Below the pieces are notes generated by a model. It was not told the DNA's origin. It was given only the letters and a program-made list of their open reading frames with translations, and made no database searches. From Anaerococcus porci (GTDB taxonomy: Bacteria; Bacillota; Clostridia; Tissierellales; Peptoniphilaceae), in assembly GCF_009696575.1 (NCBI RefSeq), contig NZ_VULQ01000011.1, forward strand, positions 1 through 62,461: 62,461 bases of DNA. Direction: 5' to 3'. The position numbers were made by a program, and so were the translations under genes. Below, in pieces: positions 1 to 62,461 of this stretch. The number at the start of each line of letters is the position of its first letter. Positions within the stretch are counted from its first letter, which is position 1.

Positions 1-163
1 AAAAGTGATTAGAATATTTCCAAATCAAGAATCGGCTATTAGACTAATAGGAGCAATCCTCATTGATATCAATGAGGATTGGATAACATCTTCTAAATTG
101 TATATTAGAATGAAATAGTAAATATTGAACTAGGATAATTTACACAATATTATGGACTTGACT
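1..163 (+). mobile_element. Right end of an IS256-family insertion sequence (truncated by window start)
   Basis: The end of a mutator-type transposase is followed 24 bases later by a 21-bp terminal repeat at 143-163 (CACAATATTATGGACTTGAC plus T). The same 21 bases recur exactly at 48182-48202, with the inverted copy at 48148-48168, which identifies them as the element's terminal inverted repeat. The element therefore ends at 163. The left part lies outside the window, so its integrity cannot be judged. Confidence 0.8.
2..118 (+). CDS. IS256-family (mutator) transposase, C-terminal fragment
   Basis: Reading from base 2 gives 38 codons ending ...DWITSSKLYIRMK-stop. It contains the FPNQESAIRLIGAILIDINEDW segment typical of the extreme C-terminus of IS256-type DDE transposases (established family knowledge). 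The start lies upstream of the window. The stop at 116-118 sits just inside the terminal repeat at 143-163, as expected for an IS256 element. No catalytic residues are visible in this fragment. Confidence 0.75.
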   Translation, partial: KVIRIFPNQESAIRLIGAILIDINEDWITSSKLYIRMK

Positions 164-262
164 TAGATTATAGTTCTTAAAATAAAAACAAGATTATACT
201 GCATTCATATTAAAAATCCTTATTAAGCTCAAATAAGTGGATTTGCAAGCTTATTAATTAAT

Positions 263-312
263 ACCTGGAATTTATTTAAGATTATAAATAGACAAAATTC
301 TAGGTTTTTTGT
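263..312 (+). terminator. Rho-independent terminator upstream of the MerR gene
   Basis: An 11-bp stem (263-273 with 295-305, one G-U pair) encloses a 21-nt loop and is followed by TTTTTT. It lies between the IS256 end and the MerR gene. It probably ended the transcription unit into which the IS256 element inserted, and now shields the MerR gene from read-through. Bases 164-262 hold nothing recognisable. Confidence 0.7.
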
Positions 313-355
313 TTTAATAGAATATAGAATATAATTTAAAATTAAAGGGGTTAAT

Positions 356-1120
356 ATGAAATATATGTCAATCAATGAATTTGCTGAGAAATTTAATGTA
401 AGTAGACAAACTCTTATCTATTATGACAAGGTCGGACTATTTAAGCCTGAATATGTGGATATAAATAATGGATATAGATACTATAGTTATAATCAATTTT
501 CTCAATTTTCCTTTATTAAATTTTTAAGAAATCTAGATTTTTCCATTGGAAAGATAAAAAAAATGCTTGAAGAAGATGATGTGGAATTAATTAAAAAAGA
601 TTTAGATAAAAAAAGAAATGAAATAATAGAAGAAAGCAGGAGATTAATTGACTTAAGTTCTGTTATTGACAGTAAGCTTGATTTTATCGAAACAAAAAAT
701 AATGAAGCTAAAAGTAATATCTTCAATATTGTTGAAATACCAAAAAGATATTATTATTCTCTGGGATATGAGGATAACATCTACAACAATAACCTTTTTT
801 TCAACTATCCAACTATAGTTATTTACACCTATAAAAAAGATAAAGAGAGTTACAATAAGATTTTTGGAGCTCTAGTTTCTAAAGAAGATATAAGAGAAGA
901 ATATAGAAATTACCTTAAAGAAATACAAATTTCTAAATCTTTAGTATCATATTTTAAGGGTCCCTATAATCAAATACCAAATTATATAAAAAAAATCAGT
1001 GGAAAATTTGATAAGCTAAAATTAAATAAAGATTTTGTTTGTTTAAATATCGTTGATCCCTTCTTAGAAAAAAATCCCCAAAAATATATAACAGAAATAC
1101 AAATACCAATTAATTCATGA
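356..1120 (+). CDS. MerR-family transcriptional regulator with C-terminal effector domain
   Basis: 254-aa cytoplasmic regulator. Residues 5-48 form the MerR winged helix-turn-helix (NEFAEKFNVSRQTLIYYDKVGLFKP, then NGYRYYSYNQ). A dimerising coiled coil follows at about 75-120. The remaining 130 residues resemble the GyrI-like/effector half of the BltR/BmrR type, though this part is not clearly conserved. The start at 356 has an AAAGGGG ribosome site. The gene lies 64 bp upstream of a guanine deaminase-purine permease operon whose promoter carries a classic MerR operator with 19-bp spacing, so it most likely activates that operon. The ligand is unknown; purine is an inference from context. Confidence 0.85.
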   Translation: MKYMSINEFAEKFNVSRQTLIYYDKVGLFKPEYVDINNGYRYYSYNQFSQFSFIKFLRNLDFSIGKIKKMLEEDDVELIKKDLDKKRNEIIEESRRLIDLSSVIDSKLDFIETKNNEAKSNIFNIVEIPKRYYYSLGYEDNIYNNNLFFNYPTIVIYTYKKDKESYNKIFGALVSKEDIREEYRNYLKEIQISKSLVSYFKGPYNQIPNYIKKISGKFDKLKLNKDFVCLNIVDPFLEKNPQKYITEIQIPINS

Positions 1121-1126
1121 TTAGCC

Positions 1127-1157
1127 TTGACTATATAGTTACTATACACTATATCAT
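1127..1157 (+). promoter_or_regulatory. MerR-type promoter/operator of the guanine deaminase operon
   Basis: TTGACT (1127-1132) and TATCAT (1152-1157) are separated by 19 bp rather than 17. The over-long spacer contains the perfect dyad TATAGT-T-ACTATA (1134-1146). A dyad centred in a 19-bp spacer is the hallmark of promoters that MerR regulators untwist to activate. The site lies just downstream of the MerR gene and 28 bp before guaD. An alternative -10, TATAAT, is present at 1163-1168. Confidence 0.7.
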
Positions 1158-1184
1158 AGACTTATAATATATTGGGAGGTAATT

Positions 1185-2534
1185 ATGAATTGTTCTTTTG
1201 CACTAGAAGCTAATGCATATTATAGTATTAGCTTTGATAATGTAAAATTTGTTGAAAGTGGTATTTTTCTTGTCAATGAAGAAGGATTTATAGAAGATGT
1301 TTTTGAAAAAGACTCAGTTGAATATAAAAGTATTAGGAAAAAACTTGTAGAGGATGGGAAACTTAGGGTTCTTGATGATAAGCATTTTATCATACCAGGT
1401 TTTATAGACTTACATATACATGCACCTCAATGGCCTCAATCAGGTAGTGCTCTTGACCAAGCTCTTGAAGTTTGGCTTAATAAGTATACTTTTCCCCTAG
1501 AGAGTAAGTTTAAGGACTTAGAATTTGCAAGTGAAGTTTATACAAACTTTGTAAAGCAAAGCCTAAAATTTGGAACAACAACAGCTATGTATTTTGCAAC
1601 AATTGATGTGAAGTCATCAAGTATGTTGGCTAAAATATGCGCAAGACTTGGACAAAGAGCTTTAGTTGGAAAGGTTGTAATGGATGATAAGATAAGTAAT
1701 CCTAGTTATTATAGAGATGAAAATGCTAAAGATAGCCTTAAAAAGACAGAATATTTTATAAATGATGTTCTCGCCATTAAGGATTCTTGCAAACAAAAAG
1801 TTTATCCAGTAATAACACCAAGATTTATTCCATCATGTACAGATGAAGTACTTAAAGGACTAGGTGAATTAGCAAAAGAATACAAAGGGATATATATCCA
1901 AAGTCATGTTAGTGAAAGTGATTGGGAACATTCCTATGTTAAAGAAAGATTTGGAATAAATGATAGTTTTGCACTTGATAGTTTTAATTTATTAACAGAT
2001 AGAACTATACTTGCCCATGGTTGTCATCTATCAGATGATGATATGAAACTTTTAGCTGACAGATCTTCTTCTATAGCATCTTGTCCGATTTCAAATGCAT
2101 ACTTTGCAAATGCGGTTCTTCCAGTAAAAGATGCTATTGATAAATCTTTAAATATAGGATTGGCAACCGATATATCTGGTGGATATAGCCCATCAATGTA
2201 TACAGCTATAAGGCAAGCAATCATTTCATCAAGAATGTTAAATGATGGGGTTGATCCTAGATTAAGAAGTGGGAAAAGAGGAAGAGAGGATTCTAGTCTT
2301 AGCCTAAACAATGCTTTTTACCTTGCAACACTAGCCGGTGGGAAAGCTCTTAAGCTTCCTGTAGGAAAGTTAGAAAAAGACTATGCCTTTGATATTCAAA
2401 TTATAAAGATAGATGATAATATACCAAGTTTTTATAAAGAAAAGTCTAATCTAGACTTATTTCATAAAGCTATTTTATTAGCAGAATCTACTAATATTGA
2501 AGAAGTATGGATTCAAGGTAATAGAGTAAAGTAG
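1185..2534 (+). CDS. guaD: Guanine deaminase (amidohydrolase superfamily)
   Basis: 449-aa zinc enzyme converting guanine to xanthine plus ammonia. The N-terminal metal motif is DLHIHAPQ (H77, H79) in the guanine-deaminase form. Further motifs are SHVSESDWE, a buried LAHGCHL, CPISNAYF and TDISGGYSPSM, whose Asp completes the metal site. Length and motif order match the amidohydrolase-type GuaD, not the smaller cytidine-deaminase type. A strong GGGAGG ribosome site precedes ATG 1185. It is followed after 6 bp by an NCS2 purine permease, so the pair probably imports and deaminates guanine, under the MerR-type promoter upstream. Confidence 0.92.
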   Translation: MNCSFALEANAYYSISFDNVKFVESGIFLVNEEGFIEDVFEKDSVEYKSIRKKLVEDGKLRVLDDKHFIIPGFIDLHIHAPQWPQSGSALDQALEVWLNKYTFPLESKFKDLEFASEVYTNFVKQSLKFGTTTAMYFATIDVKSSSMLAKICARLGQRALVGKVVMDDKISNPSYYRDENAKDSLKKTEYFINDVLAIKDSCKQKVYPVITPRFIPSCTDEVLKGLGELAKEYKGIYIQSHVSESDWEHSYVKERFGINDSFALDSFNLLTDRTILAHGCHLSDDDMKLLADRSSSIASCPISNAYFANAVLPVKDAIDKSLNIGLATDISGGYSPSMYTAIRQAIISSRMLNDGVDPRLRSGKRGREDSSLSLNNAFYLATLAGGKALKLPVGKLEKDYAFDIQIIKIDDNIPSFYKEKSNLDLFHKAILLAESTNIEEVWIQGNRVK

Positions 2535-2540
2535 GATATT

Positions 2541-3866
2541 ATGACAGAACAGATTAAGGATATAAACGAAGAAAAAATCGAAGAGAAAATACCGACAACT
2601 AAGGCTATTATCCTAGCTATTGAACATTCTTTAGTAATGAATGCCTATGTAGTTCCTTTGATTCTAGCATCAATACTTGCCTTTAATGATCAACAAAAGA
2701 TAAGACTAATTCAGTCGAGTTTTTTGGCTTCTGGAATTACAACCATTCTTCAAGCTGTTTTATTTATGAAATACCCGCTTGTTTATGGTCCATCTTTCGT
2801 TCCAGTTGGTGGAATTATAGGAATATATATGATTAATGGAGGAAATTATAATTCTTGGTCCTACGTTGTAGGAGCGTGTCTTGTAGGAGCTATAATACAA
2901 ATTTTGTTAGGATTGTCCAAACAATTTAATAGAATATTACAAAGTTTAATATCTCCTGTAGTTGGGGCTTGTGTAGTATTTTCTATAGGTCTATCACTTA
3001 TTCCACTAGCCTTAAAATCTAATATTTTTATAGAAAATGAAGCTAGCATGGGAGAAAATATTATAATAGCAATAATTACTATGGTCTTTATGATTATATT
3101 TTCACTGTTAGGAGAAAAGAACAATAAAATAGGGTCAGTTTTAAGAGTTGGGTCAGCTATGTTAGCACTTTTTTGTGGATTGCTAACCTATATTTCTTTT
3201 GGTTATCATAACTTTGATGCCATAAAAACTGCTTCAATAATATCTAGACCATCTCTACCATTTGTAGATTTTTCTATTAAATTTGATCCATCATCAATAT
3301 TGACCATGATAATCCTATATTTTGTAATAATGACAGAGACGGTAGGGTCATGGCTAGCTACTTCTTCAACAACTAATACTAGCCTAAGTGAAAAAAGGGT
3401 AAATAATGGAATACTTGGTTTAGGCATATCTAACTTTATTTCATCACTTTTAGGTGTAAGTCCAATGACTGGATATTCTTCTAATGTTGGAGTTCTAGCT
3501 TTAAGTAAGATATTTAGTAGACATGTAATGAAATTTGTGGGAGCTATCCTAATCCTAGTGGGCTTATCAGGAAAACTTGCAGCCCTAATAACTGTTATTC
3601 CAACAGCTGCTATAGGAGGAATTTTTCTTATAACTAGCGGTATAATTGCTTTAGCTGGTATAGGTATGTTAAAAAATATTGAATTTACAAATAAAAATAC
3701 CTATATTATAATCTTAAGTTTGGTAACATCACTTGCCTTAAATCTTATGCCAGAAGAGATTATTAAAAGTCTTCCAACCATAGTTCAATATATACTAGGT
3801 TCATCAATAGCAAGTTCATCTTTATTGGCAATAATTTTAAATAAGATAATACCAGATAATCTATAA
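2541..3866 (+). CDS. NCS2-family nucleobase (xanthine/uracil/guanine) permease
   Basis: 441-aa polytopic membrane protein with about 12-14 hydrophobic segments. The NCS2 signatures are GPSFVPVGG in the first half and SPMTGYSSNVGVLALSK in the second, the latter being the family substrate-site motif. It starts 6 bp after guaD in the same operon. Xanthine or guanine is the likeliest substrate given the deaminase partner, but specificity cannot be read from sequence alone. No terminator is evident in the 284 bp after it. Confidence 0.9.
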   Translation: MTEQIKDINEEKIEEKIPTTKAIILAIEHSLVMNAYVVPLILASILAFNDQQKIRLIQSSFLASGITTILQAVLFMKYPLVYGPSFVPVGGIIGIYMINGGNYNSWSYVVGACLVGAIIQILLGLSKQFNRILQSLISPVVGACVVFSIGLSLIPLALKSNIFIENEASMGENIIIAIITMVFMIIFSLLGEKNNKIGSVLRVGSAMLALFCGLLTYISFGYHNFDAIKTASIISRPSLPFVDFSIKFDPSSILTMIILYFVIMTETVGSWLATSSTTNTSLSEKRVNNGILGLGISNFISSLLGVSPMTGYSSNVGVLALSKIFSRHVMKFVGAILILVGLSGKLAALITVIPTAAIGGIFLITSGIIALAGIGMLKNIEFTNKNTYIIILSLVTSLALNLMPEEIIKSLPTIVQYILGSSIASSSLLAIILNKIIPDNL

Positions 3867-4082
3867 ATAGAAATAAATGAAAAAATTCAACTGCAAATCA
3901 ACTTTTAAGAGCTTTTATGCCGAAGATATTATCTAATATTTAATAGGATTAGGTGTGTGATTTATAACTATATTTTTACAAGATATGAACTTTTATCTTC
4001 ATCTATATACTGAGATACCCCCCTTTTAAATTTATCTATTATCATCATATAGATAAAATTTATAGGATAAAGTAAAAGAAAC

Positions 4083-4099
4083 CTAGTATTTAATACTAG
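4083..4099 (+). promoter_or_regulatory. 17-bp palindrome upstream of the DegV gene, possible operator
   Basis: CTAGTATT-T-AATACTAG is a perfect dyad ending 51 bp before the DegV start. It is followed by TGGTAAAAT (4103-4111), which resembles an extended -10. The palindrome would overlap the -35 region of such a promoter. No cognate regulator is evident. A separate 9-bp inverted repeat (TTTATCTAT/ATAGATAAA) lies at 4031-4057. Confidence 0.35.
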
Positions 4100-4150
4100 A
4101 TGTGGTAAAATAATGATAATATAGAAAAGGAAAAAAAGAAAAGAGTAAAC

Positions 4151-5014
4151 ATGGATAAAATAAAGATAGTAGTTGATTCAGGAAATTCTGTAGACTTAGA
4201 TGAGGCAGAAAAATTAAATATAGGAGTTATTCCCTTTAAAATCCACTTTGGAGATGAGACTTTTACAGATCAGGTTGATCTTACATCAAAGGAATTTTTC
4301 AAAAAGCTTAAAAAGACAGATAAAAAAGTAACCACATCTATTCCAGGAGTTGGAGAGTTTATAGAAATATTAGAAGGCTATATTAAAGAAGGTTACAATA
4401 AGATACTTTGTTTTGCAATATCTCCAAAACTTTCAGGTATGTATAATATGATGAATCTTGCCAAAGATCATATAGATAATCCAAATGTAGAAATTGATAT
4501 TATAAATACCAAGATTGCTTCAATTCCCCTATATTTTGTAGCAAAAAACGCAGCTATAAAGGCAAAAAATAATGAAGACTATGAAACTATTTATAAAAAA
4601 GCTTTGGAAGAGATAGAAAGGGTAAATATCTTGGCAAGAGTTGATACTCTAGACTACCTTGTAAAGGGAGGTAGACTTCCTAAACCTATAGCCCAAGTAG
4701 CAAGTTTTGTAAATTTCTCACCTATCTTCACAATGGATGGAGGGGAGATAAAGATTGCCAAAAAAACAATAGGAAAGAAAAAATCTTTCAAAGAATTTGT
4801 AAAGCTTATAAAAGATATGGCAAAGGAAGAAAAAGACTATATTCTCGCTATAGCAGGAGGAGAAAGTCAAAAGGAGATAAAGGATTTAAAAAAAGAATTG
4901 AGAGAAGAGATAGAAAAGGCTAAAATATTTAAAGAATTCACAGTTCCACCAGTATTTGGAGTTCACTTAGGTCCTGGGTCTCTTCTTTGCTCGGTTCTTT
5001 CATTCGAGTCTTAG
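4151..5014 (+). CDS. DegV family fatty-acid-binding protein
   Basis: 287-aa DegV-family protein. It opens with KIVVDSGNSVDLDEAEKLNIGVIPFKI and contains the conserved TSIPGVGEF, SPKLSGMYNM and DTLDYLVKGGRLP segments. These form the two-domain fold that binds a long-chain fatty acid. In Firmicutes such proteins (FakB) can serve a fatty-acid kinase, but no fakA-like gene is present here, so the partner is unknown. It appears monocistronic: a terminator lies 9 bp after the stop. Confidence 0.88.
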   Translation: MDKIKIVVDSGNSVDLDEAEKLNIGVIPFKIHFGDETFTDQVDLTSKEFFKKLKKTDKKVTTSIPGVGEFIEILEGYIKEGYNKILCFAISPKLSGMYNMMNLAKDHIDNPNVEIDIINTKIASIPLYFVAKNAAIKAKNNEDYETIYKKALEEIERVNILARVDTLDYLVKGGRLPKPIAQVASFVNFSPIFTMDGGEIKIAKKTIGKKKSFKEFVKLIKDMAKEEKDYILAIAGGESQKEIKDLKKELREEIEKAKIFKEFTVPPVFGVHLGPGSLLCSVLSFES

Positions 5015-5021
5015 ATAAGAA

Positions 5022-5055
5022 GTTTGCATATTTAACTATATGCAAGCTTTTTTTA
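5022..5055 (+). terminator. Rho-independent terminator after the DegV gene
   Basis: An 8-bp perfect stem TTGCATAT/ATATGCAA (5024-5031, 5038-5045) is followed by GC and a T-rich tract. Confidence 0.85.
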
Positions 5056-5079
5056 TTTCTTGCCACCTTATTTAATAGC

Positions 5080-5108
5080 TTGTATATTCTTTAAATTTAA
5101 TATATTAT
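5080..5108 (+). promoter_or_regulatory. Probable sigma-A promoter of the solitary PfkB kinase gene
   Basis: TTGTAT (5080-5085) and TATTAT (5103-5108) are separated by exactly 17 bp, 26 bp before the start codon. Confidence 0.5.
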
Positions 5109-5134
5109 TATATTAAAAGAGAAGGAGGGGTTTT

Positions 5135-6127
5135 ATGAAAAAGGTTGTTACTATGGGTGAGATGCTTCTTAGACTGACACCAAGACATTATAAAAGATTG
5201 GTTCAAGCTGATTCTTTTCGTGCAATCTTTGGTGGAGGGGAAGCCAATGTTGCTATTTCTCTTGCAAATCTAGGGCATGAATCCTTGTTTGTTTCAAAGA
5301 TTCCAGATAATGAAATAGGTCTTGCATGTAAGGATGTTTTAGATGAAAATGGTGTAAATACTGATTTCCTTAAATTTGGAGGAGAAAGGCTAGGTCTTTA
5401 TTATTCTGAAGAAGGCTCAGGAGTAAGATCATCATATGTAATCTATGATAGGCTAAATTCATCAATAGCTGAAGCAAGTATCGATGATTTTGATTTTGAT
5501 GAAATATTTAAAAATGCATCTATCTTTCACATATCAGGTATAACTCCAGCACTTTCAAAATCTTGTAAGGAGCTAACAAAAATAGCTTTAAAAAAGGCAA
5601 AAGAGGCGGGAGTATTTGTATCCTTTGATCTTAACTATAGGTCCACACTTTGGCCACTAGATGAGGCTGTTAAGTTTTATGAGGAAGTTAGTCCATATAT
5701 AGACTTATGCATAGGAGTAATTCCTGAAATCCATCCATCGTTTAAGGGCGTGTTCAATGAAAAGTCTCTTGAAAAAATGTTTGAAGAAACCTACCAAAGA
5801 ACAGGTATAAAGTACATAACTTCAACAATTAGAAAGAGCTTTTCAGCAACTGATAATAGGCTTTCTGCAGGCATTTATAATGGTCGAGATGCCCACTTCA
5901 CAGATGAAATTGATGTAAGAGTTGAAGAAAGAATAGGTGGGGGCGATTCCTATACGGCAGGTCTTTTATGTTCGCTTTTAGATGGTAAAGATAAAAATGA
6001 TGCAGTAGAATTTGCTATAAGAGCATCTGCCTTGAAGCATACCATAAAAGGTGATTATAATTTATCTGAAAGAGAAGAAGTTGAAGACTTTGTAAGAGGA
6101 AAACACTCTGGAAGAATAGAGTGGTAG
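5135..6127 (+). CDS. PfkB-family sugar kinase (2-keto-3-deoxygluconate kinase-like)
   Basis: 330-aa ribokinase-fold kinase. The N-terminal GGGEANVAISLANLG and the C-terminal PfkB signature IGGGDSYTAGLLCSLL include the catalytic Asp. It is clearly paralogous to the kdgK product at 19488-20513: both share GGEANVA, YYSE, VIYDRLNS/RSNS and ALKHTIKGDYN. It has an AAGGAGGGG ribosome site and its own promoter. It sits alone, outside the glucuronate operon, so its substrate may be the same keto-deoxy acid or a different one. Confidence 0.85.
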   Translation: MKKVVTMGEMLLRLTPRHYKRLVQADSFRAIFGGGEANVAISLANLGHESLFVSKIPDNEIGLACKDVLDENGVNTDFLKFGGERLGLYYSEEGSGVRSSYVIYDRLNSSIAEASIDDFDFDEIFKNASIFHISGITPALSKSCKELTKIALKKAKEAGVFVSFDLNYRSTLWPLDEAVKFYEEVSPYIDLCIGVIPEIHPSFKGVFNEKSLEKMFEETYQRTGIKYITSTIRKSFSATDNRLSAGIYNGRDAHFTDEIDVRVEERIGGGDSYTAGLLCSLLDGKDKNDAVEFAIRASALKHTIKGDYNLSEREEVEDFVRGKHSGRIEW

Positions 6128-6210
6128 ACTTTTTTTGATTGGTAATTTAAAAATAAGAGTAAAATAATGGAAATATTCATAAAATTCCTTAAAGCTAAAT
6201 TTGAAAATAC

Positions 6211-6244
6211 TTGGCAAAAGCTTTTAATTGTAAGCTTTTGCCAA
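6211..6244 (+). terminator. 13-bp perfect hairpin after the PfkB kinase gene, probable terminator
   Basis: TTGGCAAAAGCTT (6211-6223) pairs perfectly with AAGCTTTTGCCAA (6232-6244) around an 8-nt loop. The tail is A/T-rich but not a clean T-run on either strand, so termination is likely but not certain. Confidence 0.55.
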
Positions 6245-6345
6245 AAACTCAACAAAAAATATTTTATTTTATGAAAGGATGTGATATATTACTTGCAAGA
6301 AGAAAGTTAATACATAGACGATTATAAATTGATATTTAAAATTAA

Positions 6346-6358
6346 AGACCATTGGTCT
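6346..6358 (+). promoter_or_regulatory. 13-bp palindrome in the alpha/beta hydrolase promoter region
   Basis: AGACCA-T-TGGTCT is a perfect dyad lying 22 bp upstream of the LacI-type site at 6380-6391. A second regulator may act here, but none can be assigned. Confidence 0.35.
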
Positions 6359-6379
6359 GATATATTTTTTTGAAAAAAC

Positions 6380-6391
6380 GTAATCGATTAC
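6380..6391 (+). promoter_or_regulatory. LacI-family operator upstream of the alpha/beta hydrolase operon
   Basis: GTAATCGATTAC is a perfect 12-bp dyad with the central CG typical of LacI-family sites. It fits the pattern GTAAnCGnTTAC, which also describes two sites ahead of the LacI gene at 10429-10442 and 10536-10549. A TATAAT at 6408-6413 places the operator over the -35 region of the probable promoter. The regulator at 10634 is therefore the likely binder (inference). Confidence 0.6.
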
Positions 6392-6501
6392 TAACGCTTA
6401 GATTGTTTATAATTTTAAATTTTTATTATTTTTTATTATTAAAAACAAATCGTCACCGTAAACTTGTAACAAATAAAAATATTTTCAAGATTGGAGAGAA
6501 T

Positions 6502-7893
6502 ATGAAAATAATAGGACCTATTGAATCAAATGATAAAAGTCATATGTTTTCAGCAAATAAGTTTGTTAGAAAACCACTTGATTTAGAAAAGTATGGATTT
6601 GTAGAGGAAGAATATTTTATTGAAAATACTGCAAATGTATATGACTTGGTAGATGGTAAAGTTGTAGTCTACAAAAAGGACTTAGCTTATAGAACAAGAA
6701 TTATTGTTAGAAGACCAAAAAAAGATTTTTCAAACAGATGCTACGTGGATATAATGAATGCCTCAAATGGTTATGATATTGAAGATTTATGGAGAAGATA
6801 CTACCAAAATGTGTTGGAAAATAAGCATACATATGTTGGCATAACAACAAAACCTATAAATGTTCAAAGTTTAAAAAATTTTGATTTTGATAGATATAAA
6901 AGCTTAAATTGGTCAAATGGCGAAGTTGTGAATATGCCTTCAGTTAACAATCCTGATATAGATCAAATAGAGGGGTGCGAAGAAGGTCTGGTTTGGGACA
7001 TTATTAGAGATGTAGGCCTTATTTGTAAAGAGAATTTAGATGGATTTTTAGGACATAAGCCAGAATATATTTATCTTTCAGGTCAATCTCAATCTGGTAT
7101 ATATATAAATACTTATATAAATTACATGCATAATTTTTATAAGGAAAATAATATAAAAAACTTATATGATGGGTATTTCTCATTAGCTTCTGGTGGTCTA
7201 ACTCGTGCTTTAAGACAAATCCCCAATGATAAGATGATGTCTGTAAGAGCAAACAAAGAAGATAAGATTGATGTTCCAGTTATAACTGTAAATACTGAAT
7301 GTGATTACAATCTTTTTCTTGTTATGGATGATACAGGACTAGCTAAAAGTTCTAATTCTGATGATCCTAATAATTTAAGAAGATATTATGAAATAAGCTC
7401 AGCAGCTCACACAGATGCAGCAAGTCCACTTGTTCCAGAAAATAGTGAAATTGAAAAAACAAAAAATCCAAGAAGAAAGTTAGATGGGGAATATGATTTT
7501 ACTTTAAATAATATACCTGTTGAATATCATGTAAATGCTTTATTTGATAGGATGCATGAATGGGCAAGCGAAAAAAAGACTCCGCCTATAGTCGAAGACC
7601 TTAAACGTGATAAGAATGGATTTAAAAGAGATGAGTTTGGTCATGCTTTAGGTGGAATAAGGTCACCTTTTATAGAAGTTCCTGTAGCTTATTATAAGGC
7701 GAGTGTTGGTGTTGGAGAAACAAATGGTCAAATGGAATATTTTAGTAAAGAGAAACTAAAAGAGATTTATGAAACGAAAGAAAACTACTTAGATAAATTT
7801 AAATCTTGTGTAGAAAACCAAATTAAGACTGGATTGTTAACAAAAGAAGATGGAAATAGAGCTATTAATAGAGCGAGAGAGATAGAATTTTAG
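6502..7893 (+). CDS. Alpha/beta hydrolase domain-containing protein (Abhydrolase_10-like)
   Basis: 463-aa predicted cytoplasmic hydrolase with no signal peptide. GQSQSG at residues 194-199 is the nucleophile elbow, with S196 as probable nucleophile. An early YGFVEEEYFIENTANVYD segment and a late SAAHTDAASP segment resemble the large secreted/cytoplasmic esterase group PF20091. The start at ATG 6502 has a GGAGAG ribosome site. An upstream in-frame TTG at 6370 would place the start before the LacI operator and is rejected. It lies first in an operon with a GPH symporter and an amidohydrolase; ester or lactone cleavage of an imported sugar-acid conjugate is plausible but unproven. Confidence 0.75.
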   Translation: MKIIGPIESNDKSHMFSANKFVRKPLDLEKYGFVEEEYFIENTANVYDLVDGKVVVYKKDLAYRTRIIVRRPKKDFSNRCYVDIMNASNGYDIEDLWRRYYQNVLENKHTYVGITTKPINVQSLKNFDFDRYKSLNWSNGEVVNMPSVNNPDIDQIEGCEEGLVWDIIRDVGLICKENLDGFLGHKPEYIYLSGQSQSGIYINTYINYMHNFYKENNIKNLYDGYFSLASGGLTRALRQIPNDKMMSVRANKEDKIDVPVITVNTECDYNLFLVMDDTGLAKSSNSDDPNNLRRYYEISSAAHTDAASPLVPENSEIEKTKNPRRKLDGEYDFTLNNIPVEYHVNALFDRMHEWASEKKTPPIVEDLKRDKNGFKRDEFGHALGGIRSPFIEVPVAYYKASVGVGETNGQMEYFSKEKLKEIYETKENYLDKFKSCVENQIKTGLLTKEDGNRAINRAREIEF

Positions 7894-7902
7894 AGGTAAA
7901 AA

Positions 7903-9306
7903 ATGGAAAAAAACAAAAATAAACAAAATCATAGACCTTTTGGTGTCAAAGACCAGCTAGGTTATATATTTGGAGATATGGCAGGAAGTTTTGTAAACTT
8001 AACTTTCGATGCTTTTTATTTAATATTTGCAACCTATGTTTTAAATATTGATCCTAAATTTATGTCAACACTGTTTCTAGTGGCAAGATTATTCGATGCT
8101 ATCAATGACCCTATTATTGGATCATTTCCTGATAGATGGAGGCTTGGTAAAAGTGGAGATAAGTTTAAACCATGGATTAAGTTATTTATGTGGCCACTTG
8201 CAGCCTCAATATTCTTTGGTTTTATGAATATAAATTCTTGGGGAGTATCAGAAAGTTTTAAACATATTTGGGTAGCTTTTTTCTATATTCTTTATGGAAT
8301 GAGTTATACAGGAACATCAATGCCTTTTGGGGCTATGGCAAATGTAGTTACAAAAAAACCTGAAGAAAGATCAAAACTCTCAGCATCTAGAGCAATAGGT
8401 GGTACAGCAATAGGATTCGGATTTTTAGGTCTTGTACCATTATTAATTTGGGATAAACAAAATAATCCTAATCCACAAGGTTACATGATAATGGCTATTA
8501 TAGCAGCACTAGGATGTTTAATTTCATATACATTATTAAATAAATTGACAATTGAGAGATATTCATCACCTAATTATGACAATGAAAAAAAGGAAGGATA
8601 TTCATTTACCAAAACATTAAAAGAAGCACTAAAAAATAGACCTCTTCTAGGAATAATGCTTGCTTCTATAGGTTCTTTAATCTATATAACAGGAAACTCT
8701 CAGTTTGGAGGATTCGTTTATAAGGAATTTTATCAAGCTCCAAAGATGCAAACAATTGCTACATTTTTACAAATTCCTATTACTGTAGCCTTATTCTTTA
8801 TAGGACCAAAATTAGGTCAAAAATATGGAAAAAGAAATGTACTCTCAATAGCTTTAGTATTTAACTTAATTGTTTCAGCTTTTCTTTTCTTTGTACCTAT
8901 TAAAAGTGTAGGATTTTATGCTTTGCTTTATTCTATAGGAAATATTGGTCAATCATTCTTTATACTTTATGTTTGGGCCTTTGTTGGGGATGCTATAGAC
9001 TATCATGAGTATAAATTTAATTCTAGAAATGATGGAACCCTTTACTCAACTTATACATTTTCAAGAAAAATTGGTACGACCATAGTGTCTGCAGGTGCAA
9101 CTGCAATTCTTGCAGCAATAGGATTTGTATCAGGAGCAGATGCACAATCACATGAAGTTGTAACTGCGGTAAGATCTTTAGGAACTGCTATACCTTTTAT
9201 AGCTTGTATAGTTGAACTTATAGGAATTAAATTAGTGTTCAATTTGACTGCAAAAGATAGTGAAAAAATATCACATGAACTTGCGAAAAGAGAAAGTAAT
9301 GATTAA
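7903..9306 (+). CDS. GPH-family (glycoside-pentoside-hexuronide:cation) symporter
   Basis: 467-aa 12-TM major-facilitator protein. The GPH hallmarks are RPFGVKDQLGYIFGDMAG at the N-terminus, FDAINDPIIGSFPDRWR (the D-x4-G-x-x-x-D loop motif) and YHEYKFNSRNDGTLYST in the C-terminal half. It starts 9 bp after the hydrolase gene and overlaps the amidohydrolase gene by 8 bp, so the three are translated together. The substrate is likely a glucuronide or other hexuronate derivative, given the glucuronate operon just downstream (inference). Confidence 0.88.
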   Translation: MEKNKNKQNHRPFGVKDQLGYIFGDMAGSFVNLTFDAFYLIFATYVLNIDPKFMSTLFLVARLFDAINDPIIGSFPDRWRLGKSGDKFKPWIKLFMWPLAASIFFGFMNINSWGVSESFKHIWVAFFYILYGMSYTGTSMPFGAMANVVTKKPEERSKLSASRAIGGTAIGFGFLGLVPLLIWDKQNNPNPQGYMIMAIIAALGCLISYTLLNKLTIERYSSPNYDNEKKEGYSFTKTLKEALKNRPLLGIMLASIGSLIYITGNSQFGGFVYKEFYQAPKMQTIATFLQIPITVALFFIGPKLGQKYGKRNVLSIALVFNLIVSAFLFFVPIKSVGFYALLYSIGNIGQSFFILYVWAFVGDAIDYHEYKFNSRNDGTLYSTYTFSRKIGTTIVSAGATAILAAIGFVSGADAQSHEVVTAVRSLGTAIPFIACIVELIGIKLVFNLTAKDSEKISHELAKRESND

Positions 9307-10159
9307 GTATGATGATCATGTTCATTTATCTCCTATAAAAGGTAGAAAGATAAATGGCCAAGACCTAATAACAAGTGAAGAAATGATAAAGTCAATGGAT
9401 AAGAGGGACATAGATGTATCAGTAATAATGACTACTTCATTGAAAGGCGAAGGCTCAAATGAAGAAGCCTTAGAAATTATCAAGAAATACCCTAATCGAT
9501 TCATGTATATGGCTACCTTTAATCTTTGTTTAAATGAAACTGATTTAGATAAAAGGATTAAAGAAGAAAAAGAAAAAGGTGCCATAGGTATAGGAGAACT
9601 AGTAGAAAATCAAGAAATAGAATCTTTCGATATTCAAAAGCTTTTTAAAGTGGCTGAGGCAAATAAGATGCCGATTTTATTTCATATGGCTCATCAAATG
9701 GGAAATTCTTATGGAATTTATGATAAAGCTCTTTTACCAGAGCTTGAGAAATCACTTAAAAAATATAAAGATTTAATCATAATAGGACATTCTCAACCAT
9801 TCTGGTACGAAATGTATAATAAAAATAGTGATGTTAGTCCTGAGGAAAGAAACTCATATCCAAAAGATATAGTAAATGAAGAAGGAAGACTATTTGATCT
9901 TTTAAGAGAAAATTCAAATCTTTATTGTGATCTGTCAGCAAATTCTGCTGGAAATGCAATAATGAGAAATAAAAGCATGGGAATAGATTTTTTAAAAGAA
10001 TTCCAAGATAGATTAATATTTGGTACGGATATATATAATAAAGATCAATATTTTCCTTTGGCAGATTATCTCAAGAAATTGCTTGATGATGGAGATATAA
10101 ATAAAGACATCTATGAAAAAATATTTTCTAAGAATTTTGAAAAAGTTTTTCTGCATTAA
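9299..10159 (+). CDS. Amidohydrolase-family metal-dependent hydrolase (PF04909 type)
   Basis: 286-aa TIM-barrel hydrolase. The DDHVHL motif (H7, H9) provides the first two metal ligands. FHMAHQMG and IGHSQPFWYEMY supply later histidines, and FGTDIYNKDQY the terminal Asp. ATG 9299 is chosen over an earlier in-frame GTG (9260) because it gives the normal short N-terminus before the HxH motif and a typical 8-bp overlap with the symporter gene. This family includes lactonases and decarboxylases, so it may act after the adjacent alpha/beta hydrolase. The substrate is unknown. Confidence 0.8.
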   Translation: MIKYDDHVHLSPIKGRKINGQDLITSEEMIKSMDKRDIDVSVIMTTSLKGEGSNEEALEIIKKYPNRFMYMATFNLCLNETDLDKRIKEEKEKGAIGIGELVENQEIESFDIQKLFKVAEANKMPILFHMAHQMGNSYGIYDKALLPELEKSLKKYKDLIIIGHSQPFWYEMYNKNSDVSPEERNSYPKDIVNEEGRLFDLLRENSNLYCDLSANSAGNAIMRNKSMGIDFLKEFQDRLIFGTDIYNKDQYFPLADYLKKLLDDGDINKDIYEKIFSKNFEKVFLH

Positions 10160-10258
10160 AAAATTAACTTATTTATGTAAATAAGAGAGAATTTTATATT
10201 AATTATTTAAATAAATATAAAAATATATAAAATTCTTACAAATAAATGATAAAATAAG

Positions 10259-10296
10259 ACTCAAAGCTTTAAATTTAAGGCTTTGAGTTTTACTTT
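10259..10296 (+). terminator. Rho-independent terminator after the amidohydrolase operon
   Basis: A 9-bp perfect stem ACTCAAAGC/GCTTTGAGT (10259-10267, 10280-10288) is followed by TTTACTTT. Confidence 0.8.
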
Positions 10297-10428
10297 GACA
10301 AAAATAGTTTATCCTTGTATTTTATAAAAAATTATGATATCCTATTTTAGGATAGAAATTAAATAACAAGTAATCTTTTTACGAAGATTAAAATAGTAAG
10401 GCCTAGGCCTTATATAAAAACAAGAAAA

Positions 10429-10442
10429 TGTAAGCGGTTACA
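10429..10442 (+). promoter_or_regulatory. LacI-family operator, copy 1 (autoregulatory)
   Basis: TGTAAGCGGTTACA has the core GTAAnCGnTTAC. It is identical to copy 2 and shares the core with the site at 6380. It also differs by one base from the CcpA cre consensus, so catabolite control is an alternative reading. Confidence 0.65.
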
Positions 10443-10535
10443 GCAATACTTGTAATTTTCTATCAATAATTATATTAATTTAATAAATTCTTAGATTGCT
10501 CTTGAAATAAAAGTGAATAGCTGATATCATAAAAA

Positions 10536-10549
10536 TGTAAGCGGTTACA
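10536..10549 (+). promoter_or_regulatory. LacI-family operator, copy 2 (autoregulatory)
   Basis: It is identical to the 10429-10442 site, 107 bp further on and 84 bp before the LacI start codon. Two identical sites about ten helical turns apart suggest looping by a tetramer or cooperative autoregulation (inference). Confidence 0.65.
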
Positions 10550-10633
10550 GATTGATATATATTTATAGAAAAAAAGCATTTTCATATAACTGGTAAAAAT
10601 ATTATCAAAAGATTGTGCTTAACAGGAGTAGTT

Positions 10634-11629
10634 ATGAACATATATGATGTAGCAGATTATGCAAATGTATCGGTTGCTACTGTATCGAGAGTTATTAATA
10701 ATACTGGAAAAGTATCCGATAAAACTCGAAAAAAGGTAGAGAAGGCAATCAAAGATTTAAATTATGTACCCAATGATGTAGCAAGGGCTCTTGCTTCAAG
10801 TAGGACTAACTACATCGGCGTTATGGTTGGTAATATAAGAAATTATTTTGATAACCAATCAGCCTATGAAATTGAAAGAAATCTTAAAAAACATGAAGTC
10901 GTTTCTATTCTTTGCAATACTTCAGACTATGATGATGAAAAGCTTGATTACCTTAAAGTTCTAAGAGAAAAGAAGGTTGATGGAATTATAACCGTAGGTT
11001 CAACCTATGCTGAACTTGACTTTCTAAATGTTCTTTCTAGACTAAGCAAGGATATCCCTATTGTCATGATAAATGTAAAAAGTGATATTAAGGGAGATAA
11101 GCTTTCTTATGTATGTTGTGATGAGGTAGATGCAATGGAACAATCACTTGCCTTTTTTAAGAAAAAGGGATATAAAAAGCCTCTACTTATATCAAGAGAC
11201 TTAGGTTTTTTAACTCGTGCATCTATTACTAAGCAAGCAGGTTTTATAAAAGGACTTAAGACATACTTTCCGGAAAATGATTTTTTGGAAATTTTAGTCA
11301 AGGATATTGATGAGGAGATAGATGACATTATTGCATATATCAAAAGAGAAGGTGTAGATGTAATTCAATTTGAGGTAGACCTTATTGCAGTTAAATTTTA
11401 TAAAAAATTCTATGAAAAAGGGATAAGGATTCCTGAAGATATAGGTATATGCGGTTTTGATAATGAAATACTTACAGACTACACCCACAAGAGAATATCT
11501 AGCATAGATCAAAGAATTGATAAACTCGCAAAAACAGCGGTTGATACTTTGATTGATATAGGTCTTGGTAAGGATTTCGAGAAAGTAAAAATGATTAAGG
11601 CTAAATTTATAGAAAAAGAAACGATTTAA
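10634..11629 (+). CDS. LacI-family transcriptional regulator
   Basis: 331-aa repressor. The N-terminal helix-turn-helix is IYDVADYANVSVATVSRVINNTGKVSDKTRKKVEKAI, followed by hinge helix NDVARALASSRT. The remaining 270 residues form a periplasmic-binding-protein-like effector domain with GICGFDNEILTDYTHKRISSIDQ near the end. The start at ATG 10634 has AGGAG 7 bp upstream; a TTG at 10613 is in frame but lacks a ribosome site. It sits between the alpha/beta hydrolase operon and the glucuronate operon. Operators it probably recognises occur upstream of itself and upstream of the hydrolase operon. Confidence 0.9.
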   Translation: MNIYDVADYANVSVATVSRVINNTGKVSDKTRKKVEKAIKDLNYVPNDVARALASSRTNYIGVMVGNIRNYFDNQSAYEIERNLKKHEVVSILCNTSDYDDEKLDYLKVLREKKVDGIITVGSTYAELDFLNVLSRLSKDIPIVMINVKSDIKGDKLSYVCCDEVDAMEQSLAFFKKKGYKKPLLISRDLGFLTRASITKQAGFIKGLKTYFPENDFLEILVKDIDEEIDDIIAYIKREGVDVIQFEVDLIAVKFYKKFYEKGIRIPEDIGICGFDNEILTDYTHKRISSIDQRIDKLAKTAVDTLIDIGLGKDFEKVKMIKAKFIEKETI

Positions 11630-11701
11630 GCAAAATAAAAGTAAATTTTTATAAAATTTGGGTAATAATCTAATAAGTTAAGTTGGAGTTTAAGAAAAAT
11701 G

Positions 11702-11772
11702 TGGCGGTGTTAGAAATTTAACATAAACTTCTAATATTTAATATACCAAAATCTAATTTTCACATCGCCACT
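11702..11772 (+). promoter_or_regulatory. Dyad-flanked stretch between the LacI gene and the glucuronate operon
   Basis: GTGGCGGTG (from 11702) and CACATCGCCAC (ending 11771) form an imperfect GC-rich stem that closes about 50 AT-rich bases. It could be a terminator for the LacI gene without a U-tail, or a leader structure. No known RNA family is recognised. Confidence 0.25.
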
Positions 11773-11793
11773 TAAGTCTATTTTTATAAATTG

Positions 11794-11811
11794 AGATATA
11801 GCATTATATCT
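11794..11811 (+). promoter_or_regulatory. 18-bp dyad upstream of the glucuronate operon, possible operator
   Basis: AGATATA-GCAT-TATATCT is a perfect 7-bp-arm inverted repeat 49 bp before the uxuB start. It is unlike the GTAAnCGnTTAC sites, so the operon may answer to a regulator other than the adjacent LacI protein. Confidence 0.4.
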
Positions 11812-11859
11812 AGTTGGATGTTGCTTGGTTTTATATTTTAATAAAGAAAGGGAGAGTGT

Positions 11860-13437
11860 ATGAAACTAAATTTAGAAAATTTGAGTAAAATCAAAGAAAA
11901 GGTTGATAAAAAGCCTTGCTTTGATGTAGAAAAGTTAGTAGATGATTCTATTAAAGATCCGAAATGGCTTGCATTTGGTTCAGGCAATATCTTTAGAGGA
12001 TACATTGCAAGAATTGGGCAAGATATGATAAATGCTGGGGAGTTTGACAGAGGAATTTCTGTAGTAGAAACATTTGATGAAGAAATTATTGAAAAAATTT
12101 ACAAACCACATGATAATCTTGCCTTATCAGTTACTCTTCATAAAGATGGAAAGTTTGATACAAATTTAATTGCAAACCTTGTAGAAAGCCTAACTCTTAA
12201 AGATAAAGATAGGATTGAAGAGATCTTCTTAAATGATAATCTTCAAATTGCAAGTTTTACTATAACAGAAAAAGGATATAACCTATATGCTCCAAATGGA
12301 GAGTTAATGGACGTAGTAAAAGCTGATCTTGAAAATAATCCAGAAGATGCAAAACACCTTATGAGTATTTTAACAAATCTTTTGTACAAGAGATTTAAGA
12401 AAAATGCAAAAGAACTTACTCTTTTAAGTCTTGATAATTGTTCGAAAAATGGAGATAAGGTAAAAGATTCTGTAATGCTTATAGCTAATAAATGGAATGA
12501 AGATGGTAAGGTTTCAGATGAATTTATAACATACCTTAATGAAAAAGTATCCTATCCTTGGACAATGATTGATAAAATTACCCCAAGACCTGCAAAGGAA
12601 GTTCAAGAATATGTAGAAGGTTTAGGTTTTTCTGAGATGGATACAGTTGTTACAGGCAAAAATACCTATATTGCACCATTTGTAAACAGTGAAGAAGCAG
12701 AATATCTAGTTATGGAAGATGACTTCAAAAATGGTAGACCTGACTTTTCAAAGGTAGGAGTATATCTTGCTGATAGAGAAACTGTAAATAAGGTTGAAAC
12801 AATGAAGGTTACAACATGTCTTAACCCACTTCATACAGTTCTTGCAACATATGGATGTGTTCTAGGATATGAATCAATCTCAGCTGAGATGAAAGATGAA
12901 GAACTTGTAAGTCTTATTAAAAAAATCGGCTATGATGAAGCTCTTCCAGTAGTTGTAAATCCAGGAATCTTAGATCCTAAAGAATTTATAGATGAAGTTA
13001 TAAATGTAAGATTTCCTAACAGATTTATACCAGATACACCACAAAGAATAGCAACAGATACTTCACAAAAAGTAGCTATAAGATTTGGTGAAACAATAAA
13101 ATCTTATGTAAATGAAGAAGGAAAAGACCCTAAAGATTTAAAATATATACCACTAGCTTTAGCAGGATGGTTAAGATATCTATTAGGTGTAAATGATGAT
13201 GGAGAAAAGTTCGAGCTTTCATCAGATCCTTTGATGGATGAACTACAAAAGGACCTAGAAGGAATAAAACTTGGTGAATTCAAGGAAACAGAGGGACTTG
13301 ATAATCTTTTAAGAAATGAAAGAATATTTGGACTTAATCTTGAAGAGGTAGGATTAGCTGACAAGGTAAAAGAATACTTTAAAGAACTTTCTGAAAAACC
13401 AGGTTCAGTAAGAGAAACCCTTAAAAAATACTTATAA
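11860..13437 (+). CDS. uxuB: Fructuronate reductase (D-mannonate oxidoreductase), mannitol dehydrogenase family
   Basis: 525-aa polyol-type long-chain dehydrogenase interconverting D-fructuronate and D-mannonate with NAD(H). The N-terminal domain has WLAFGSGNIFRGYIARIGQDM as the dinucleotide fold entry. The catalytic region holds MIDKITPRP, the conserved Lys motif of this family. The C-terminal domain has RFPNRFIPDTPQRIATDTSQK. It is first gene of the glucuronate operon, with an AAAGGGAGAG ribosome site, and is followed after 18 bp by uxuA, the next step. Confidence 0.9.
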   Translation: MKLNLENLSKIKEKVDKKPCFDVEKLVDDSIKDPKWLAFGSGNIFRGYIARIGQDMINAGEFDRGISVVETFDEEIIEKIYKPHDNLALSVTLHKDGKFDTNLIANLVESLTLKDKDRIEEIFLNDNLQIASFTITEKGYNLYAPNGELMDVVKADLENNPEDAKHLMSILTNLLYKRFKKNAKELTLLSLDNCSKNGDKVKDSVMLIANKWNEDGKVSDEFITYLNEKVSYPWTMIDKITPRPAKEVQEYVEGLGFSEMDTVVTGKNTYIAPFVNSEEAEYLVMEDDFKNGRPDFSKVGVYLADRETVNKVETMKVTTCLNPLHTVLATYGCVLGYESISAEMKDEELVSLIKKIGYDEALPVVVNPGILDPKEFIDEVINVRFPNRFIPDTPQRIATDTSQKVAIRFGETIKSYVNEEGKDPKDLKYIPLALAGWLRYLLGVNDDGEKFELSSDPLMDELQKDLEGIKLGEFKETEGLDNLLRNERIFGLNLEEVGLADKVKEYFKELSEKPGSVRETLKKYL

Positions 13438-13455
13438 GAATAGAGGTAAAAGCTT

Positions 13456-14532
13456 ATGAAGATGACATTTAGGCACTATGGAAATGACGACCCTATATCA
13501 CTAGAATATGTTGCTCAAATTCCAGGCGTTACTGGAGTTATGGTAATGATGAATGAGTGGGAAGCAGGAGAAGTTTGGGAAAAGGACGTATTCCAAGAAT
13601 ATGTAGACAAATGCCATGCAGTTGGTCTTGAATGTGAAATTATTGAATCAATCAATGTTCACGAAGACATAAAAATGGGACTTCCAACTAGAGATAAATA
13701 TATAGAAAATTATAAGCAATCTCTAAGAAATGTTGCAGCTTGCGGAGTTAAAACTGTAATATATAACTTCATGCCAGTGTTTGACTGGGTTAAAACAGAC
13801 CTTAAGAAAGAATTGCCAGACGGATCAAACACTCTAGCCTTTGATCAAGATAAGGTAGAAGGACTTTCACCACGTGATATGGTAGATGAAATCCTCGATG
13901 GAGCAGGAAACTTTGAACTTCCAGGTTGGGAACCTGAGAGATTATCTCAACTTGAAGATACTCTTAAGGTTTATGAAGACATAGACGAAGATAAATTAAG
14001 AGAAAATTACAAATACTTCCTTGAAGCAATTATACCTGTTTGTGAAGAAGTAGGAATCAAGATGGCAGTTCACCCAGATGATCCAGCTTGGCCAATCTTT
14101 AATATTCCAAGAATCACATCTACACCAGAAGATTTAGAAAAGATTGTAAATCTTGTAGATAGTCCATCTAATACACTTTGTATATGTACAGGATCTCTTG
14201 GATCAAGAAAAGAAAACAACGTGCCTGAAATAATCTATGACTTTGCAAAAAGAGGCAAGATTGGTGCAATGCACGTAAGAAATATCAAGTTTACAGGAGA
14301 TAAGCAATTTTATGAATCTGCTCACCTTTCAAGTGCAGGAAGTCTTGATATGTATGAGATAATGAAAGCCTTATACGATGCAGGTTTTGATGGCTATCTT
14401 CGTCCAGACCATGGAAGAATGATTTGGGGAGAAGAAGGAAGAGCAGGTTATGGACTTTATGATAGGGCACTAGGAGTTGCTTATATCAATGGTTTATGGG
14501 AAGCAATAGATAAAAATAATAAAAGAAAATAG
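13456..14532 (+). CDS. uxuA: Mannonate dehydratase
   Basis: 358-aa TIM-barrel enzyme dehydrating D-mannonate to 2-keto-3-deoxygluconate. It opens with MKMTFRHYGNDDPISLEYVAQIPGVTGVM, the standard UxuA start. It contains MAVHPDDPAWPIFNIPRI, CICTGSLGSR, MHVRNIKFTG and a C-terminal LRPDHGRMIWGEE, which carry the conserved metal-binding His, Cys and Asp residues of the family. Length is typical. It lies between uxuB and the TRAP transporter genes. Confidence 0.95.
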   Translation: MKMTFRHYGNDDPISLEYVAQIPGVTGVMVMMNEWEAGEVWEKDVFQEYVDKCHAVGLECEIIESINVHEDIKMGLPTRDKYIENYKQSLRNVAACGVKTVIYNFMPVFDWVKTDLKKELPDGSNTLAFDQDKVEGLSPRDMVDEILDGAGNFELPGWEPERLSQLEDTLKVYEDIDEDKLRENYKYFLEAIIPVCEEVGIKMAVHPDDPAWPIFNIPRITSTPEDLEKIVNLVDSPSNTLCICTGSLGSRKENNVPEIIYDFAKRGKIGAMHVRNIKFTGDKQFYESAHLSSAGSLDMYEIMKALYDAGFDGYLRPDHGRMIWGEEGRAGYGLYDRALGVAYINGLWEAIDKNNKRK

Positions 14533-14552
14533 AAAGATAAAAGAGGGACATA

Positions 14553-15578
14553 ATGAACAAGAAGCTAAAAACAATTATTTTAAGCCTATTAATGGTATTA
14601 ATATTAGCATCATGTTCATCAAATGAAAAAGAATCAAAAATAATTGTAAGAGTAGGACACAATCAATCTCAAAAGCATCCAACCCATCTTGGACTTTTGG
14701 AATTTGAAAAGTATGTAGAAGGAAAGCTTGGAGATAAATATGATATCCAAGTTTTTCCCTCTGAATTACTCGGTAGCCAAACTGATATGGTTCAATTAAC
14801 TCAAACAGGAGCTATTGATATTTGTGTTGCAAGTAATGCAATACTAGAAACATTTGATGACGTATATGAAATATTTAACCTACCATACTTATTTGCATCA
14901 GAAGAGTCTTATCATAAGGTAATGGATGATAAGTCTATAACAGATCCAATTTTTTCATCTACAAAAGAGGGTGGATTTGTTGGAGTAACTTGGCTTGATG
15001 CTGGAAGTAGGTCGTTTTATACAAAAAATACTAGGATTGAAAAACCTGAAGATCTAAAAGGACTTAAAATAAGAGTTCAGCAATCACCTACAAACGTTAA
15101 AATGATGGATATGTTTGGAGCAAGTGCTTCTCCTATGGGATTTGGTGAAGTATACACTGCCCTTCAATCAGGAATTATAGATGGGGCAGAAAACAATGAG
15201 ATGTCCCTTACAGATAATGGTCATGGTGAAATTTGTAAATACTATTCTTATGATATGCACCAAATGGTACCAGATATAGTTATAGCAAATTATGACTGGC
15301 TTGAAAATATGCCAAAGGAAGATAGAAAAGTATTTGAAGAAGGATTTGAGGTTTTATCAAAGGCCCAAAGAAAAGAGTGGAAGAGTGCAGTAGAAAATGC
15401 AAAACAAAAAGCAGCTGAAATGGGAGTAGAATTTATCTATCCTGATCAAAAGCCTTTTTCTGATGCTGTTGAGCCACTTAAAGAAGAAGTAATATCACGA
15501 AATGAAAAATTAAAACCATATTACGAAAAAATCAAAGAATACAATGAAAAGTATCCAGCAAAGGAGGACAATAAATGA
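14553..15578 (+). CDS. TRAP transporter solute-binding lipoprotein (DctP family)
   Basis: 341-aa extracytoplasmic binding protein. A lipoprotein signal peptide ends in the lipobox LASC (Cys21), so it is membrane-anchored in a Gram-positive envelope. The mature part has RVGHNQSQKHPTHLGLLEFEKYVE, GLKIRVQQSPTNVKMMDMFGASASPMGFGEVYTALQSG and GAENNEMS. The first of these contains the Arg that clamps the substrate carboxylate. It overlaps the DctQ gene by 4 bp. Glucuronate is the expected ligand from context. Confidence 0.92.
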   Translation: MNKKLKTIILSLLMVLILASCSSNEKESKIIVRVGHNQSQKHPTHLGLLEFEKYVEGKLGDKYDIQVFPSELLGSQTDMVQLTQTGAIDICVASNAILETFDDVYEIFNLPYLFASEESYHKVMDDKSITDPIFSSTKEGGFVGVTWLDAGSRSFYTKNTRIEKPEDLKGLKIRVQQSPTNVKMMDMFGASASPMGFGEVYTALQSGIIDGAENNEMSLTDNGHGEICKYYSYDMHQMVPDIVIANYDWLENMPKEDRKVFEEGFEVLSKAQRKEWKSAVENAKQKAAEMGVEFIYPDQKPFSDAVEPLKEEVISRNEKLKPYYEKIKEYNEKYPAKEDNK

Positions 15579-16123
15579 GAAAATTTCTAGATAATGTAAT
15601 GAGAATTTTATCGGCTATAACCCTTGCTGTGATGCTAGTGTTAGTGCTTTGGCAAGTATTTACAAGATATATACTTAACAATTCTGCTACATGGACAGAA
15701 GAGCTTACAGCCTATCTTTTCGCTTGGTCCACACTTTTTGGAGCAAGTCTTGTAGTAGGTGAGAGAGGTCATATGAACATACCAGTAGTTATGGACAGGA
15801 GAAGTCCACATACACAAAAAATAGTAGGGATATTTGCGGAAGTTATAATCTTTTTATTCTCAGCTATAATCCTTGTTTATGGTGGATATTCCATAACAAA
15901 ACTTGCTATGGGACAAATGACATCTTCCTTATCAGTGCCAATAGGAATCTTTTATATACCTATATTTGTTACAGGTGTAATTAATATGATTTATGCAATA
16001 CTTAATATAAAAGATATAGTTGATGGAAAGATTGTATTTACACAAAAATCTTCAGTTGAGGAATCTTCGACAGAAAGTGCCTTAGATAGCGAAACAGAAA
16101 AATACCTAGGAGGTGATAAATAA
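15575..16123 (+). CDS. TRAP transporter small permease (DctQ)
   Basis: 182-aa membrane protein with four TM helices. Motifs are VFTRYILNNSATWTEELTAYLFAWSTLFGAS and RGHMNIPVVMDR, characteristic of DctQ subunits. An ATGA overlap links it to the binding-protein gene. Its stop overlaps the start of DctM by one base, with an AGGAGGTG ribosome site inside its own 3' end at 16108-16115. Confidence 0.92.
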   Translation: MRKFLDNVMRILSAITLAVMLVLVLWQVFTRYILNNSATWTEELTAYLFAWSTLFGASLVVGERGHMNIPVVMDRRSPHTQKIVGIFAEVIIFLFSAIILVYGGYSITKLAMGQMTSSLSVPIGIFYIPIFVTGVINMIYAILNIKDIVDGKIVFTQKSSVEESSTESALDSETEKYLGGDK

Positions 16124-17424
16124 TGGCAGGACAAGCACTAGCGATAATACTTGTGGTACTCGCTATATTATTAATCCTTGGAGTTCCAATATCATTTTCA
16201 ATAGGTATAGCAGCAATTTCAGGAATACTTTTAACAGTACCTTTAAATATATCAGTAGTAACAGCAGCCCAAAGAACATTCGTAGGGATGAGTTCTTTCA
16301 CTTTAACAGCAATTCCATTCTTTATCCTTGCAGGAAACCTCATGAATGAGGGAGGTATTGCAAAAAGGCTAGTAAACTTTGTAATGGCAATTCTTGGAAA
16401 ACTACCAGGAGCTTTGATGGTTACAAATGTAGGAGCAAATGCTCTATTTGGAGCAATCTCAGGTTCGGCTTCTGCAGCAGCTGCGGCAGTAGGATCAATG
16501 GTAAAAGATGGAGAAGAAAAACAAGGCTATGATAAGGCAGTAGCATCAAGTGCAAATGGAGCAAGTGCCCCATCAGGACTTTTAATACCTCCATCAAATG
16601 CCCTAATAACATATTCATTAGTATCAGGTGGTACAAGTGTAGCAGCACTTTTCTTAGGTGGTTATGTTCCAGGAATAATCTGGACTATAGCATGTATTAT
16701 AGTTGCAGTAGCTATAGCTAAGAAAAAAGGCTATACATCAACAGAAGGTAAGTTTTCATGGAAGAATTTAGGACATGCAACAATAGATGCTATTCCTTCA
16801 CTTGGACTAATAGTAGTAGTTATAGGAGGTATTGTAGCAGGAGTATTTACAGCTACAGAAGGCTCTGCTGTATCAGTGCTTTATTCATTAATCCTTGGTT
16901 TTATTTACAAAAATCTAAATCTTAAAAAGGTATGGAATATCTTAGTAGAGTCTGCAAAAATGAGTGGTATTGTAGTATTTCTTATAGGAGTATCAAATAT
17001 ACTTTCTTGGGTAATGGCATTTACAGGAATTCCACAAATGATTGGAAATGCCCTACTTTCAATAACAGACAACAAATATATAATCCTTTTAATCATAAAT
17101 GTAATTCTACTTATAGCAGGAACATTTATGGATGTAACACCAGCAATCTTAATCTTTACTCCACTATTTTTACCGATAGTAACAGAGTTTGGAATGCACC
17201 CAGTACACTTTGGACTAATCCTTGTATATAACCTATGTATAGGAAATATTACTCCTCCAGTAGGAAACACTCTATTCGTAGCAATAAAGGTGGGAGATAC
17301 AACCCTTGCAGAAGTTATGCCATACATGATTAAGTTCTATGTAGGAATACTTATAGGTCTCATACTTGTAACCTATATTCCATTCTTATCACTTGGCCTT
17401 CCACAAGCGGCAGGCTTAATTTAG
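16123..17424 (+). CDS. TRAP transporter large permease (DctM)
   Basis: 433-aa polytopic permease with about 12 TM segments. Signatures are AIPFFILAGNLMNEGGIAKRLVNF, GASAPSGLLIPPSNALITYSLVSGG and GNITPPVGNTLFVA, the last two being the twin hairpin/substrate regions of DctM. It forms a tripartite sodium-coupled high-affinity importer with the two preceding proteins. It is placed between uxuA and uxaC, so hexuronate uptake is the natural role. Confidence 0.94.
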   Translation: MAGQALAIILVVLAILLILGVPISFSIGIAAISGILLTVPLNISVVTAAQRTFVGMSSFTLTAIPFFILAGNLMNEGGIAKRLVNFVMAILGKLPGALMVTNVGANALFGAISGSASAAAAAVGSMVKDGEEKQGYDKAVASSANGASAPSGLLIPPSNALITYSLVSGGTSVAALFLGGYVPGIIWTIACIIVAVAIAKKKGYTSTEGKFSWKNLGHATIDAIPSLGLIVVVIGGIVAGVFTATEGSAVSVLYSLILGFIYKNLNLKKVWNILVESAKMSGIVVFLIGVSNILSWVMAFTGIPQMIGNALLSITDNKYIILLIINVILLIAGTFMDVTPAILIFTPLFLPIVTEFGMHPVHFGLILVYNLCIGNITPPVGNTLFVAIKVGDTTLAEVMPYMIKFYVGILIGLILVTYIPFLSLGLPQAAGLI

Positions 17425-17437
17425 AAAAGGAGACGAA

Positions 17438-18850
17438 ATGAACAAATTTATGACAGATGATTTTATGCTTGATAATGAATATGCCAAAACTCTTTACCAT
17501 AACTATGCTAAAGATGTTCCAATCTTTGACTTTCATTGTCACCTAGAAGCAAAAGAAATCTATGAAAATGAAAATATTCCATCAATAACCAAAGCTTGGC
17601 TTGGTGGAGATCACTATAAGTGGAGAGTTATGAGAGCGTGTGGTGTAGAAGAAAAATATATCACAGGTGATGCAGATGACTTTGAAAAGTTCGAAAAATA
17701 TGCAGAAATAATGCCATATTTAATAGGAAATCCAATTTATCACTGGACTCACCTAGAACTTAAAAATTACTTTGGTATAGACTATCCACTAAACAAAGAA
17801 AATGCAAAAGAAGTTTATGATAAGTGTAATGAGCTTTTGGCTAAAGATGAATATAGACCACAAGGACTTATCAAGATGAGCAATGTTGCTGCAGTCTGCA
17901 CAACAAATGACCCAACAGATACACTAGAGTATCATAAAAAACTTGAAAAAGAAGATTTAGGATTTGTTGTTAAACCAGCATTTAGGCCAGATAATGCAAT
18001 CTATATAGAAAAAGATAGCTTTAACTCCTATCTTAATAATCTTTCAGATGTAAGTGGAATAAAAATCACTGACTTTACAAGTCTAAAAAAAGCCTTAATC
18101 CAAAGAATTAAATTCTTTAATGAAAATGGATGTAAGGCAAGTGACCAAGCTTTCCAATATATCCCTTATAGAAGAGCTAATGAAGATGAAGTAAATGAGA
18201 TAGTAAGAAGAAAAATCTCAGGAGTGGAAGTAAGCAAAGAAGAAGAAGAGAAGTTTAAGACAGAAATTTTATTATTCTTAGCAGGAGAGTATAAAAAACT
18301 TGACTGGGCTATGGAAATTCACGTTGGAGTTATAAGAAACAATTCTAAGAAGATGTTCGAGGCTCTTGGGGCAGATGTTGGTGGAGATAGTCAATCAGAC
18401 CTTGCATTCTCAGAAAACCTTGCAAATATTCTTTCAGATATAGAAGAGGCTGAAGGTATGCCAAGAACTATAATTTTCCCACTAAATCCAAAAGACCAAT
18501 ATCCAATAATGACCATAGCTGGTTCATTTAACAGGGCAAATGAAGAAAAGATATCAACAGTTCAACTTGGTACAGCTTGGTGGCACTTAGACCACAAGGA
18601 AGGAATGATAGATCAAATGAAAATTTTCTCACAAGTTGGAGTACTTTCTAAATTTGTGGGAATGCTTACAGATTCAAGGTCTTTCCTATCTTACCCAAGA
18701 CATGAATACTTCAGAAGAATCCTATGTAACTTTATAGGGGGATTTGTAGAAAGAGGAGAATATCCTTGGGATGAAAAATTCTTAGGACAAGTTGTAGAAG
18801 ACATTTGCATAAACAATGCTAAAAAATTTATAAAAGTAGATTTTAAATAA
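17438..18850 (+). CDS. uxaC: Glucuronate isomerase (uronate isomerase)
   Basis: 470-aa amidohydrolase-superfamily isomerase converting D-glucuronate to D-fructuronate (and galacturonate to tagaturonate). DFHCHLEAKEI carries the metal pair H33/H35. AWLGGDHYKWRVMRACGVEE, EIHVGVIRNNS and LTDSRSFLSYPRHEYFRRILC are all standard UxaC motifs. It has an AAAAGGAG ribosome site. No tagaturonate reductase or altronate dehydratase is present, so the operon is set for glucuronate. Confidence 0.95.
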   Translation: MNKFMTDDFMLDNEYAKTLYHNYAKDVPIFDFHCHLEAKEIYENENIPSITKAWLGGDHYKWRVMRACGVEEKYITGDADDFEKFEKYAEIMPYLIGNPIYHWTHLELKNYFGIDYPLNKENAKEVYDKCNELLAKDEYRPQGLIKMSNVAAVCTTNDPTDTLEYHKKLEKEDLGFVVKPAFRPDNAIYIEKDSFNSYLNNLSDVSGIKITDFTSLKKALIQRIKFFNENGCKASDQAFQYIPYRRANEDEVNEIVRRKISGVEVSKEEEEKFKTEILLFLAGEYKKLDWAMEIHVGVIRNNSKKMFEALGADVGGDSQSDLAFSENLANILSDIEEAEGMPRTIIFPLNPKDQYPIMTIAGSFNRANEEKISTVQLGTAWWHLDHKEGMIDQMKIFSQVGVLSKFVGMLTDSRSFLSYPRHEYFRRILCNFIGGFVERGEYPWDEKFLGQVVEDICINNAKKFIKVDFK

Positions 18851-18861
18851 AAGGAGAAAAT

Positions 18862-19488
18862 ATGTCAAAGATTGAAACAATTTCAAAAATCAAGGAAATA
18901 GGAATAGTACCAGTAATTAGAGCAAATTCTGCTGACGAAGCAATAGAGTTTTGTAAAGGACTTATAGATGGTGGAATAAATACACTTGAAGTAACATTTA
19001 CAATTCCAAATGCTATAGAAGTATTCCAAAGATTGCAAAAAGAACTTCCAGAAGATACTCTAATCGGTGCAGGTACAGTTCTTGACCCAACTACAGCAAG
19101 ACTTGCAATAATGAATGGTGCAAAATTCATAGTTTCACCATCATTTGACAAGGAAGTTGCAAAACTTTGTAACAGATATAATATTCCTTATATGCCAGGC
19201 TGTGTAACACCAGCAGAAATGTTAACAGCATATGAATATGGAGTAGATATTATAAAACTATTCCCAGGTTCTCTTGCAGGTCCTTCATATGTAAAAGCAA
19301 TTCATGGACCATATCCACATTTCCAAATTATGCCAACAGGTGGAGTAAGCCTTGATAATATAGAAGATTGGTTTAATGCAGGAGTTGTAGCAGTAGGAGC
19401 AGGTTCAAACCTTGTAAAGGGAAGTAGAGAAGAAATCACTAAAAAAGCTAAACAATATTTAGAAAAAATTGCGGAGGTAAGAAAATAA
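18862..19488 (+). CDS. eda: KHG/KDPG aldolase
   Basis: 208-aa class I aldolase splitting 2-keto-3-deoxy-6-phosphogluconate into pyruvate and glyceraldehyde 3-phosphate. Catalytic residues are visible: the Schiff-base Lys K132 in DIIKLFPGSLAGP, E43 in LEVTFTIPN and R20 in VPVIRAN. It overlaps kdgK by one base, so kinase and aldolase are translationally coupled. It completes the lower branch of the glucuronate pathway. Confidence 0.95.
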   Translation: MSKIETISKIKEIGIVPVIRANSADEAIEFCKGLIDGGINTLEVTFTIPNAIEVFQRLQKELPEDTLIGAGTVLDPTTARLAIMNGAKFIVSPSFDKEVAKLCNRYNIPYMPGCVTPAEMLTAYEYGVDIIKLFPGSLAGPSYVKAIHGPYPHFQIMPTGGVSLDNIEDWFNAGVVAVGAGSNLVKGSREEITKKAKQYLEKIAEVRK

Positions 19489-20513
19489 TGAGTAAAAAAG
19501 TTGTAACACTTGGAGAAATAATGCTAAGATTATCCACTCCAGGATATGAAAGATTTGTACAAGCAGAAAGCTTTGATGCAATCTACGGTGGTGGAGAAGC
19601 AAATGTTGCAGTATCTTTAGCAAATTATGGATATGATGCTCACTATGTCACAAAATTACCAGTTCATGAAATAGGACAAGCAGCTGTAAATTCACTTAGA
19701 AGGTATGGAGTAAACACAGACTATATAGTAAGAGGTGGAGAAAGGGTAGGAATTTACTATTCAGAAACAGGTGCTTCATCAAGACCATCAAAGGTAATAT
19801 ATGACAGATCAAACTCAGCAATAGCAGAAGCTGACGTAAGCGAATTTGATTTTGATGAAATATTTAAAGATGCTAAATGGTTCCACACATCAGGAATCAC
19901 TCCAGCAATCTCTAAAAATGGTGCAGAGATAACAAAAGCTGCAATGATAGCTGCTAAAAAAGCTGGAGCAAAAGTTTCAATCGACTTAAACTATAGAGCA
20001 AAATTATGGACTCCAGAAGAAGCTCAAAAAGTTATGAAAGAGCTTATGCAATATGTAGATGTATGTATAGGAAACGAAGAAGATGCATCACTTTCATTAG
20101 GATTTACACCAAAAGGTCTAGATGTAGAAAGTGGTAAACTTGATGCCAATGCTTACAAAGAAATCTTTAAACAAATGAAAGAAGAATTTGGATTTGAATA
20201 TGTAGTATCAACACTAAGAGAATCCTACTCTGCAAGTGATAATGGTTGGTCAGCTTTAATCTATAATGGAGAAGAATTCTACCAATCAAGAAAATACGAC
20301 TTAAGAATCGTAGACAGAGTTGGTGGTGGAGATAGTTTTGCTGCAGGTCTTATCACGGGTCTTCTTGATGGAAAGAGCCAAGGAGAAGCTTTAGAGTTTG
20401 CAGTAGCTGCATCAGCACTTAAACATACAATTAAGGGAGACTACAACCATGTTTCTCGTGAAGAAGTCGAAAGACTTGCTGGTGGAGATGCTTCAGGAAG
20501 AGTTCAAAGATAA
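19488..20513 (+). CDS. kdgK: 2-keto-3-deoxygluconate kinase (PfkB family)
   Basis: 341-aa ribokinase-fold enzyme phosphorylating KDG to KDPG. GGGEANVAVSLANYG lies at the sugar-binding end and RVGGGDSFAAGLITGLLDG is the PfkB signature with the catalytic Asp. It is last gene of the uxu operon, after eda. It is paralogous to the 330-aa kinase at 5135-6127. Confidence 0.9.
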   Translation: MSKKVVTLGEIMLRLSTPGYERFVQAESFDAIYGGGEANVAVSLANYGYDAHYVTKLPVHEIGQAAVNSLRRYGVNTDYIVRGGERVGIYYSETGASSRPSKVIYDRSNSAIAEADVSEFDFDEIFKDAKWFHTSGITPAISKNGAEITKAAMIAAKKAGAKVSIDLNYRAKLWTPEEAQKVMKELMQYVDVCIGNEEDASLSLGFTPKGLDVESGKLDANAYKEIFKQMKEEFGFEYVVSTLRESYSASDNGWSALIYNGEEFYQSRKYDLRIVDRVGGGDSFAAGLITGLLDGKSQGEALEFAVAASALKHTIKGDYNHVSREEVERLAGGDASGRVQR

Positions 20514-20520
20514 ATAAAAC

Positions 20521-20552
20521 AAAAGGGGCAGTTAGAAATAACAGCCCCCTTT
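20521..20552 (+). terminator. Hairpin terminator closing the glucuronate operon
   Basis: AAAGGGG pairs with CCCCTTT, with an inner GTTA/TAAC stem around GAAA. It lies 8 bp after the kdgK stop. The T-tail is only three bases before an A-run, so efficiency may be modest. Confidence 0.6.
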
Positions 20553-20709
20553 AAAAAAATATAAGAAAAGCTTTGCTAAATTAAAAATAAAATCTAAACT
20601 AAGCTTGAATCAAAAGAGAAAATTAACAAAAATCAGCAAAATTTTAGTTATTAAAAAAATGTTTGCAACTATTTAACAATTATTATAAAAAATAAGTAAG
20701 GAGAAAATA

Positions 20710-21879
20710 ATGGCAGAAAGACAATTAAAATTCGGAATTATTGGCTATGGTACAGAAGGTTCAATGTATGGAAAATTCATTTCTGAAGGTATGGTTCCTA
20801 ACATAGACCTAGTTGCTGTATGTGATATTGACGAAGAAAAACTTGAAAAGGCAAAAGGAATTCATCCAAACATCAAAACTTTTACAGACTACAAAGAAAT
20901 GATAGATTCAGGACTTGTAGAAGGAATTGTAACTTGTGTGCCACACTATCTTCACCCAGAAATGGCAATTTATGGACTTGAACATGGTGTAAATGTACTT
21001 AACGAAAAACCAGCAGGTGTTTATACAAAACAAGTTAAAGAACTTAATGAAGTTGCTAAAAAGTCTGATAAGGCATATGCACTATTCTTCAATCAAAGAA
21101 CAAACCCACTTTATAGAAAATTAAAGAAAATCCTTGATGCTGGAGAACTAGGACCAATAAGAAGAACAAACTGGATTATCACAACATGGTGGAGACCAGA
21201 CGCATATTATGAGCAATCTGAATGGAGAGCTACCTGGGGAGGAGAAGGTGGTGGAGTACTCGTAAATCAAGCACCACACCAATTAGATCTTATTCAATGG
21301 ATGACAGGAGTTCCTGATAGGGTTTATTCATCAGTTCATTATGGATATCAAAGAAATATAGTTGTAGATGACCAAGTTCATTTTATTATGGAATATGATG
21401 ATGGTAGAACAGGTGTATTTGTAACAAATACAAACGAAATCATTGGTACAGATAGGCTTGAAATAGTATGCGATGGAGGAAAAATCGTAGTTGATAATTC
21501 CCAAAAAGCTACTATCTACAGACTAAAAGAAACTGAAAATGACCTTAATGCTAGAATGACAATTGATGATGTCAAGATGCTTTTTGCAGGTCAAATGAAA
21601 TTTGATGACCTTTATGATACAGAAGTTATTGAAGAAAACTCTGTATGGGGGGGACAACATTGTGAAGTTATGAGAAACTTTGCAGCTCATATTCTTGATG
21701 GAGAAGAACTTCTTGCAAATGGTGCAGAAGGAATAAATGGTGTTAGACTTGCAAACGCAGTTCATTTATCAAGCTGGTTAGGCGAACCTGTATCAGTTAA
21801 AGACTTCGATGATGACAAATATCTAGAATTATTAAACGAAAAAATTAAAGAAGAAGGAAAATTTGAGGAAAGAAAATAG
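20710..21879 (+). CDS. Gfo/Idh/MocA family oxidoreductase (1 of 3)
   Basis: 389-aa NAD(P)-dependent sugar dehydrogenase-type protein. The Rossmann motif GIIGYGTEGSMYG is at residues 9-21. NEKPAG carries the conserved Lys of the EKP motif, and VNQAPHQLDLIQWMTG supplies the catalytic His region. It starts a five-gene run with AAGGAG at its start. The other members are two more Gfo/Idh/MocA enzymes, a TIM-barrel isomerase and GPH symporters, which suggests stepwise oxidation/epimerisation of an imported glycoside or inositol-like sugar. The substrate is unknown. Confidence 0.87.
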   Translation: MAERQLKFGIIGYGTEGSMYGKFISEGMVPNIDLVAVCDIDEEKLEKAKGIHPNIKTFTDYKEMIDSGLVEGIVTCVPHYLHPEMAIYGLEHGVNVLNEKPAGVYTKQVKELNEVAKKSDKAYALFFNQRTNPLYRKLKKILDAGELGPIRRTNWIITTWWRPDAYYEQSEWRATWGGEGGGVLVNQAPHQLDLIQWMTGVPDRVYSSVHYGYQRNIVVDDQVHFIMEYDDGRTGVFVTNTNEIIGTDRLEIVCDGGKIVVDNSQKATIYRLKETENDLNARMTIDDVKMLFAGQMKFDDLYDTEVIEENSVWGGQHCEVMRNFAAHILDGEELLANGAEGINGVRLANAVHLSSWLGEPVSVKDFDDDKYLELLNEKIKEEGKFEERK

Positions 21880-21886
21880 GTAACAT

Positions 21887-22912
21887 ATGTTAAAAGTTGG
21901 AGTAATTGGATTGGGGACAGTCTCTCCGATCCACCTACACTCTATTAATCATTCTCCATACGCAAGACTTGTTGCGGTATGTGATATAAAAGAAGATAAG
22001 GCTAGAGAAAAATGTCAGCAAACTCATTGTGATGTAACTCCTTCTTATTCTGATTATAAAGAGATGATAGATAAGGAAGATTTAGATGTAGTTCATATTT
22101 GTCTTCCTCACTACCTACACGCAGAAGTTTCTAAATATGCTCTTGATAAGGGACTTAACGTATTTTGTGAAAAGCCAGTTGATATCTCCTATGCTAAAAC
22201 AAAAGAACTTTATGACCATTATAAAAAATATAAGGGTAAGCAAAAACTTGGTATATGTTTTCAAAATAGATACAACAATTCAGTAGTAAAACTAAAAGAG
22301 TTACTAGAAAAAAATAAAGAAGAAGTTTTTGCAGTAAAGGGCCTTGTAACCTGGTTTAGAGATATGAGCTACTATAATGAAGAACCTTGGAGAGGAAGAC
22401 TTAAAGAAGCAGGTGCAGGAGTAATCATAAATCAGGCTATTCATACCCTAGATCTTATGGGATATGTGACAGGCAAGGATTGGAAGAGTTTAAATGCAAG
22501 AATGTCAAAACTTATGAATACTGAGATTGAAGTAGAAGATACAGCAAATGCCTTTATAAAATACGAAGATGGGGTAAATGGGTTGTTTATTGCAACAAAT
22601 GCTTACTCAATCACAGATTCAATTGAGCTTCAAGTTATTTCTAAGAATGAAAAATACACTATCAAGGAAAATAGACTTTTTGATAGAAAGCTTAATATGC
22701 TAGCTGAAGATGAAAAATCAAGCCAAACTAAAGATTACTATGGTGCAGGACATGAAAAATTAATCAATAAATTTTACAAAGCCATTATAGATGATACAGA
22801 TGATTATTGTGATCTTTCTGACGCTCTACAAACTATGGAGCTTATTCAAGCTATAATTAATTCATCTAATGGAAAAAGGGAAATCACAAAGGAGGATATA
22901 TTAAATGACTAA
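21887..22912 (+). CDS. Gfo/Idh/MocA family oxidoreductase (2 of 3)
   Basis: 341-aa dehydrogenase-type protein. GVIGLGTVSPIHLHSI is the dinucleotide-binding loop, CEKPVD the EKP motif, and INQAIHTLDLMGYVTG the catalytic His segment. It starts 7 bp after the previous gene and overlaps the following isomerase gene by 8 bp. Divergence from genes 1 and 3 indicates separate substrates or steps rather than a recent duplication. Confidence 0.87.
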   Translation: MLKVGVIGLGTVSPIHLHSINHSPYARLVAVCDIKEDKAREKCQQTHCDVTPSYSDYKEMIDKEDLDVVHICLPHYLHAEVSKYALDKGLNVFCEKPVDISYAKTKELYDHYKKYKGKQKLGICFQNRYNNSVVKLKELLEKNKEEVFAVKGLVTWFRDMSYYNEEPWRGRLKEAGAGVIINQAIHTLDLMGYVTGKDWKSLNARMSKLMNTEIEVEDTANAFIKYEDGVNGLFIATNAYSITDSIELQVISKNEKYTIKENRLFDRKLNMLAEDEKSSQTKDYYGAGHEKLINKFYKAIIDDTDDYCDLSDALQTMELIQAIINSSNGKREITKEDILND

Positions 22913-23759
22913 AATAGGAGTACAAGCTTCAACGGTTGTTGATAGCTTTAAAAATGATGGAGTATATGAAACTTTTAGAAAACTTAATGATATAGGTTAC
23001 AAATCAGTAGAGGTATCTCAAGTCGAAACAAGCAAGGAAAATATAGATGAAATCATTAGAGCTTGCAAGGACTTTGGCATGGAAGTTGCAGCAATGTCTG
23101 CTGCTGTTGAGCCACAATTTGAAGGTCAAGAATCTCTTGATACAGATTTTGATAAGATAGTGGCTGATTGCAAAGCTGTAGGAACAGACCTATTAAGAAT
23201 TGGAATGCTTCCATTTGATAAGATGGCAAACATTGAAAAAGCAATAGAATTTGCAAAAAAAGCGAATGAATTTGCCCTAAAACTTAAAGACGAAGGAATA
23301 AAACTTTACTACCATAATCACCATGTAGAATTTGTAAAATATGATGGAAAATACTTATTAGATATAATTGCAGAAAACGCTCCAGAATTAGGATTTGAAC
23401 TTGATGTGCATTGGGTACAAAAGGGAGGAGAAAATCCTGTAAATATCCTCAAAAAATATGCTGGAAAGGTAGAACTCGTTCATCTTAAAGACTATGAAGT
23501 AATGCCACTTACTGAAGATGATCTAAAACTTATGCAAACAGATGTGAATGCTTTCAGACAATCATTTGATAATAGGGCAAGGTTTGCACCATTAGGTCAA
23601 GGTTCTCTTCCATTAAAAGAAATTGCAGACCAAGCTATAGAATCAGGATGCAGATACCTACTAGTAGAACAAGATATGTCTTATGGTAGAGATCCATTTA
23701 ATGAACTTAAAATCTCCTATGATTGGTTAGTGGATAATGGATTTAAGGACTTATTCTAA
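22905..23759 (+). CDS. Sugar phosphate isomerase/epimerase (xylose isomerase-like TIM barrel)
   Basis: 284-aa AP_endonuc_2-type TIM barrel. Metal-site segments are YYHNHHVEF, LDVHWVQKGG, VHLKDYEV and LLVEQDMSYG, in the order expected for IolE/IolI-like and hexose epimerase-like enzymes. An AAAGGAGG ribosome site precedes ATG 22905. The stop shares a base with the next start. Such enzymes commonly act on 3-keto sugars or keto-inositols produced by Gfo/Idh partners, which fits this operon but is not proof. Confidence 0.85.
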   Translation: MTKIGVQASTVVDSFKNDGVYETFRKLNDIGYKSVEVSQVETSKENIDEIIRACKDFGMEVAAMSAAVEPQFEGQESLDTDFDKIVADCKAVGTDLLRIGMLPFDKMANIEKAIEFAKKANEFALKLKDEGIKLYYHNHHVEFVKYDGKYLLDIIAENAPELGFELDVHWVQKGGENPVNILKKYAGKVELVHLKDYEVMPLTEDDLKLMQTDVNAFRQSFDNRARFAPLGQGSLPLKEIADQAIESGCRYLLVEQDMSYGRDPFNELKISYDWLVDNGFKDLF

Positions 23760-24847
23760 TGGCAATCAATAAAAAAGATGGGATGAACTATGCACCTAAA
23801 GGAAAGGCCAACAAAGTAGTTAAAGATGGTGAGTTTCCTGTAGCAATAGCAGCCCTTGACCATGGACATATCTATGGTATGTCCAATGGTCTAAAGGAAG
23901 CTGGTGCCAACATAGTTTACGTATATGATAGAGATCCTAAAAAGATAGAAGAGTACTTAGAAAAATTTCCAGAAGTAAAAAGAGCGGAGAGCCTAGAAGA
24001 AATCCTTGAAGATTCTTCTATAAAAATGGTTGCAGCTGCAGCTATACCAAACCTTAGGTCTGAGCTTGGAAATAAGGTTATGAAAGCAGGAAAAGACTAT
24101 TTTACAGATAAGACAGGCTTTACAACACTAGAGCAATTAGAAGAAACAAGAAAGGTCCAAAAAGAAACAGGTAGAAGGTATTTTGTTTACTTTTCTGAAA
24201 GACTACACGTAGAAGGAGCAATCTTTGCAGGAGAACTTATAAAAGAAGGAAAGATAGGAAAGGTAGTTCAAGTTACAGGTTTTGGACCACATAGTTTAAA
24301 CAAAGAATCTCGTCCAGACTGGTTCTTTAAAAAAGAACAATATGGAGGAATTCTTACAGATATAGGGAGTCATCAGATAGAGCAATTCCTTTATTATACA
24401 GGAAATGAAAATGCAAAGGTTATTTCATCTAAGGTAGGAAACTACGCAAATCCTGATGTTCCAGAATTAGAAGACTATGGTGATGCAACACTAGTAGGAG
24501 ATAATGGCGCAACATTCTTCTATAAAGTTCACTGGTTTTCACCAAAAGGACTTTCAAGTTGGGGAGATGGTAGGACCTTTATAACAGGAACAAAAGGTTC
24601 AATTGAAGTTAGAAAATACACAAATGTGGGAGAAGAAGCCACAGGAGATCATGTATTTTTAGTAGATGGCGAGGGAGAGCACCATTATAAGGTAAATGGG
24701 AAAGTTGGTTTTCCATTCTTTGGTCAAATGATTCTAGACTGTATTAACGGCACAGAAGAAGCCATGACACAAGAGCATATATTCAAGGCACAAGAACTTT
24801 GCCTATTATGTCAAAAAGAAGCCATAAAGCTTGATACAAATATATAG
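23759..24847 (+). CDS. Gfo/Idh/MocA family oxidoreductase (3 of 3)
   Basis: 362-aa family member with an atypical N-terminus: AIAALDHGHIYGMSNGLKEAGANIVYVYDRDP replaces the classic GxGxxG loop. DKTGF stands where EKP is usual, so nucleotide or sugar contacts differ from the family norm. GGILTDIGSHQIEQFLYYTG is the catalytic-His region. It is translationally coupled (TAATG) to the isomerase gene. Enzymes of this divergent type often act on 3-keto intermediates; the function here is unresolved. Confidence 0.82.
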   Translation: MAINKKDGMNYAPKGKANKVVKDGEFPVAIAALDHGHIYGMSNGLKEAGANIVYVYDRDPKKIEEYLEKFPEVKRAESLEEILEDSSIKMVAAAAIPNLRSELGNKVMKAGKDYFTDKTGFTTLEQLEETRKVQKETGRRYFVYFSERLHVEGAIFAGELIKEGKIGKVVQVTGFGPHSLNKESRPDWFFKKEQYGGILTDIGSHQIEQFLYYTGNENAKVISSKVGNYANPDVPELEDYGDATLVGDNGATFFYKVHWFSPKGLSSWGDGRTFITGTKGSIEVRKYTNVGEEATGDHVFLVDGEGEHHYKVNGKVGFPFFGQMILDCINGTEEAMTQEHIFKAQELCLLCQKEAIKLDTNI

Positions 24848-24861
24848 AAAAGGAAGATTTC

Positions 24862-26215
24862 ATACAATCAAAAATAAAACCTTTTGGTATAAGTGATAAA
24901 TTAGGATACATATTTGGGGATTTGGGAAATGGATTCTCCTTTGCTCTTTCTTCAGTATTCTTTATGAAATTTCATATAGATGTTATGGGAGTTTCTCCTG
25001 GAGCTATAGGAGCAATGATGCTTCTAGCCAAGGTAATGGATGCTTTCACAGACATAGGTATGGGACAAATAGTAGATAGGACACCACCAACAAAAGATGG
25101 TAAATTCTTGCCATGGATAAGAAGAGTTTCAGGCACAGTAGTTCTTGCATCATTATTGTTATATTCGGTTTGGTTTAAAGACGCATCAATGACCTTAAAG
25201 GATGTATGTATGTAACCTACATACTTTTTGGCTCTATCTCATATACAGCCATAAATATCCCTTATGGATCAATGGCATCAGCAGTAAGTGAAAACCTAGA
25301 TCATAGGACTGAGCTTTCTACATGGAGGACTATAGGTTCCCAATTAGGACAATTTGTAATAGCGGTAGTAGGACCTATGTTTGTCTACTATACAAATAAA
25401 TCTGGCAATGAAGTTCTTTCATGGTCAGCAATGAGTAAATTTGCTCTATTTTGTTCAATAATGGTAATCATAACCTACTTACTATGCTTCCGCCTAACAA
25501 CAGAAAGAGTCAAGATACCAGTATCAAAAGAAAAATTTTCATTTATACAAACATTTAAGGTTATGTTTTCATCAAGAGCCTTAATAGGGCTAATTCTTGC
25601 TTCATTATTTTACTTACTATCAGTAATGACAGTAAATGGAATGAACTCATACCTTTATCAAAACTACCTTAACAACGTTAAGGCTATGAGTTTTATAGGC
25701 TCATCACAAATGGTGATAACCCTACTAATGGCAGCGGTAGTAGCAAAATTATCAGCTAAATATGGCAAGAAGGAAGTTGCTATATTTGGTTTATTGATAG
25801 CAGGAATATCCTATGCTATAGTATATTTCTTAAGACTAAAAAATGTAGAAGTATTTATAGACTTTGTAATAGTATATCAAATAGGAATGGCCTTCCAAGG
25901 TATAACATCATTGGCAATAATTATAGATGTAATAGATGACTTGGAAGTATTAAAAGACAGAAGAGATGATGGAGCAATATATGGAGCTTTCTCATTTTTA
26001 AGAAAACTTGGTCAAGCAGCAGCAAGTGGACTTACAGGATTTTTGCTTGAGATAATCAACTATTCACCTGCTACTAAATTTGACCCAGCTGTAACTATAC
26101 TAATAGCAGCACTTATATATATATATTTATATATCCATTAAATAAAGATAAGGTTTATAAAAATGCCACATCTTTACATGAAAAGAGAATAAAGGAGATG
26201 ACTAAATCTCAATAA
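24862..26215 (+). pseudogene. GPH-family symporter, disrupted (ATA start, two frameshifts at tandem repeats)
   Basis: Aligned by eye with the intact neighbour at 26249, this is a full-length GPH transporter with three lesions. The codon at the start position is ATA (24862-24864), with a good ribosome site (AAGGAAG) at the proper distance. At 25203-25214 there are three TGTA units; a fourth would restore the frame through LKDVCMYVTYILFG, matching the neighbour's LKIAIMYGTYILWG. At about 26113-26130 a TA run is two bases too long; removing them restores a C-terminus beginning YPLNKDK, like the neighbour's YPLSKKQ. As written it yields a 97-codon and a 311-codon piece. It could be phase-variable, or simply decayed. 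Confidence 0.85.
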
Positions 26216-26248
26216 AATAAAAATATAAAAGAAAAGGAAAAAATAAAA

Positions 26249-27634
26249 ATGGAAAAAAGAACAAAACCTTTTGGAATAAAAGATAAGATTGGTTATGCGG
26301 CAGGAGATGTTGGTAATAACTTTACATTTACCTTAGTTTCAAGTTTCTTGATGCTATTTTATACAAATGTATGGGGGATAGATCCAAAAATGGTAGGAAC
26401 CCTATTTTTTGTATCAAGAATAATAGATGCTTTCACAGATGTTGGAATGGGTACAATAGTAGATAAATTCCCGGGAAACAAGGATGGTAAATTTAGGCCA
26501 TTTATTAAATGGGGAGCAATACCAGTTGCAGTAGCAGGATTCTTGCTATTCCAAACAGGTCTAAAAGACCTATCAATGGGACTTAAAATTGCAATAATGT
26601 ATGGAACTTATATACTTTGGGGATCTTTATGTTATACCTTTATAAATATTCCTTATGGATCAATGGCATCAGCAATTACACCAGATCCTGACCAAAGAAC
26701 AGAGCTATCAACCTTTAGAACACTTGGAGCGACCATTGCAGGACTTGTAATAGGCTTTGTAACTCCATATATACTTTATCAAAAAACAGCAGGTCAACCT
26801 GACGTTCTACTTGAAGGAAGATTTCCATTAGTTGCAGGACTTTATGGTATACTTGCAATAATAGCTTATTTTGTATGTTATGGATTTGTAACAGAAAGAG
26901 TAAATATAGCAAGAGAATCAGGCGGCAAAAACGAAAATGTCTTTGCTGGAATTGGAAATGTAATTACTAAAAGATCATTATTATCAATTATCCTAGTGTC
27001 AATTTGTCTACTATTGGGAATGCTTTTAATAGGTTCAATGAACGCTTATGTATACTCAACCTACTTTGGTGATTCAACTGGAATAGCACTTGCAGGACTT
27101 GTAACAACTCTACCAATGCTTATAACAGCACCAATAGCCATGGAATTAGGGAAAAAAATAGGTAAGAAAGAAGCTACAGTAATAGGACTTTTAGGATCAG
27201 CAGCTATATTTTTCATACTATATTTACTAAAAGTTAAGAATATGTACATATTCTTAGCAGGAACAGGACTTGCCTATGTATTCTTAGGAATATTTAATAC
27301 CCTAACTTGGGCAATGATTACAGACGTTATAGACGATCTTGAAATCAAAAATGGAGTAAGAGATGATGGAAAAGTATACGCAATCTACTCATTTGCAAGA
27401 AAATTAGGACAAGCTTTCGCAGGAGGACTAGGTGGATTTGCTTTAGCTTCAATTGGATTTGTACAAGGAGCAGCAACCCAAACGCCAGAAGTTGCAGTAG
27501 GAATCTACAATATAGCAACCTTGATACCAGCCATAGCCCTAGGCTTAGGCGGACTTGTAGTACTATTTTTATATCCACTAAGCAAAAAACAAGTTTCTAA
27601 AAATAACTCTTACCTTTCTGAAAAGAGAGGCTAG
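26249..27634 (+). CDS. GPH-family symporter
   Basis: 461-aa 12-TM transporter. RTKPFGIKDKIGYAAGDVGNNF, RIIDAFTDVGMGTIVDKFPG and DVIDDLEIKNGVRDDGKVYAIYSFARK are the GPH family landmarks. It has an AAAAGGAAA ribosome site. It follows the broken paralog by 33 bp and probably now supplies all uptake for the oxidoreductase/isomerase operon. It ends in a clear terminator. Confidence 0.9.
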   Translation: MEKRTKPFGIKDKIGYAAGDVGNNFTFTLVSSFLMLFYTNVWGIDPKMVGTLFFVSRIIDAFTDVGMGTIVDKFPGNKDGKFRPFIKWGAIPVAVAGFLLFQTGLKDLSMGLKIAIMYGTYILWGSLCYTFINIPYGSMASAITPDPDQRTELSTFRTLGATIAGLVIGFVTPYILYQKTAGQPDVLLEGRFPLVAGLYGILAIIAYFVCYGFVTERVNIARESGGKNENVFAGIGNVITKRSLLSIILVSICLLLGMLLIGSMNAYVYSTYFGDSTGIALAGLVTTLPMLITAPIAMELGKKIGKKEATVIGLLGSAAIFFILYLLKVKNMYIFLAGTGLAYVFLGIFNTLTWAMITDVIDDLEIKNGVRDDGKVYAIYSFARKLGQAFAGGLGGFALASIGFVQGAATQTPEVAVGIYNIATLIPAIALGLGGLVVLFLYPLSKKQVSKNNSYLSEKRG

Positions 27635-27661
27635 GTAAAAAAATTATAAGACAGATAAGTA

Positions 27662-27694
27662 AGACTCTAAGAAAAATTTCTTAGGGTCTTTTTA
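27662..27694 (+). terminator. Rho-independent terminator of the GPH/oxidoreductase operon
   Basis: A stem of about 13 bp (AGACTCTAAGAAA with TTTCTTAGGGTCT, one G-U pair) is followed by TTTTT. Confidence 0.88.
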
Positions 27695-27739
27695 GTACCA
27701 TAAATAGTGTAAGAAAGGAAGTAATTCCTATCTTGCACT

Positions 27740-27910
27740 ATTTTTGTATAATGAAGAAGTAGTATGACGAGAGTCTTTTAGGGTTAAAACATCCGACAAT
27801 AAAACTGTCAACTACCATTTCATTATTAATATTCGGTTAAGCAGGTAGGGCAAAACGTCCGTGTCACAAGCTAAAATGAGTGTAATAGTGCAGGTAGAAA
27901 CTACAAAAGA
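27740..27910 (+). ncRNA. Candidate IS110 bridge RNA (left-end noncoding RNA)
   Basis: IS110 elements encode a bridge RNA in the noncoding end next to the recombinase gene (established for IS621 and relatives). Here the 230 bp before the transposase contain two copies of a motif GGG(T)YAAAACRTCCG, at 27781-27795 and 27848-27861. There are also two copies of GCAGGTAG (27841-27848 and 27890-27897) and a small GACA/TGTC hairpin between them. Twin similar loops fit target- and donor-binding loops, but this is inference without a covariance model. A TATAAT just upstream (27747-27752) could drive it. Confidence 0.4.
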
Positions 27911-27930
27911 AAAAAGAAAGAAGGAAAACC

Positions 27931-29064
27931 ATGATATCTGTAGGAATAGACATATCAAAGGATAAAATTACAGTTTGTTCATTAGAACAAGGAAGCAAAA
28001 TAATCTGGAAACCATTTGATGTTTACCTAAACAAAAGTAAAGTCGAAGAATTATTAAAGAAACTAGAAAAATTAAAAGAAGTAAAAATAACGATGGAAGC
28101 AACAGGAAAATATCATCTACCAATACTTTATGAATTAAAAGAAAGAGGCTACTTTGTAGCAGTAATAAATCCATTAAAGATGAAATAATTTTGCCGAGCC
28201 TTAAACTTTAGAAAAGCAAAAAATGACAACATAGACGCAAAACAAATAGCAGAATATGGACTAATGTATAGGCAAGAATTAGAAGAATACAAGGTAGATG
28301 AAGAAAACTACAGAGTTTTAAAAGAATTAAACAGAAGCTACCAATGTTACATGGAGCTAAGAATCAACCAAATGAACTACGTAGATCAAATAACACATCA
28401 AACATTTCCAGGCATAAAAACACTAATTCCACATAATTAAGGAGACTTTTCAAAAGACAAACTATTAGACTTTTTAAAAAAATGGTGGCATAAAGACTTA
28501 GTATTAGAAAAAACAGAAGAAGAATTTGTAGAAGAATATAAAAGGTGGGCAAAAGAAAAGAGATACCATCCAAATGCAAATAAAGCAAAAGCCATTTACA
28601 AATTAGCAGAGGATAGTATCTCAACATAGCCTTCCTATAACTCAAAAATAGAAACGAATATCAGAGAAGGAATAAACCTGAAAAAACAAATAAATCAGAT
28701 TCTAAATAACATTTTATCATAAATGATAGAAATATCCGAGCCCTTAGAAGAATATCAAGAAGTAAAAAAATTCTCAGGCATATCAGAAAAATTAGCAGTA
28801 CAAATAGTAGAAGAATTTGGAGACCTATCAAAATTTAAAAACAAAAAAAGCCTAATATCTTTTATTGGAATAGACGCACTGCCATATGAATCAGGAAACT
28901 TTAAAGCAGACCAAAGGAAAATAAGTAAAAGAGGAAACACAATACTAAGAAAAGTAGGCTACCAGGCAATGAAATGTATGATGAGTGCTAAAAATCCAGA
29001 AAACGAAATATATAATTACATGATAAAAAAGAAAAAGAAGGAAAAGCCGAGAAAAAAGAATTAA
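27931..29064 (+). pseudogene. IS110-family transposase (DEDD recombinase), four in-frame stops
   Basis: One frame of 377 codons carries the IS110 N-terminal RuvC-like domain (GIDISKDKI, MEATGKYHLPILYELKERG, AKNDNIDAKQIAEYG, giving D-E-D-D) and the C-terminal Tnp_IS116-type domain (FIGIDALPYESGNFKADQRKISKRGNTILRK). Stops occur at 28186 (TAA), 28438 (TAA), 28627 (TAG) and 28720 (TAA). There are no frameshifts, and the first, third and fourth stops look like Gln codons changed by C-to-T. The protein cannot be made intact, so the element is immobile unless helped in trans. Confidence 0.85.
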
Positions 29065-29096
29065 AAGTAGCATAAGATTTGGAAAAATACTAAAAA

Positions 29097-29124
29097 AAGC
29101 CGATTATTTACTTCGGCTTATTTG
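29097..29124 (+). terminator. Hairpin terminator after the IS110 transposase
   Basis: A 7-bp perfect stem AAGCCGA/TCGGCTT (29097-29103, 29113-29119) is followed by ATTT. A second, loopless 18-bp palindrome CCTGAAATTAATTTCAGG lies at 29150-29167. Confidence 0.65.
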
Positions 29125-29237
29125 CCATGCACTAATTTAAATCAAATAGCCTGAAATTAATTTCAGGTTAAGCTTGACTTTTGTTAGCAGGTTTTTATGT
29201 ATAGCTAAAATTATTAGCACCTAATTTAAAAAAATAC

Positions 29238-29266
29238 TTGACAAGTGTTTTCCTATACGATATATT
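29238..29266 (+). promoter_or_regulatory. Strong sigma-A promoter of the IlvD/Edd-GntP-aldolase operon
   Basis: A perfect TTGACA (29238-29243), a 17-bp spacer and TATATT (29261-29266) lie about 100 bp before the first dehydratase gene. Confidence 0.8.
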
Positions 29267-29278
29267 ATAGACAAGTAA

Positions 29279-29310
29279 TTCGTATATACAGCTAAATTCG
29301 TATATACGAA
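29279..29310 (+). promoter_or_regulatory. Tandem operator just downstream of the promoter
   Basis: TTCGTATATACGAA (29297-29310) is a perfect 14-bp palindrome. A partial copy TTCGTATATACA (29279-29290) lies 18 bp upstream. Both fall just after the probable transcription start, a repressor position. The IclR protein at 35016 is the obvious candidate ligand, but the dyad at its own start (34994-35024) has a different sequence, so this is unresolved. Confidence 0.6.
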
Positions 29311-29369
29311 ATAAATAAGTAAGGTAATTTTAACGTTTAAAAGTGACTAAATTATAAGGAGGTCAAAAA

Positions 29370-31076
29370 ATGCCAAAGAAAAATAGTGATAAAATTTTAA
29401 AAGGAACAGAAAATCAATATTATAGAGCCACAATGAAATCTATGGGTTTTACTACAGAGGATTTAAAAAAGCCTATAATAGGAATCGCTAATGCGTGGAG
29501 TGAACTAGTTCCAGGGCATTATAATTTGCGACAAGTTGCACAAAGAGTAAAAGACGGTATATACAGAAATGGTGGAACTCCTGTAGAATTCGGTGTAATT
29601 GGTGGTTGCGATGGAATGGGTCAAGGTCATGTTGGAATGAATTATATAATGCCATCAAGGGAATTGATAGCTGATTCTATTGAGTCTATGGCACAAATTA
29701 ATGCACTCGATGGTATCGTTTTATTAGGATCATGCGATAAAATTGTACCTGGAATGTTAATGGCAGCTGCTAGATTGGATATACCAGCTATTTTATTACC
29801 AGGTGGACCTATGGATGGAGGAATTGAATTTGATGGAAGAGAATCCGATCAAACTTCTAGCATGGAAGCTTTAGGAATGTTAGCTGCAGGGAAAATTACT
29901 GAAGAACAATATAAGATATTAGAAGATCATTCATGTCCTTCTTGTGGGTCTTGCTCTTTTTTGGGGACAGCAAATACAATGTGTGCATTATCTGAAGTTA
30001 TGGGAATGACTCCTCCTGATGGTGGTATCATACCTGCTACAAGTGCAAAAAGATTACAAATAGCACAAGATACGGGATACTACATAATGGAATTATTTAA
30101 AAAAGATATAACTTCAAGAAAAATAATTACTAATAAGTCCATAGAAAATGCTATAAAAGTTTGTACATCAATGAGTGGAAGCACAAATGCTGTAATGCAC
30201 CTAGCTGCTATTGCCATAGAAGCAGAATTAGATATTGATGTTTTAGATACTTTCAACAAGTTTTCTTATGATACACCGAGGTTAGCATCCGTTAATCCAT
30301 CTTCAAAGTGGAATGTTCCAGATTTTTATAGAGCAGGTGGAGTAGTAAGGATTATGCAAAATCTTGGAGATAATCACTTAAATCTTAACCAGTTAACTGT
30401 AACAGGTAAAACTGTAAGAGAAAATATTGAAGATCATTTTTATCCATTTAAAGAAAATAATGAAGTAATTAGACCATTAGATAATCCGTTTGATTACGAT
30501 GGAGGAATAGCAATTTTACGAGGAAATTTAGCCCCTGATACAGGAGTTACAAAACCTGGCGCCTTTGATAGAAGTTTAGATCATTTTAAAGGTAGAGCTG
30601 TTGTATTTAATTCAGAAGAAGAAGCAGAAAAAGCAATTCTAGAAGGTCAAATAAAAGAAGGAGATTGTGTTGTTATAAGATATGAAGGTCCAAAGGGTGG
30701 TCCTGGAATGAGAGAAATGTTTAAAGCTATGAAATTGTTATATGGAAGAGGTTTGGGAAAATCAACAGCATTAATAACAGATGGAAGATTTTCAGGGACT
30801 AATAATGGATTGTTTGTTGGTCACATATCCCCTGAAGCTGCTGAAGGAGGACCTATAGCAATAGTAGAAAACGGTGACGAAATAGAGATAGATATACAAA
30901 GTAGAAGTATAAATTTACTCGTTGACGATAAAACTATTGAAGAACGATTAAGTAAATGGAGAAGACCTGAGCCTAAATTCAACTCAGGATATTTAGGTTT
31001 ATATTCTAGAGTTGCTTCTTCTGGATCAAAAGGTGGAGTGATAGATTATAATTTATTAAACAAAAATCAAGATTGA
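29370..31076 (+). CDS. IlvD/Edd-family dehydratase (sugar-acid dehydratase-like)
   Basis: 568-aa Fe-S dehydratase. The conserved cysteines lie in [36 protein letters not shown] and [45 protein letters not shown] is the C-terminal signature. These enzymes dehydrate 2,3-dihydroxy acids; in this context (GntP permease, DapA-type aldolase) the substrate is more likely an aldonic acid than a branched-chain precursor. A strong AAGGAGG ribosome site is present. It overlaps nothing and is 11 bp ahead of a second, different IlvD/Edd gene. Confidence 0.85.
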
Positions 31077-31087
31077 GAGAAATTACT

Positions 31088-32815
31088 ATGAATAAAAAGA
31101 CACAAAAAGCTAAAAAGATCAGAGAAATTTGGGCTCAAAGTGACGCGTTAAGAATGGGCATGGGATGGACTGAAGATGATATTGAAAAACCATTAATAAT
31201 GGTAAATGATGTATTTGGAGAGTCACATCCAGGGAGCATACATCTTGACAAATTAACTAAAGAAATAAATACAGGAATAACAGAAAACGGTGGTAAACCA
31301 GTAGATTTCCATATTACTGATATCTGTGATGGCATAGCTCAAGGACATAATGGAATGAATTATATATTACTTTCACGAGAGATTATTGCTGATATGGTTG
31401 AAATTCATGGAAATGTGCATCCTTGGGATGGGATGGTGTTAGTTTCATCATGTGATAAATCAATTCCTGCTCATTTAATAGCGGCAGCAAGATTAGATAT
31501 ACCTACTGTATTCGTTCCTGGGGGAACAATGAGACCAGGACCTTATATGACTACATCTGGAAAAGGTGGAGAGATTACTTTACAAAAGAAACAAAACAAG
31601 ATAAATGATTTTGAAGTAATGCAATACAAAAAAACGGGTTGTCCATCATGTGGTGCATGTCAATTCTTAGGGACAGCAAATACAATGCAGGCTTTATCTG
31701 AAGCGTTAGGACTATCATTACCGACTACAGCTTTATCTTCTGCAACAATGATAGATATTCAACAAACATCTAGAATGGCTGGAAAAGCAGTAATGAGGTT
31801 AAAAGAAAAAAATATAAAAGTATCTGACATATTAACTAAAGAAGCTTTTGAAAATGCTATAATTGTTCATGCTGCAATTGGAGGATCTACCAATGCCATG
31901 ATACATCTGCCAGCTTTAGCACATGCTTTAGGATGGGAATTAGATGTAAAAAAATTTGATGAAATTAACAAAAAGATTCCTCATTTATGCAATGTTGCAC
32001 CAAGTGGAAGATATCCAGCCGAAACACTTTGGTTTGCAGGAGGGATTCCGGCAGTTCAAGAAGAACTTAGAGAATATTTGAACTTAGACGTTATAACAGT
32101 AACTGGTAATACTCTTGGGGAAAACTTAGATGCTGTAAAATCTAGTGGTTTTTATGAAAGAAATATTGGATATCTTGCAAATTATGGTTTGAAGAAATCT
32201 GACATCATAACACCTATTAATGAAAGCAATGAAAAGGGATCGGTAGCTGTTCTTGAGGGGAATATAGCACCTGATGGAGCGGTTATAAAGTATTCAGCTG
32301 TAAGTGAAGATATGATGTATCATGTAGGAAAAGCAAAAGTCTTTAATTGTGAAGAAGATTGCAATCAAGCTGTAGTGGATGGGAATGTAGATCCAGGCGA
32401 TGTACTTGTGATTAGATATGAAGGTCCAAGAGGTTCGGGAATGCCGGAAATGTATATGACTACTGAAGCTATTATGAGTGATCCAAGAATAAATTCATCA
32501 ACAGTATTAATTACTGATGGGAGATATTCTGGTGCTACAAGAGGTCCTTGCGTAGGACATATATCTCCAGAAGGTGTCACAGGAGGACCAATAGCGTTTA
32601 TTGAAGATGAAGATTTAATTGAGTTAGATATTAATAATAGAACTATTAATATAGTGGGAATAAAAGGGAAAAAAGTAGATAAGTATGAAGTAGAGTCTAT
32701 TATGAAGGAAAGAAAGAAAAAGTGGACACCCCCAAATTTATCTAATAGAAAAGGAATTTTTAAAAAATATACAGAGAGTGCTACATCAGGTATGAAAGGA
32801 GCGTACATGAAATGA
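31088..32815 (+). CDS. IlvD/Edd-family dehydratase (second, divergent copy)
   Basis: 575-aa dehydratase. Cys motifs are [35 protein letters not shown] and [17 protein letters not shown]; the C-terminal signature is ITDGRYSGATRGPCVGHISPEG. An unusual VPGGTMRPGPYMTTSGKGGE insert follows the second Cys motif. ATG 31088 is chosen over TTG 31073 because a GAGAGA ribosome-like tract precedes it. It overlaps the GntP gene by 4 bp. Two adjacent non-identical dehydratases may form a heteromer or handle two epimeric acids. Confidence 0.83.
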   Translation: MNKKTQKAKKIREIWAQSDALRMGMGWTEDDIEKPLIMVNDVFGESHPGSIHLDKLTKEINTGITENGGKPVDFHITDICDGIAQGHNGMNYILLSREIIADMVEIHGNVHPWDGMVLVSSCDKSIPAHLIAAARLDIPTVFVPGGTMRPGPYMTTSGKGGEITLQKKQNKINDFEVMQYKKTGCPSCGACQFLGTANTMQALSEALGLSLPTTALSSATMIDIQQTSRMAGKAVMRLKEKNIKVSDILTKEAFENAIIVHAAIGGSTNAMIHLPALAHALGWELDVKKFDEINKKIPHLCNVAPSGRYPAETLWFAGGIPAVQEELREYLNLDVITVTGNTLGENLDAVKSSGFYERNIGYLANYGLKKSDIITPINESNEKGSVAVLEGNIAPDGAVIKYSAVSEDMMYHVGKAKVFNCEEDCNQAVVDGNVDPGDVLVIRYEGPRGSGMPEMYMTTEAIMSDPRINSSTVLITDGRYSGATRGPCVGHISPEGVTGGPIAFIEDEDLIELDINNRTINIVGIKGKKVDKYEVESIMKERKKKWTPPNLSNRKGIFKKYTESATSGMKGAYMK

Positions 32816-34074
32816 GTGAAGTTACTTTATTAGGTGCTTTATTAGCGTTAGGTATAGCTATTTTTTTAATAATCGTTGGGATACCTGCATCTTATAGTAT
32901 GTTATTTGGAGCATTAGTAGGTGGAATTGTAGGTGGAGCTGGTCTTTCAGGAACATTGAGTATAATGGTAGGCGGCGCTTCTGGCATGACTTCTGCTATA
33001 TTAAGGATTATAGCGGCAGGAGTATTAGCTGGTGTACTCATGGGCTCAGGAGCCGCTAGTACAATTGCTGAAACAATAGTAAAAAAATTAGGTGAAGCAA
33101 ATTCATTAATTGCATTAACTATTTCTACATTTATATTAACAGGGATAGGTGTTTTTGGAGATGTTTCAGTGTTAACAGTATCTCCAATAGGAATACAAAT
33201 AGGTAAAAAAACAAAAGTATCAAAATTAGCTATTTTATTTGCTATGATAGGTGGAGTTAAAGGAGGACAGTTGGCGTCACCAAATCCAAATACGATTGCT
33301 GCAGCAGAGCCTTTTAATGTACCGTTAACCAGTTTGATGCTAGCTGGTGTTATACCTGGTATAGCAGTTGCTATTGCAACAATAATTTTATCTAGAACGC
33401 TAGTAAATAAAGGAAATTTATTTGGCGAACATGAAGAGGAAGTAATATTAGAAAATAAACCTGGATTATTTGCCTCAATAATTGGTCCGATTGTATCTAT
33501 ATCTCTATTGGTTCTTAGACCGATTGCAGGAATAGAAATTGATCCTATAATTGCTTTGCCAGTAGGAGGTATTGTGGGATGTCTTGCAATGGGCAAATAT
33601 AAAGATTTTATATCTCTATCTACTTTAGGATTGGATAAGATGAGTAGTGTTGTGTTACTTCTATTAGGAACTGGTACTATTTCTGGAATTATTTCAAATT
33701 CCTCAATCCAAGAAGTTGTAATAGGATTTGTTGAACACGTAGGTCTACCAGGATTTATGTTAGCTCCAATTGCAGGTATTACTATGGGAGCTGCTACGGC
33801 ATCTGCTACGGCAGGATCTTCTGTAGGAGGTAATATATTCGGAGAATCAATATTAGCTTCAGGAGTTGCTCCATTACAGGCAGCACAGATGATATATACA
33901 GGAACAATTTGGTTTGATAGCTTACCTCATGGTAGTTTCTTTCATGTAAGTTGTGGTTCTGTTAATATGAAAATAAAACAAAGATTAAAATTACTACCAT
34001 ATGAGTTATTGATAGGAATAGCAGGATCCATAGTTTCTGTACTTTTATATGGTGTTATAGGATTGAATTTTTAG
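32812..34074 (+). CDS. GntP-family permease (sugar-acid:H+ symporter)
   Basis: 420-aa membrane protein with 12 or more hydrophobic segments. GVFGDVSVLTVSPI, GGQLASPNPNTIAAAEPF and GAATASATAGSSVGGN are GntP/gluconate-permease-type segments. It is closely paralogous to the permease at 40687-41958, with the same length and the same motifs SPNPQAIALSDYF and GAATASATAGSTVGSQ. It is coupled by ATGA to the second dehydratase and is likely the importer of the acid it dehydrates. Confidence 0.82.
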   Translation: MSEVTLLGALLALGIAIFLIIVGIPASYSMLFGALVGGIVGGAGLSGTLSIMVGGASGMTSAILRIIAAGVLAGVLMGSGAASTIAETIVKKLGEANSLIALTISTFILTGIGVFGDVSVLTVSPIGIQIGKKTKVSKLAILFAMIGGVKGGQLASPNPNTIAAAEPFNVPLTSLMLAGVIPGIAVAIATIILSRTLVNKGNLFGEHEEEVILENKPGLFASIIGPIVSISLLVLRPIAGIEIDPIIALPVGGIVGCLAMGKYKDFISLSTLGLDKMSSVVLLLLGTGTISGIISNSSIQEVVIGFVEHVGLPGFMLAPIAGITMGAATASATAGSSVGGNIFGESILASGVAPLQAAQMIYTGTIWFDSLPHGSFFHVSCGSVNMKIKQRLKLLPYELLIGIAGSIVSVLLYGVIGLNF

Positions 34075-34083
34075 GAGGACTTT

Positions 34084-34983
34084 ATGTGTGAAATAATAGT
34101 ACCAGTTGTTACAATATTTGATGAAAATGAAAAACCGGATTTCGAAGAAAATAAGAAAGTCATAGATTTTCTTATTGAAGGTGGTGTTGATGGGATTCTA
34201 GTACTTGGAAGTACTGGAGAATTTACAGTTTTAGACTATGAAGATAAATTACAATTTGCTAAAGACTACTACGAGTATACAAATGGCAGGGTTGATTTAT
34301 ATTTTGGAAGCAATTGTGCTTCATTTGAAGATACAGTAAAGCTTAGCAATGAAGCTATAAAAATAGGCTATAAAGGTGTTATGGTTATGGGACCATATTA
34401 CTTTGCCATGGATGATGAAAAAATCTTTATATATTATAATGAATTAGCAAAAAAAGTTAATGGAAATGTATATATTTATAATTTTCCAGCCAGAAGTGGT
34501 TACTCTGTAAGTGGTGAAGTATATGCTAAATTAGTTGAAGAAAACTCAAATATAGTAGGTCTTAAAGATTCAGTTCTAGACCCACTTCACACTAATAGTC
34601 TACTAAGAGCTACAGAAGGTCATAAGACAAAAATTTACTCAGGATTTGATGACCAATTCTTATATAACCTTTCAACAGGTGGTTCAGGATGTATAGGTGC
34701 TCTTTCAAACTTAGTACCAGAAATATGGTCAGATCTCGTTAAATCAACAAAGGAAAAGAACTTTGATAGAGTATATAAACTGTCTAATTTAATTCACAAA
34801 CTAATGCCTCTATATGATTTAGATAGTAACTTTTCACACTTATTCAAAAAATTAATGGCAGTAAGAGGAGTAGATATCTCTCCTAGGTCAATATTTCCAT
34901 ACAATCAACTTTCAGATGAAGTATTTGAAAAAGGAAAAGATATTCTAGAAAAGGTAATTAAAGAGTACGAAGAAATCAAGTAA
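34084..34983 (+). CDS. Dihydrodipicolinate synthase-family aldolase (2-keto-3-deoxy acid aldolase-like)
   Basis: 299-aa class I aldolase of the DapA/NAL superfamily. GSTGEF (42-47), the catalytic Tyr in YNFPARSG (Y132) and the Schiff-base Lys in VGLKDSV (K161) are all in place. The lysine-biosynthesis DapA arginine context is not apparent, and the gene sits after two IlvD/Edd dehydratases and a GntP permease. It therefore probably splits a 2-keto-3-deoxy sugar acid to pyruvate plus an aldehyde, as YagE/YjhH do. A strong AGGAGG ribosome site is present. Confidence 0.85.
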   Translation: MCEIIVPVVTIFDENEKPDFEENKKVIDFLIEGGVDGILVLGSTGEFTVLDYEDKLQFAKDYYEYTNGRVDLYFGSNCASFEDTVKLSNEAIKIGYKGVMVMGPYYFAMDDEKIFIYYNELAKKVNGNVYIYNFPARSGYSVSGEVYAKLVEENSNIVGLKDSVLDPLHTNSLLRATEGHKTKIYSGFDDQFLYNLSTGGSGCIGALSNLVPEIWSDLVKSTKEKNFDRVYKLSNLIHKLMPLYDLDSNFSHLFKKLMAVRGVDISPRSIFPYNQLSDEVFEKGKDILEKVIKEYEEIK

Positions 34984-34986
34984 TTG

Positions 34987-34995
34987 TGATATAAT
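34987..34995 (+). promoter_or_regulatory. Extended -10 promoter in front of the IclR gene
   Basis: TGATATAAT is a perfect extended -10 element (TGnTATAAT). No -35 is needed or evident. Transcription would start at about 35002, giving a leader of only about 14 nt that falls inside the dyad at 34994-35024. Confidence 0.55.
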
Positions 34996-35024
34996 ATTCC
35001 ATGACTGGAGGAATCATGGAATAT
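34994..35024 (+). promoter_or_regulatory. 11-bp perfect dyad overlapping the IclR ribosome site and start codon
   Basis: ATATTCCATGA (34994-35004) and TCATGGAATAT (35014-35024) are exact inverted complements around the 9-nt loop CTGGAGGAA, which holds the Shine-Dalgarno sequence. The start codon (35016-35018) lies in the 3' arm. As DNA this is a good autoregulatory operator over the transcription start. As RNA in operon read-through, it would bury the start codon. Confidence 0.6.
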
Positions 35025-35804
35025 AAATTACACAATCCTACCCTTAGAGTAGTAAAAATTCTTGATTTAATAAACAACTTCGAAAACGGTCTTTCATTTT
35101 TAGATATATCAACTAAACTAGAAATTCCAAAAAGCACACTAAGCCCAATTCTAAAAACACTGGAAATTACTAATTTTATTGAAAAAAATGATAAGGGATG
35201 CTATGTGGCATCCTTTAAACTTTTTCAATTAGGCCTATCTTATTCAGGAAGACTTGATTGTCTTTCAATGATTAGAAAGCAGATGGAAATAGTAGTGGAT
35301 AAAATTGGTGAAATAGTACAATTTGGAGTCCTAATAGATGATATGGTACTGTACCTAGAGAAGGTAAACGCACCAGATAATATTGAAATAGTAAGTTCTG
35401 TAGGAAAGAAAATTCCAGCTATATATACTGGACTTGGAAAGGCACTTTTATCTGGATTTAGTGATGAAGAAATAATAGAAAAATTTAAAGACTATGAATT
35501 TGTAAGGTATACAGAAAACTCAATAACAAATATTGATAGGCTACTTGATGAAATACACATGGTAAGGGAAAAGGGATATGCGGTTGAAAACCAAGAATTC
35601 ACCCTTAATACTTCATGTGTAGCTGTACCTATTAGAGAAGATGGGATAATTAAGGGAGCAATGTCTGCTACCTATCCAAATTTTAGAAAAACTGAAAATA
35701 CAGAAAATTTCATCTCTAAAGTTTTATTAGAACAAAAAGAAATTATAGAAGATATTATAAAGATTCAAAATTTGAAATTAGATTTTACAAACAGTGAGCA
35801 ATAG
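35016..35804 (+). CDS. IclR-family transcriptional regulator
   Basis: 262-aa regulator. The N-terminal winged helix is residues 5-65 (LRVVKILDLINNFENGLSFLDISTKLEIPKSTLSPILKTLE). The C-terminal IclR effector domain has GKKIPAIYTGLGKALLSG, MVREKGYAVENQEF and CVAVPIREDG. The start at ATG 35016 is chosen because GGAGG lies 5 bp upstream; ATG 35001 has no ribosome site. It probably governs the flanking sugar-acid genes and, via the dyad at its own start, itself. Confidence 0.9.
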   Translation: MEYKLHNPTLRVVKILDLINNFENGLSFLDISTKLEIPKSTLSPILKTLEITNFIEKNDKGCYVASFKLFQLGLSYSGRLDCLSMIRKQMEIVVDKIGEIVQFGVLIDDMVLYLEKVNAPDNIEIVSSVGKKIPAIYTGLGKALLSGFSDEEIIEKFKDYEFVRYTENSITNIDRLLDEIHMVREKGYAVENQEFTLNTSCVAVPIREDGIIKGAMSATYPNFRKTENTENFISKVLLEQKEIIEDIIKIQNLKLDFTNSEQ

Positions 35805-35813
35805 GGGTAAATT

Positions 35814-36668
35814 ATGAAATTATTTTTTATAGAAATAGAAAATAACAAAGAAATAGCAGTCCAAAAAAATAATAACCTATACCTACTTAAAGATTTTGGA
35901 TATGATTTTAAAGACATAAATGAATTAATAGATAGTGAAATAAATCTTAAAGACTTATGTTTTAATAATCAAAAGGAAATCAAAAATGAATATAAAATTT
36001 TAAGTCCAATTGAATATCCAAAACAAGATATAATCTGTATAGGAATGAACTATATAGACCACAAAGATGAAGTAGAAAAAGTATCAAAAAAAGATTTTTC
36101 CAAAGATGTAGATACTATATATTTTTCAAAAAGAGCCAATAAAATTTTAGGAAATGATGACTTTATTCCAATAAATAGTGAAATAACAGAAAAACTAGAT
36201 TATGAGATTGAACTTGCTGTAATTATTGGAAAAGACGGGAAAAACATAAAAAAAGAAGAGGTAAATAATTATATATTTGGTTTTTCAATTTTTAATGATT
36301 TATCAGCAAGAGATTTACAGACTAAATACAAGCAGTGGTACTATGGAAAAAGCTTTGATGGCTCATCTGTAATGGGACCTTGTATCCTTTTAAATGATAA
36401 AAACTTTGAATATAATAAACTTAATTTAAAGCTTTCATTAAATGGTGAAATAAGACAAGATAATAATACCCAAAACATGATTTTAGATATAGATGAAATC
36501 ATAGAAGACTTGTCCAAATCCATTACCTTAAAAAAAGGGACAATAGTAGCTACGGGAACACCATCAGGAGTTGGCATGGGACAAAATCCTCCAAAATACC
36601 TTCAAAGTGGAGATAAATTGGTTCTTGAAATTGAAAATATTGGTGTCTTAGAAAATATAGTTAAATAA
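35814..36668 (+). CDS. Fumarylacetoacetate hydrolase (FAH)-family protein
   Basis: 284-aa enzyme with the FAH C-terminal fold. It has IGMNYIDHKDEV (77-88), metal ligands in DYEIELAVIIGK (E131, E133), FNDLSARDLQTKYKQWYYGKSFDGSSVMGP and ATGTPSGVGMG. The family includes acylpyruvate hydrolases, oxaloacetate decarboxylases and 2,4-diketo-3-deoxy-sugar-acid hydrolases. The last fits the surrounding keto-deoxy acid genes best, but assignment is inference. It starts 9 bp after the IclR gene, with an AGGGG ribosome site, and ends at a terminator. Confidence 0.82.
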   Translation: MKLFFIEIENNKEIAVQKNNNLYLLKDFGYDFKDINELIDSEINLKDLCFNNQKEIKNEYKILSPIEYPKQDIICIGMNYIDHKDEVEKVSKKDFSKDVDTIYFSKRANKILGNDDFIPINSEITEKLDYEIELAVIIGKDGKNIKKEEVNNYIFGFSIFNDLSARDLQTKYKQWYYGKSFDGSSVMGPCILLNDKNFEYNKLNLKLSLNGEIRQDNNTQNMILDIDEIIEDLSKSITLKKGTIVATGTPSGVGMGQNPPKYLQSGDKLVLEIENIGVLENIVK

Positions 36669-36675
36669 TTTTTGT

Positions 36676-36702
36676 AAAGGCGTATTTAGTATGCCTTTTT
36701 GC
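36676..36702 (+). terminator. Rho-independent terminator after the FAH-family gene
   Basis: AAAGGCGTA pairs with TATGCCTTT (36676-36684, 36690-36698, one G-U pair), and the T-run continues to 36700. Confidence 0.85.
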
Positions 36703-36767
36703 TTTGCATTTTTAGATTTATAAGAAATAATTAGGGTAAGCATATAGTAAGTAGAAAGGAAGGATAT

Positions 36768-37280
36768 ATGAAATTTATTGATTTAGTTAAAGAAAGATAT
36801 TCTTGTAAAAATTTTGATAGAAAACAAATAAAAAAAGAGGAACTGGATATAATTCTTGAGGCGGGTCGCTTTGCCCCGACAGCTAAAAATAATCAAAATC
36901 AAAGAATATATGTTATCCAATCAGAAGAAAGTTTAAAAATAATTGATGAAGAGACTCCATGCCGTTATAAGGCTCCAACAGTCCTTGTCATAGCTTATGA
37001 TAAGGATAACACTTTTACATATCCAGGAGGTAGGTATAATTCAGGAATAGAAGATGTGACAATTGTTGCAAGTCATATGCTTTTAGCTAGTAAAAGTGTG
37101 GGAGTAGATTCTTGTTGGGTTAACTTTTTTGATCCAGACAAGTTAAAGGATAAATTAAAACTTCCAGAAAATGAAGAAATAGTTGCTATGATTGATTTAG
37201 GTTATGCTAGTGAGGAAAATGAGCCTTTAGAGAATCATTTTAAAAGAAAAGATATTAAGGATACAGTTCAATTTAGATAA
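36768..37280 (+). CDS. Nitroreductase-family protein (FMN-dependent)
   Basis: 170-aa single-domain nitroreductase-fold flavoprotein. KERYSCKNFDRKQIKKEEL is the N-terminal FMN-phosphate region, with Cys-Lys in place of the usual Ser-Arg. GRFAPTAKNNQNQRIYVI carries the flavin ring contacts, and VASHMLLASKSVGVDSCWVNFF is the dimer helix. The reduced substrate is unknown. It has an AAAGGAAGG ribosome site and its own terminator, so it is monocistronic. Confidence 0.87.
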   Translation: MKFIDLVKERYSCKNFDRKQIKKEELDIILEAGRFAPTAKNNQNQRIYVIQSEESLKIIDEETPCRYKAPTVLVIAYDKDNTFTYPGGRYNSGIEDVTIVASHMLLASKSVGVDSCWVNFFDPDKLKDKLKLPENEEIVAMIDLGYASEENEPLENHFKRKDIKDTVQFR

Positions 37281-37281
37281 G

Positions 37282-37325
37282 AAAAGTCTCTTGCAAGAAA
37301 TGATTTTGCAAGAGACTTTTTTGCT
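37282..37325 (+). terminator. Strong Rho-independent terminator after the nitroreductase gene
   Basis: A 15-bp perfect stem, AAAAGTCTCTTGCAA with its complement at 37306-37320, is followed by a T-tract. Confidence 0.93.
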
Positions 37326-37373
37326 ATTAATACTTATTCTCAAAAGCGAAGTATAATATTATTGGAGGATATT

Positions 37374-38732
37374 ATGAATAAAAAAATTGATATAAACAAA
37401 ACTATATCTGAAATTATAAAGGATAATCCAGAGATTAAAGATAAATTAATAGAAATTGGATTTAAAGGACTATCTAACCCTTTAATGCTTAAGACTATGG
37501 GTAGAAAAATGTCTATAAGACGTGGGGCTTCAATGCTAGGTATAGATAATGTTGAAAAGAAATTAAAAGATTTGGGTTATGATGCTATAGATTCTTATAA
37601 TGATAAGGAGCTTTCAGATAGGAGAAGTCTTATAAAATCCTATGTAGAGAGGCTATCTAATGGAGAAGATTTGGAAAGTGTAAGAAAAGACTTTAGGGAA
37701 AATTTCTCTAATGTTTCATCTTCAGAAATAATGGATGCAGAAGAAGCACTTTTGGCTGAAGGTTTGCCAAGAGAAGAGGTTCAAAGACTTTGCGATGTTC
37801 ATTCATCTCTTTTTCATGGAGTAACTGAAACTGAAAACGACAAGGACCTAGAGCTTATAAAAGTAAAGGGTCACCCTTTAAGATTTTTCTATGAAGAAAA
37901 TCAAGAAGTTAAAAAGATTATAGAAAAAATTAAAGAGAATATAGAAGATGAGGACAAAAATAAAGAATTTATTAAGGTAAAAAAACACTACAGGAAAAAG
38001 GGAGATTTAATCTATCCACTCCTAAAGGAAAAATATAACAAACCAGGCCCATCAGAAGTTATGTGGGCAGTTGATATAGAAATTTCTAACAATTTCAAAA
38101 AGGCAAGCAAGAAAAAGGACTTTGATGAGCTTGAAAAAGTGCTAGAAAGGGCAGAAGAGATGACCTATAAGGAGGATAATATACTTTATCCTTTAATGGA
38201 AGATATCATCTCAAAAGAGGACTTCATAGGACTATACTTTGACCTTTCAGACTATGAAAATGACATAGTCCAAAGAGAAATTTGGGATTTAACAGAAGAA
38301 AGTAAAAAAGAATCAAATAAAAAGGAAGGCTATGTCAATTTATCTAAGGGAAGACTAAAAGTAGAAGAGCTTGAAGCCATGCTTGATACTTTTGAGATTG
38401 AAATAACCTTTGTTGATAAAAATGATATAAATTCATATTATAATGACATAAAAGATGAAAAAACTTTCAAAAGACCAAGTACATCTTTGGGTAGGAGTGT
38501 CTATTCATGTCACCCACCCCAAGTTGAATTTGTAGTAAGAAATCTTATAAAAGAGTTTAAAGAAGGTAAAAAGGATAAGTTTCAAATCATTAAAAATATA
38601 AAAGGAAGTGACCATGCTATAACTTATTATGCAGTAAGAGATAAGGAGGGAAATTATCAAGGAGTCCTTGAAACTGTTCAGGATTTGAGTTTTTATACTG
38701 ACTATCTTAGAACTTGGAATAAGCTTAAGTGA
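37374..38732 (+). CDS. DUF438 / hemerythrin-like / PAS domain protein
   Basis: 452 aa. Residues 1-65 form a DUF1858-like cap (MNKKIDINKTISEIIKDNPEIKDKLIEIGF). Then comes DUF438 (about 75-150, RRSLIKSYVERLSNGEDLESVRKDF). A four-helix hemerythrin-like region follows with VHSSLFHGVTE, KGHPLRFFYEEN and KKHYRKKGDLIYPLL. The C-terminal 110 residues are a PAS-type sensor (FKRPSTSLGRSVYSCHPPQVEFVVRNLIKEFKEGKKD). The family is thought to sense or handle O2, NO or iron in anaerobes. ATG 37374 is chosen: TTGGAGG lies 6 bp upstream. Confidence 0.85.
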   Translation: MNKKIDINKTISEIIKDNPEIKDKLIEIGFKGLSNPLMLKTMGRKMSIRRGASMLGIDNVEKKLKDLGYDAIDSYNDKELSDRRSLIKSYVERLSNGEDLESVRKDFRENFSNVSSSEIMDAEEALLAEGLPREEVQRLCDVHSSLFHGVTETENDKDLELIKVKGHPLRFFYEENQEVKKIIEKIKENIEDEDKNKEFIKVKKHYRKKGDLIYPLLKEKYNKPGPSEVMWAVDIEISNNFKKASKKKDFDELEKVLERAEEMTYKEDNILYPLMEDIISKEDFIGLYFDLSDYENDIVQREIWDLTEESKKESNKKEGYVNLSKGRLKVEELEAMLDTFEIEITFVDKNDINSYYNDIKDEKTFKRPSTSLGRSVYSCHPPQVEFVVRNLIKEFKEGKKDKFQIIKNIKGSDHAITYYAVRDKEGNYQGVLETVQDLSFYTDYLRTWNKLK

Positions 38733-38894
38733 GAATAATATATTTGATTTCAATTTTATTATTCATTGTAACTTATTTTATTTGTTATTTAGTTGAATTA
38801 AATGAATTTAGTCTATAGAATTAAATTTCTCTTTTGGTATAGTAATCAGGTACTAATTAAAATAAAAATTTAGAACTACATTGTGGAGGTTTTA

Positions 38895-40559
38895 ATGAAA
38901 ATATTTATAGTTGCAACTTATCCTGCAATGGAACAGCCCATAAAATTATTAATAAAAAAATATAAAAATATTGAAATAAAATATGGAATAGGTAAACTTG
39001 AAGAAGGACTAAAGCTAGCTCAAAATGCTATAAATAATGATTTCGATGCTATAATCTCTAGAGGTGGTACAGCTAGACTTTTAAAGAGACATTTAGAAGT
39101 ACCCATAATTGATGCTAAACCATCTGGTAATGATTTATTAAAAAGTATTTTAATAGCAAAAAATAAAAAGTTAAAGACTGCTATAATTTCATATACTAAT
39201 ATAACAGATGGAGCTACAGAAATAATAGAATTATTAGATCTAGATTTTAAAATTCATTATATAAAAGATGGTATGGACTTAACTTCACTGTTAATAAAGT
39301 TAAAATCATTGGGTTATGAACTGATATTGGGTGATTCATTAGCTGTTGAAATTGCTAGTGATTTGGGTTTTCAAACAGTTCTGTTTCAATCTAGCTATGA
39401 TACAATAAAAAACAATATTGACTATGCAATAATGATTTTAAATCAAATAAATAAAATAAGTATAATTGATAAAATAAAAAGTGAATTTTTCACAAATGAA
39501 TTGAGTGACTATTGTATATTGTTAGATAATAAAATCATATATTATAAGTTTAATCATTTCGGAAAACTACCTATTTCATTTGGGAAGATTATAAATATAA
39601 AATTTAATTATGAATCAAATACAAATCAAAATTTAAAAAAGAATTTGTTTAGAGTTGATAATTTTAACATTGAAATCACACATGTTTTTTTGGATGGGAA
39701 AACATATTATTTATTAAAATTCACTGAAGAAAAAATAGAAAATCAATATGATGGAGTTTATGAGTTTAAGTTAAAATCTAATTTTTTACCAGTAAAAAAA
39801 TCTAGTGCTATGAAAAGTATATTCTCAAAAATAGAGGATTCAATTAGATTGAAAAAAGCTATAATAATGATTAAGAATAACAATACCACTTTAAGTGAGA
39901 TACTAAATCAAATCGAATGTTCAAGTCAAAAATATAATTTATATATAGATATGAAAGAGTTTAATTTTAGTGATTTTTTTAAGCTAAATACTAAAAAATA
40001 TACTTTCATATTGTTCAATAATATAATTGATCCTCAGGATATATTAAAAATAAGTAGTTTACAACAAAATAGTACAAGTATATTTATAATTTTACTAGAT
40101 TCAGAGTGTTTATTAACTAAGACAAGTATTGACTTGGATTACTTTTATATTCCCAATACTAAGGATAGGAAAGAAGATTTAATACAAGTTTTTGAAAATC
40201 ATATAAATTATTATCATGATAATAAGGGCTTCAGTGCACTAAAAGTTCAAAAAGATATATTTGATAAAAATGTAAATTTATTAGATTCCAATTTAGATTA
40301 TTTAATAGAAGTTTTAATAAAAACATTAGCTGAAGTCAAGTCATCTACAATTAGCTATGATGATTTTATGAGCAATTATAAAGATAACACCAGTATAGGT
40401 TTAGATATAGTAACAGAAAATAAATCTTTAGAGGAAATAGAAAAAGAATATATAAAGAAATATCTAGTTAGAGAAGAATATAATCAGAGCAAGGTAGCGG
40501 ATATTTTAAAGGTTAGTAGATCCACTCTTTGGCGTAAGATAAAGAAATATAATTTATAG
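38895..40559 (+). CDS. PrpR_N-domain transcriptional regulator with vestigial AAA+ region and Fis-type HTH
   Basis: 554 aa. Residues 1-185 are the PrpR N-terminal sensor (GIGKLEEGLKLAQNAI, DAIISRGGTARLL, YTNITDGATEI, ILGDSLAVEIASDLGFQTVL). The C-terminal 40 residues are a Fis helix-turn-helix (QSKVADILKVSRSTLWRKIKKYNL). In sigma-54 activators a AAA+ domain lies between them. Here no Walker A or GAFTGA motif is seen, only an echo near residue 415 (IPNTKDRKEDL, cf. LPPLRERKEDI). It likely acts with ordinary sigma-A promoters on the adjacent GntP-IlvD operon. ATG 38895 follows GGAGG. Confidence 0.78.
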   Translation: MKIFIVATYPAMEQPIKLLIKKYKNIEIKYGIGKLEEGLKLAQNAINNDFDAIISRGGTARLLKRHLEVPIIDAKPSGNDLLKSILIAKNKKLKTAIISYTNITDGATEIIELLDLDFKIHYIKDGMDLTSLLIKLKSLGYELILGDSLAVEIASDLGFQTVLFQSSYDTIKNNIDYAIMILNQINKISIIDKIKSEFFTNELSDYCILLDNKIIYYKFNHFGKLPISFGKIINIKFNYESNTNQNLKKNLFRVDNFNIEITHVFLDGKTYYLLKFTEEKIENQYDGVYEFKLKSNFLPVKKSSAMKSIFSKIEDSIRLKKAIIMIKNNNTTLSEILNQIECSSQKYNLYIDMKEFNFSDFFKLNTKKYTFILFNNIIDPQDILKISSLQQNSTSIFIILLDSECLLTKTSIDLDYFYIPNTKDRKEDLIQVFENHINYYHDNKGFSALKVQKDIFDKNVNLLDSNLDYLIEVLIKTLAEVKSSTISYDDFMSNYKDNTSIGLDIVTENKSLEEIEKEYIKKYLVREEYNQSKVADILKVSRSTLWRKIKKYNL

Positions 40560-40594
40560 GCTGTGTTTTAAAATGAAACACAGCCTATTTTTTT
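40557..40594 (+). terminator. Very strong Rho-independent terminator after the PrpR_N regulator
   Basis: A 12-bp perfect stem TAGGCTGTGTTT/AAACACAGCCTA, 7-nt loop and seven Ts. The regulator's stop codon forms the base of the stem. Confidence 0.95.
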
Positions 40595-40605
40595 GGGATA
40601 ATTTG

Positions 40606-40639
40606 TTGCATTATGAAAAGAAGTGTGATAATATATCAC
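40606..40639 (+). promoter_or_regulatory. Promoter and overlapping dyad of the second GntP-IlvD operon
   Basis: TTGCAT (40606-40611), a 17-bp spacer and an extended -10 TGATAATAT (40626-40634). The -10 is embedded in the dyad GTGATA-ATA-TATCAC (40625-40639). A repressor or the PrpR_N regulator could bind there. Confidence 0.6.
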
Positions 40640-40686
40640 TATAAACGTTTGCACAATATGTAATATATATTAAATGGGAGGTATAA

Positions 40687-41958
40687 ATGGTTAGCGTATC
40701 AACAATAGGTGCTCTTATCGCATTAGTAATAGCTATTGCTGTAATTGTAATGGGAGCACCGCCTGCATATGGAATGATTTTAGGAGCCTTAATAGGAGGA
40801 ATTGTAGGTGGTATAAGTGCAAAAGAAACAGTAACTTTAATGTTTAATGGAGCAGGTGGAATGTCTCCTACTCTACTTAGAATTATGGCTGCTGGAGTTT
40901 TAGCAGGATCCTTAATTAACTCAGGTGCTGCTGATGTAATAGCAGAAAATATTGTAGAGAAATTAGGTGAAGCAAATTCACTAGTAGCAATAATCGCATC
41001 AATATTTATATTGACTGCTATTGGTGTTTTTGCAGATGTTGCTTGTTTAACGGTTGCACCTATAGCAATGGTTATTGCACAAAAAACAAAATATTCTAAA
41101 TCTGTGATAATGATGGCTATGTGTGGAGGAACACATGCTGGAAATGTTATGTCTCCAAATCCTCAAGCCATAGCCTTATCAGATTATTTTCAGATTCCAC
41201 TAACAACTGTTATGTTGGGAGGAATAATTCCAGCGATATTTGGTTTTATAACAACAATATTTATAACTAAGTTAGTACATAAAATAGGTATGGGTAGTGA
41301 AGTTTGTCTAGCTGAGGAATCTTCAATAGAGGAAAGATGTAAACCAAATTTATTTTCTTCAATAACTGGTCCTATTGTATCTATTATCTTACTTGCCTTA
41401 AGACCTCTAATAGGATTGGAAATAGATCCTTTGATTGCATTACCTATAGGAGGCTTAATTACTTGTATTCTTTGTGGTGATATTAAAAAATTTGTTACAT
41501 TTTCTACAAAAGGACTTAACATGATGTCAGGAGTAATATTGCTACTGTTAGGAACTGGAGCCTTATCGGGAATAATAGCTAATTCTGGATTAAAAGATTC
41601 TTTAATTAATTTGGTTGATATTTTAGGACTATCAGGATATCTATTAGCACCAATTACTGGTTTAACAATGGGAGCAGCTACTGCATCAGCAACAGCAGGG
41701 AGTACGGTTGGCTCTCAAGTTTTTGGAGAAACTATTTTATCTTTCGGAGTAAAACCTTTGCAAGCCGCTGTTATGATACATGCTGGAAGTAATACATTAG
41801 ATGGACTACCTCATGGTAGCTTTTTCCATACTAGTGCTGGTAGTGTCAGTATGAACATAAAAGAAAAATTAAAATTACTACCCTTTGAATTTAGTGTGGG
41901 TCTAATAATGACAATTGTTTCAACTATAATATATGGATTAATAGGAATTAATTTTTAA
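40687..41958 (+). CDS. GntP-family permease (second copy)
   Basis: 423-aa paralog of the permease at 32812-34074. Shared segments include AAGVLAGSLINSGAADVIAENIVEKLGEANSL, GVFADVACLTVAPIAMVIAQKTKYSK, MSPNPQAIALSDYF and GAATASATAGSTVGSQVFGE. About 12 TM helices are expected. It is first gene of the operon controlled by the promoter at 40606, with an IlvD/Edd dehydratase 11 bp downstream. Different regulators (PrpR_N here, IclR there) suggest the two systems import different acids. Confidence 0.82.
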   Translation: MVSVSTIGALIALVIAIAVIVMGAPPAYGMILGALIGGIVGGISAKETVTLMFNGAGGMSPTLLRIMAAGVLAGSLINSGAADVIAENIVEKLGEANSLVAIIASIFILTAIGVFADVACLTVAPIAMVIAQKTKYSKSVIMMAMCGGTHAGNVMSPNPQAIALSDYFQIPLTTVMLGGIIPAIFGFITTIFITKLVHKIGMGSEVCLAEESSIEERCKPNLFSSITGPIVSIILLALRPLIGLEIDPLIALPIGGLITCILCGDIKKFVTFSTKGLNMMSGVILLLLGTGALSGIIANSGLKDSLINLVDILGLSGYLLAPITGLTMGAATASATAGSTVGSQVFGETILSFGVKPLQAAVMIHAGSNTLDGLPHGSFFHTSAGSVSMNIKEKLKLLPFEFSVGLIMTIVSTIIYGLIGINF

Positions 41959-41969
41959 GGAGTTTAAGA

Positions 41970-43646
41970 ATGAATAATAAAAAAATGAATAGTCAAAAAG
42001 TATATCAAGGACCTGAAAGAATTGAAGCTAGGTCATTATTATATGCTACAGGAAAATTGGAAAAAGATATAGGAAAAAAGCCTCTTATTGGAGTTGTAAA
42101 TTCGTTTAATGAAATAGTTCCAGGACATTTTCATTTAAGAAGCATTTCTGATGCGGCTAAACTTGGCGTTGCAGCTGGTGGTGGAATTCCTGTGGAATTT
42201 CCATCAATTGCTATATGCGATGGAATCGCAATGAGTCATGCGGGAATGCATTATCCTTTAGCATCAAGAGAGTTGATAGCAGATAGTATTGAGGCAATGG
42301 CAAAGGCTCATGGACTTGATGGCCTAGTTTTAATACCAAATTGCGATAAAATTGTACCAGGAATGATGATGGCTGCTTTAAGACTAAATATTCCATCTAT
42401 AGTAGTAAGTGGGGGTCCAATGGCTACAGGATATTATAAAGATGAAGCAGCTGATTATTCTACATGTATAGAACAAGTTGCTGCATATAAATTAGGAGAA
42501 AAAAGCAAAGAAGAAATGGAAGAATATGCTCATGCAGCTTGTCCATCATGTGGTTCATGTGCTGGTATGTTCACTGCCAATAGTATGAATTGTTTATCAG
42601 AAGTTCTGGGTTTGGCCTTACCTTACAATGGAACAATTCCATCATATTATGGAGATCGTATTGCACTAGCTAAGATGGCTGGTGAAAGATCAGTAGATAT
42701 TGTTAAAGAAGATATAAAACCAAGAGATATTGTTACTGAAGAATCATTTAACAATGCTATAGTTGTAGATATGGCAATAGCTGGGTCAACAAATACAACA
42801 TTACATCTTCCTGCTATAGCACATGAATGTGGAATAGAATTATCTTTGGAAAAATTTGATGAGATTTCAAAGAATACTCCAAATTTGTGTCATATAAGTC
42901 CATCAGGAGATAAATTTATGTTTGATTTACATATGGCAGGTGGAATACCAGCTATAATGAATGAATTGAATAAAAAAGGATTATTAAATGTTGAATTAAA
43001 AAATATTAATGGTAATACTATAGAAGAAAATATTAGAGGAAAAGAAACTAGAAATCATGATGTGATAAGACCAATAGATAATCCATTTAATGAACAAGGT
43101 GGAATAGCGGTACTTAAAGGAAATATTGCACCAGATGGGTGTGTAGTTAAATCTGCTGCAGTTAGAACTGAGATGTTAAGACATAGGGGAAAAGCAGTCG
43201 TATTTAATAGTATGGAGTCAGCAACAGAAGGTATTTTCAATGGAAAAGTTCAAAAAGGAAATGTTGTAATAATTAAATATGAAGGACCAAAAGGAGGTCC
43301 TGGAATGAGAGAAATGCTAACTCCTACATCAGCAATAGTAGGAATGCATTTAGATAATGATGTTGCGCTAGTTACTGACGGAAGATTCTCTGGTGCTACA
43401 AGAGGAGCAGCTATAGGACATGTTTCTCCAGAAGCTATGGAGGGAGGACCTTTTGCTATCATAGAAGATGGAGATATAATAGATATCGATATTCCTAATA
43501 GATCTATTAATATAGATTTAAGTGAAGAGGAAATTCAAGAGAGATTGAACAATTTAGAAAAGCAGGAGCCAAAAATTAAAGAAGGTTATTTAGTAAGGTA
43601 TGCCAGAGCGGTTTCTTCAGCAAATAAGGGAGCAATATTAGAATAG
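41970..43646 (+). CDS. IlvD/Edd-family dehydratase (dihydroxy-acid dehydratase-like, third copy)
   Basis: 558-aa Fe-S dehydratase, the most IlvD-like of the three. Motifs are [47 protein letters not shown] and ACPSCGSCAGMFTANSMNCLSEVLGLALP; the C-terminal segment is VTDGRFSGATRGAAIGHVSPEAMEGGP. Sequence alone would allow a role in valine/isoleucine synthesis, but no ilvB, ilvC or leu gene is nearby. Its operon holds a GntP permease, and a glycerate kinase follows, so a sugar- or glycerate-like acid is favoured. It has an AAGGAG ribosome site. Confidence 0.82.
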   Translation: MNNKKMNSQKVYQGPERIEARSLLYATGKLEKDIGKKPLIGVVNSFNEIVPGHFHLRSISDAAKLGVAAGGGIPVEFPSIAICDGIAMSHAGMHYPLASRELIADSIEAMAKAHGLDGLVLIPNCDKIVPGMMMAALRLNIPSIVVSGGPMATGYYKDEAADYSTCIEQVAAYKLGEKSKEEMEEYAHAACPSCGSCAGMFTANSMNCLSEVLGLALPYNGTIPSYYGDRIALAKMAGERSVDIVKEDIKPRDIVTEESFNNAIVVDMAIAGSTNTTLHLPAIAHECGIELSLEKFDEISKNTPNLCHISPSGDKFMFDLHMAGGIPAIMNELNKKGLLNVELKNINGNTIEENIRGKETRNHDVIRPIDNPFNEQGGIAVLKGNIAPDGCVVKSAAVRTEMLRHRGKAVVFNSMESATEGIFNGKVQKGNVVIIKYEGPKGGPGMREMLTPTSAIVGMHLDNDVALVTDGRFSGATRGAAIGHVSPEAMEGGPFAIIEDGDIIDIDIPNRSINIDLSEEEIQERLNNLEKQEPKIKEGYLVRYARAVSSANKGAILE

Positions 43647-43736
43647 GAATAGATGATTTACATTTGTAAGATGTATTTTTGTAACAAAAGTATATAGATA
43701 ATAATTATATTCAAACATTGTAAAAAGCGAGGTAAA

Positions 43737-44957
43737 ATGCAAAAATTTATTAATGATATTGTTAATATACCAATACAGGCTTGCTTACCAGATGAATCTG
43801 TCAAAAAAGAACTCAAAAATCTACCGCAAAATAAAGGAAAGAAAATCCTTATAGCTATTGGTAAGGCTGCTTTTCAGATGGCAAAGACAGCTCTTGAGTC
43901 AGATGTTAAATTTGATGAGGCTCTTGTTATTACTAAGTATGGTTATACGGAGAAAAAGCTTGATAATGCCATATGCTTTGAAGCAGGTCATCCGATTCCA
44001 GATGAAAATACTATAAGGGCAAGCGAGTATGCTCTTAATTTAGTGCGTAATTTAAGTGATGATGATTTGGTTTTGATGCTTATTTCAGGAGGAGGGTCAT
44101 CTCTTTTTGAAATCCCTCTTATAGATTTTGAAGAAATCCAGAAGATAAATAAGGATTTGCTAAAAAAAGGTGCTAATATAGTTGAGATAAATACTATTAG
44201 AAAAAGACTTTCTAAACTAAAGGGAGGAAAGTTTGCTAAAGCTTGTTATCCTGCCACGGTTTTTAATATTATTTTAAGTGATGTTATTGGCAACAGAGCT
44301 GATATGATTGCTTCAGGGCCTACTTTTGTTGATAAGTCAACATCAAAGCAAGCTCTTGACTTGGTCTCAAAATATAAACTTAAGCTTTCTGACAAAGCTT
44401 ATGATTTAATGAAGACAGAAACTGTAAAAGATTTGCCAAATGTAATTACTAAAATATCAGGAAGTGTGGATGAACTTTGTTTAAAAGCCAAAAATATTTT
44501 AGAATCTTATGGCTACAAAGCAGAAATCCTTACTACAAGTTTAGGATGTGAGGCAAGAGAGGCGGGTTTTTTTATGGCTTCTATTGCAAAAAGTCAAAGC
44601 AAGAGATATGACAAAAAAGCTTATATATTTGGTGGAGAGACTGTAGTAAAAATAAAGGGAAAAGGAAAAGGTGGACGCAATCAAGAACTTTCCTTTGCAG
44701 CTGCATTAGGTATAGAAAATCTTTCCAATGTTAGGATAATTTCTTATTCATCAGATGGGACAGATGGTCCAACTGATGCGGCAGGTGGATTTGTTGATGG
44801 AAATACTATGAAAGAGCTTAAAGATTGTGGAATATCTTTCTATGATACTTTAGAAAACAATGATACCTATCATGCCCTTGATAGGATAAATCATTTAATA
44901 AAAACAGGTCCTACTGGGACTAATGTAAATGATATTTCAATTATTATTATAAATTAA
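43737..44957 (+). CDS. Glycerate 2-kinase, MOFRL/DUF4147 (type II) family
   Basis: 406-aa kinase. The N-terminal DUF4147 domain has IAIGKAAFQMAKTAL, FEAGHPIPDENTIRASEYAL and MLISGGGSSLFEIPL. INTIRKRLSKLKGGKFAKA and LSDVIGNRADMIASGPTFVD are diagnostic. The C-terminal MOFRL domain has GGRNQELSFAAALG and SSDGTDGPTDAAGGFVDG. It would phosphorylate D-glycerate, feeding glyceraldehyde or tartronate-derived carbon into glycolysis. It fits as the exit of the non-phosphorylative sugar-acid route encoded upstream. GAGG precedes ATG 43737. A 90-bp gap separates it from the dehydratase gene. Confidence 0.9.
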   Translation: MQKFINDIVNIPIQACLPDESVKKELKNLPQNKGKKILIAIGKAAFQMAKTALESDVKFDEALVITKYGYTEKKLDNAICFEAGHPIPDENTIRASEYALNLVRNLSDDDLVLMLISGGGSSLFEIPLIDFEEIQKINKDLLKKGANIVEINTIRKRLSKLKGGKFAKACYPATVFNIILSDVIGNRADMIASGPTFVDKSTSKQALDLVSKYKLKLSDKAYDLMKTETVKDLPNVITKISGSVDELCLKAKNILESYGYKAEILTTSLGCEAREAGFFMASIAKSQSKRYDKKAYIFGGETVVKIKGKGKGGRNQELSFAAALGIENLSNVRIISYSSDGTDGPTDAAGGFVDGNTMKELKDCGISFYDTLENNDTYHALDRINHLIKTGPTGTNVNDISIIIIN

Positions 44958-45445
44958 AGGAAAGTTTAAGACTATCTCTTAATTTAGAATTAATATATAA
45001 ACTTTTCTGATAAGCTAACAACTAAAAATATTGAATAAACCATGTTCTTATATCTTACAAGCATGGTTTATTTTTTTATTTTGCGTTGAAATTTTGTGAA
45101 ATGATGGATTTCTGGTTTTGTATAATAACAAGTTTTACCAGGAATTTGAAAAAATTGTATTAATTATTTAAAATAACCATGCTAGACTTATGGGTATGTT
45201 TTAATAATATTTTATGACTTTAATTAGTCATTTTTATAATATCTCTTCTCTTAATAAAAATCTCATAAATTTTACTAAGGTTTTTAATGAATTTGAAGTT
45301 GGTATTCTTAGTCAAAGCTATACTCTTGTGAACCATAATCTTTAAAAAAATTAGATATTTAAATGCTTTTGAAACTAATAATTTAATATATTGATATATT
45401 GGATTAAATAAAATAGACTTGTGCTCTTGAACACAAGTCTTATTT
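44958..45445. other. 488-bp intergenic region between convergent genes
   Basis: No coding potential is seen. It holds the terminator of the glycerate kinase gene (45034-45080), a small ATGACT/AGTCAT hairpin with T-tail (45214-45235), and the terminator shared with the minus-strand operon (45415-45450). The rest is AT-rich with nothing recognised. Confidence 0.7.
45034..45080 (+). terminator. Rho-independent terminator after glycerate kinase
   Basis: An 11-bp perfect stem AATAAACCATG/CATGGTTTATT (45034-45044, 45062-45072) is followed by a long T-run. Confidence 0.88.
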
Positions 45446-45450
45446 TTATT
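45415..45450 (-). terminator. Bidirectional terminator at the end of the cysteine desulfidase operon
   Basis: A 9-bp perfect stem AGACTTGTG/CACAAGTCT (45415-45423, 45432-45440) is flanked by T-rich sequence on both strands. It lies next to the cysteine desulfidase stop codon. Confidence 0.8.
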
Positions 45451-46711
45451 CGAAATCTTTTATGTAGTCTCTATTATCTAACATTTCATTTAGTACAACT
45501 TCATCAGTTTTTTTCATTCCATATCTTGCTATATTTGCCACAGTTTCTATAGTTTTATCTAAGGAATCTTTAACTATACCATCTCCTGACTTAAATGACT
45601 TATAATGTTTTGCTTGCTCATAAGCAAGGGCAGCATTTCTAAGGCTTGAAGCAATCTTCATTGCACAAGATGATTTGGCTCCATCACAAATTATTCCAGA
45701 ATTAACAGCAAGGGAATTTATTATAGTATCTTTTATGATTTTTTTATCTTCTCCTTTTATAAAGGCAATGGAAGAAAATACAGCACTTGATGCAGAAACT
45801 ACTCCACAATAAGCTGATAGCTTTCCTATCTTATCCTTTATATAAAGGGAGATAAGATTTGAAAAGATTAGGGCCCTATAAAGGTCATCTTCCTTATATT
45901 TGTAGTCTTTGGCATACAATATCAAAGGAACAGATGTGGTTATGCCTTGGTTTCCACTGCCTGAATTTATAATTACAGGAAGCTCACAACCATTCATTCT
46001 TGCATCAGAGCCTGCAGCCGCAAAGGCTACTAGTTTTTCAAAATAAGCCTTGTTATCCATTTCTAAAACTAGTCGTCCTATATTAGATCCCCAATCATTA
46101 TCGAGACCTTCTTGAGCAATTTTGAGATTGTAGTCTATTTGTTTTTGGAGGATATTCTTGATATCGTTATAATCACAAGTTCTTGCAAAGTTATAAATTT
46201 CATTAAAGGAGAAAGAGCAAGAATCCTCGTTATTATCTTTTGATGTCTTATCAAAAATAACCTCTCCATTTTTTTCCATTCTAACAATATTAGTATGACT
46301 ATCTTCAACGACAACTTTAGAAGAATTATCTTCATTAATTGTAATAATTTCTATATATAAATTAGCCTTACCTTTGGCAAGATTAAGCTCTACACGTCCT
46401 TCTTTAATAAAATCATCGCACTCAGATAGCCTAGATTTGTCAATGGTGCTTAAAAGTTCAAGCTTTTTGCTAGAGTCGGCCAAAAGAGCTCCGGCTACTA
46501 TAGAAATTTCTATGCCTTTTCTACCCAAAGTTCCAGGAACTGTAACAGAATATGCGTTTTTAATCATATTTGAAGAAAGATTGGCAATGATTTTCTCGGG
46601 TTTTTTACCCAAAAGTTCACTTGCTTTCGCAGAAGCAAAGGCAATAGCAATTGGTTCAGTACAACCAAATGCAGGAATTAATTCTCTTTTAATTAATTCT
46701 TTATAATCCAT
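45446..46711 (-). CDS. cyuA: L-cysteine desulfidase (Fe-S, CyuA/UPF0597 family)
   Basis: 421-aa oxygen-labile enzyme that breaks L-cysteine into pyruvate, ammonia and sulfide using a [4Fe-4S] cluster. C17 in IPAFGCTEPIAIAFA is the conserved N-terminal cluster ligand. SAYCGVVSASSAVFSS and IICDGAKSSCAMKIASS hold the other conserved Cys residues. VTVPGTLGRKGIEISIVAGAL and SGSGNQGITTSVPLI are family landmarks. Its start overlaps the symporter stop by one base, so uptake and breakdown are coupled. Related serine dehydratase alpha chains share the fold, so serine is a fallback substrate. Confidence 0.85.
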   Translation of the reverse strand: MDYKELIKRELIPAFGCTEPIAIAFASAKASELLGKKPEKIIANLSSNMIKNAYSVTVPGTLGRKGIEISIVAGALLADSSKKLELLSTIDKSRLSECDDFIKEGRVELNLAKGKANLYIEIITINEDNSSKVVVEDSHTNIVRMEKNGEVIFDKTSKDNNEDSCSFSFNEIYNFARTCDYNDIKNILQKQIDYNLKIAQEGLDNDWGSNIGRLVLEMDNKAYFEKLVAFAAAGSDARMNGCELPVIINSGSGNQGITTSVPLILYAKDYKYKEDDLYRALIFSNLISLYIKDKIGKLSAYCGVVSASSAVFSSIAFIKGEDKKIIKDTIINSLAVNSGIICDGAKSSCAMKIASSLRNAALAYEQAKHYKSFKSGDGIVKDSLDKTIETVANIARYGMKKTDEVVLNEMLDNRDYIKDFE

Positions 46712-47919
46712 TATGATAAATCTCCCTTATATGGAGGGTTACCATCTCTTCCTGGAACTTTTTTAAATATTCCAGTAACCATAAGAGCAATAGCACCATC
46801 TCCTGTAACGTTACAAGCAGTACCAAAAGAATCTTGAAGGGCAAAGATTGAAAGCATAAGAGCTGTACCTGTTGCATCAAAGCCTAAAACTGAAGTTATA
46901 AGACCTAGAGATGCCATAACAGTTCCACCAGGAACCCCTGGAGCTCCAATCGCAAATATTCCTAATAAAAGTATAAATAAAATCATGGATCCAACGTCAG
47001 GTAATTTTCCATAAAGGATTTGAGAAACAACCATAACAAAGAATGTTTCAGTTAAAACCGACCCACAAAGATGTGTATTTGAACAAAGAGAAACAACAAA
47101 GTCCCTAATTTTTGGATCTAAAGTTTTGGATTTTGCAGAGCACTTTAATGAAACAGAAAGAGTTGCTGCTGATGACATAGTTCCAATTGCTGTAAGATAG
47201 GCGGGTGGGTAGTGCTTTATTACCTCCATAGGATTAGTTTTACTTATAGCTCCACCTATTAAGTAAAGAAGCAACAACCATATGTAGTGTCCTAACATAA
47301 CTATAAGGATAACCTTAAGAAATACAGGAAATTGACTAACTATAACGCCTTCATATGAAAGCTCAGCAAAAGTGGTTGCTATGTAGACTGGTAAGATTTT
47401 GATAACAACCTTATTAACTAAGGCCAAAATCATATTATTAAATTCTTTTAATAACTCCTCCCACCTTCCAGATTTAGTCCATATAACAGCAAGACCAATA
47501 AGAATTGATGTAACAAGAGCTGTCATAACAGCCATTAGTGGTGGTATGTCAACTTGAAATAAAAGCTCTGGAAGCTTTTTAGCATTGGCTGCATCATTTA
47601 CAATATTTAAATGAGGAATAATTAAAGTTCCTGCAATATAAGAGAAAAATGATGCTCCAATTGAAGATATGTAACAGATAATAAGAGTTATACTCAAGAC
47701 CTTTCCTGCATTTTCGTTCAAAGAAACAATAGCGGGAGTAATAAAACCTAGGATAATTAAAGGAACTATGTAATTTATAAGGTTAGATAACACATACTTA
47801 ATAGTAGAAATAACCTCCATAATAGGCTCATTTACAAAGTTTCCTATAAGAACACCTATAGCAATAGCAATGATTAACTTAACAAGCAAGTTATCAAGAA
47901 TACCTTTTCCTTTTGTCAT
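46711..47919 (-). CDS. Dicarboxylate/amino acid:cation symporter (DAACS family)
   Basis: 402-aa transporter with 8 TM helices and two re-entrant loops. AAATLSVSLKCSAKSK stands where the family serine-rich motif lies; the later segments LCGSVLTETFFVMVV and GAPGVPGGTVMASLGLI match the DAACS transport core, and the C-terminal TGDGAIALMVTGIF closes it. A strong CGGAGG ribosome site precedes it. Pairing with cysteine desulfidase suggests cysteine or serine as cargo, though glutamate/aspartate transport is the family average. Confidence 0.87.
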   Translation of the reverse strand: MTKGKGILDNLLVKLIIAIAIGVLIGNFVNEPIMEVISTIKYVLSNLINYIVPLIILGFITPAIVSLNENAGKVLSITLIICYISSIGASFFSYIAGTLIIPHLNIVNDAANAKKLPELLFQVDIPPLMAVMTALVTSILIGLAVIWTKSGRWEELLKEFNNMILALVNKVVIKILPVYIATTFAELSYEGVIVSQFPVFLKVILIVMLGHYIWLLLLYLIGGAISKTNPMEVIKHYPPAYLTAIGTMSSAATLSVSLKCSAKSKTLDPKIRDFVVSLCSNTHLCGSVLTETFFVMVVSQILYGKLPDVGSMILFILLLGIFAIGAPGVPGGTVMASLGLITSVLGFDATGTALMLSIFALQDSFGTACNVTGDGAIALMVTGIFKKVPGRDGNPPYKGDLS

Positions 47920-47942
47920 AAAAACCTCCGTAAAAATAATTA

Positions 47943-47991
47943 ATCCTAGAAAACTAGGATAAGACGCACTCCGATATATAGAAAGTGCATC
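47943..47991 (-). promoter_or_regulatory. Structured leader of the cysteine desulfidase operon (possible attenuator)
   Basis: On the minus strand the roughly 74-nt leader holds two hairpins in order. The first, GATGCACT/AGTGCGTC, is an 8-bp stem with one G-U pair (plus coordinates 47963-47970 and 47984-47991). The second, ATCCTAG-TTTT-CTAGGAT (47943-47960), is followed by TAATTATTTTT and resembles an intrinsic terminator before the ribosome site. No T-box or other known riboswitch core is recognised. Confidence 0.45.
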
Positions 47992-47999
47992 ATAATCTA

Positions 48000-48028
48000 A
48001 TTTTACAAAATCAAAATAATAAAGTCAA
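48000..48028 (-). promoter_or_regulatory. Sigma-A promoter of the symporter-cysteine desulfidase operon
   Basis: On the minus strand, TTGACT (plus 48023-48028), a 17-bp spacer and TAAAAT (plus 48000-48005). The start would be near 47993. Confidence 0.72.
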
Positions 48029-48147
48029 TTATATGTAATATTTACCATAATATACTAAGTTTTTATAATAATTAGGAGAAAAAAGTATTGATTTTATAGT
48101 ATTGATTAATAAATTAATATATATTTAAATTAGTAGCACAATATTAA

Positions 48148-48202
48148 AGTCAAGTCCATAATATTGTGCTAGTAATTTTTACACAATATTATGGACTTGA
48201 CT
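48148..48202. mobile_element. 55-bp IS256 deletion derivative (both terminal repeats, no transposase)
   Basis: AGTCAAGTCCATAATATTGT plus G (48148-48168) and its exact 21-bp inverted complement (48182-48202) are separated by 13 bp. The right repeat is identical to the end of the IS256 element at 143-163. The flanking octamers (AATATTAA, AATAAATT) are not a matching target duplication. A further internal copy of CACAATATT lies at 48137-48145. Confidence 0.65.
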
Positions 48203-48326
48203 AATAAATTGTTTCAATAAGTAAAAAATATATACATCTTTATTTAAATTACCTTTTTTGAGAGTTATATATTTATTAAATGAATTAAAGAAAATTTTAT
48301 ATAGTCTCCATATATTCAATAAAAAA

Positions 48327-48477
48327 GGGATTGTTGCAAAATGAATTAATCTTTTCATAATCATCACAAGCTCCTCCACGACAATTGACTTTCATGAGTT
48401 GGAAGGTTATTCTCAAATTTTTTATGAGTAACTTGTAATGATTCAACGTTATAAATTCATAATTTTACAACATCCCC
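48327..48477. mobile_element. Possible MITE or IS relic with imperfect terminal repeats
   Basis: The left end GGGATTGTTGCAAAATGAAT and, on the opposite strand, the right end GGGGATGTTGTAAAATTATG form imperfect inverted repeats about 150 bp apart. They resemble IS ends of the IS1182 type. No transposase remains between them. Confidence 0.3.
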
Positions 48478-48484
48478 TTTGACT

Positions 48485-49027
48485 TTATTTATTCCAATAA
48501 TCTTTGTGAAGCTTAAAAAATTCTTCTTCAAGTTCTAGGAATGGTCCTAGAGTTTTGAATTCTTTTTGTCCACTAGCGATTACAACTCTACTAGGTAGAT
48601 TTAAAGTAGGATTTCTTATATCGTTACCTGTATATTTTTTAAGTTCTGATTCTCTGGCTATATATACATGCCTACCTAGATTGCCCCAATACATAGCTCC
48701 TGTGCACATGGCACAAGAATCTGCACAATTATATAGGGTAAATTCTTTCATTTCTTCTTTAGAATAAATTTGTGAAGCTTTTCTCATAAGGAGAGCTTCA
48801 GCGTGGGCAGTGCAGTCACCATTTTGACTAACTTCTTCATTACCTTGTTCCATAAGTATGTTTACATCCTTATCTGCAAGTAGACATCCAAAAGGGTGGT
48901 TTCCCTTTTCTTTAGACTCTTTACAAATTTCAAGAACTCTATATAATAATTTAACTTCAAAATCTTTTAGATCTGATAACTTATAATATTCTTTTTGCTC
49001 ATATATAAGTTTAAATTCTTTTTTCAT
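48485..49027 (-). CDS. Nucleoside/nucleobase deaminase (cytidine deaminase-like zinc fold)
   Basis: 180-aa CDA-fold deaminase. The zinc site is complete: HAE at residues 75-77 (His ligand and catalytic Glu) and CADSCAMC at 101-108 (C105, C108). NHPFGCLLADKD precedes it. It resembles the small Bacillus-type guanine deaminase/nucleoside deaminase group. With an NCS1 permease in the same operon, guanine, cytosine or a related base is plausible. It lies 13 bp after the GntR gene. Confidence 0.85.
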   Translation of the reverse strand: MKKEFKLIYEQKEYYKLSDLKDFEVKLLYRVLEICKESKEKGNHPFGCLLADKDVNILMEQGNEEVSQNGDCTAHAEALLMRKASQIYSKEEMKEFTLYNCADSCAMCTGAMYWGNLGRHVYIARESELKKYTGNDIRNPTLNLPSRVVIASGQKEFKTLGPFLELEEEFFKLHKDYWNK

Positions 49028-49040
49028 AATAACCCTTTAT

Positions 49041-49775
49041 TTACCTATATCTAATAGTTGATATTGGTATGTAGTCTGTATCTACATATTCCATAGTATA
49101 TAATACAGCTTTACCCTTATCATCGTATTCAAAACCTCTTAACAAAATACATTTATTAGGTAGAAATTTGTCATCTATATCTAAGACTTTTTTAATATCT
49201 TCTGGTTCTACAGCATGAAACTCTATACTATCACTTGAAATTCTTATATTATACTTTTCTTTGTAAAAATTAAAAAGAGAGTCATTATAGGATTTAATAT
49301 ATTCTAAATCATTTTTGAAATAAATAGGTAAAAAATCTAAGCATATTACAGCTATTTTATTGTCAGCATAAAAAGCTCTAGCACTAATGATTAGCTTTCC
49401 ATTTTTTCCAAAAATATCATTTTTTATCCAATCTGGAGTATAAATTATCTTTGTTTTTATTGATGTAATTTTTTGTTTATATCCTAAATCTTCAATAATA
49501 TCACCATAAGTTTTCATTCTGAATAAATCTATTTTCATATTTTTATAATTTGGACTTACAAAGGTTCCCTTTCCTTGAATTCGATTAATTTTACCTTCTC
49601 TTTCTAAATCAGAAAGAGCACTTCTCAAAGTAACCCTACTTATGCCAAACTTATTAGCCATATCTTTTTCAGAAGGAAGCTTGTTTTGTTTTCTGCTAAT
49701 TAGATTTTCAATCTCATCTAGTATATATTTTCTTGCCTTATTCCTTAAATTATCTTCGGTATTTATGGTTGCCAT
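49041..49775 (-). CDS. GntR-family (HutC/UTRA) transcriptional regulator
   Basis: 244 aa. The winged helix at about 10-75 has KLPSEKDMANKFGISRVTLRSALSDLEREGKINRIQGKGTFV, and the UTRA ligand domain covers about 95-240. It overlaps the small membrane protein gene by 13 bp and lacks a strong ribosome site, so it is probably made by translational coupling. The dyad AGGTAATACCT at 51282-51292, placed just after the operon promoter, is the best candidate for its operator. Confidence 0.88.
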   Translation of the reverse strand: MATINTEDNLRNKARKYILDEIENLISRKQNKLPSEKDMANKFGISRVTLRSALSDLEREGKINRIQGKGTFVSPNYKNMKIDLFRMKTYGDIIEDLGYKQKITSIKTKIIYTPDWIKNDIFGKNGKLIISARAFYADNKIAVICLDFLPIYFKNDLEYIKSYNDSLFNFYKEKYNIRISSDSIEFHAVEPEDIKKVLDIDDKFLPNKCILLRGFEYDDKGKAVLYTMEYVDTDYIPISTIRYR

Positions 49776-49942
49776 TTAGAAAAACCTATAACTGATAGAA
49801 CTATACTTATACATAATAAAATAGTTCCAAAATTCATTCCAAATTTAGTTGAAGACAAACAACACATAAAAGAGCCTATTCCCATAATTATTATGCCTAT
49901 TATAGAAATAATCCTATATTTTTTAATAATCTTGTCATTCAT
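49763..49942 (-). CDS. Small membrane protein, two predicted TM helices
   Basis: 59-aa hydrophobic protein (MNDKIIKKYRIISIIGIIIMG...VLSVIGFSKWQP) with two membrane helices at about 11-27 and 33-52. ATG 49942 is chosen since GGAG lies 9 bp upstream and it begins one base after the permease stop; a TTG at 49972 is in frame but unsupported. No family is recognised. Its place between an NCS1 permease and its regulator suggests an accessory transporter subunit (inference). Confidence 0.65.
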   Translation of the reverse strand: MNDKIIKKYRIISIIGIIIMGIGSFMCCLSSTKFGMNFGTILLCISIVLSVIGFSKWQP

Positions 49943-49943
49943 T

Positions 49944-51254
49944 TTATGCTCCTTTTTTTGTGAATTTAGCAATTAAGTTATAGATTATAAATCCTGCTAT
50001 TATACCATTTAAGGCAGGAAGTCCGAATATACCATTAATTGCACTACAACCTTCAGCAACGTTGCTTAAAAGTTTAACTATGACTAAAGAAGCCACCCAG
50101 CTAATCCATGGTGTAATAGCCCAATCTTTTATTGAATTAGAGTTTAAATCAGGATAATTTCTTTCGTTTACAATATAGTAATTAGATAAGATAATTCCAG
50201 CAAGAGGGGGAACTATAACACCCAACAAATTTAAAAAGGTAAACAATATAGCAATATCATAAGGCTTTGTAAGACATAGTAAACCAGAAGCCAATAATAC
50301 TATTGCTATTATTTTTTTTCTATCTGTACTGAAACTGTTAGCTAAGTTTAGTGAAGAAGAATATAAATTTGCTGCATTTGTGGTGAATATATTTGTAGTC
50401 ATTAAAATTAATGATGGAATTACAAGGCCCAATTTTAGTAGCACTGCTGTTAAGTCGCTATCATTCATTCCGATTCCAGCGATAGAACCACATAAGATAA
50501 GCAAACTATTACCACCTAAAAGGCCTACACATGCACTAAGCATAGCTTCTTTAGGGTTTTTAGCAAAACGCATAGTATCAGCTATACAAGTAGCAGTAGA
50601 TAATATCCAAGTTCCTATAACTATAGTTACACCATTTACCATAGACATTTCTTTAGCAGGTATCCAATTAAATATGGTATCCCAACCTGCTAAATTTCCT
50701 GATTTTAAAGCAGTACCCATTGATAAAAATATGATAGCTGGTATAGCTATATACCCAAGAATAGTTATAGCTTTGATACCGGCGAAAGAAAATATTCCCA
50801 TAACTATAGCACTTAAGAAAAGAATAGCTAATTCTCCATAGCCTTCAATACCTAAAACGCTAGATATAAATTTACCATATGTGGCAGCTTGGATAGTGTA
50901 CCAACCTATATTAACTATTGGAACAAATAGAGTTGCTATCTTTGAACCTTTGTTTCCAAATGTATGTCTTGTTATAAGAGCAAAACTAAGGCCGGTTTTA
51001 CTTGCCATGTTAGCGATAGCAATTGCAATAAGACAAAGAAAAACGTTTCCGATAGTGGTAGCGAATATTATTTGTTTGAAACTTAAACCGCTAGCAAGGC
51101 CGCCACCTGTCATCATACTAGTAATTACAAAAACAAAGCCAAGCCATACTATAGTGATAGACCAAAAGCTCTTTCTTGCATTCTTAGGAACAGCTGTCTT
51201 TTCAAAATCCATATCGATATTTTCTGTATTTTGAATGTTTATTTTCTTTTCCAT
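49944..51254 (-). CDS. NCS1-family cytosine/purine permease (CodB-like)
   Basis: 436-aa 12-TM permease. The N-terminal segment PKNARKSFWSITIVWLGFVFVITSMMTGGGLASGLSF, then TRHTFGNKGSKIATLFVPIVNIGWYTIQAATYG and SWVAS are typical of the cytosine permease branch of NCS1. A strong AAGGAGG ribosome site precedes it. It is first gene of a minus-strand operon with the small membrane protein, the GntR regulator and the deaminase, consistent with nucleobase scavenging. Confidence 0.88.
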   Translation of the reverse strand: MEKKINIQNTENIDMDFEKTAVPKNARKSFWSITIVWLGFVFVITSMMTGGGLASGLSFKQIIFATTIGNVFLCLIAIAIANMASKTGLSFALITRHTFGNKGSKIATLFVPIVNIGWYTIQAATYGKFISSVLGIEGYGELAILFLSAIVMGIFSFAGIKAITILGYIAIPAIIFLSMGTALKSGNLAGWDTIFNWIPAKEMSMVNGVTIVIGTWILSTATCIADTMRFAKNPKEAMLSACVGLLGGNSLLILCGSIAGIGMNDSDLTAVLLKLGLVIPSLILMTTNIFTTNAANLYSSSLNLANSFSTDRKKIIAIVLLASGLLCLTKPYDIAILFTFLNLLGVIVPPLAGIILSNYYIVNERNYPDLNSNSIKDWAITPWISWVASLVIVKLLSNVAEGCSAINGIFGLPALNGIIAGFIIYNLIAKFTKKGA

Positions 51255-51448
51255 AAGACCTCCTTAAAGAATAATTTTAAAAGGTAATACCTATTTTGAC
51301 ATTATTATATCACACGTTATATTTTATGCGAATGTTTTTATTATTATATTTGAAATATAAATAAATTAAGAATGTAAAATATTTGTATTGGGTATAAACA
51401 TAATAATATTAGATAATTTTATAAAATAATTATAAAAAACATTTAGAA
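51255..51448. promoter_or_regulatory. Divergent promoter region between the NCS1 operon and cas3
   Basis: For the minus-strand operon there is a perfect extended -10 (TGATATAAT, plus 51304-51312) with the dyad AGGTAATACCT (51282-51292) just after the start site, a typical GntR repressor position. For cas3 no convincing promoter is seen; weak options are TTGAAA-N19-TAAAAT (51350-51380) or TTGGGT-N18-GATAAT. An 11-base match to the crRNA-like pseudo-spacer lies at 51332-51342. Confidence 0.55.
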
Positions 51449-54007
51449 ATGGATGGTTTTATGTTTGAAAATTTATATGCTCATATTGATCAAAAAAATA
51501 TAGAAAGAAAACAAAGCTTATTTGATCATTTAATTAATACGGCCAATGAATCAAGAAAATTAGCTCAAGATTTAAATCTTGAGAATTCAGCTTATATAAT
51601 TGGATTTCTTCATGATATAGGAAAAGCTAGAGATGAATTTCAAGAAAAAATCACAAAAAACTCTAAAAAAAGTGTAGATCATTCTACTTTAGGCGGTATT
51701 CTAATAAAATATTTAGTTAAAGATATACAGAATAATAACAACTGCTTAAAATTTTCTTCTTATATAAATGAAGAAGAAAATTTAAATATATTTTTAGATT
51801 TTTGTAATGTTTTGATTTATTCGATTTTATCTCATCATGGTCAATATAATATGATAAGAAAAAATAAAGATAAAATATATGTTTTTACATCTTTAGATAG
51901 GATTACTAATATAGAAAAAGAATTATCTTTTGATATAAGAGAGTTTTATGTAGAATTAAAAAAATTTCTATTGGATAAGAATATAGATATTATCAAAATA
52001 TTTATTAACTCCTTTAAAGAGTATGAAAATATAATAAGTAGGCTTGATATATCATCTCAGAATGAGGCTGATGAAAACTATGAGTTTAAAGAAAAACAAT
52101 TTTATAATTCTATGCTTATTAGATTACTTGTATCAATATTAAAATCTGCAGATGTTAAAGATACTATAAATTCATACGAAACAGTTATTGAAGATAAAGA
52201 TTATAAATTGATAGAAAATGTAAAAGATGAATTTGTAAATAAAATTAATCTAAAATACGAGGAGTTTGGAAATCCAAAATCAAAAATAAATAAGGTGAGA
52301 TATGATATATCAACTCAAGTTTTCGAAAATTCCAAAAAATTTGGAAGTGGAATCTATAGACTTGATTTACCGACTGGTGCAGGAAAAACATTACTTTCCT
52401 TAGCTTATGGAGTAAACCAGCTTAAGTATAAAGGTAAAGATAGATTTTTCTATATAACTTCATATTTATCTGTACTAGAACAAAACGCTAAAGTTATTAA
52501 AGATGTTTTAAAAAATGAGGAATACATACTAGAGCATCATTCGAATGTAGTAGAGGAAAAAGAAGAGAGTAACTCTTTTAATGATGACTTTGGTGATAGT
52601 CTTGAAAAAATCAAACATGATTATATTCTTGATGATTGGACTAATCTTATTGTATTAACAACAATGGTTCAATTTTTTAATACATTATTTAAAGGCTCTT
52701 CATCAAATATAAGAAGATTTAAATCATTAGCTAATTCAACTATTATTTTAGATGAGCTGCAATCTTTGCCTGTAGATGTTTTGTATCCTACAAATCTTGC
52801 TCTTAACTTTTTAAAAGAAGTAATGAAGGCTAATATAGTTTTATCTACAGCTACACAACCTACTTATGATTACGAAAATTTAGTTTATAGGCTAAAATAT
52901 GGTGATGATAATTTAGAAAATAAAGATGTTTTAAATCTTAGTAAAGAACAAAAAGTTGTCTTTAAAAGAACAAAAGTTGAAATATATAAAAACGGAGAAG
53001 AAACTTCCATAGATGACTTGAGAAATCTCATTCTAGATAATAAAGATAAGTCAAATCTTATTATATTAAATACAAAAAAAGCTGTCAAAAACACATATGA
53101 GCTTTTGAAAAATGATATAGAAAGTGAAAATCTATATTATTTAACAACTAATCTACACTCTGTAGATAGATTAAGGATAATAAAAGAAATTAAAGATAGG
53201 TTAGAAAATAATGAAAAGATTGTTGTTATAAGCACTCAGCTTATAGAAGCTGGAGTAGATGTTGATTTTGAAGTTGTCATAAGATCTTATACAGGAATAG
53301 ACTCTATAATTCAATCAATGGGAAGGTGTAATAGAGAAGCTAAACTTGAGTATGGAATAGTATATTTAATTAACCTATCAAGAGAGGCTGAAAACTTGGA
53401 CTATATAAAATCTCTTAAAGAAAGAAAAGAGGCTGGACGATATGCCTTAAGTAAATTAGGTAATAATCAAGACATAGAAGAAATAATACCTATTTATTTT
53501 AAGAAACTTTATACAAATTTAGATTATAATCGACTATCTTATAAGATAAAAGAAAGTAATTTTGTAGATTTATTATCATTTCTTGATAACTCTTTAATTA
53601 ATATAGAAAGTTCTATCGAAAAAATAAGCACAAGTAATGAGAGTTACTTGAATAATTTTGAAATATTAGCAACAGTAATGACTCAAAGCTTTAAAAGCGC
53701 ATATAATAACTTCAATTTGATTGAAAATAAGATGGACACAGCCATAGTGGAGTGTGAAGATACCAAAGATTATATAAATGATATTAGAGACTTAGAGATA
53801 AGCTTTAGAGAAAGTTATGATTTTTCCTTACTTAAGAAAATGAAAAATATAGTAAGGAAATTAAATCCATATAGTGTTAGTATTGGAAAAAACAATTTGG
53901 AATCTTGTGAAGAGATTTTAGATGGAAAAATTTATATACTAAATAATGAGTTTTATGACGATAAAATAGGAGTTAATTTTGAAAGTAATGATTTGTTTAT
54001 AATTTAA
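51449..54007 (+). CDS. cas3: CRISPR-associated nuclease/helicase Cas3 (type I-C)
   Basis: 852-aa effector that unwinds and degrades target DNA after Cascade binding. The N-terminal HD nuclease has IGFLHDIGKA (H55-D56, K59), FDHL (H27) and LSHHGQYN. The SF2 helicase has Walker A LPTGAGKTLLS (309-314), Walker B ILDELQ (435-438), motif III STATQPT and motif VI QSMGRCNREAK. It starts at ATG 51449; ATG 51461 is a possible alternative, and neither has a strong ribosome site. It is separated from cas5 by 161 bp holding the crRNA-like gene and a separate promoter, so cas3 can be controlled apart from Cascade. Confidence 0.95.
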   Translation: MDGFMFENLYAHIDQKNIERKQSLFDHLINTANESRKLAQDLNLENSAYIIGFLHDIGKARDEFQEKITKNSKKSVDHSTLGGILIKYLVKDIQNNNNCLKFSSYINEEENLNIFLDFCNVLIYSILSHHGQYNMIRKNKDKIYVFTSLDRITNIEKELSFDIREFYVELKKFLLDKNIDIIKIFINSFKEYENIISRLDISSQNEADENYEFKEKQFYNSMLIRLLVSILKSADVKDTINSYETVIEDKDYKLIENVKDEFVNKINLKYEEFGNPKSKINKVRYDISTQVFENSKKFGSGIYRLDLPTGAGKTLLSLAYGVNQLKYKGKDRFFYITSYLSVLEQNAKVIKDVLKNEEYILEHHSNVVEEKEESNSFNDDFGDSLEKIKHDYILDDWTNLIVLTTMVQFFNTLFKGSSSNIRRFKSLANSTIILDELQSLPVDVLYPTNLALNFLKEVMKANIVLSTATQPTYDYENLVYRLKYGDDNLENKDVLNLSKEQKVVFKRTKVEIYKNGEETSIDDLRNLILDNKDKSNLIILNTKKAVKNTYELLKNDIESENLYYLTTNLHSVDRLRIIKEIKDRLENNEKIVVISTQLIEAGVDVDFEVVIRSYTGIDSIIQSMGRCNREAKLEYGIVYLINLSREAENLDYIKSLKERKEAGRYALSKLGNNQDIEEIIPIYFKKLYTNLDYNRLSYKIKESNFVDLLSFLDNSLINIESSIEKISTSNESYLNNFEILATVMTQSFKSAYNNFNLIENKMDTAIVECEDTKDYINDIRDLEISFRESYDFSLLKKMKNIVRKLNPYSVSIGKNNLESCEEILDGKIYILNNEFYDDKIGVNFESNDLFII

Positions 54008-54080
54008 AAGGAGCTACAGCTCCTTACACAAATAAAAACATATTTCAATCCACAGAGTTTACTCTGATATATAAATTATA
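54003..54080 (-). ncRNA. crRNA-like regulatory RNA (creR-like) between cas3 and cas5
   Basis: Read on the minus strand, the order is -10 box TATAAT (plus 54075-54080), a start near 54068, and a repeat-like element at 54066-54042. That element is the hairpin CAGAG-TAAA-CTCTG followed by TGGATTGAAAT, which equals the last 11 bases of the array repeat and the 11-nt handle Cas5d leaves. The pseudo-spacer ATGTTTTTATTTGTGTAA follows (54041-54024), then the terminator at 54025-54008. The stem bases differ from the array repeat but pair at the same place. The RNA would be about 65 nt, crRNA-sized. Its spacer matches the cas5 promoter with a TTC PAM (see 54131-54151). Confidence 0.85.
54008..54025 (-). 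terminator. Shared terminator of cas3 (+) and the crRNA-like RNA (-)
   Basis: A 7-bp perfect stem AAGGAGC/GCTCCTT with 4-nt loop directly follows the cas3 stop. On the minus strand it is followed by TTAAATT. It overlaps the last two bases of the matching pseudo-spacer. Confidence 0.7.
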
Positions 54081-54108
54081 CCCAAAATTATTATTAATAA
54101 AAAATAAG

Positions 54109-54137
54109 TTGACAAATAATGAATCATATATTACACT
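54109..54137 (+). promoter_or_regulatory. Promoter of the cas5-cas8c-cas7-cas4-cas1-cas2 operon
   Basis: A perfect TTGACA (54109-54114), a 17-bp spacer and the weaker -10 TACACT (54132-54137), 32 bp before cas5. The -10 lies entirely inside the protospacer matched by the crRNA-like RNA. Confidence 0.75.
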
Positions 54138-54151
54138 AATAATAACATGAA
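54131..54151 (-). promoter_or_regulatory. Protospacer and PAM for the crRNA-like RNA in the cas promoter
   Basis: The minus strand reads TTC (54151-54149), the type I-C PAM, then 18 bases (54148-54131) agreeing with the pseudo-spacer at positions 1-5, 7-11 and 13-18. The only differences are at 6 and 12, both T in the RNA-coding sequence and A here. Base pairing ends at position 19. Cascade bound here would cover the -10 box of the cas5 promoter. Confidence 0.85.
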
Positions 54152-54168
54152 AATAGAAAGGAGGAAAA

Positions 54169-54885
54169 ATGGAAAAATCACAATATTTTTACGCGAAAGT
54201 TTATGGGGATAGGGCCTTGTGGACTACTCCAGAATCTAAGAGCGGGGGAGAAAAGCTTACTTATCAAATCCCAACAAGAGAATCTTTAAGAGGGATTATA
54301 GATTCAAACTATTTTAAACCCACAATCAGAAATGAAATAGATGAAGTTAGGGTAATAAAAAAAATTGAAACTTATACTGTAGGTACAAGGTTGTTGTTAA
54401 ATAGCTATAAGTCAGATTTAAGTGCATATACCTATTTGACTGATGTTTGCTACTATGTTAAGTTTCATTTCGAATGGAATGAGAATAGGCCTGACCTTAA
54501 AAATGATAGGAATATGAGAAAACATGAAGAAATAACAAAAAGATCTTTAAAAAGAGGTGGAAGAAGGCCGATATTTTTAGGAGTTAGCGAATGCCTTGGA
54601 TATATTGAAATCCTAGATAAAAACCAATATGAAAAAGATATAGGATATTATGATAATAAGAGTTTATCGTTTGGAATAATGTTTAATGGTTTTATATATC
54701 CTAAAGAATCTGGAGATAAATTAAAATCAACCTTTACAAATATAGATATGAGAAATGGAAGAATTAAATTTATCCGTCCAGAGGAATGTGAAATTGTAAA
54801 TGAATTAGACGATTATAGTTTTAAAGTAGCTGACTTAACTAAGAGTGTCGACGAGGAATTAAAAGATTATGGAGATAGCCTATGA
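54169..54885 (+). CDS. cas5: Cas5 (Cas5d/Dvulg), crRNA-processing endoribonuclease of type I-C
   Basis: 238-aa RAMP protein that cuts the repeat hairpin at its 3' base (type I-C lacks Cas6) and caps the 5' handle in Cascade. Family segments visible are ALWTTPESKSGGEKLTYQIPTRESLRGIIDSNYFKP, KRGGRRPIFLGVSECLGYI and YPKESGDKL. A strong AAAGGAGG ribosome site is present. It overlaps cas8c by 4 bp. It would process the repeat-like hairpin of the upstream regulatory RNA as well (inference). Confidence 0.95.
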   Translation: MEKSQYFYAKVYGDRALWTTPESKSGGEKLTYQIPTRESLRGIIDSNYFKPTIRNEIDEVRVIKKIETYTVGTRLLLNSYKSDLSAYTYLTDVCYYVKFHFEWNENRPDLKNDRNMRKHEEITKRSLKRGGRRPIFLGVSECLGYIEILDKNQYEKDIGYYDNKSLSFGIMFNGFIYPKESGDKLKSTFTNIDMRNGRIKFIRPEECEIVNELDDYSFKVADLTKSVDEELKDYGDSL

Positions 54886-56750
54886 GTTTACTTCAAGTAC
54901 TTTATAATTCATATGAATATGCTGAAAAAAATAAGATGGTAGATAAGCTTGATGGAAGTGATGTTATTCTACCTATGTATCATGAAAAGAAGAAGTCTGA
55001 TGGAAAAAATATAATAAGTGTAAAAATAGATAAAAAATCTAATATAATAGATGCGAATTTCCTTGAAAAAAATGAAATTATAGTTTTTCCTATAACGGAG
55101 GATTCTGTAGCAAGATCAAGTGGGGTAGCACCACATCCTCTAGTAGATAATGGTGCATATTTGTTTGATAAGGATTCAAAAAAAGAAGAAGCATATAAAA
55201 AACAATTAGAGGAATGGATAGACTACTCAGAAGATGACTTCTTAAAAATTATATATAATTTTATATCAAAAGATGATTCCTTTAAATTAATTGTAGATAA
55301 ATTTTATAACCATTATGTTATAGGAAAAGGGGTGAAAATAGAATACAAGAAAGAAGGGGAAAAGAAAGCTAAAACTTTTGATTTTTCTAAAGTGTTTTTT
55401 ACATTCGTTATTGAAGACTATGATGGAATAAAAGACATATCAGTTAGTGAAAATAAAAAGTTACATGAAGCATATATTAAATATGTAAAATACTCAAATG
55501 AAAATGATGAAGAAAAAGAGAAAATCATTTGTAATATAAGTGGGAAAGAGGATTATCTATGTACAAAGCATAGACCTTTAATGGGAACAGCTAGGTTGAT
55601 TTCTCAAATAACAGCAAGTGATGAAAATTATTTAGGAAGATTTTCTAATCCAGATCAAACTATAGAGATAGGTACTGACTCAAGCCAGAAAATTCATTTG
55701 ATGGCAAAATATTTATTATCATCTAAGAAAACCTCGGTGTGGTTGGGTTCAAACTCATATTTAGTTAATTGGTTTTCAGATGATATTAAAAATGATTCTA
55801 AGTTAAATCTAAATTCTAGTGTATTTAAAATTATAAAAACTATTACTCCGATAGGAACTGATACAAGTAAAGATATAGGAGAATCATTTTTAAAAGGAAA
55901 AATATTATTTTCTGATTCATCTAAATACTATGTGGCAATATTTGACAAGGTAAGTAATGGAAGGTCGGCAGCCAAATATTTCAAAGAAATGGATACATCC
56001 ATATTAAAAGAAAATTTAGGAAAATGGCAAAATAAATATTATTGGTTTAGCTACAATAAAGAATTAGATGAAGAGGTGGTATTTACACCAAGTCCTTACA
56101 ATATATTAGTTTCAGCCTATGGAATAGAAAGAGATAGTACTTTAAAAATAGCAAGCGATAAATTCTTGCAAAGTCAATTACAAATAATAATCTCTTCTAT
56201 TGTTGAAGGTAAAGATATAAGCGATAATATTGAAAAAGCATTAGAGAATAACCTAAAACAAAGGCAAAGATATGATAAAACATGGAATAGAATGAAAAAT
56301 TGTGCTATGGCAATTTTAAGATATAAGGAGGACATAGATACAAATATGCTAGATAGAGAAAATAAAGATAGGTCATACTTATATGGAAGACTACTTGCCA
56401 TATATGAAAGAATAGAAAAATCTTGTTTTGATAAAGATGATGACATAAGAGTTTCAAATGCAGAAAAACTATGGACATCATATATTAATAACCCTGTATT
56501 AATTAGTACAAGATTAAGAAACATGATTATGCCATACCATAATAAACTAATGATAAATGAGAATAAAAGAGGAATTTACTTTAAACTTAAAAATGAAATG
56601 AGAGAGGTTATTAACTTAATAGATGAAAATTATAATTATAAAAAACAATCTAGTAATATTCCTTTAGGTCCAGGATTTATGTTTGGATATGAAGCACAAA
56701 TGAAAGATATATTTACTAAAAAATCAAATAGGGAGGGAAACGATGATTAA
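54882..56750 (+). CDS. cas8c: Cas8c (Csd1), Cascade large subunit
   Basis: 622-aa type I-C large subunit that recognises the PAM and helps recruit Cas3. The N-terminus has MSLLQVLYNSYEYAEKNKMVDKLDG, then PLVDNGAYLFDKDSKKEEAYKKQLEEW, then CLCTKH-like CNISGKEDYLCTKHRPLMG. The C-terminal helical part carries the Cas11c-like region common in this family. It overlaps cas5 (ATGA) and cas7 (8 bp), as expected for a fixed-stoichiometry complex. Confidence 0.92.
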   Translation: MSLLQVLYNSYEYAEKNKMVDKLDGSDVILPMYHEKKKSDGKNIISVKIDKKSNIIDANFLEKNEIIVFPITEDSVARSSGVAPHPLVDNGAYLFDKDSKKEEAYKKQLEEWIDYSEDDFLKIIYNFISKDDSFKLIVDKFYNHYVIGKGVKIEYKKEGEKKAKTFDFSKVFFTFVIEDYDGIKDISVSENKKLHEAYIKYVKYSNENDEEKEKIICNISGKEDYLCTKHRPLMGTARLISQITASDENYLGRFSNPDQTIEIGTDSSQKIHLMAKYLLSSKKTSVWLGSNSYLVNWFSDDIKNDSKLNLNSSVFKIIKTITPIGTDTSKDIGESFLKGKILFSDSSKYYVAIFDKVSNGRSAAKYFKEMDTSILKENLGKWQNKYYWFSYNKELDEEVVFTPSPYNILVSAYGIERDSTLKIASDKFLQSQLQIIISSIVEGKDISDNIEKALENNLKQRQRYDKTWNRMKNCAMAILRYKEDIDTNMLDRENKDRSYLYGRLLAIYERIEKSCFDKDDDIRVSNAEKLWTSYINNPVLISTRLRNMIMPYHNKLMINENKRGIYFKLKNEMREVINLIDENYNYKKQSSNIPLGPGFMFGYEAQMKDIFTKKSNREGNDD

Positions 56751-57594
56751 TAACAAAGTAGATTTTATTTTTACAATTAAAGTAGAGGGAGCAAATCCAA
56801 ATGGAGATCCATTAGCAGGTAATATGCCTAGAATAGATTCTAGAGGATATGGAGAAATAAGTGATGTATGTTTAAAAAGAAAAATAAGAAATAGAATGCA
56901 AGATATGGGGCACGAAATATTTGTAAAATCTGAAAACAGGAGCGATGATGGATTTAATTCTCTAGAAGCAAGATTTTCTTCTAAATTTGATAATAAGAGT
57001 ACAAATCAAGAAATTGAAGAGAAATCATGTGAATATTGGTTAGACGTAAGGTCTTTTGGGCAAGTTGTTACTTATTTAAAAAAATCAGTTGGGATAAGAG
57101 GCCCAGTTTCTATATCAATAGCTAAGTCAGTAGAACCAGCTATAATAACAACTATGCAAATAACAAAAAGTGTAAATGGGCAAGAAATGAAAGACGGAAA
57201 AAAATCTTCTGATACTATTGGATCAAAACACTATATAGACTATGCTGTTTATGTAGTAAATGGTAGCGTAAATGCGTATTTTGCAGAAAAAACTGGTTTT
57301 GATGAAAAAGACTTAGAAGTGCTAAAAGAAGCAATTAGGACATTATTTATAAATGATGTATCGTCTGCAAGACCTGATGGCTCCATGGAAGTAAAAGATA
57401 TATATTGGATAAATCATTCTTCAAAAATAGGCGATGTATCTAGTGGAAAGTTAAAGGATATGCTTATCTATGACCTAGATCAAGAAGAAAATAAAGACAA
57501 AAAATATGAAGATTATAACTTTAGATTAGATGAAGAGAAATTAAAGGAATATGAAGATTTAGGCATAAGTGTAGAACATTTTGTAGGTTTATAA
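56743..57594 (+). CDS. cas7: Cas7 (Csd2), Cascade backbone subunit
   Basis: 283-aa backbone protein that polymerises along the crRNA spacer and flips every sixth base. The N-terminal DFIFTIKVEGANPNGDPLAGNMPRID is the Cas7/Csd2-Csh2 hallmark. GSKHYIDYAVYVVNGSVNAYFAEKTGF and INDVSSARPDGSMEVKDIYWINHSSK follow. A GGAGGGAAACG ribosome site lies inside the end of cas8c. Confidence 0.95.
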   Translation: MINNKVDFIFTIKVEGANPNGDPLAGNMPRIDSRGYGEISDVCLKRKIRNRMQDMGHEIFVKSENRSDDGFNSLEARFSSKFDNKSTNQEIEEKSCEYWLDVRSFGQVVTYLKKSVGIRGPVSISIAKSVEPAIITTMQITKSVNGQEMKDGKKSSDTIGSKHYIDYAVYVVNGSVNAYFAEKTGFDEKDLEVLKEAIRTLFINDVSSARPDGSMEVKDIYWINHSSKIGDVSSGKLKDMLIYDLDQEENKDKKYEDYNFRLDEEKLKEYEDLGISVEHFVGL

Positions 57595-57595
57595 G

Positions 57596-58249
57596 ATGTA
57601 TAATCCTGATGACTATTTGCTCTTGAGTGGAATACAACATTTTCTATTTTGTAAAAGACAATGGGCTTTAATCCATATTGAAAATGTGTGGAAAGAAAAT
57701 ACTTACACTATAGAAGGACAAATACTTCACGAAAAAGCAGATAAGCCATTTTTAAAGGAAAAGAGAAAGAATAAAATCATTTCTAGAGCTATGCCTATTA
57801 GTTCAAAAACATTGGGATTAAGCGGTATTCTTGATGTAATAGAATTTAATAAATCAGATGATGGAATAAAATTAAAAGGTAGAGATGGCTTACGGAAGCC
57901 AACAATTATTGAGTACAAAAGAGGAAAGAAGAAAAAATATTCTTACGATGAATGTCAACTAATGGCAGAAGCTATATGTATAGAGGAGATTTTTAAAACG
58001 AAACTAGACTACTCATATATCTATTATGGAGAAACTGACAATAGAATAAAAGTTGAATTTGATAAAGATTTGAGATCTCTTACTATTGATACAGCAGAAA
58101 AAATGCACCAATACTATGAAAATAAAATTGTGCCAAAAGCTGAATTATATAGGAAGTGTAGACTATGTTCATTAAATGAAGAATGCAATCCAAGACTCAC
58201 AAAAAAGCCTAAAAATGTAAAAAATTACTTATATGGTGAACTACTATGA
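57596..58249 (+). CDS. cas4: Cas4, Fe-S exonuclease of spacer acquisition
   Basis: 217-aa RecB-type nuclease that trims prespacers and selects the PAM. GIQHFLFCKRQWALIH has the first cluster Cys (C19). GILDVIEF and TIIEYKRGKKKKYSYDECQLMAEA give the nuclease Asp, Glu and Lys. CRLCSLNEEC supplies the three C-terminal cluster cysteines. It overlaps cas1 by 4 bp. Confidence 0.95.
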   Translation: MYNPDDYLLLSGIQHFLFCKRQWALIHIENVWKENTYTIEGQILHEKADKPFLKEKRKNKIISRAMPISSKTLGLSGILDVIEFNKSDDGIKLKGRDGLRKPTIIEYKRGKKKKYSYDECQLMAEAICIEEIFKTKLDYSYIYYGETDNRIKVEFDKDLRSLTIDTAEKMHQYYENKIVPKAELYRKCRLCSLNEECNPRLTKKPKNVKNYLYGELL

Positions 58250-59274
58250 AAAAATTACTAAACACCTTATACGTAACAAATTCAGATGCTTACTTAAAAA
58301 GAGAGGGGTTAAACATAGTAATATCTGTAGATAATAAACGTATTGGAAGATATCCTATCCATATATTAAGACAGATAATCTGCTTTAATTATATGGGAAT
58401 AAGCCCGGCTTTGATGAAACTTTGTATGGAGAACAATGTAAGTGTGACATTCTATGACCCATTTGGTAGATTTTGTGGAAGAGTCGTAGGAAAATCATAC
58501 GGTAATATCTATACACGTAAAAAACAATATAAACTTAGTGAGAGTATAGACTCAATAGACTTTGTAAAAAATATTATTTATGCTAAAGCCTATAATTGTA
58601 GAAAGCTACTAATAAGAGGGAAACTGGACCATAAAGATAAAATAGATTTGCCTAGAGTAGAGAAAGTAATAAATAGAATTAAAGAATTAATGTTACAAAT
58701 ACCTTTGGCAAAAACTAAAGATGAAATAAGAGGTATAGAAGGAAAAATAGCTTCGGAATATTTTTCAGTATTTGATGAGTTGATAATAAAAAACAGAGAG
58801 GAATTTTATTTCAATGGAAGGAACAAAAGACCTCCTTTGGATATGGTGAATGCTATGCTGTCATTTCTATATAGCATATTAACAAATGAAATAGCATCTG
58901 CACTGGAAGGTGTTGGGATAGACTCTTATGCAGGGTTTTTTCATACGGATAGACCAGGTAGAGTGAGTATGGCTTTAGATATAATTGAAGAAATGAGAGC
59001 TTTTATGGTGGACAAATTTGTTTTATCTCTAATAAACTTAAATAGAATTGATGAAACAAAATTTGAAATCAAAGAAAATGGAGCAACTTTATTAAATGAA
59101 AAGGGAAGAAACCTAATATTATCTTATTGGAACGAGAGAAGTCATGAAGAAATATATCATCCTTTCTTAGAAGAAAAAGTTCAAATAGGTTTACTAGCAC
59201 ATGTTCAAGCTCAATTATTAAATAGCTACATTAGAGGAGATATAGAATCCTACCCTCCTTATATGAGGAAATGA
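58246..59274 (+). CDS. cas1: Cas1 integrase
   Basis: 342-aa integrase of type I-C. KKLLNTLYVTNSDAYLKREGLNIV is the N-terminal domain. The catalytic helix part has IEGKIASEYFSVFDEL (Glu), a later HTDRPGRVSMALDIIEEMRAFMVD (His, Asp/Glu) and the C-terminal LLAHVQAQLLNSYIRGDIESYPPYMRK. Length is normal. Confidence 0.96.
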   Translation: MKKLLNTLYVTNSDAYLKREGLNIVISVDNKRIGRYPIHILRQIICFNYMGISPALMKLCMENNVSVTFYDPFGRFCGRVVGKSYGNIYTRKKQYKLSESIDSIDFVKNIIYAKAYNCRKLLIRGKLDHKDKIDLPRVEKVINRIKELMLQIPLAKTKDEIRGIEGKIASEYFSVFDELIIKNREEFYFNGRNKRPPLDMVNAMLSFLYSILTNEIASALEGVGIDSYAGFFHTDRPGRVSMALDIIEEMRAFMVDKFVLSLINLNRIDETKFEIKENGATLLNEKGRNLILSYWNERSHEEIYHPFLEEKVQIGLLAHVQAQLLNSYIRGDIESYPPYMRK

Positions 59275-59275
59275 A

Positions 59276-59569
59276 ATGCAAATATTAATAACATATGACG
59301 TAAAAACATCAAGTAAGGGTGGAAGCAGAAGATTAAGACAAGTTGCAAAAATCTGTACAAACTATGGACAAAGAGATCAAAATTCAGTATTTGAACTTAA
59401 TATATATCCTGCAGACTTGGTGAAGATAAAAAACAAACTAGAAAAAGTGATAGATCTAGAAGAAGATAGTATAAGAATATATAATTTGGGGAAAAATTGG
59501 GAAAGAAGAGTAGAATCTATAGGAAAAGATGAAGCCTATAATCCTGAGAAGGATTTATTAATAATGTGA
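59276..59569 (+). CDS. cas2: Cas2
   Basis: 97-aa ferredoxin-like dimer that bridges the Cas1 pairs. MQILITYDVKTSSKGGSRRLRQVAKICTNYGQRDQNSVFELNI has the conserved N-terminal Asp (D8). It starts one base after the cas1 stop. The leader and CRISPR array follow within 122 bp. Confidence 0.95.
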   Translation: MQILITYDVKTSSKGGSRRLRQVAKICTNYGQRDQNSVFELNIYPADLVKIKNKLEKVIDLEEDSIRIYNLGKNWERRVESIGKDEAYNPEKDLLIM

Positions 59570-59691
59570 GAAGTTTGGCTTAACATAAAAATATTAAACA
59601 TATCTCATAAAAAACTTTATATATATTATAATTTTAAGATTATAATGTATTCTTGCAGATAAGAAGGCTCGAAGAATGCCTGAAATCTGCA
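59570..59691 (+). promoter_or_regulatory. CRISPR leader
   Basis: 122 AT-rich bases between cas2 and the first repeat, holding two TATAAT boxes (59627-59632 and 59641-59646). A perfect 7-bp inverted repeat TGCAGAT/ATCTGCA (59654-59660 and 59685-59691) ends exactly at the first repeat. Transcription toward the array would start near 59653. Confidence 0.7.
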
Positions 59692-62087
59692 GTCACTCCC
59701 TTCATGGGAGTGTGGATTGAAATGATGTATTTGATACATGTTTTAGACATTATGATAGTCACTCCCTTCATGGGAGTGTGGATTGAAATAAGGCTAACCA
59801 ATACAGACACAGATACAGTTAGGGTGTCACTCCCTTCATGGGAGTGTGGATTGAAATTTACAGTCTTTGGTGGAAATGAAGTTAGGGAGATAGTCACTCC
59901 CTTCATGGGAGTGTGGATTGAAATCACAAGCCACACATAAAAGCTTACTATTACAAATAGTCACTCCCTTCATGGGAGTGTGGATTGAAATCGACTTTTG
60001 GGCGGATTGGGATAGACAATACGAAGTCACTCCCTTCATGGGAGTGTGGATTGAAATATAAGCACCAGTATGAATTGACCCATCAACTGCACGTCACTCC
60101 CTTCATGGGAGTGTGGATTGAAATTCAAAAGATTTTGACCGATTTTACCAGTTTTACCAGTCACTCCCTTCATGGGAGTGTGGATTGAAATTGATTGGGT
60201 TACTGGGGAAGTACTACCAAGCATAAGGTCACTCCCTTCATGGGAGTGTGGATTGAAATTCTGTCATTGTTTTATCTCCTAAATATATTATTTACGTCAC
60301 TCCCTTCATGGGAGTGTGGATTGAAATTAAGGGTGGTAAGCCTATTGAAGATATGGTTAGTAGAGGTCACTCCCTTCATGGGAGTGTGGATTGAAATATC
60401 AAGTTTTATAGTTTTTTCCCTTTTCATTCACGCGTCACTCCCTTCATGGGAGTGTGGATTGAAATTTTTATCCTTTCTTCCAAAGAGCTTAAACTATCAC
60501 TTAGTCACTCCCTTCATGGGAGTGTGGATTGAAATTATCATAATTTTTCCCTGTTATGTTGTTATATGGGGTCACTCCCTTCATGGGAGTGTGGATTGAA
60601 ATATTGTTATTGTCAAGTATCTTAAAATTATCTCTCTGTCACTCCCTTCATGGGAGTGTGGATTGAAATTTTGCTCAGCATCGCAAATTGGGTTATGAGA
60701 TTATTTTGTCACTCCCTTCATGGGAGTGTGGATTGAAATGTCAAGGGCTTTAGTACCTTCTAAAACTGTATCGGTGTCACTCCCTTCATGGGAGTGTGGA
60801 TTGAAATCTAAGATTGATATGTGGTCTTATGGTATTGATGATTTGTCACTCCCTTCATGGGAGTGTGGATTGAAATACATTTATGAATGATGGGTTTTGT
60901 GATTTAGAATGTCACTCCCTTCATGGGAGTGTGGATTGAAATAATCCACAGAGCCTTGCACTCTGCCGCCTAAATTGGTCACTCCCTTCATGGGAGTGTG
61001 GATTGAAATATCTTTGGTAAATAGTTCTTTCTTGCGTTTTTCTGTCACTCCCTTCATGGGAGTGTGGATTGAAATTATTAGGAAAAAGATTAGGTATGGG
61101 GTGCATTATGTCACTCCCTTCATGGGAGTGTGGATTGAAATTGCTAAATTAGCATAACTTAAATTCGCTTTTTCACGTCACTCCCTTCATGGGAGTGTGG
61201 ATTGAAATTTTCTCTGAAGATATTGAATCTCTATAATATCATTGTCACTCCCTTCATGGGAGTGTGGATTGAAATATCACAATCTTTTAACGCTCCAGTA
61301 TTATGTAAAGTCACTCCCTTCATGGGAGTGTGGATTGAAATAAAACCTAAACTATATTTATAAGCAAAATTTAATATGTCACTCCCTTCATGGGAGTGTG
61401 GATTGAAATAAAATTAGCTATTACATTACGATTTTCTTTCTTAATTAAGTCACTCCCTTCATGGGAGTGTGGATTGAAATTTTTTTTTGTCTCCTTTTAT
61501 CCAATTTATCATATAGTCACTCCCTTCATGGGAGTGTGGATTGAAATTCCTAACTCGAAATACTCTATTAATGTTATTAGTTTATGTCACTCCCTTCATG
61601 GGAGTGTGGATTGAAATACTTGCAAAAAATTCACTTTTACCATTAATTTTATGTCACTCCCTTCATGGGAGTGTGGATTGAAATATGCTATTGAGTCTAA
61701 GGTTTGGGAGAGTAAGAATAAGGTCACTCCCTTCATGGGAGTGTGGATTGAAATTCCACCATTAATAAATCATTTACTACCTTTAACAGTCACTCCCTTC
61801 ATGGGAGTGTGGATTGAAATATGTAGGTAAAACAACAGTATCTAATTATGAAACTGTCACTCCCTTCATGGGAGTGTGGATTGAAATCAAAAAGAAAAGT
61901 CCCGGTTGTTGTTATTAAATTGTCACTCCCTTCATGGGAGTGTGGATTGAAATAAATTTGGAGCATGTAAAATTGGATAATGGTAACTTGTCACTCCCTT
62001 CATGGGAGTGTGGATTGAAATACTATTACAGAAAATGTTGATTTTAGCCCTTTTAGTCACTCCCTTCATGGGAGTGTGGATTGAAAT
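59692..62087 (+). CRISPR. Type I-C CRISPR array, 36 repeats and 35 spacers
   Basis: The 32-bp repeat begins GTCACTCCC and ends GTGGATTGAAAT. It has a 7-bp stem (CACTCCC/GGGAGTG) around TTCAT and an 11-nt 3' handle. Counting by hand gives 36 copies, the first at 59692-59723 and the last at 62056-62087, all apparently identical, including the last. Spacers are 34-39 bp and no two look alike. Repeat type, cas set and leader position agree with type I-C. Apparent reading frames across the array are artefacts of the repeat. Confidence 0.98.
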
Positions 62088-62461
62088 TTTTTGTTTGTTG
62101 TATGATATTTTTTAAAAAATCATCTATATTTAATAAGAAACATATGATATATAAGAAAAGTATTATACTATATAGTGAAAGATAAAATATTTAGTCTTAG
62201 CTTTAAACTGTAAAGAATAGTATTAGGTAATTAGTAAGCTAATTTTGTATAAAAATAATTTTAATCATCAAATTAAAGGCAAATGAAAAGATATTTAAAT
62301 GACTTATTCCTCCTTATATAATAAATTAGGTTGTTAAAGGTAACCTATAACCCTTTAATTACTTAATATTATTCAGTTTAGCTGTATAATATTTGTATTA
62401 GATAGAGGCACTCGTTTTCTCCTTGAGATTTTATCTCGTAAAAAAGAGTGAGTCCTCTTAT
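62088..62461. other. 374-bp AT-rich region after the array, with a structured element at the window end
   Basis: No gene is seen. A TATAAT (62381-62386) precedes a nested set of inverted repeats at about 62403-62461: AGAGG with CCTCT, CACTC with GAGTG, and GAGAT with ATCTC. It looks like the start of a structured 5' leader of a gene beyond the window. No known riboswitch is recognised, and the element may be cut off. Confidence 0.4.

Follow-up and report, generated by a model that had tools for sequence, protein, structure and literature searches.

A crRNA-like element between cas3 and cas5

The window, by which we mean the whole 62,461-nucleotide stretch of Anaerococcus porci DNA that was analyzed, carries a type I-C CRISPR-Cas locus with cas3, cas5, cas8c, cas7, cas4, cas1, cas2, and an array. 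The stretch had no match among plasmids, and an Rfam search of positions 53600-54600 gave two matches up to an E value of 5, both far under their gathering scores. The genes and the array are arranged as follows.

51449..54007, plus strand: cas3 (TIGR01587 and TIGR01596)
54169..54885, plus strand: cas5 (Cas5c/d; TIGR01876), the first gene past the target promoter described below
54882..56750, plus strand: cas8c (TIGR01863)
56743..57594, plus strand: cas7 (TIGR02589)
57596..59569, plus strand: cas4, cas1, and cas2 (cas1 by TIGR03640; cas4 and cas2 by position only)
59692..62087, plus strand: CRISPR array of 36 exact 32-nt repeats, GTCACTCCCTTCATGGGAGTGTGGATTGAAAT

Read on the minus strand, the 161-base region between cas3 and cas5 consists of a TATAAT box, 8 bases, a hairpin, a handle, a guide, and a second hairpin. 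A preliminary description of this DNA had proposed a crRNA-like gene with these parts, and the observation was confirmed, with the corrections given below.

54075..54080, minus strand: TATAAT, the -10 box of the crRNA-like gene, with 8 nt between it and the hairpin
54053..54066, minus strand: pseudo-repeat hairpin CAGAG-TAAA-CTCTG, whose pairing covaries in relatives
54042..54052, minus strand: 11-nt 5' handle TGGATTGAAAT, equal to the 3' end of the array repeat
54024..54041, minus strand: guide (pseudo-spacer) ATGTTTTTATTTGTGTAA, 18 bases
54008..54025, minus strand: terminator-like hairpin AAGGAGC-TGTA-GCTCCTT with a short U tract, adjoining the cas3 stop codon

The handle has the 11-nt length given for type I-C (PMC5965380). 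The identity to the array repeat that had been described for these 11 nt in fact runs for 13 nt (54054-54042), 2 nt beyond the handle, and this 13-mer is the only copy in the window outside the 36-repeat array. The further claim that all stem bases differ from the repeat did not hold, since the repeat has the same outer C-G and A-T pairs.

The promoter and the terminator stood in part. The TATAAT box is present, and among 17 aligned elements its TA...T is unchanging and the whole box nearly invariant. However, the -35 is poor (TTTTTA at 17 nt), and a promoter consensus scan did not list this promoter and listed a different minus-strand site. Likewise, the hairpin at 54008-54025 is present, but its U tract is short, a terminator scan did not list it, and its stem uses the last two bases of the guide. 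Because these two bases pair in the stem, about 16 guide bases would be free. T-rich tails follow the terminator-like hairpin in several relatives.

The guide matches the cas5 promoter beside a type I-C PAM

Elsewhere in the window, at most two mismatches to the guide occur at one place only, the promoter of the cas5 operon, where the predicted match of 16 out of 18 bases was borne out.

54131..54148, minus strand: guide target, 16/18 with mismatches at positions 6 and 12 only, covering the cas5 -10
54149..54151, minus strand: target PAM, TTC
54109..54137, plus strand: cas5 operon promoter, TTGACA-17-TACACT by consensus matches

TTC and TTT are both type I-C PAMs (PMC10865793). Among the three genomes searched for it (G000, G016, and G028), TTCATGTTNTTATTNGTGT was found only at the cas5 promoter of the window and at that of G016. 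When 100,000 random 18-mers of like composition were drawn against the same intergenic strand, 16/18 was reached in 16 draws, and 16/18 together with TTC in 1.

Related elements in the Peptoniphilaceae

Cas5 was found in 28 of 130 family genomes. We examined 25 of these, leaving out two with weak partial hits (G059 and G106) and one in which the locus met a contig end (G068). An element, defined as an orphan handle plus hairpin on the minus strand, was present in 18 of the 25; the selection looked at handle, hairpin, and place and took no account of any target. By the handle searched, none was seen in G021, G038, G043, G049, G073, G074, or G120. All of the family elements sit before cas5 except those of L013 and L054, which lie before cas3 and were picked by eye from the list. 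With a simple search, the distance from the handle to a terminator-like stem was 13 to 17 nt in 10 of 14 elements and 22 to 26 nt in the other 4, and no such stem was found in 4 of the 18.

Sixteen of the 18 family guides match their own target at no fewer than 12 of the first 16 positions. The remaining two, L054 and L013, fit at 11 of 16 positions with positions 1-5, 7-11, and the TTC intact. The PAM was TTC in 15 elements, TTT in 2, and TAC in 1 (L004, in which an overlapping site on the opposite strand has TTC). In 17 of the 18, the target adjoins the locus's own cas5 or, in L054, cas3; the target of L013 lies about 740 nt before cas3, and its assignment is doubtful. For L004, L012, and L013, a second site within 600 nt scored equally over 16 positions, and the site with the better seed and PAM was retained. 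The -10 of the best-scoring promoter fell wholly within the target in 11 of the 18 loci and partly in 1; in 4 more, the -10 began 13 to 24 nt upstream of the target's start, and 2 had no clear placement.

Guide and target change together

When guides were reassigned among the 18 loci, the observed summed fit was 238, compared with a permutation mean of 176.8 and a maximum of 209, so that none of 200,000 permutations reached the observed value. A guide's own region scored best in 17 of the 18 rows, the exception being L013, and did so without a tie in 10. Of the seven ties, six were sister pairs with a common guide or target.

A tree test, using pair-state parsimony on a FastTree Cas5 tree, gave a position-by-position pattern. 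At positions 1-5 and 7-11, there were 41 matched double changes versus 2 one-sided changes, both at position 8. Position 6 had no matched double change versus 5 one-sided changes, and position 12 had 1 matched double change versus 9 one-sided changes, plus 2 others. Positions 13-16 were mixed, with 10 matched double, 15 one-sided, and 7 other changes. Long branches in this tree may hide wholesale replacement, which would itself also require matching. The preliminary description had named independent drift of guide and promoter in related genomes as one refutation; the opposite was found, with most positions staying matched as they change and positions 6 and 12 free.

The hairpin covaries as well. 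Over 17 rows (L057 omitted), 89.7% of hairpin cells were paired, and covariation was 0.675 versus 0.180 in shuffles, with 0 of 500 shuffles reaching the observed value, which agrees with the earlier suggestion of selection on hairpin structure. Two of the five hairpin measures (both-side-changed pairs and pair types) did not go beyond the shuffles.

We pooled the 18 family elements with 11 from outside the family (see below), for 29 elements in total. Mismatches at positions 1 to 16 were 0, 0, 0, 0, 0, 23, 0, 1, 1, 2, 0, 22, 3, 1, 3, and 7. Positions 6 and 12 thus take 45 of the 63 mismatches, and they take 30 of 44 in the 18 elements chosen blind to the target; positions 8, 9, and 10 together have 4 among the 29. 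The PAM was TTC in 25, TTT in 3, and TAC in 1, and the target was on the opposite strand in 4 of the 29. Positions 6 and 12 had been proposed to go unread, which fits both their free change in relatives and their being flipped out in I-E Cascade (PMC5965380). These 29 guide/target pairs act as a naturally occurring mutational scan of I-C Cascade, in which positions 1-5 and 7-11 are nearly strict and 6 and 12 are free.

Two alternatives can be weighed against these data. A decayed solitary CRISPR repeat with a chance match to the promoter would account for an inner stem unlike that of the array, but the covariation, the permutations, and the tree refute it, and we give it next to no credence. 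A chance match as such was rejected by the random draws, the permutations, and the tree. The second alternative is an antisense RNA or a divergent-promoter arrangement that resembles the promoter only by accident, with Cascade not involved. The promoters are indeed divergent, and the element is antisense to any read-through from cas3. However, neither the handle, the TTC, nor the free positions 6 and 12 would be predicted, nor would targets on the opposite strand, and we regard this explanation as very improbable.

Elements outside the family

A covariance model of the element (R1) matched 16 of 249 genomes of the order, at 17 places of which 2 were prophage elements, and 5 of 391 genomes of the class. 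R1 missed three known family elements (G012, G050, and G072), so Cas5 loci were also scanned directly. Cas5d turned up in 59 of the 391 genomes of the class and in 103 of the 398 of the phylum. From up to 30 loci per search, we took up to 6 kb upstream for 56 outside loci, several of which end at contig ends. A handle with a fitting target was found in 9 of the 56, L191 was a tenth, and a Veillonella locus from beyond the 56 (L016) was the eleventh; these 11 elements were found by requiring a target, which biases their fit towards the autorepressor reading. These scans found no element in 46 of the 56, several of them cut off by the contig. Given these loci and the seven family genomes lacking an element, the element is either dispensable or was missed by the scans.

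Altered handles served as controls. In the first control, six altered handles gave 0 matches among 629 sites, compared with 4 among 177 for the true handle. In the second, fourteen altered handles gave 11 matches among 978 sites, while the true handle gave 9 among 82 sites outside the family and 15 among 782 in another set that includes array repeats. Two of the matches in the second control, L191 and L016 (control handle GATTGAAG), look real and are counted among the 29. Of the other matches listed, three were array repeats, and five have the look of chance matches or of a local inverted repeat.

In L174, L185, L194, L207, and L208, the target falls in the gap between cas3 and cas5. In L160, L161, L189, and L191, it is 70 to 250 nt before cas3; in these last four, as in L054, element and target are both just before cas3. 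The target of L195 lies about 760 nt before cas3, and that of L016 about 30 nt inside the cas3 match. The idea that the element is always at a cas promoter was dropped, as it was not borne out for L013, L195, and L016. In L189 and L195, the guide is longer, and the hairpin that comes after it resembles a second repeat but lacks a handle; the hairpins of L160 and L161 are poor.

These placements bear on whether the element could be a CreA-like antitoxin of an addiction module. The guide architecture is the same as that of CreA, and no gene was identified behind the target in L195 and L013. However, the target promoter in the window precedes cas5 and not a toxin, so the toxin target that marks CreTA is not found here, and for 26 of the 29 elements the target is in the cas3-cas5 gap or shortly before cas3. 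We think an antitoxin role most unlikely.

A putative type I-C CreR

CreR (for cas-regulating RNA), attributed to Liu et al. (2023, Cell Host Microbe), is covered in the reviews PMC13131331, PMC12737573, and PMC12948488. Like CreR, the element would give a crRNA-like RNA from within a cas locus, with partial complementarity to a cas promoter, and autorepression would be a third shared trait. Three traits that identify CreR can be recognized: a repeat-like sequence with a crRNA handle outside the array (here one repeat-like unit), limited guide complementarity to a cas promoter beside a PAM, and a guide-target match retained through evolution, as seen in the permutations and the tree. The mini-CRISPR form with two repeats is not seen, with a terminator-like hairpin following the guide instead. 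Since CreA is reported to carry either a single repeat or two (PMC9458426), we do not take a second repeat as strictly defining.

We consider it highly probable, on comparative sequence grounds, that the element is a creR-like, crRNA-like guide gene that makes I-C Cascade repress its own operon, and the creR-type logic of the preliminary description is thus supported with the corrections given above. In this model, the RNA would start near 54068 at the hairpin and end at the hairpin at 54008. Cas5c/d would recognize the hairpin and handle and cleave at the foot of the hairpin, giving an RNA that has the 11-nt handle and a guide of roughly 16 to 18 nt and in which the terminator hairpin replaces the usual 3' repeat stem. 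The resulting short Cascade, without reading positions 6 and 12, would bind the TTC and the target that covers the cas5 -10 and would block transcription of cas5-cas8c-cas7-cas4-cas1-cas2. With a guide this short, the R-loop needed for Cas3 should not be completed; the pairing would be too short for Cas3 recruitment, so that the chromosome would be spared. Together, these steps of transcription, Cas5 processing, Cascade binding, and Cas3 sparing would explain the anatomy of the element.

Published data are in keeping with this model. When Cas3 is absent, I-C Cascade acts as a repressor from a TTC target that covers a -10 (PMC10865793). In E. coli, one repeat with one spacer gave knockdown similar to that with two repeats, and the same authors consider that the Cas5-capped end may be important to Cas3 and not to repression (PMC10865793); if so, this would suit a single-repeat anatomy. 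Competition from array crRNAs for Cascade, or a phage disabling Cascade, would then lift repression, so that the circuit would sense free Cascade. Relief by a competing crRNA or Acr is reported for CreR (PMC12737573), and we carry it over here by analogy with other subtypes. The bacterium's own CRISPR complex thus appears to serve as a thermostat for the CRISPR genes.

The guide could also bring Cascade to the promoter for another purpose, namely activation, priming of spacer acquisition, or Cas3-dependent cutting, since the covariation supports Cascade binding as such and not its consequence, which we infer. We find this unlikely. In 16 of the 18 family loci, the target falls on the -10 or a little downstream of it, where a bound complex should block polymerase; I-C Cascade placed on a -10 represses (PMC10865793), and Cas3-dependent cutting at the bacterium's own cas5 promoter would be self-destructive.

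Relation to known systems

CreR has been named in I-B, I-E, and V-A (PMC13131331), and another review places it in type I and V-A generally without naming I-C. The element differs from CreR as so described in belonging to I-C, in having one degenerate repeat, and in carrying a terminator-like hairpin in place of the second repeat. With CreA of CreTA it shares one or two degenerate repeats, a partial promoter match, the TTC PAM, and Cascade as the repressor, but CreA targets a toxin gene and the element targets cas genes (PMC9458426). The tracr-L of type II-A (Workman 2021) likewise represses a cas promoter without cutting through a natural short (11-nt) match, but it is a Cas9 and tracrRNA form with unrelated machinery (PMC8616872). 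Self-regulation of type I-C has been reported in Myxococcus, with the mechanism given as not known (PMC8616872).

Our literature search, which did not extend to the full texts of Liu 2023 and Shmakov 2023, returned no description of a I-C CreR. CreR as a kind is already known from other subtypes, and what is new here, as far as we found, is the I-C form. Shmakov et al. 2023 reportedly describe many type I crRNA-like elements, including standalone repeats whose guides point to cas promoters, in phages as well, and phage mini-arrays; I-C may be among those listed. If our reading is true, it extends RNA-guided cas autorepression to type I-C, in this family by a very simple form made up of a single repeat, a short guide, and a terminator-like hairpin.

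Prophage copies and array spacer 19

The R1 matches in G016 and G028 lie outside any I-C cas locus, beside genes for phage tail or siphovirus proteins and amidases, with a holin in G016. This prophage element, present in 2 of 31 genus genomes and also in two viral contigs, has the hairpin CAAGG/CCTTG, followed by CGGATTGAAAT. The prophage stretch had no match among phage records. A search of viral contigs with the Peptoniphilus-type guide pattern gave 10 stretches, none element-like by eye.

The G016 prophage guide fits the G016 cas5 promoter at 16/18 with TTC and mismatches at positions 6 and 17, thus matching at position 12, where the host's own guide does not; it fits the window cas5 promoter at 15/18. 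The G028 prophage guide fits at 14/18 on the G016 promoter and 13/18 on that of the window, with a seed mismatch, and I-C Cas5 was not found in G028. Against its own promoter, each prophage guide fits at 14-15/18, but with AAT in the PAM place, and the prophage element may regulate itself. It may also act in the manner of Racr, sequestering Cas proteins. Racr is likewise a phage-borne single repeat, one of which was tested against I-C, but Racr acts by binding Cas proteins (PMC10651486), whereas the prophage element also has a guide fitting the cas5 promoter. From these sequences, we see about equal grounds for and against a broader reading, in which autorepressor guides, most of them with a single repeat and not as long as a spacer, would form a widespread class of I-C's own that phages have turned round: the Anaerococcus prophage guide would make host Cascade shut off host Cascade genes. 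The prophage copy suggests that the autorepressor switch is a target for counter-defense.

Spacer 19 of the window array (60943-60977; AATCCACAGAG...) was one of 750 array spacers looked at. No source for it was found in viral contigs by two patterns, and in the 31 genus genomes only the spacer itself was found. Its first 11 bases match the creR gene of the window on the plus strand, after a TTC. In reverse complement, it contains the hairpin CAGAG-TGCAAGG-CTCTG before TGGATT, with a stem equal to the creR stem. Spacer 19 may be the trace of an encounter with a mobile mimic, or it may have arisen by chance.

Prophage- and array-borne sequences resembling creR

Outside the cas3-cas5 intergenic region, crRNA-like elements are carried by prophages, and one array spacer touches on creR, the candidate autorepressor element.

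L079 9540-9640 (G016:C1), prophage crRNA-like element
L080 about 9540-9680 (G028:C2), prophage crRNA-like element
L081 and L082, prophage crRNA-like elements
Window 60943-60977, array spacer 19

We found that the guide of the G016 prophage element matches the host cas5 promoter at 16/18 positions. The prophage-borne elements have their own hairpin and a terminator-like hairpin, and a small gene with a weak C-terminal match to Arc-like proteins lies divergent from the element. The first 11 bases of spacer 19 match creR itself, after a TTC. The reverse complement of this spacer resembles a foreign crRNA-like element, with a stem (CAGAG/CTCTG) that equals the host creR stem.

Variant, orphan, and decaying elements

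L016 6017-6250 (Veillonella intestinalis), element with variant handle
L191 3209-3263, element with variant handle
L195 69-550, element before cas3
L057 G050:C2:344000-358000, decaying locus

In the crRNA-like elements of L016 and L191 the variant handle ends in GATTGAAG, and the targets lie at the cas3 start (L016) or upstream of cas3 (L191). The L195 target (PAM TTT) is about 760 nt before cas3, ahead of a stretch without an assigned gene, and a second repeat-like hairpin follows the guide; this element may control a target that is not a cas gene. Repeat-like orphan hairpins with a handle sit close to I-C cas genes in L193 and L201, where a same-strand search found no nearby target. Elsewhere in the genome, a 41-base, AT-rich stretch (G000:C23:40667-40712; L002) has 85% identity to window positions about 54070-54110, which is probably a chance likeness. 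In L057, cas5 is broken and the target now directly adjoins the creR hairpin, as if the segment between the two promoters had been deleted.
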